DNA of 18,448 bases from Spirochaetaceae bacterium (GTDB lineage: Bacteria; Spirochaetota; Spirochaetia; Treponematales; Breznakiellaceae). Position 1 is the stretch's first letter. Every line of letters starts with the position of its first letter. The position numbers and the translations under genes are program-made. The notes under the pieces are model-generated. The model did no database searches, was not told the origin of the DNA, and worked only from the letters and a program-made list of their open reading frames with translations. This document shows positions 1 to 18,448 of the stretch, piece after piece. The DNA lies in contig JAISOO010000117.1 in assembly GCA_031275595.1 (NCBI GenBank), forward strand, positions 1 to 18,448, written 5' to 3'.

Positions 1-198
1 CGGGGTGCCAGTGGATTTTTTCCGGGGGAGCCGTGTTTTTTTGCGGGTCATCCATGGGGGGCCTCCGCAGTTACTATAGGGGAAATGACCGCCTGCGTTC
101 AAGGGCCGGAGCAGGGGGATTTTTTTTCGTACCGCTTAACGATATACGGGACATATTCGGGACAAGGATATTTTTGCTCCGGACCCCGGGCTGCCCCC

Positions 199-227
199 TT
201 GTATTTTTTGGAAAATCTTACTATATT
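199..227 (+). promoter_or_regulatory. putative sigma-70 promoter of the EF-G operon
   Basis: A TTGTAT hexamer at 199-204 and a TATATT hexamer at 222-227 are separated by 17 bp, in an AT-rich patch of otherwise GC-rich sequence. Transcription would start near 234, giving a leader of about 50 nt before the preferred EF-G start. The -10 box matches consensus at 5 of 6 positions and the -35 at 3 of 6. Nothing else recognisable was seen in bases 1-198. Confidence 0.4.
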
Positions 228-282
228 ACAGCAATTATAAGCGTTTTTTATCATTTTTTCCATGAGTGAGGTAATAAAACAA

Positions 283-2379
283 ATGGGCATCGATATTACG
301 AAGATGCGGAACATTGGGATCAGCGCGCATATAGATTCAGGGAAAACGACCCTTTCAGAACGGATTCTCTTTTACAGCAACAAGATCCATGCCATCCACG
401 AGGTCCGGGGCAAGGACGGGGTGGGAGCGACCATGGACCACATGGAGCTTGAGCGGGAACGGGGCATCACGATCCAGTCCGCGGCGACCCAGGTTGAATG
501 GAAGGACCATACCATCAACCTCATCGATACCCCCGGCCACGTGGACTTCACCATCGAGGTGGAGCGGTCCCTGCGGGTGCTGGACGGGGCCATCCTGGTC
601 CTCTGCGCCGTGGGAGGGGTTCAGTCCCAGTCCATTACGGTGGACCGGCAGCTTAAACGCTACCATGTGCCCCGGATCGCCTTTATCAACAAATGCGACC
701 GTACCGGGGCCAATCCCTTTAAGGTCAGGCTCCAGCTCCGGGAAAAATTGGGGCTGAACGCGGTACTCATCCAGATCCCTATCGGTTTGGAGGATAAACT
801 TGAGGGCATGGTGGATCTTGTCGCCATGAAGGCCGTGTATTTTGACGGAGACCAGGGGGAAACGATCCGGTACGCGGAGATCCCCCCCCATCTCAAGGGG
901 GACGCGGAAAAATACCGGGAAGAGCTCATTGACGCGGTCTCCATGTACTCCGACGAACTGGCCGAGCTTTACCTGGCCGGGGAAGCCATTCCCGAAGACC
1001 TGATCCGCCGCGCGATCCGAGCGGGAACCCTGGCGGAATCCTTTGTGCCGGTGATGATTGGTTCGGCCTATAAAAACAAGGGGATACAACTGCTCCTGGA
1101 CGGGGTCAACCACTACCTCCCCAATCCCACGGAGGTAAAAAATTACGCCCTGGATCTGGACCGCCAGGAGGAGCGGCGGGAGCTTTCGGCGGACGCCAAG
1201 AGCCCCACCGTGGCCCTGGGCTTCAAGCTGGAGGACGGCCAATACGGCCAGCTTACCTATGTCCGGATATACCAGGGGGCCCTTAAAAAGGGGGATGAGC
1301 TTACCAATACCCGGGCCCGGAAGAAATTCAAGGTGGGGCGCCTGGTCAGGATGCATTCCGACAGCATGGAAGACATCAACGAGGGGGTGCCCGGGGACAT
1401 CGTCGCCCTTTTTGGGATAGACTGCGCCTCCGGGGATACCTTCTGCGGGGGCGGCCTTAACTATGCCATGTCTTCCATGTACGTTCCCGAACCGGTCATC
1501 TCCCTGGCCATTACCCCCCGGGATAAGAAATCCGCGGACCAGATGGCCAAGGCCCTGAACCGTTTCACCAAGGAAGACCCCACCTTCCGGACCTATGTGG
1601 ACAGCGAATCCAACCAGACCATCATCCAGGGCATGGGGGAACTCCACCTGGAGGTGTACATTGAGCGGATGCGCCGGGAATATAAGTCCGAGGTGGATAC
1701 GGGGATGCCCCAGGTCGCCTACCGGGAGACTATCACCGCCCGGGCGGAATTCAACTATACCCACAAAAAACAAACCGGCGGCGCGGGCCAATACGGCCGG
1801 GTGGCGGGTTTTATGGAACCGGTGGAGGGGAAGGACTACGAGTTTGTGGACAATATCAAGGGAGGGGTCATTCCCAACGACTTTATCCCCAGCTGCGACA
1901 AGGGCTTCCGGGAAGCCGCGAAGCGGGGGAGCCTTATCGGGTTTCCCATTGTCAACATCCGCTGTGTTATCAACGACGGTCAGTACCACCCGGTGGACTC
2001 CTCGGACATCGCCTTCCAGATGGCCGCTATCGGCGCGTTTCGGGAAGCCTACGGCAAGGCAAAGCCCTGTATCCTGGAACCCATCATGAAGGTTACCGTG
2101 GAGGGGCCCACGGAATTTCAGGGAAACATATTCGCCTCGATCAACCAGCGCCGGGGCATAATATCCGCCTCCACCGAAGACGGGGTCTTTTCCCGGGTCG
2201 AGGCGGAGGTCCCCCTGAGTGAAATGTTCGGGTACTCCACGGTACTTCGGTCCTTGACCCAGGGTAAAGCCGAGTTTACCATGGAATTTGAAAAATACGG
2301 AAAGGTTCCAGCGAGTATTTCCGAGGCCCTTATCAAGGGGTATGAAGAAAAACGCAAGAAGGACGCCGGGCGTTCTTAA
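283..2379 (+). CDS. fusA: elongation factor G, spirochaete/mitochondrial EFG1-like type
   Basis: Translational GTPase that drives tRNA-mRNA translocation on the ribosome. The GTPase motifs are all visible: G1 AHIDSGKTT (residues 15-23), G2 RGIT (60-63), G3 DTPGHVDF (82-89) and G4 NKCD (136-139). A domain IV segment [13 protein letters not shown] lies near residue 500. The length of about 698 residues is normal. AHIDSGKTT (Ser in place of the usual Ala-Gly) and [16 protein letters not shown] are characteristic of mitochondrial EFG1 and of the spdEFG1 subgroup described for spirochaetes, planctomycetes and some deltaproteobacteria; in organisms with both, spdEFG1 is the translocase and spdEFG2 the recycling factor. 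Assignment to that subgroup is by motif recognition only. The start at 283 is preferred because GTGAGG lies 11 nt upstream, whereas the in-frame ATG at 262 has no Shine-Dalgarno; the extra seven residues cannot be excluded. It is followed after 27 bp by an ATPase gene, probably cotranscribed. Confidence 0.93.
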
Positions 2380-2406
2380 AACATCCGAGGGATAAAAGGT
2401 GAAGTT

Positions 2407-3111
2407 ATGGTCAAGCAGGAATTAATTTCGCGCAGTCCGGTGCGCATCTTTGAGCGGTCCATCCACGGAGGGCTTAAGCCGGGAGAGGTGGGGATTATCG
2501 CTTCCCAAAGCGGTATCGGTAAAACTTCGGTACTGGTTCAGATCGCCCTGGACAAGTTGCTGCAGGCGAAAAAGGTCATCCACGTATCCTTTACCCAACA
2601 TACCGATTATGTGCTGGCCTGGTACGAGGATATCTTTAACGAATTTATCAAAAAAAAGAACCTGGAAAATACCGGGGATATCAAGAGCGAGCTGGTCAGA
2701 AACCGGGTGTTGATGAATTTCAGCCAGGACGGGGTAACCGGCGGCCAGATCATCCGGAGCCTCAAGGCCATGATCGTGGAAGGGGGGTTTAAAGCGGATG
2801 CCCTCATCGTGGACGGCATAGATTTCAGCCGTATTAACGGGGAACGGATCGCCGGGGTCAAGGAGTTCGCCCGGGAAACCGGACTTTCCGTGTGGTACAG
2901 CTGCACCGTCAAGGGAGCCCTGCCCCATTACGACAAGCGAAATATACCCCTGGTGATTAAGGATTATGTGGACCTTATCGACGTGGTCATCGTCCTGGAA
3001 CCAAAGCCGGATCATATTGAATTGACCGCCGCCAAGGACCGGAACGTCTTTAACCCCGAGCACATGGCCCTGCGGCTGGACCCCAAGACCATGCTGATAT
3101 TGGAATCGTAA
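2407..3111 (+). CDS. small RecA/KaiC-like P-loop ATPase, function unknown
   Basis: A 234-residue single-domain protein. It has a Walker A-like loop ASQSGIGKTS (32-41), in which the first Gly of GxxxxGKT is replaced by Ala, and a Walker B-like strand DALIVDGIDF (131-140). The opening (a short N-terminal stretch, then GGLKPGEVGIIASQSG) resembles the RecA/DnaB/KaiC ATPase core, where the GGL-x-PGE turn precedes the P-loop. No second ATPase domain, zinc site, DNA-binding domain or signal peptide is visible, so a cytoplasmic soluble protein is expected. The start is supported by AAAGGTGA just upstream of the ATG. It lies 27 bp after the EF-G gene and is likely cotranscribed, so a role linked to translation or ribosomes is possible, but that is guilt by association only. 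It ends 11 bp from the convergent hflX. Confidence 0.8.
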   Translation: MVKQELISRSPVRIFERSIHGGLKPGEVGIIASQSGIGKTSVLVQIALDKLLQAKKVIHVSFTQHTDYVLAWYEDIFNEFIKKKNLENTGDIKSELVRNRVLMNFSQDGVTGGQIIRSLKAMIVEGGFKADALIVDGIDFSRINGERIAGVKEFARETGLSVWYSCTVKGALPHYDKRNIPLVIKDYVDLIDVVIVLEPKPDHIELTAAKDRNVFNPEHMALRLDPKTMLILES

Positions 3112-3130
3112 AAAAGCGGCCTTCAGGGCC
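3110..3130 (-). terminator. compact intrinsic terminator overlapping the hflX stop
   Basis: Read on the minus strand, GGCC-CTGAA-GGCC (3130 to 3118) forms a short GC stem whose loop contains most of the hflX stop codon. It is followed by GC and six T (3115-3110), which enter the stop codon of the convergent ATPase gene. The stem is only 4 bp, so efficiency is uncertain. No U-tract follows it in the plus direction. Confidence 0.4.
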
Positions 3131-4397
3131 CCTGCGGCGGCAGGGTAAAGTCCCGTAATTTTTCCAAAAGCGGCCCCCCCACCCGGGCTTCCATCTCGAT
3201 ACCGGCGTCTTCATATTTTTCCGAAAGTACCCGGCCGTCCCGGTGAAGCAGGGCCGCCAGATCGTAGCGGTCCCGGGGAAAACGGAACCGGGAGACGGAA
3301 CCGGATACCAAGAGCCGCAGCCGCCGGGTAAGTTCTTCCAGGCCCTGGCCGGTCCGGGCGGAAACCGGAACCCCGCCGGCATACCGCTCCGGGAGCCGCG
3401 TACCGGCGGGATCCGCCCGGTCGATCTTGTTCAGGGCCGTTATCATGGGTTTTTTGTCCGCCCCCAGGTCCCGGAGGACCTCCATGGTGGTGTCAAAATA
3501 GTGTTCGGCGTCGGGATCGGAGACATCCACCACATGGATAAGCAGGTCCGCCAGGGCCGCTTCTTCCAGGGTGGCCCGAAAGGCGTCCACCAGATTATGG
3601 GGAAGCCGGCGGATAAAGCCCACGGTATCGATCAGCATGACGGGCTGCCCCTTGCCCGGCAGCCGCCGGGCCGTCGGGTCCAGGGTGGCAAAGAGCTTGT
3701 CCTCCGCCAAAACGCCGGCCCCGGTCAGGGCGTTAAGGAGGGAGGATTTCCCCGAATTGGTGTACCCCACCAGGGCGCAGGAGAAAAGAGTTTTCCCCCG
3801 CTTTTTCCGCTGCACCCCCCGGTGCTTGCGGACCTCCTCCAGTTCCTCCCGGAGCTTGTGGATCCGCCCCTCAATGATACGCCGGTCGGTCTCGAACCGG
3901 GTTTCCCCGGCGCCCCTGGTCCCGTAACTCCCCCCCCGCTGCCGGGACAGGTCGATGTACCGGTGGTTCAGCCGGGGCAGGGCATAGGAAAGCTCCGCCA
4001 ATTCCACCTGGAGGGCGGCTTCTTTTGTTTTCGCCCGCTCCGCGAAGATCCGGATGATAAGCTCCTGCCGGTCTATCACGGGGATCCCCGCGAGGGCTTC
4101 CCAATTCCGCTGCTGGGAAGGGCTGGGTTCCCAGTCCAGGATCAGGCAATCCGCCCCCAGGGCCCCGGCCTTTTCCCCAAGTTCCCGGGCTTTTCCCGTA
4201 CCCGTCCCAAACCGGGACCGGGGCTCCCGGAGGCGGACCGTCTCCTGGGCGGCGATTTCCACCCCCAGGGATTCGGCCAGGCCCCGGAATTCCCCGGACC
4301 GGGATTCCGCCTCCCGGTCCGGGGTCCCTTCCTCCCGCATGGTGATTAAAAATGCCCGCTTCGGTTTTTCCGTGGTGTCGCAGCGTAGTGTTTTCAT
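3123..4397 (-). CDS. hflX: HflX-type ribosome-associated GTPase
   Basis: GTPase of the HflX family, which binds the 50S subunit and splits stalled ribosomes under stress. The N-terminal HflX domain shows the glycine-rich FGTGTGKARELGE and the conserved SPSQQRNWE, followed by the linker motif GxGETxFExDRR near residue 162-174. The G domain has GYTNSGKSSLLNAL (from about 211), DTVGFIRRLPH (257 onward) and NKID (323-326). The product is 424 residues, typical of the family, with a C-terminal domain ending at 3123. The frame is open 16 codons further upstream to 4445, but that extension is translated from a palindromic repeat, so the ATG at 4397 is preferred. Its likely Shine-Dalgarno GGAAGG lies in the 3' arm of that repeat's stem-loop. 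It is convergent with the EF-G/ATPase pair, which also concerns ribosome function, so the neighbourhood is loosely translation-related. Confidence 0.93.
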   Translation of the reverse strand: MKTLRCDTTEKPKRAFLITMREEGTPDREAESRSGEFRGLAESLGVEIAAQETVRLREPRSRFGTGTGKARELGEKAGALGADCLILDWEPSPSQQRNWEALAGIPVIDRQELIIRIFAERAKTKEAALQVELAELSYALPRLNHRYIDLSRQRGGSYGTRGAGETRFETDRRIIEGRIHKLREELEEVRKHRGVQRKKRGKTLFSCALVGYTNSGKSSLLNALTGAGVLAEDKLFATLDPTARRLPGKGQPVMLIDTVGFIRRLPHNLVDAFRATLEEAALADLLIHVVDVSDPDAEHYFDTTMEVLRDLGADKKPMITALNKIDRADPAGTRLPERYAGGVPVSARTGQGLEELTRRLRLLVSGSVSRFRFPRDRYDLAALLHRDGRVLSEKYEDAGIEMEARVGGPLLEKLRDFTLPPQGP

Positions 4398-4404
4398 ATA
4401 AAAA

Positions 4405-4443
4405 GAGCCTTCCACAAACCTAACCGGGTTTGGTAAAAGGCTC
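4405..4443 (-). repeat. solo copy of repeat stem-loop 1 in the hflX leader
   Basis: A 39-bp imperfect palindrome with arms beginning GAGCCTT and ending AAGGCTC and the central core AACCCGGTT. Read on the minus strand it matches stem-loop 1 of the full repeat at 16637-16675 at about 34 of 39 positions, including an off-palindrome GTGG in the 3' arm. It is inverted relative to the other copies. Stem-loops 2 and 3 are absent; the hflX start codon lies where stem-loop 2 would begin. Confidence 0.75.
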
Positions 4444-4530
4444 AAGGGGGCTGTTCGGCAGCCTCGGCCTCCGGGCCGGTCCGGTGATTTTTCAAAGCGG
4501 CCTGCCCCGCCGGGATTTTGGGGCTCCCGG

Positions 4531-4644
4531 GCATTTCCTAAAACCCGGTTGGTTTTAGGAAATGCTCTTGAAAAAGCGGTCTAAAGCCCGCTTTTTCCCA
4601 TAAATCCAAGGCTGCTTTCCCAAAAACTGAAGTTTTGGGAAAGC
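4531..4644 (+). repeat. composite three-stem-loop repeat, full copy 1
   Basis: Stem-loop 1 at 4531-4565 has a perfect 15-bp stem and loop CGGTT. Stem-loop 2 at 4570-4597 has GAAAAAGCGG pairing with CCGCTTTTTC and an 8-nt loop. A linker with ATAAATCCAAGG follows, then stem-loop 3 at 4614-4644, with GCTTTCCCAAAA pairing with TTTTGGGAAAGC around ACTGAAG. Order, spacing and linker are shared with the copies at 16637 and 18331. Base changes in stem-loop 1 are compensated on both arms, as expected for selection on, or copying through, a folded form. Confidence 0.9.
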
Positions 4645-4757
4645 TTCTCCCTATAGCAAAAAAAAACTTTTTGGTTCATACTTATCAGTAATCGGCAGTA
4701 TTGGCCGGTATCTTTAGCTTTTTTTTCAAAAAAAGCGGTTTCACCCGATGGGACGTT

Positions 4758-4785
4758 TTGAAACAGCGGCGCTTAGTTATATATT
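4758..4785 (+). promoter_or_regulatory. putative promoter of the two-TM membrane-protein gene
   Basis: TTGAAA at 4758-4763 is followed after 16 bp by TATATT (4780-4785), or after 18 bp by the overlapping TATTAT (4782-4787). It lies about 60 bp before the GTG start, in the AT-rich part of the intergenic region. Confidence 0.5.
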
Positions 4786-4844
4786 ATCATAAGAGGCCGT
4801 TTATCAAAGCCGCCGGGTTTTGGAACCGCCCATAGGATCGAAGG

Positions 4845-6941
4845 GTGACGATATCCCAAAAGGCGTCTTTAAGCCTGCTTATCGCTGTTATTCTCTCCGC
4901 CGCCTTTACCGTGGCGGCCTATACCGGGCTTTTTGAACTGGTAGAGGCCCGGTTTTATAATCCCTCCATAGCCCGGGCTTTGGCCCATGAAATTACCGGA
5001 GACGCCGAAGCGGTCCAGAATTTTTTGGCCGAGCTGCAGGGCCGCTTTTTTGCGACCCTGGAAAACGAGGCGGTCCGGCGGAGCTTCCTCCCCCAGCAGG
5101 CGGCGGAAGACATCTTTGAACGGACCAGGATCTTCGGCCGCCTCACGGAGTCCCAGCGGGGGCTCCAGTCGGTACGGTTCGTGGATTCCGGCGGGGTCAG
5201 GCTCCACTATTCCACCAATCCCCAGGACATCCGGCAGCAGGACCAGGACTCCGTAACCTACCGGAACTACCATGACATACCGGGGTTTATCCCCTATGAC
5301 CGGGTGGAGATTTCCGACCGGGGGCTGCCCAAACTGACGGTGGATGACGAAGGGAACCGGATTATTTTTTCCCTGCCCTTTTACGATTCCTACCACGTGC
5401 ATCGGGGGACGGCCCTTTTTTCCCTTTCCGCCCGGGTCATAACGGAGCGGCTCGTCAGTTTGGGGCGGCTCAAGCTGGGGGAAGATGTTTCCCTGCTTTC
5501 GGCGCCCCCGGGCATGGTTACCGGGCTTCCCTATGGAAGCGGCCATACCCTGCTCCCCCTGGTCGCCTCCGTCTGGAGCGAGGGGCTTTTTAGCCCGGCC
5601 ACCCTCAGTTCCGCGGATTCCGGGGCCTCCCTGGTCTTGCTCTCGGATCAGACCAACCAGGGCTTCCATATCGGGCGGGTTGTGGACCAGGCCCTCTTTT
5701 TGTTTCCCCCGGTGATGAAGATCATCCTGCTGGCATCCTTCTTTATCACCGCCTATCTCTCCGTTTTTCTGCTCTTTAACCTGCGGCAGGACCCCATCAC
5801 CGTGGTTCAAAACCGGCTTAAACGGCTCCAGATTAGCCTGATTGAGGAGTATTACGAGCGCAAGGGGGATATTGATTGGGGGCATTGGAAGCAGGATCTG
5901 GAGCGCCGCCGTGAAGAGGTCCGGCGGGAATTAAAGCGGGGCATCAAGCTGGTGCCCGGCAGGCGGGAAGCGGAGGAGGTCGATTTTCTTATCGATAAAT
6001 CCTGGGATGAATTACTCGCGGTCATCGGGGGCCGGGAGGAGCAGACCCGCTCGGATATCCTTGACGAAGGCAGGCTCCGGAATATTATCACCCAGGTTCT
6101 GGCTGCCGCCGGGGGAGCCCGGGGGATTCCGGCGGCAGCCCTTCCCCATTCCGCCGCCGCGGTTCCCGTGCGGGGCCCGGTCTTCCGGAAACCCGGGGTT
6201 CAGGAAAAGCGGGCGGCTTCCGGCGATAGAGACGAGGCAAAGGACGGGGTTGAGCGAACAATTCCCCGGAAGGAGATAAGGCGTATGGATGATCATGAAT
6301 CCGGTGAATTTGAGGAGTTGGAAGAACTGGAAGAATTGGAAGAATTGGAGGAGCTTGAGGAACTCGGTTCCGCGGAGCCCGCGGCGGAGGAATTTTCTTC
6401 CCCCCTCCCGGGAGAGGTCCCCCGGAACATCGATGAGCTGGCCAGCGAAATTGAGTTCGGGCCTGTTTCTGTTCCCGAGAACGAGGCCGAGACCGCCCAG
6501 GGGGACGAAGATTTGCATCCGAATCTTGAAATCGTTTCGCCCTTTGCGTCCATGCGGTCTGATTTTTCCGGCTCCGGTCAGGGCGGGTCCCCGCCGAAAC
6601 CGGGGGAATCCCCCCCCGAAGGCGGAAAAAAAAAACTGAGCCCTCGTGAGGAAGGCCGGCTGGAAGATCTGCCCACGGATTACCGGTATACCTATTTCTC
6701 CCGGCCTTTTTTGCTGGAAAGCGCCTGCGCCCCCGAAGTATTGGAGGCCGCGGGAGAAGAACCGGAGTTCCTGGAACTGATCGACCTGGCCGCGGAAGAG
6801 CCCGGAGAGGAAAAGGTGGTGGAAGAACGGAACGGGATCCTATACATACCGGATCGTATCCTGAATCCCCGGTTCGATACGGAAAAAAAACAAGACCCCC
6901 GCTTTAAAAATCTCTTGGATTCTATTGTTTCAAAAAAATAA
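4845..6941 (+). CDS. two-TM membrane protein with large extracytoplasmic domain and acidic EEL-repeat region, unrecognised
   Basis: I do not recognise a family. The 698-residue product has a transmembrane segment at about 8-29, an extracytoplasmic region of about 260 residues, and a second transmembrane segment at about 289-312 (IILLASFFITAYLSVFLLF). This is the topology of a Cache-type sensor. The cytoplasmic part starts with a charged, probably coiled-coil helix (about 322-366) and contains EEVDFLIDKSWDELLAVIGG. It then runs through low-complexity Pro/Gly/Glu-rich sequence with six tandem Glu-Glu-Leu units (490-507) and ends in a short ordered-looking tail with ILYIPDRILNPRFD. No HAMP, kinase, GGDEF, phosphatase or MCP output domain is visible. 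It may signal by protein contact or be a structural envelope protein. The start is GTG at 4845 with a weak AGGA-type site upstream. It is monocistronic and convergent with the peptidase gene. Confidence 0.8.
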   Translation: MTISQKASLSLLIAVILSAAFTVAAYTGLFELVEARFYNPSIARALAHEITGDAEAVQNFLAELQGRFFATLENEAVRRSFLPQQAAEDIFERTRIFGRLTESQRGLQSVRFVDSGGVRLHYSTNPQDIRQQDQDSVTYRNYHDIPGFIPYDRVEISDRGLPKLTVDDEGNRIIFSLPFYDSYHVHRGTALFSLSARVITERLVSLGRLKLGEDVSLLSAPPGMVTGLPYGSGHTLLPLVASVWSEGLFSPATLSSADSGASLVLLSDQTNQGFHIGRVVDQALFLFPPVMKIILLASFFITAYLSVFLLFNLRQDPITVVQNRLKRLQISLIEEYYERKGDIDWGHWKQDLERRREEVRRELKRGIKLVPGRREAEEVDFLIDKSWDELLAVIGGREEQTRSDILDEGRLRNIITQVLAAAGGARGIPAAALPHSAAAVPVRGPVFRKPGVQEKRAASGDRDEAKDGVERTIPRKEIRRMDDHESGEFEELEELEELEELEELEELGSAEPAAEEFSSPLPGEVPRNIDELASEIEFGPVSVPENEAETAQGDEDLHPNLEIVSPFASMRSDFSGSGQGGSPPKPGESPPEGGKKKLSPREEGRLEDLPTDYRYTYFSRPFLLESACAPEVLEAAGEEPEFLELIDLAAEEPGEEKVVEERNGILYIPDRILNPRFDTEKKQDPRFKNLLDSIVSKK
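6312..6365 (+). repeat. six tandem 9-bp units encoding Glu-Glu-Leu
   Basis: Six consecutive 9-bp units of the form GAR-GAR-YTN encode (Glu-Glu-Leu)6 at residues 490-507 of the membrane protein. The third and fourth units are identical at the DNA level and the others differ only at synonymous positions. The tract is in frame, so unit gain or loss would change length without a frameshift. Confidence 0.9.
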
Positions 6942-7042
6942 CCCCCCTTACTTTTTCGATAAACAATCAAAAAAAGACCATTTCCCCTTGAACCGAAACC
7001 GCCGGGCCGCGTGAATTCCCCCTGTTCCGGGGCCTGCTCTTT

Positions 7043-7081
7043 GAGGCTTTTCCAAAACCCGGCCGGTTTTGGAAAAGCCTC
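7043..7081. repeat. solo copy of repeat stem-loop 1 between convergent genes
   Basis: A 39-bp palindrome with perfect 17-bp arms (GAGGCTTTTCCAAAACC and its complement) around CGGCC. It matches the length, arm pattern and AAAACCCGG core of stem-loop 1 of the composite repeat, without stem-loops 2 and 3. It overlaps the stop codon of the M23 peptidase by 2 nt and lies about 100 bp after the stop of the convergent membrane-protein gene. No U-tract follows on either strand, so it is not a classical intrinsic terminator, although it could stabilise 3' ends. Confidence 0.8.
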
Positions 7082-8093
7082 ATTTGAGTAAAGCCCGGGG
7101 GTTAATGGTTACGCCGTTTTTATACACCGTAAAATGGAGGTGGGGTCCGGTACTGCGTCCGGTGGAACCTACATCGCCGATCCGCTCCCCGGCCCCGACA
7201 TAGGCCCCGGTTTTTACCCGGATTACGCTCATGTGGCCGTAGAGGGTGCGGTAGCCCCCGTGGTGGGTGATCACCACGTAGTTCCCGTAGGAATCGTCAT
7301 ACCCCGCCGCGGTAACCCTGCCCCCCATGGCCGCCCGTATGGGGGTTCCCGCGGCGGCGCCGATGTCGATCCCAGAGTGAAATTGGCGGACCCCGGTAAA
7401 GGGGCTTGCCCGGTATCCGTAGAGGGAGGTGAGATACCCGTAAACCGGCCACGTAAACAGGTCGCCGTTGATCTCCTGAAGGTCCATCCGGTCAAGCCGG
7501 GCCCCGGGAATGAAAATCCTGGACCCCACGGTGACGGTTTCGGAAAAAAGCTCGTTGACCGTCTTGAGGGTGTCGGCGCCGGTCTGGTATTTTTCCGCGA
7601 GGGCGGCGAGGGTGTCCCCTTTTTTCACCGTATAGAGCAGCCCGTCCTGGTTGGGGATCTTTAAGACCTGCCCTATCTGCAGGAGCCGGCTCTGTTTAAT
7701 TGCATTGTACGAGATCAGGGTGTCCTGATTGAGGCCGAAATTCCGGGCAAGATCGCTGATGGTATCCCCGGGCTTGACCGTATAGGCGGTGTAAAGCAGC
7801 ATCCGGGGCTTGGAAAATTCCATGGGTTCCGGTACGCCGAACACCGCCTCCGCCGACAAGGCGGGAGCGCCGCTGTCAAGGCCGTGGTTTTCAAGGTAGG
7901 ACATACCCCCCATGCCGCTCCCCAGGCCGTAAGCGGCCAGGGAAAGCCGGGAACGGTTTTCCCCCCCCATGCCGGGAACCGGGAGGATGCCTCCAAAAAA
8001 TATATAATAGGCGGTGGTAAAAATTAAAACCAGTCTGAGGATATTCTTTACATAATCCGTTTTATCGTAATTTACCACCATGCATTCTATCAT
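7080..8093 (-). CDS. membrane-anchored LysM/M23 peptidase
   Basis: Probable cell-wall endopeptidase or divisome/envelope factor. From the ATG at 8093 (337 residues) it has an N-terminal transmembrane anchor at about 18-37 (LRLVLIFTTAYYIFFGGIL). Two LysM domains follow, at about 102-147 (TVKPGDTISDLARNFGL) and 153-198 (TVKKGDTLAALAEKY). A C-terminal M23 domain carries HSGID (His239, Asp243), LYGH (His287) and GPHLHF (His318, His320), so the zinc ligands and catalytic His are intact. It should sit in the inner membrane with its catalytic domain in the periplasm. The start is uncertain: AAAGAGG lies only 3 nt before the ATG at 8093, another ATG lies at 8081, and a TTG start at 8120 is possible. 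It lies 128 bp downstream of the nuclease gene on the same strand. Confidence 0.9.
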   Translation of the reverse strand: MIECMVVNYDKTDYVKNILRLVLIFTTAYYIFFGGILPVPGMGGENRSRLSLAAYGLGSGMGGMSYLENHGLDSGAPALSAEAVFGVPEPMEFSKPRMLLYTAYTVKPGDTISDLARNFGLNQDTLISYNAIKQSRLLQIGQVLKIPNQDGLLYTVKKGDTLAALAEKYQTGADTLKTVNELFSETVTVGSRIFIPGARLDRMDLQEINGDLFTWPVYGYLTSLYGYRASPFTGVRQFHSGIDIGAAAGTPIRAAMGGRVTAAGYDDSYGNYVVITHHGGYRTLYGHMSVIRVKTGAYVGAGERIGDVGSTGRSTGPHLHFTVYKNGVTINPRALLK

Positions 8094-8169
8094 AAACCTC
8101 TTTGCGAATCTTGGCAACAAAAAATTTAAAGAAAATGAACGGCCGCCCCGGTTAAATTTTCATCACCTT

Positions 8170-8213
8170 GCCGCCGGCACCTGGCGGAGCCGGTACGACA
8201 GGCTGCCGGCGGC
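8170..8213 (-). terminator. large GC-rich stem-loop between the nuclease and peptidase genes
   Basis: GCCGCCGGCA at 8170-8179 pairs perfectly with TGCCGGCGGC at 8204-8213, with a smaller CCTG/CAGG pairing inside the loop. It starts 9 bp past the stop of the nuclease gene. There is no U-run after it on the minus strand, so it may be a transcript-stabilising or Rho-linked 3' structure rather than an intrinsic terminator. Confidence 0.4.
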
Positions 8214-8221
8214 CCCGCGTC

Positions 8222-8848
8222 TCAGGGGGTGCGGGGTCCCTCCGGATCCATATCATTATCCAGCAGGAGAAGGGCGTCCCGGAGTTTCGCGGCCCGTTCA
8301 TAGTCTTCCTGGGACACCGCGCCCTCCAGTTCCGTCTGCAGCGCCAGGCGCCGCAGGTTTTTTTCGGAAATTTCCGACTGCTCCTCCAGCTTTGATTCGG
8401 AGGGAAAGGCGGGATTTTCCCCGGGGGCGTTGAGAAAAACGTCCACCGGAACCCCCGTGGCGGTTATCACCTTTTTGGCGACCAGGATCGGGCATTTGCA
8501 CCGCAGCGCCAGGGCAATGGCATCGGAGGGCCGGGAATCCAGGATGAAGGGACTGCCCGGAGGGGCGCCGTCGAAACACAGCCGGGCAAGAAAGACATTG
8601 TTTTTTATATCATAGACCTCGGTATGGAGCAATTTGAGCCCCACCCGGTTCACGATCTCGACGAAAAGCTCGTGGATAGGAGGCTGGGGAAAGGACGCCC
8701 CCCCCAGCCCGACCAGAATGGGCTTGGCTTCCAGGGGGGCGACAAAGATCGGCACCGAAATATCCGTCCCCAAAGGCCGTAGTAATACGACATTCCCCTG
8801 TTCAGTCCGTATGATGGTCCATATTTCAACCTCAAGCATCTTTTGCAT
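8222..8848 (-). CDS. bifunctional nuclease (BFN/DUF151) domain protein with C-terminal UVR motif
   Basis: 208 residues. The N-terminal part (about 4-140) matches the bifunctional nuclease/DUF151 family, with the signature DSRPSDAIALALR (104-116) and the typical opening LEVEIWTI. The C-terminal part (about 169-196) is a UVR/UvrB-UvrC-type helical hairpin, LEGAVSQEDYERAAKLRDAL. BFN-domain proteins are reported to have DNase/RNase activity, but the in vivo role is poorly defined; the UVR motif suggests a protein-protein contact. Cytoplasmic, with no signal sequence. AAGGGGG lies just before the ATG and overlaps the end of the upstream prenyl-synthase gene, whose stop is only 10 bp away, so the two are probably translationally coupled. 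A start at the fourth codon (MLEVEIW) is a possible alternative. Confidence 0.9.
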   Translation of the reverse strand: MQKMLEVEIWTIIRTEQGNVVLLRPLGTDISVPIFVAPLEAKPILVGLGGASFPQPPIHELFVEIVNRVGLKLLHTEVYDIKNNVFLARLCFDGAPPGSPFILDSRPSDAIALALRCKCPILVAKKVITATGVPVDVFLNAPGENPAFPSESKLEEQSEISEKNLRRLALQTELEGAVSQEDYERAAKLRDALLLLDNDMDPEGPRTP

Positions 8849-8858
8849 CCTATCCCCC

Positions 8859-9950
8859 TTACCCCGCTAAATAGTTTGTCAGATCCGTCAGGAGGTTCCG
8901 GGCGTCCCGGTCTCCAGGCAGTCCGCGAAAAGCCCCGGAAAATAACTCCGCGGCCTCTTTTATCATGGTCCGTCCCTGATGTTCCGCTTCATCCAAAACC
9001 CCGGCGCGGCTCAGCTCGCCGATGAATTCTTCCACCTCCGGGGCCGAACACCCCTGGGAGCGGGCCGCGGAAAAACAGCGGGCCGTCAGTTCCCGCCGGT
9101 CCTCATGCCCCCGGAGGTACAGGAGGACCGGCAGGCTTTTTTTCCCCTCCACCAGGTCGTCCCCCCGTTTTTTACCGGGAATTCCCGTGGTAAGGTTTTT
9201 AACGTCATCCAGGATCTGAAACCCTACCCCCAATTTTTCCGCCGCTTCTCCCGCCATTTCCCGCAGGGCCCCCTCTTTTTCCGGATCCGGCCGGTTTTTC
9301 CCGGCAAAGGCGGCCTGGACCCCCAGAACCGCCGCGAGCCCCGCGAGGCATCCGGTTTTCATCCGGCACATGGTGTAATACTCCTCCGGGGAGGGCAGGG
9401 AAAAAAAGTCCCGGTGCCAGCTTATATCCATGGCCTGCCCCAGGTGGAGCCGCCGCATATAGGCGGACCAGAGGGCATAAACGGCGTTTTTCCGTTCCGC
9501 CGGGGCATCCCAGGTTTCGACGCAGGCCAGGGGAAGAAAATAAAAAAAGCATCCCCCGTTAATTGCCGTGTCGGTCCCGTAAAGCAGGTGTACCGCGGGT
9601 TTACCCCGGCGCTCTTCGGAATTATCCTCGATATCGTCATGGATCAGGCTGGCGTTGTGGGGAAATTCCACCAGGGGAGCCAGGGGCAGCGCCGCGTCCC
9701 CCCCTCCCAGGCTTTCGCATACCAGGGCCATGAGCAGGGGCCGCCAGCGTTTCCCCCCCCGGCTTAAAAGCTCCCTGCCGGGCTGGGTGAGGAATTGGAC
9801 CGCCTTTCCCAAGGCGGTATCCCCGGGCCCGCCGGCCCTTGGGCCGGTCAGGAAAAAGCGGGCCGTCCAGGAAAGATCCGGTTCTTCCGGCAGAACCTCC
9901 CGCAAAACCGCTTCTATCTTTTCAAGCCGCCGGATATACTGTTGGGTCAT
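8859..9950 (-). CDS. isoprenyl (polyprenyl) diphosphate synthase
   Basis: A 363-residue trans-isoprenyl diphosphate synthase that condenses isopentenyl diphosphate with allylic diphosphates, supplying precursors for undecaprenyl carrier lipid or quinones. Visible motifs are GGKRWRP (65-71, substrate phosphate binding), the first aspartate-rich motif DDIED (105-109) in LIHDDIEDNSEERRGKP, the MKTG lysine (198), and a second motif ILDDVKNL (247-253) in which the third acidic position is Asn (DDxxN). The usual GDDLVEGKKSLP follows. DDxxN variants occur in active geranylgeranyl-type synthases, so activity is expected, but product length cannot be read from sequence. The start ATG at 9950 has no clear Shine-Dalgarno. 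It is divergent from rlmE (95 bp) and first in a pair with the BFN gene. Confidence 0.9.
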   Translation of the reverse strand: MTQQYIRRLEKIEAVLREVLPEEPDLSWTARFFLTGPRAGGPGDTALGKAVQFLTQPGRELLSRGGKRWRPLLMALVCESLGGGDAALPLAPLVEFPHNASLIHDDIEDNSEERRGKPAVHLLYGTDTAINGGCFFYFLPLACVETWDAPAERKNAVYALWSAYMRRLHLGQAMDISWHRDFFSLPSPEEYYTMCRMKTGCLAGLAAVLGVQAAFAGKNRPDPEKEGALREMAGEAAEKLGVGFQILDDVKNLTTGIPGKKRGDDLVEGKKSLPVLLYLRGHEDRRELTARCFSAARSQGCSAPEVEEFIGELSRAGVLDEAEHQGRTMIKEAAELFSGAFRGLPGDRDARNLLTDLTNYLAG

Positions 9951-10007
9951 GGAGTATTTTACACGAGGCCGGGCCCGGAGAAAAGCCCCTTGCGGTACTA
10001 TTTTGCA

Positions 10008-10027
10008 CGGGGGCCTTTCCGCCCCCG
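10008..10027. other. GC-rich hairpin in the synthase/rlmE divergent region
   Basis: CGGGGGC pairs with GCCCCCG around a 6-nt loop CTTTCC. It lies 18 bp before the rlmE start and abuts the GAGGGG that could serve as its ribosome-binding site, so folding could limit rlmE initiation. No promoter on either strand is clear in this 95-bp gap. Confidence 0.4.
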
Positions 10028-10045
10028 AGGGGTACGTTACCGGGT

Positions 10046-10666
10046 ATGGCAGGGTATAAAAAACCGGATTATTGGTCGTTAAAAGCCCAGGCCGAGGGGT
10101 ATCCTGCCCGGTCGGTTTATAAACTCAAGGAAATGGACGAGAAATTCAGCCTCCTCCCCGGTTTTGGCGGATCCGGGCCCCCCGTCCGGGTCCTGGATTT
10201 GGGGGCGGCCCCGGGAAGCTGGAGCCTCTACGTGCTGCGGCGCATGGCGGGCCGGGGGTTTTTGGCGGCGGCGGATCTGGCGCCCCTGTCCCGGCAGTAC
10301 GGCCGGGGGCTTTTTGCGGGGGAAAATTTCTTTTTTGTCCGGGGGGATATTGCGGAAAACGGCGTCAGGGAGGCCCTGCTGTCCCGGGGCCCCTACCAGG
10401 TGGTGATGAGCGACGCCGCCCCGGCAACCACCGGGAACCGGGTGGTGGATACCCTCCGCTCCCTGGCCCTGGCGGAAACCGTGGTCCGGTACGCGGAAAC
10501 CGCCCTGGTCCCCGGGGGCAGCCTGATCGTCAAGGTCTTTCAGGGGGAAGGCGCCCCGGAGATCCTCACCCGGATCCGGGGGCTCTTCAAGACCGGAAAG
10601 AGCTTTAAACCCCGGGCCTGCCGCGGCAATTCCTTTGAGACCTACTATGTCGGCTTGGGGAGGTGA
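10046..10666 (+). CDS. rlmE: 23S rRNA 2'-O-ribose methyltransferase (RlmE/FtsJ family)
   Basis: SAM-dependent methyltransferase expected to modify U2552 (E. coli numbering) of 23S rRNA during late 50S assembly. The 206-residue product is normal for RlmE. The SAM-binding motif I is VLDLGAAPGSWS (49-60). The K-D-K-E catalytic tetrad is present: Lys26 in RSVYKLKE, Asp123 in SDAAP, Lys163 in LIVKVFQG and Glu198 in RGNSFETYYVG. The reading frame is open 69 codons further upstream, but that segment overlaps the divergent synthase gene and is not conserved-looking, while MAGYKKPDYWSLKAQ is a typical RlmE start. GAGGGG lies about 13 nt upstream, a long spacing. It lies alone between the synthase and the chemotaxis operon. 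Confidence 0.92.
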   Translation: MAGYKKPDYWSLKAQAEGYPARSVYKLKEMDEKFSLLPGFGGSGPPVRVLDLGAAPGSWSLYVLRRMAGRGFLAAADLAPLSRQYGRGLFAGENFFFVRGDIAENGVREALLSRGPYQVVMSDAAPATTGNRVVDTLRSLALAETVVRYAETALVPGGSLIVKVFQGEGAPEILTRIRGLFKTGKSFKPRACRGNSFETYYVGLGR

Positions 10667-10992
10667 GGGGGCTGCTGCCGGCGGGCTGGCCGCCTCCCGC
10701 CGAAACCCGGATGCAAGGGCAGCCGGAAAATCCGGGTTGCTCCGGCAAAAACCGGCGGTTGATCTTTTCCCGCCTTTCCAATATAATAGTCCCCGGTGTC
10801 TGTCTCAAACCCGGCTGCTTTGGGGATGTTTAATAACGCGGCGGGACATTTTTTTTACGCGGCTTCCGATTTTCCGCCGAATATCCTGGCTCGCAAGCGG
10901 TAAAGACACGGTTTTTACTATATTTAGATTCAGAACACCGATGCGCCGGGCAATGATTTCTGCCCGGGGACCCTGATAATAAGAGGCGCGTT
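10667..10992 (+). other. 326-bp intergenic region with long leader of the chemotaxis receptor
   Basis: No convincing gene. The first part, after rlmE, is GC-rich with weak inverted repeats (CCGG-rich, near 10730-10755). A strong promoter lies at 10759-10787. The roughly 200 nt from its predicted start to the receptor ATG contain a small hairpin (CGGGCA pairing with TGCCCG, around 10950-10970) and a 25-codon ATG frame (10826-10903) without a usable ribosome-binding site. No known riboswitch was recognised. Confidence 0.5.
10759..10787 (+). promoter_or_regulatory. near-consensus sigma-70 promoter
   Basis: TTGATC at 10759-10764 and a perfect TATAAT at 10782-10787 are separated by exactly 17 bp. 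The predicted start site is near 10794, about 200 nt before the chemotaxis receptor, so it would drive a long-leader mRNA for the receptor/PilZ/hydrolase set, or a separate small RNA. Confidence 0.65.
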
Positions 10993-13044
10993 ATGAAATT
11001 GTCATTAAAAGTATCCTTGGTTATAGGGGTCCTGGTCCTTTTTTCCATGGCCGGCATGGCAATCGTTTCTCATATGATCGCCTCAAAGATTATGCGGGGC
11101 ATCGCTGAAAAATCACTCAAAAATCAGTCGGACATTGCGGCCCAATTAATTGCCAATGGGATTGTTAAGGCGGAATTAGGGGTGCTCTATGAATTGGCGA
11201 ACAGGCCCGAAATCAGGACCATGGATTGGGAGCGGCAGCGGGAAAATTTGCTGGACGAAATTGACCGCCACGGGTATCTGGATTTCGCCATTGTAGGCCC
11301 CGATGGTCAGGCCCATTATATCAAAGACGAAAGCGTTTCCAACCTTGCCGACCGGGATTACATCATCAAATCCCTGGCGGGGCAATCGGTGATTTCGGAT
11401 GTACTCATCAGCCGGGTGATTGGAAAGCCGGTGGTTATGTTTGCCGTTCCCATTTTGGTGAATGGCCAGCCGGCGGGGGCCCTTATCGGGAGGCGGGACG
11501 GCGCGGTTTTAACGGATATGACCAAAAACATCGGCATGGGGGATACGGGGTATGTTTATATGATTAACCCCAGCGGGACCGTCATCTGCCACCCCGACGC
11601 GGATCTGGTTTACAACCAGTTTAATCCCATAACCGAGGCGGAAACGGACCCCTCGGTGAGATCCCTGGCGAATTTTATCCGGAACGTACTGAACCATGAG
11701 GAAAACATCAAGGAATATACCTATGCCTCTAAAAGGCTGATAAGCGCCTATGCCCGGGTCCCCAACACCGAATGGATCCTGATTGGAACCGTCGAGGAAG
11801 AGGAGCTGGTGAGTGAAATACGGCAGATGTTCATAACCACCATGGTAATCGTGGTGGTGTCCGTGGCCGCCGCCATCATTCTGCTCTTCATCATATTATC
11901 CGCTATTCTTATCAAACCGATAAACGAAATCGTAGGCGCCGCCATCGCCCTGGCGAATATGCGCTTTGATACCAACATACCCCAGAACCGGAAGGATGAG
12001 ATTGGGGATGTGCAAAGGGCCTTTCATACGATCCGGAATGAGCTTAAAAAGACCATATCCGATATTAACAATGAACACATGGGGCAAAAAAACATCAGCG
12101 GGAACCTGCACATCTCCATCAAGGAATCGTCCGACGGGCTGGGGGTCATTACCCGTAATATGGATACGGTGCAGGGTAAGACGGATACCCAGATGGATTC
12201 GGTGCTGCAGACCTCCGCCTCGGTGGAAGGGATTATCGGGCACATCCACTCCCTTGAAAACGCGGTGGATATCCAGGGCGACACCATTGCCCGGTCCTCC
12301 CAATCCATAGAACAGATGGTAAAGGATATTGAAGCCGTCCGTACCGTGGTGCATCAGGCCCATGCGACAACCGAAAACCTGAGTAAATCTTCGGACGCGG
12401 GACGGAAAATGCTGAACAACCTCTCGGAAGAGTTAAGCCGAATCGCGGAACAATCCGCCTTTCTGGAGGAGGCAAACGCGGCCCTGGTGAATATTGCCGC
12501 CCAGACGAATATCCTTGCCATGAACGCCGCCATCGAAGCCGCCCACGCGGGGGAAGCCGGCAAGGGCTTTGCGGTGGTCGCCGGCGAGGTGCGGAGCCTT
12601 GCGGAGCTGTCGAATAAAGAATCCTCGTCTATCTCGGATGAAATAAAAAACATGCGGGACGGCATTGAGAATATCCGGCGGGTTTCCGTGGAAACCGTTG
12701 AGACCCTGGGCAGTATGTTTACGGAAGTAATCGATATGCAGACCTCCCTTAATACGGTGAACAACGCGGTGGAGGCCAAGGCATCCAACGGAGCCATGGT
12801 GTTAAACGCGTTGAAAAGCCTGAGGGAAACCACGGAGCAGGTGCGCGTCGGTTCGGACGAGATACAAAAAGAAAGCGATCTAATCCACAGTACCGTTGAC
12901 AGCCTGAAAAAAATATCCCAGGATGTAAGCGACAGCATCCTTGATGTGCAGACGGCGAGCAAAAAGATCGCCAGTTCCCTGGATGTGGCCCAGTTGATAG
13001 CTGAAGGCCATTATCTTGTGGTACCGGACGAAACATCGTCATGA
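10993..13044 (+). CDS. methyl-accepting chemotaxis protein with dCache sensor domain
   Basis: 683-residue transmembrane chemoreceptor. TM1 is at about 7-28. The periplasmic double-Cache-like sensor is at about 35-275, with [19 protein letters not shown] near 183-201. TM2 (about 280-306) is followed by a HAMP-like segment (about 306-355). The long helical cytoplasmic bundle has its signalling hairpin tip at 497-526: [20 protein letters not shown] followed by EAGKGF. The tip departs mildly from the usual QTNLLALNAAIEAARAGE. No C-terminal CheR/CheB-tethering pentapeptide of the NWETF type is present; the protein ends in VVPDETSS. The start is supported by AGAGG 8 nt before the ATG. The ligand cannot be predicted. 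It is followed after 58 bp by a PilZ-like gene and then a hydrolase, probably in one operon from the promoter at 10759. Confidence 0.92.
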
Positions 13045-13102
13045 ACCGCCGGGGCCTGACCGGAGTTTCCGGCGTTCCCCGTATTTGTTTAAGGAGGGAA
13101 TT

Positions 13103-13483
13103 ATGCTTTTTCTCAAAACGAGGCCGGAGGTTAAGGAAAATCCGGTGGATATAACCGCCCGGGCGCCCCGTTATACTTCCGTAGCGTATATTACCATTAA
13201 CGGATTCAGCGGCAGGGCGCTCCTGCGGAACATCAGCTACGGCGGATTCTGCATGGAAAGCAGAACCTATGTGGCGATAACCCCGGGGGAGTATTATACC
13301 ATGTGTTTGCTGCCCGAGCCGTCCATTAATCTCAGGCCCTTTGAAATGACCGTTGAAGTCCGTTGGATACGAAGCACCGAAACAAAATTCAGCGCGGGTT
13401 TCCTGATCTCAAAATTCCCCGCCGACCGTTCCTTTGAGAAGTACTTTAACTATATCAAAGCCCAGAACTCCATCGTGGCGTAA
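13103..13483 (+). CDS. PilZ-like domain protein
   Basis: A 126-residue single-domain protein with a PilZ-like signature: ALLRNISYGGFCMES (39-53) contains N-x-S-x-x-G, corresponding to the c-di-GMP-binding D/N-x-S-x-x-G motif. It sits after a basic N-terminal stretch with Arg20 and Arg23 (ARAPRY). Canonical PilZ has RxxxR; here the spacing is RxxR, so nucleotide binding is uncertain. A later strand (VEVRWI, 84-89) fits the beta-barrel. The start is set by an excellent AAGGAGG 5 nt before the ATG; the frame is open further upstream into the receptor gene but without a better start. Coexpression with a chemoreceptor suggests a c-di-GMP input to motility, which is inference. Confidence 0.75.
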   Translation: MLFLKTRPEVKENPVDITARAPRYTSVAYITINGFSGRALLRNISYGGFCMESRTYVAITPGEYYTMCLLPEPSINLRPFEMTVEVRWIRSTETKFSAGFLISKFPADRSFEKYFNYIKAQNSIVA

Positions 13484-13545
13484 CCGAAAAGCTGTTTCGG
13501 AACCAATCGGGGCTTTCCCAAGGCCAATCCCGTGAGGAGGTGAAT

Positions 13546-14484
13546 ATGGCTATACAAGAGTTGGATTTTCGGTCTTTTAATGAAAAAGACAGGATAAAAG
13601 CCTGGATATATACCCCGATTAGGAAGCCCCGGGCCATCGTACAGGTGGTCCATGGGCTGGGGGAACATTCCCGGCGCTACCTGCATCTGATCCTCAGGCT
13701 GAACGAGGAAGGTTTTGTGGTGAGCGCCGATGATCATGTGGGGCACGGGAAAACCGCGGCGGATTCCGATACCTGGGGGGATTTCGGCGTCAAGGGATAC
13801 CAGACCACCCGGGAGGATGAAAAAACACTCCACGACCTGGTAACCCAAGCCTACCCCGGCCTTCCCTTTATCCTCTTTGGGCATAGCTGGGGTTCGATGA
13901 TCGTCCGGGATTACGCCGCCCATTACGGCAGCCACCTTGCGGGGCTGATTATCTGCGGCACCTCGGGGGTGGGGCTTTCGGCGGCCCTGGATCCGGTAAA
14001 AAAAGAGATCAAAGCCCTGGTAGAGGCGGGCCGGGGGAACGAATCGGACCCCCAATATCTGGCAAGGCTCTTTGGGGGCATGACCGACCGCTACGAAAAT
14101 CCCCAAACCCCCAACGACTGGATCTCCGGGGACCCCGACGTGGTGCGGGATCACGGGGCGGACCCCCTCAACAATTCCCACCGGGTTCCCACCCTGGCGT
14201 CCTTCTACGCCCTGGCGGAGCTGGTGGACTCCATCATCGGCCCCCAGTGGGCGGAACGGGTTCCCCAGGGGCTCCCCGTCTACAACATTGCCGGGGATCA
14301 GGACCCGGTGGGCGACTACGGGGAGGGGGTTTACGCGGTGTCCAACTGGCTGGCCGCGACGGGGCACCGGCGGGTGAAAACCACGCTGTACCCCGGGCAC
14401 CGCCACGAAATTCACAATGACCGGGACATACGGGAGGAAGTTGAGGACGGGATCGCCGCCTTTATCAAGGGCATACTTTCCTAG
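13546..14484 (+). CDS. alpha/beta hydrolase (serine aminopeptidase S33 / monoacylglycerol-lipase-like)
   Basis: A 312-residue cytoplasmic hydrolase of the Hydrolase_4/S33 type. The oxyanion region is VVHGLGEHSRRY (34-45), which is typical of monoacylglycerol lipases and lysophospholipases. The nucleophile elbow is GHSWGS, with Ser114. The acid is probably Asp253 in AGDQDPVG, and the base His287 in YPGHRHEIHND. Substrate is not predictable beyond a lipid or ester. AGGAGGTG ends 4 nt before the ATG at 13546 and fixes the start; a GTG two codons earlier lies within that site. It is 62 bp after the PilZ-like gene and probably last in its operon. The stop codon TAG lies inside the CTAG that flanks a MITE-like insertion, so the native downstream sequence has been displaced. 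Confidence 0.9.
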   Translation: MAIQELDFRSFNEKDRIKAWIYTPIRKPRAIVQVVHGLGEHSRRYLHLILRLNEEGFVVSADDHVGHGKTAADSDTWGDFGVKGYQTTREDEKTLHDLVTQAYPGLPFILFGHSWGSMIVRDYAAHYGSHLAGLIICGTSGVGLSAALDPVKKEIKALVEAGRGNESDPQYLARLFGGMTDRYENPQTPNDWISGDPDVVRDHGADPLNNSHRVPTLASFYALAELVDSIIGPQWAERVPQGLPVYNIAGDQDPVGDYGEGVYAVSNWLAATGHRRVKTTLYPGHRHEIHNDRDIREEVEDGIAAFIKGILS

Positions 14485-14697
14485 TATCCCGACACGATTA
14501 AAACGGTGATTTCGGGCGCATTCCCGCCTGCGGCGGGAACCGGGCTTTCCGCTCCAATTCCTCGAACCCCTGCGGGGTTCTGCGGTATTTCCGCTTCAAT
14601 CCCTTGCGCTGCCAAACACGCTTCGCGTGTTTGGCTTGGCTGTACGATACGGTCTTCCGCTGGAAAGTAAAACCACATTTTCAATGCTGTCGGGACA
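14485..14697. mobile_element. 213-bp MITE-like element with terminal inverted repeats and CTAG target duplication
   Basis: The left end TATCCCGACACGATTAAAA and the complement of the right end TGTCCCGACAGCATTGAAAA match at about 15 of 19 positions. Both ends are flanked by CTAG (14481-14484 and 14698-14701), as expected of a 4-bp target duplication; IS5-family elements favour YTAR targets of this kind. The interior has no coding capacity but holds three perfect hairpins with 3-nt loops: 14521-14539 (8-bp stem), 14564-14580 (7-bp stem) and 14611-14635 (11-bp stem). It is non-autonomous; no parent transposase is in the window. Confidence 0.75.
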
Positions 14698-14700
14698 CTA

Positions 14701-14772
14701 GCAGTTTGTTGCGCTTCAGCGCAAAATTGTATAAAAATTCACAAAAGTGAATTTTTATACCCTGCAAACTGC
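14701..14772. repeat. nested palindromic module B (three-way-junction fold)
   Basis: The outer stem GCAGTTTG (14701-14708) pairs with CAAACTGC (14765-14772). It encloses two hairpins: TTGCGC/GCGCAA with loop TTCA (14709-14724), and a perfect 14-bp stem GTATAAAAATTCAC/GTGAATTTTTATAC with loop AAAA (14729-14760). It directly follows the right CTAG of the MITE. TTGTTG and TATAAA, 18 bp apart (14706-14735), could act as a promoter toward the permease gene, but this is weak. Confidence 0.75.
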
Positions 14773-14776
14773 ATAA

Positions 14777-14842
14777 AGGAGCCCAATAATCGAGGATTTT
14801 TTGCATATCTATGCAAAAAATCCACAAGTGTAACAGGCTCCT
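14777..14842. repeat. nested palindromic module C ending at a third CTAG
   Basis: The outer stem AGGAGCC (14777-14783) pairs with GGCTCCT (14836-14842). It encloses a perfect 14-bp hairpin GGATTTTTTGCATA/TATGCAAAAAATCC with a 2-nt loop (14794-14823). The module ends in CTAG (14841-14844), directly before the GGGGGAG ribosome-binding site of the permease gene. Modules B and C together occupy a CTAG-to-CTAG interval and may be one element. Confidence 0.65.
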
Positions 14843-14856
14843 AGGGGGGAGAAACC

Positions 14857-15747
14857 ATGGGGGGACATATCAGAAAAACGCCGGAAGACCGGGCGGTAGA
14901 TACGGTGGTGTACCTCTTTCTGGGCCTGGTGTTCTTTGTTACCGCCTATCCCTTTTACCTCTCCCTGGTACTTTCATTTAACGAAGGGCTGGACGCCGCC
15001 AGAGGGGGAATCTATTTTTGGCCCCGGGAATTCACCCTGCAAAATTACCGCAGTTTCTTTACCGATGAAAAATGGATCCGCGGTTTTTTTGTTACCTCCC
15101 TGCGGACCCTGACCGGCACGGTGGTTACCACCCTCTTTACCGCCATGGTGGCCTACGGACTCTCCCATGAAAGGCTCCTGGGACGCAAAGTATATATGGG
15201 AATCGCCATTTTCTGCCTCTACTTCTCCGGAGGGCTTATCCCCTACTATATGACCCTGAACGCCCTGGGACTCCTCAACACATTTCTTGTGTATATCATC
15301 CCCCAGGGACTCAACCTGTTCTACGCTATTGTGGCTATTTCCTTTTTTCAGAGTCTGCCCAAAGAATTGCATGAATCCGCCGCCATCGACGGCGGCGGGG
15401 AGCTGCTGATCTTTTTCCGTATCATACTCCCCGTGTCCAAGCCCCTGCTGGCGACTATCGCCATTTTTACCGGCGTAGGCCATTGGAGCTCCTGGTTTGA
15501 TTCCGCGTTTTTTGTTCAGAACAGGAACCTGCGCACCCTGGGATATCTCTTAATGGAAGTTATAAATCGCAGTAACGTATCCGGGTCCTCCATGAGCATG
15601 GCCATGGCCTCCGCAAATGCGGTGGTGACTCCCCTGGCAATTCAGGTTACCGCCATGGTGATCACCGTTTTTCCCATTATGGTTATCTATCCCTTTTTAC
15701 AAAAGTATTTTATAACCGGCCTTACCGTAGGCTCCGTAAAGGGATAA
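14857..15747 (+). CDS. ABC transporter permease of the carbohydrate (CUT1, LplC/YtcP-like) type
   Basis: A 296-residue inner-membrane permease with about six hydrophobic segments (the first at about 17-40). The EAA loop ELHESAAIDGGGELLIFFRI (170-189), followed by ILPVSKP, contacts the ATPase. The N-terminal features FNEGLDAARGGIYFWPREFT and LQNYRSFF are typical of LplC/YtcP permeases of complex-carbohydrate importers. The start is set by GGGGGAG 5 nt before the ATG. These transporters normally need a second LplB-type permease and a lipoprotein binding protein encoded alongside; neither is present here, and the sequence immediately upstream is a stack of mobile palindromic elements. It is followed after 39 bp by an AraC-type response regulator, a common regulator for such importers. 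Confidence 0.9.
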   Translation: MGGHIRKTPEDRAVDTVVYLFLGLVFFVTAYPFYLSLVLSFNEGLDAARGGIYFWPREFTLQNYRSFFTDEKWIRGFFVTSLRTLTGTVVTTLFTAMVAYGLSHERLLGRKVYMGIAIFCLYFSGGLIPYYMTLNALGLLNTFLVYIIPQGLNLFYAIVAISFFQSLPKELHESAAIDGGGELLIFFRIILPVSKPLLATIAIFTGVGHWSSWFDSAFFVQNRNLRTLGYLLMEVINRSNVSGSSMSMAMASANAVVTPLAIQVTAMVITVFPIMVIYPFLQKYFITGLTVGSVKG

Positions 15748-15786
15748 CCCGGCCTTGAGGATTCGGGATAAGGACAGGAACCCTAT

Positions 15787-16557
15787 ATGCGAGTGATGAT
15801 TTTAGATGACGAAGAGAACATTGTAAAAGGCCTGGCCTGCATGATTGGCAAATTCCGCATTCCCTACTGTGAGGTCATTTCCATGACCGACCCGGCGGAA
15901 GCCCTTGCCGGCCTGAGGAAAGAACCGGCGGATCTTATCATCGTGGACATAAATATGCCGGGTATACCGGGGTTTAAGTTCATTGAGGAGGCTCAAAAAA
16001 CAGGATCCTGCCGTTTTGCGATCCTCTCGGGGTATAGCGATTTTTCCTACGCCCAAAGGGCGATACGTCTTAAGGTCATGGAATACCTGGTCAAACCGGT
16101 GGACGAAGCCGCCCTGCGCCGGATCATCTCCGATGTTTTCCGGGAGATCTACCACATGGCCCCGGAGGACTACGGAGAGCTGTCATCACCGGCCTTGATG
16201 CCGGATCCCCGTGATTTTGACGAGGGCAGGGTCCGGTATTCAAAACACATGGAGGATATTCTCCTGTTTATCCATAAAAATATTTTCGGGGATGTGTCCA
16301 CCACCCGGCTGGGGGAGGCCACGGGACTACACCCGGCCTATATCTCCTCCCTCTTTGTCAAGGAGATGGGGATGGGACTCAGCAAATACGTTCAAAGACT
16401 CCGGGCGATGAAGGCCATGCGGATGCTTACCGACAGGATGGGTAGTCCCATCGCCGTCATCGCGGCGTCTCTGGGTTACACCAACGAACGGCAGTTTTTT
16501 AGGATGTTCAAAAAGATCACCGGAAAGACGCCGGGGCAGTTCCGCAGGGAAAAATAA
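15787..16557 (+). CDS. response regulator with AraC-type DNA-binding domain (YesN-like)
   Basis: 256 residues. The receiver domain (about 1-120) keeps the acidic pocket Asp7-Asp8, phospho-acceptor Asp54 in LIIVDINMPG, Ser81 in ILSGYSDFSYA, and Lys103 in YLVKPVDE. The C-terminal AraC/XylS helix-turn-helix domain (about 153-256) ends with the signature region IAASLGYTNERQFFRMFKK followed by GKTPGQFRR. It is shorter than many YesN proteins because there is no long middle domain. It is expected to activate sugar-uptake genes on phosphorylation by a partner histidine kinase, but no kinase is encoded in this window. It sits 39 bp after the permease gene, and AGGACAGGA upstream of the ATG supports the start. 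A composite repeat begins 79 bp after its stop. Confidence 0.92.
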   Translation: MRVMILDDEENIVKGLACMIGKFRIPYCEVISMTDPAEALAGLRKEPADLIIVDINMPGIPGFKFIEEAQKTGSCRFAILSGYSDFSYAQRAIRLKVMEYLVKPVDEAALRRIISDVFREIYHMAPEDYGELSSPALMPDPRDFDEGRVRYSKHMEDILLFIHKNIFGDVSTTRLGEATGLHPAYISSLFVKEMGMGLSKYVQRLRAMKAMRMLTDRMGSPIAVIAASLGYTNERQFFRMFKKITGKTPGQFRREK

Positions 16558-16636
16558 TCCGGCTCGGAGTAAAGGCGTCCCGCCATCCCCAGGGCATCGG
16601 CGTTTACTTTTTTCCGTCAAAACCCCCGTAAACTCA

Positions 16637-16754
16637 GAGCCTTTCCCAAAACCCGGTTGGTTTTGTGGAAGGCTCTTGAAAAAACGGTCTGAAGCCCGTT
16701 TTTTCCCATAAATCCAAGGAGGCTTTCCAAAAGCTGAAGTTTTGAAACAGTCTC
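16637..16754 (+). repeat. composite three-stem-loop repeat, full copy 2
   Basis: Stem-loop 1 at 16637-16675 has arms pairing at 15 of 17 positions around CGGTT. Stem-loop 2 at 16678-16705 has GAAAAAACGG pairing with CCGTTTTTTC around an 8-nt loop. The linker has ATAAATCCAAGG. Stem-loop 3 (from 16721) has the core CCAAAAGCTGAAGTTTTG but a decayed right arm. Same order and orientation as the copies at 4531 and 18331. It lies between the response regulator and the secreted nuclease. Confidence 0.88.
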
Positions 16755-16816
16755 AGGTAACATTGCCGCGGCTTGGTCCACTTTTCTTTTTCGGTATCTT
16801 CCGGCATACTGATTCC

Positions 16817-17563
16817 ATGGCTAAAAGATTTTCCACCCCCGGTTTGGCGCTTTTCTTTTTGCTGTCCGTTTTGGCGGTGTGCCGGGGCGCGGACGCGGAT
16901 ACGACGGTGTATGTTACCAACACGGGCAGGCGGTATCACCGGGAGAACTGTGCTTCCCTGCGCCGTTCCCGTATCCCCATAAGCCTGGGGGAAGCGGTCC
17001 GGTCCGGGTATGGACCCTGTTCCATCTGCAAGCCCGCCGGTCTTTCCGAAAACGCCCTGGTCCCCGGGGAAAGCAGGCCGCCCCTGTACCGGGTAAACAC
17101 GGCGGGGCTTGCCCTTTCCGCGGAGGCGGCGCTGCCCCGGATGGTTCCGGCGGAGGTGATAGATCACGTGGACGGGGATACGGTACGGGTGCGGATCCCC
17201 CATGCCCCGGAGCAGGTGGGAGCGGTAGAGACTATCCGGCTCATCGGGGTTGATACCCCGGAGACGGTTCACCCGTCCAGGCCGGTGGAACGTTTCGGCC
17301 GGGAGGCCAGCGATTTTACCCGGCGCGGGCTTTTGGGCAAGTCCGTGTACCTGGCCTTTGATTGGGACCTGCGGGATCGTTACGGCCGGCTTTTGGCCTA
17401 TATCTACACCGGGGAGGGCCGCTGTTTCAACGCCCTCATTATCCGGGAGGGTTACGGTTTTGCCTATACCCGGTTCCCCTTTCAATTTATGGAAGAATTC
17501 CGCAGTCTGGAACAGGAGGCCCGCGCTGAAAAGCGGGGCCTCTGGAATGACGATTCGTTGTGA
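16817..17563 (+). CDS. secreted thermonuclease-like (SNase) protein with N-terminal Cys/His domain
   Basis: A 248-residue protein starting MAKRFSTPG with a signal peptide (hydrophobic core LALFFLLSVLAV, possible cleavage after ADA at 25-27). Residues about 31-74 form a small Cys/His module, VYVTNTGRRYHRENCASLRR through GYGPCSICKP (His41, Cys45, Cys68, Cys71), probably metal-binding. Residues about 110-245 are a staphylococcal-nuclease domain: DGDTVRV (Asp119, Asp121), IRLIGVDTPE (Arg141, Asp146, Glu149) and DRYGRLLAYIY (Arg191), so the Arg/Glu/Arg catalytic set and the calcium-site acids are present. It should cleave DNA/RNA outside the cytoplasm. The open frame extends 25 codons upstream to a TTG inside repeat copy 2, but only the ATG at 16817 gives a signal peptide; the ribosome-binding site is weak. 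It is flanked by repeat copies 2 and 3 and convergent with the RAYT-like gene. Confidence 0.88.
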   Translation: MAKRFSTPGLALFFLLSVLAVCRGADADTTVYVTNTGRRYHRENCASLRRSRIPISLGEAVRSGYGPCSICKPAGLSENALVPGESRPPLYRVNTAGLALSAEAALPRMVPAEVIDHVDGDTVRVRIPHAPEQVGAVETIRLIGVDTPETVHPSRPVERFGREASDFTRRGLLGKSVYLAFDWDLRDRYGRLLAYIYTGEGRCFNALIIREGYGFAYTRFPFQFMEEFRSLEQEARAEKRGLWNDDSL

Positions 17564-17802
17564 AGGGTTGATACTCCGCCGGATGCGCCTGAAGGATGAC
17601 AGCCGCGGAGATAGGGGAATTGTTCGTGAGGGCGGGGCTTCGGTTCGTCCCGGCTGTATGGGGGTAAGCGGCTGTCCGCGTGGGCTCAATTTGGCCCGTG
17701 GCGCAGGGGTTTTGTCTGTCCGGGGCGGATCTGTCCCTGTGGGCGTCTTCGGTTGGGACAGTAAGGGCGGCTGGCGCAGGGACCGGGGCGGGTTTCCGGG
17801 TT

Positions 17803-18312
17803 TTAGCCGGGCGCGCGGGGCAAATGGAGGGGAAAATTGGGGGGAAAAGCGGGGTTGGCGGCCGATTTCCCACTTTGGGGCCTGACCCCATAGCTCCAAA
17901 CCCCGCCGCCCCAGGCCGCCTTCTCTTCTCCAGCCGGCACTTCCTCCGCCAACTCAGGCTCCCCGTCCAGAATCCGCGACCAATACCGGTCCCCCCAGAT
18001 GTGCCCGATCCGTCCGTCCAGCCGGTTGTACCGCTGGGCAAAGGTCTGCTTCAGCCACTGCATGATCGCCGGAAGTTCCAGCCCGTCCGCCGGCTTAATA
18101 TAAAACCTCACCCAGTCATCCTCAAGGCGCAGCCCCCGAATCTCGAAATCGAACCGGCTCTTGGTTTCGCGGAACACCCCGGCAAAAAGCGCCAGGGCCT
18201 TAAACCGGCGGAAGAGCGGTTCCCGGTTGTTGATACGGGTACGGATATCGTACCACACCCCTTGTTTCAGCATTCGTAATGATCTCATACAAGATATATG
18301 CGCTTGACTCAT
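17803..18312 (-). CDS. degenerate REP-associated tyrosine transposase (RAYT/Y1_Tnp)-like protein lacking catalytic residues
   Basis: A 169-residue protein. Its first ~115 residues follow the RAYT/IS200-like pattern: GVWYDIRTRINNREPLF (18-34) resembles the family's WYHVT-R-N-R-E--F start, and MQWLKQTFAQRYN (84-96) with GRIGHIWGDRYWS (100-112) matches the conserved helix and GHLFQGRYK-type motif. The HUH position, NHxHLLL in the family, reads DDWVRFYI, with Trp67 and Arg69 replacing both histidines. The family's later helix YIxxNPVRAGLV, carrying the catalytic Tyr, is absent; an unrelated Gly/Pro-rich tail of about 50 residues follows. The other minus-strand frames do not restore it. It is probably catalytically dead: either a decayed transposase or a domesticated DNA-binding protein. 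The start is uncertain (Met at 18312, 18288 or 18273; no clear Shine-Dalgarno). Composite repeat copy 3 begins 18 bp upstream. Confidence 0.7.
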   Translation of the reverse strand: MSQAHISCMRSLRMLKQGVWYDIRTRINNREPLFRRFKALALFAGVFRETKSRFDFEIRGLRLEDDWVRFYIKPADGLELPAIMQWLKQTFAQRYNRLDGRIGHIWGDRYWSRILDGEPELAEEVPAGEEKAAWGGGVWSYGVRPQSGKSAANPAFPPNFPLHLPRAPG

Positions 18313-18330
18313 CGTTTTGCTTTAATGAGA

Positions 18331-18446
18331 GAGCCTTTCCCAAAACCCGGTTGGTTTCGGGAAAGGCTTTGGAAAAAACGGCCCAAAGCCCGTTTTTTCC
18401 TCTAAATCTAAGGTTGCTTTCCCAAAAGCTGAAGTTTTGGGAAAGC
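18331..18446 (+). repeat. composite three-stem-loop repeat, full copy 3, upstream of the RAYT-like gene
   Basis: Stem-loop 1 at 18331-18369 has near-perfect 17-bp arms around CGGTT. Stem-loop 2 at 18371-18400 has GGAAAAAACGG pairing with CCGTTTTTTCC. The linker is CTAAATCTAAGG. Stem-loop 3 at 18416-18446 has a perfect 12-bp stem around GCTGAAG. It has the same orientation as copies 1 and 2, so copies 2 and 3 are direct repeats bracketing 16755-18330. The copy may continue beyond the window end. Confidence 0.9.
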
Positions 18447-18448
18447 CT

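Follow-up and report, generated by a model that had tools for sequence, protein, structure and literature searches.

TIR-associated tyrosine transposases with GGGGWSAS inverted repeats have been described under the names TIRYT and TIRtron (PMC3733652), and TIRYTs were likened to subclass 2.1 in a broad survey of TnpA-Y1 proteins (PMC6006769). In RAYT subclass 2.4 of the same survey a REP is inserted within the gene while the reading frame is kept, and the class 2 RAYTs have means of 1.0-3.9 copies per genome (its Table 1). Sequences without the core motifs were set aside there as suggesting non-functional proteins. Mobile insertion cassettes consist of MITE-like ends around a gene that does not encode a transposase (PMC5444012). 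In the IS4 family, the ISPepr1 subgroup has YT-AA-YTT ends, a length of 1500-1600 bp and duplications of 7-8 bp, and the IS50 subgroup has a length of 1350-1550 bp and duplications of 8-9 bp (PMC2266710).

The window (the whole stretch of 18,448 nucleotides that was analysed) contains close to its end a RAYT/TIRYT-like gene that lacks the catalytic residues. Its lineage resembles the TIRYTs in having a Y1 fold, a sequence, GGGGTCAG, that fits GGGGWSAS, a palindrome in or near the gene, and a dispersed palindrome family. However, the TIRYTs aligned in PMC3733652 all keep HUH and Tyr, whereas this lineage has neither; it also reaches a far higher copy number, and many of its copies are surrounded by a pair of IS4-type ends. 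With the RAYT/TnpA-REP proteins of the E. coli type it has in common the core fold, a GHxWGxR-type motif and, as in subclass 2.4, a repeat within the gene that leaves the frame open; the differences are the absence of HUH and of the Tyr helix and copy numbers that contrast with the class 2 means. The closest known type of element is the mobile insertion cassette, which likewise has IS-like inverted ends, one passenger gene and no transposase (PMC5444012). Here, in contrast, the passenger is a catalytically dead transposase whose dozens of copies are under selection. Full-text searches of a limited collection listed no paper that describes, in its title or at the beginning of its abstract, a selected RAYT lineage without HUH.

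The gene and its lineage

The following features define the gene:

17803..18288, minus strand: RAYT/TIRYT-like ORF without HUH and Tyr, 161 codons from the start conserved in the family, plus the stop codon
18106..18114, minus strand: W-V-R codons in place of the HUH histidines (H-x-H), located by alignment with intact kin
17803..17960 (start approximate), minus strand: Gly/Pro-rich C-terminal tail ending in P-G, which takes the place of the Tyr helix and has low model confidence

The stop codon occupies 17803-17805 and the conserved ATG 18288-18286. An alternative ATG upstream, at 18312, would give 169 residues in place of the 161 that begin with the conserved MRxLR. The ORF matches the Pfam family Y1_Tnp (PF01797) with an E-value of 4.8e-8 and 33.6 bits, above the cut-off of 23, and scores 36.1 bits with the NCBIfam model REP_Tyr_transpos, below its cut-off of 80. 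GRIGHIWGDRYW is kept in the protein and is followed by the low-complexity tail, which lacks a Tyr helix.

An AlphaFold (AF2) model was built on the window protein in its database form (P0001, 156 residues) from a 28-row alignment. The core is a beta-alpha-beta-beta-alpha-beta fold with pLDDT values, by blocks, of 71-87; from residue 109 onward the pLDDT is below 50, and the overall mean is just 66.4. With an E-value of 2.2e-5 and 15% identity, the top PDB match of the model is 4er8, a complex of a RAYT with its REP hairpin. All 29 PDB matches at E <= 0.001 are Y1 transposases, apart from two designed ferredoxin-like proteins. The Y1 (IS200-like) core fold of the RAYTs is thus present according to profile, model and PDB match; the HUH motif and the catalytic Tyr (YIxxNP helix) of RAYTs and TIRYTs are absent from the lineage. 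By the features tested the window protein is neither a RAYT nor a TIRYT, though its binding mode may resemble theirs.

The window protein has 1705 homologues at E <= 0.001 in a protein search. Among the best 120 of these the Tyr motif is found in none and the sole HxH falls outside the site; the usual residue at the position of the first histidine is W, and at least 106 of the 120 end in P-G. In reference genomes 339 relatives were found, and 79 loci (L001-L079) were kept; their source MAGs carry the title Spirochaetaceae bacterium or Treponema sp. and are presumably of termite-gut origin. No viral relative was found, nine IMG/VR stretches fitting a pattern and none being a relative.

When the fetched loci were grouped by their best-matching query, all 174 distinct relatives lacked both HUH and the Tyr pattern. 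A sister group of 28 comprised 26 genes with HUH and Tyr, one with HUH only, and one fragment with Tyr only. An earlier grouping on fewer loci gave the same split. The Tyr pattern did match 12 HUH-less rows, 11 of them by chance outside the place of the Tyr; the remaining row is a fragmentary copy of an intact gene. Across the 82 rows of an alignment, His occupies both HUH columns in 26/26 sister rows, but the first column in only 1/56 and the second in 0/55 of the HUH-less rows. The HUH-less rows (the window gene and 55 chosen at random) form one side of a single branch with a support of 100/100, and the same branch is recovered with an SH-aLRT of 100 upon removal of the HUH columns. Labels in the tree were assigned from the HUH pattern itself; the grouping by best query is independent of them. 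Because the tree is unrooted, a single loss of HUH and of the Tyr helix is the simplest history of the lineage and not a proven one. The HUH-less cores have a Tyr at FYIKP in 154/164 cases and at GDRY in 164/164; intact kin that were sampled have other residues at the former place and mostly Phe at the latter.

The HUH-less lineage is under purifying selection, with dN/dS of about 0.2, also between nearest paralogues. Pairwise NG86 medians for the cores, in five bins of rising dS, were 0.22, 0.18, 0.20, 0.17 and 0.14, as calculated from 108 of 121 HUH-less ORFs whose pairs are not independent of one another. Pooled over nearest-neighbour paralogues, dN/dS was 0.20 in G259 (24 copies) and 0.25 in G112 (25 copies), two genomes with separate expansions of HUH-less copies. 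Dead gene copies would be expected to show values near 1. Internal stops occur in just a few of the listed matches of the family.

PF01797 matches in 13 genomes numbered 35, 29, 10, 5, 47, 18, 25, 9, 2, 17, 3, 2 and 2 (35 being in G001, 29 in G002 and 47 in G005), counts that include some intact or broken kin. Three further genomes had at least 150 (G112, 150 of 178 candidates scored), 83 (G259) and 33 (G298) matches; in G112 and G259 the presence or absence of HUH was checked in about 25 copies per genome. As the genomes are mostly fragmented MAGs, copy counts may include effects of strain mixture or assembly. HUH-less copies outnumber better-scoring intact relatives in most genomes of the set of 13. 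They are the best-scoring Y1_Tnp matches in six genomes of this set; in G002, a seventh, the top match is a broken piece of IS200 type. A survey of the order to which G001 belongs found a match at E <= 0.001 in 119/390 genomes, many of the matches being weak and, where read, of the intact sister kind. The sister genes with HUH are numerous as well, with 27-90 matches per genome in G173, G181, G310, G175, G075 and G040, far above the class 2 means quoted above (PMC6006769). The sister loci that were read, three per genome (L271-L276, L280-L285, L289-L294), all have HUH, and 17/18 have the Tyr.

The preliminary description, made from the window alone, had noted a RAYT-like ORF in which W-V-R occupies the HUH site and a Gly/Pro tail replaces the Tyr helix, and all of this was found as described. 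It had suggested a structural comparison with Y1 transposases, the outcome of which is the match to a RAYT-REP complex. Paralogues sharing the loss of HUH and Tyr under purifying selection, on which it had proposed to rely, do exist.

Cassette ends and tail palindrome

Two further features of the window copy are compared below with those of its relatives:

17685..17697, minus strand: candidate decayed 3' terminal repeat, GGGCCAAATTGAG (GGGTCAAGTTTAG in relatives), putatively assigned from a match by eye
17876..17890, minus strand: palindrome TGGGGTCAGGCCCCA, in-frame G-V-R-P in the tail (GGGTCAGACCC in relatives)

Many copies in related genomes are situated in cassettes of about 700 bp with CTAAACTTGACCC inverted repeats at their ends, and the flanks of many copies terminate at CTAAACTTGACCC and GGGTCAAGTTTAG. 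The terminal 13-mer is found in 12 of 13 genomes, with up to 59 occurrences in each; its reversed control occurs once in all genomes together. Elements bounded by a pair of the 13-mer measure 90-380 bp where the gene is absent and about 670-920 bp where it is present; one is 1469 bp long. The loci L001-L079 had been fetched solely by protein similarity. Of their 59 HUH-less ORFs with long flanks, 42 have one or both CTAAACTTGACCC ends, 19 have both, and 17 have neither at two mismatches. The random expectation is about 3% per end (2000 random stretches). A larger count of 85, in a sample that includes loci fetched via the 13-mer, gave both ends in 28, at least one in 55 and none in 30. Inverted ends in common with an autonomous insertion sequence, a feature of mobile insertion cassettes, are a property of the relatives and not of the window copy. 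At the latter there is no intact terminal repeat, and the candidate decayed 3' repeat is located about 105-118 nt past the stop codon.

At 11 of 44 end pairs (one pair sharing its right end with another, in L180) there are target duplications of 8-10 bp that contain no more than one mismatch; shuffled pairings gave a mean of 0.71 and a maximum of 5. Of these 11 pairs seven enclose a HUH-less gene, three no gene and one an intact gene, and no clear duplication was found at the other 33. Seven of the 44 pairs have duplications of exactly 8 bp, compared with a mean of 0.43 and a maximum of 4 in shuffles; 8 bp is also the length at which the direct-repeat signal is strongest. Duplications of 8-10 bp are expected of a DDE and not of a Y1 transposase.

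The 1469-bp element has the same ends as the cassettes and contains an open frame of 479 residues, measured from stop to stop. This frame encodes a transposase of the IS4 family (score 340.7 bits, cut-off 160) with a Tn5-type DNA-binding domain, a DDE domain and a dimerisation domain. Relatives of this transposase occur in 15 of 18 searched genomes, many of them as fragments, and several abut the 13-mer, on contigs G010:C58, G010:C41, G002:C50 and G006:C158. The element, a putative autonomous partner of the cassettes, resembles the subgroups ISPepr1 and IS50 in its transposase, 5'-CT ends and length of about 1.5 kb, a tentative placement by likeness of features. Ends, size and duplication length (8-10 bp here, 7-9 bp for ISPepr1 and IS50 in PMC2266710) are similar to the published ones without being identical.

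An IS630-type insertion at a TA target, to which the CTA...TAG ends had pointed, was rejected on account of the IS4-family partner and the peak at 8 bp. Insertion into hairpins was also rejected, the complementarity of the flanks being 5.36 vs a mean of 5.04 and a maximum of 5.70 for shuffles. A hairpin-like flank, AACCTCCCCGCC...GGCGGGGAGGTT, recurs directly outside several cassettes (L227, L092 and others).

Because three HUH-bearing sister copies of G075 (L271, L289 and L280, the last without a recognisable Tyr) are situated within CTAAACTTGACCC elements, the association with these ends may be older than the loss of HUH, or may have arisen twice. A distant HUH-less clade (L204, L206, L229), the most amplified one (G112, G259), has apparent GAGCCTGTTCCAAAAC inverted ends, which suggests that the type of end has changed. 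Since the ends seem to differ in this clade and G112 has only 5 palindromes, neither the IS4-type ends nor the palindrome would appear to be required for amplification.

Taken alone, the window palindrome is unremarkable: its loose pattern is found in 70/200 shuffled windows, and its fold has a z-score of -1.15. In the lineage, GGGTCAGACCC, with at most one mismatch, occurs in a single reading frame in 104/109 tails, one to three times in each, within the tail ORF; the GGGGWSAS inverted repeats described for TIRYTs flank the gene. The core in most tails is GTCAGAC. Since the Arg codon of the palindrome is AGA in 127/162 cases vs 142/1812 in the core of the protein, the palindrome seems to be conserved as DNA, beyond the peptide, with shared descent inflating the signal. 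It is probably inherited from a TIRYT-like ancestor, because GGGGTCAG fits the motif given in PMC3733652. A full-text literature search for GGGGTCAGACCCC did not find it in print.

Exact copies of GGGTCAGACCC number 209, 137, 230, 93 and 73 in five of the 13 genomes and 3-37 in the other eight, compared with 0-3 for reversed controls; they are partly arranged in tandem arrays. Palindrome number and gene number are correlated across the 13 genomes (Spearman 0.88, or 0.73 after subtraction of 1.3 palindromes per gene), both values being inflated by the relatedness of the genomes. In the order survey at least 10 palindromes were found in 11/24 genomes with a strong match, 8/95 with a weak match and 4/271 without a match, so that weak-match genomes also exceed those without a match; the 24, tallied by eye, exclude G314, whose match has stops. 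The link is not exclusive: G047 has 143 palindromes and no family match, and G112 has 5 palindromes vs 150 gene matches.

Some of the G003 copies and one G007 copy have GGGGTCAGACCTC upstream, which the window copy lacks. In L011 (489-981), L018, L024 and others, 17 places in all, an in-frame palindrome such as GGGACCGGCGCCGCGGCGCCGGTCCC directly follows NNREPLFR, and the same search found none away from NNREPLFR in the 79 loci. In L221-L224 and L227, tandem units bearing GGGTCAGACCC lie outside the gene, some of which look like reiterated tail sequence.

Role of the protein

We favour, with a probability of roughly 0.55, the reading that the gene encodes a non-catalytic, hairpin-binding descendant of a RAYT or TIRYT that has spread as a mobile insertion cassette. 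The window gene would be one copy of a cassette of about 700 bp that encodes no transposase itself. In related genomes the inverted ends of this cassette are those of an insertion sequence of the IS4 family (ISPepr1/IS50-like), whose DDE transposase most likely mobilises it in trans. Descended from a HUH/Tyr transposase of the RAYT/TIRYT kind, the gene would have lost the tyrosine helix and the two histidines, by the simplest account only once, and would then have been kept by selection. The function is probably one of binding without cutting, since paralogues share the catalytic loss and stay under purifying selection. Because the fold matches a hairpin complex and the core is conserved, the protein may still bind folded single-stranded hairpins, for example the palindrome, in its own DNA or mRNA, and leave them uncut. 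Such binding could serve the element by controlling its own expression, by protecting it or by helping the borrowed transposase; the benefit would be to the element and not to the host. The window copy would be an older or damaged member of the family, with ends that have decayed or been replaced. A broader version, which we hold only tentatively, is that the protein is a putative non-catalytic hairpin-binding factor selected for its effect on cassettes whose ends come from IS families that differ between lineages, and that it might guide or protect the cassette for a borrowed DDE transposase.

Mobilisation in trans by intact RAYT or TIRYT enzymes acting on the palindromes, with the HUH-less copies as parasites or dominant-negative binders, is unlikely. 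The high copy number of the sister genes in six genomes, the three HUH-bearing copies within CTAAACTTGACCC elements of G075, the GTCAGAC-core palindromes readable in L289 and the fit of GGGGTCAG to the TIRYT motif (PMC3733652) all argue for it, but the target duplications are DDE-like, the best of the listed Y1_Tnp matches in 6/13 genomes are HUH-less (the MAGs may be incomplete), and the best match in G002 is broken. We also consider it improbable that the protein has acquired a new activity, its newly conserved residues, such as the tyrosines of FYIKP and GDRY, forming another active site or binding RNA or a host factor. The near-invariance of these tyrosines, the strong selection on the core and the common P-G ending are consistent with such an activity; however, the tyrosine pattern would also fit residues that took over a structural role once the metal site had been lost.

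The preliminary description had offered two explanations, a domesticated, binding-only RAYT and a relic. Domestication by the host would explain why the catalytic residues are lost while selection is purifying, but it is very unlikely: related genomes do not have a low-copy gene at a fixed locus, and the dozens to more than 100 scattered copies per genome, many in inverted-repeat cassettes and some with target duplications, are those of a mobile element and leave the claim unsupported. Least probable of all is a decaying relic. The ends of the window copy are damaged, and this copy taken alone could be dead, but the dN/dS of about 0.2 and the open frames, with few stops among the listed copies, contradict decay for the family. 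Intact HUH/Tyr relatives exist as the sister group, and the window copy is no lone relic but a member of a selected family.

The lineage is thus one without core motifs, of the kind set aside in the survey cited above, that is under selection. If binding is confirmed, the binding role of a RAYT would have been separated from cutting, and the lineage would offer a natural, binding-only test of the effect of REP-type recognition on the cell or the element, and an example of a selfish gene persisting on the borrowed ends of another family. Should the tentative reading as a hairpin-binding factor be true, a transposase fold that gave up cutting would have become the most successful gene of the element.

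The 114-nt hairpin repeat and neighbouring genes

A repeat of 114 nt is present in the window in three copies, to which no strand is assigned:

18333..18446: three-hairpin repeat in the 5' flank of the gene, reference copy; the window ends two bases further
16639..16752: second copy, away from the gene
4531..4644: third copy, away from the gene

The other two copies are 77% and 86% identical to the reference. A fold of 116 nt has three hairpins at -43 kcal/mol with a z-score of -9.2, and none of 200 shuffles was as good. Relatives of the repeat are dispersed over the loci from related genomes, and their distance to the gene often amounts to kilobases. A hairpin arm is found within 250 nt upstream of 24/140 HUH-less ORFs (the window gene excluded) vs 38/3000 random stretches; these 24 are distributed as 13/18 in G259, 4/19 in G112 and 7/103 elsewhere. 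On the 3' side an arm accompanies 8/143 HUH-less ORFs. No GTAG/GTGG foot was seen by eye at the window hairpins or the palindrome.

The 114-nt element is a separate, dispersed hairpin family that is weakly tied to the gene. The preliminary description had taken it for the gene's own REP-like repeat: it does adjoin the gene, but it is not the gene's own, and its dispersed relatives and weak association, mostly in G259, do not support a specific cognate REP. The preferential association that had been anticipated is seen weakly, as an excess over random stretches to which one genome contributes 13 of the 24 cases. A better candidate for a repeat belonging to the gene is the GGGTCAGACCC palindrome of the tail. 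The 114-nt repeat occupies the site where many relatives bear the 5' terminal repeat; as judged from this position, the cassette's 5' end has been replaced by it at the window copy.

A copy of the hairpin repeat, at 4405-4442, overlaps the 5' end of a GTPase-like ORF (3123-4445, minus strand), presumably HflX-like; owing to this overlap the true start of the ORF is probably further in than the mechanical call. Adjoining the RAYT-like gene, 16742-17563 encodes a staphylococcal-nuclease-like protein (PF00565) with an extra N-terminal stretch bearing Cys and His.
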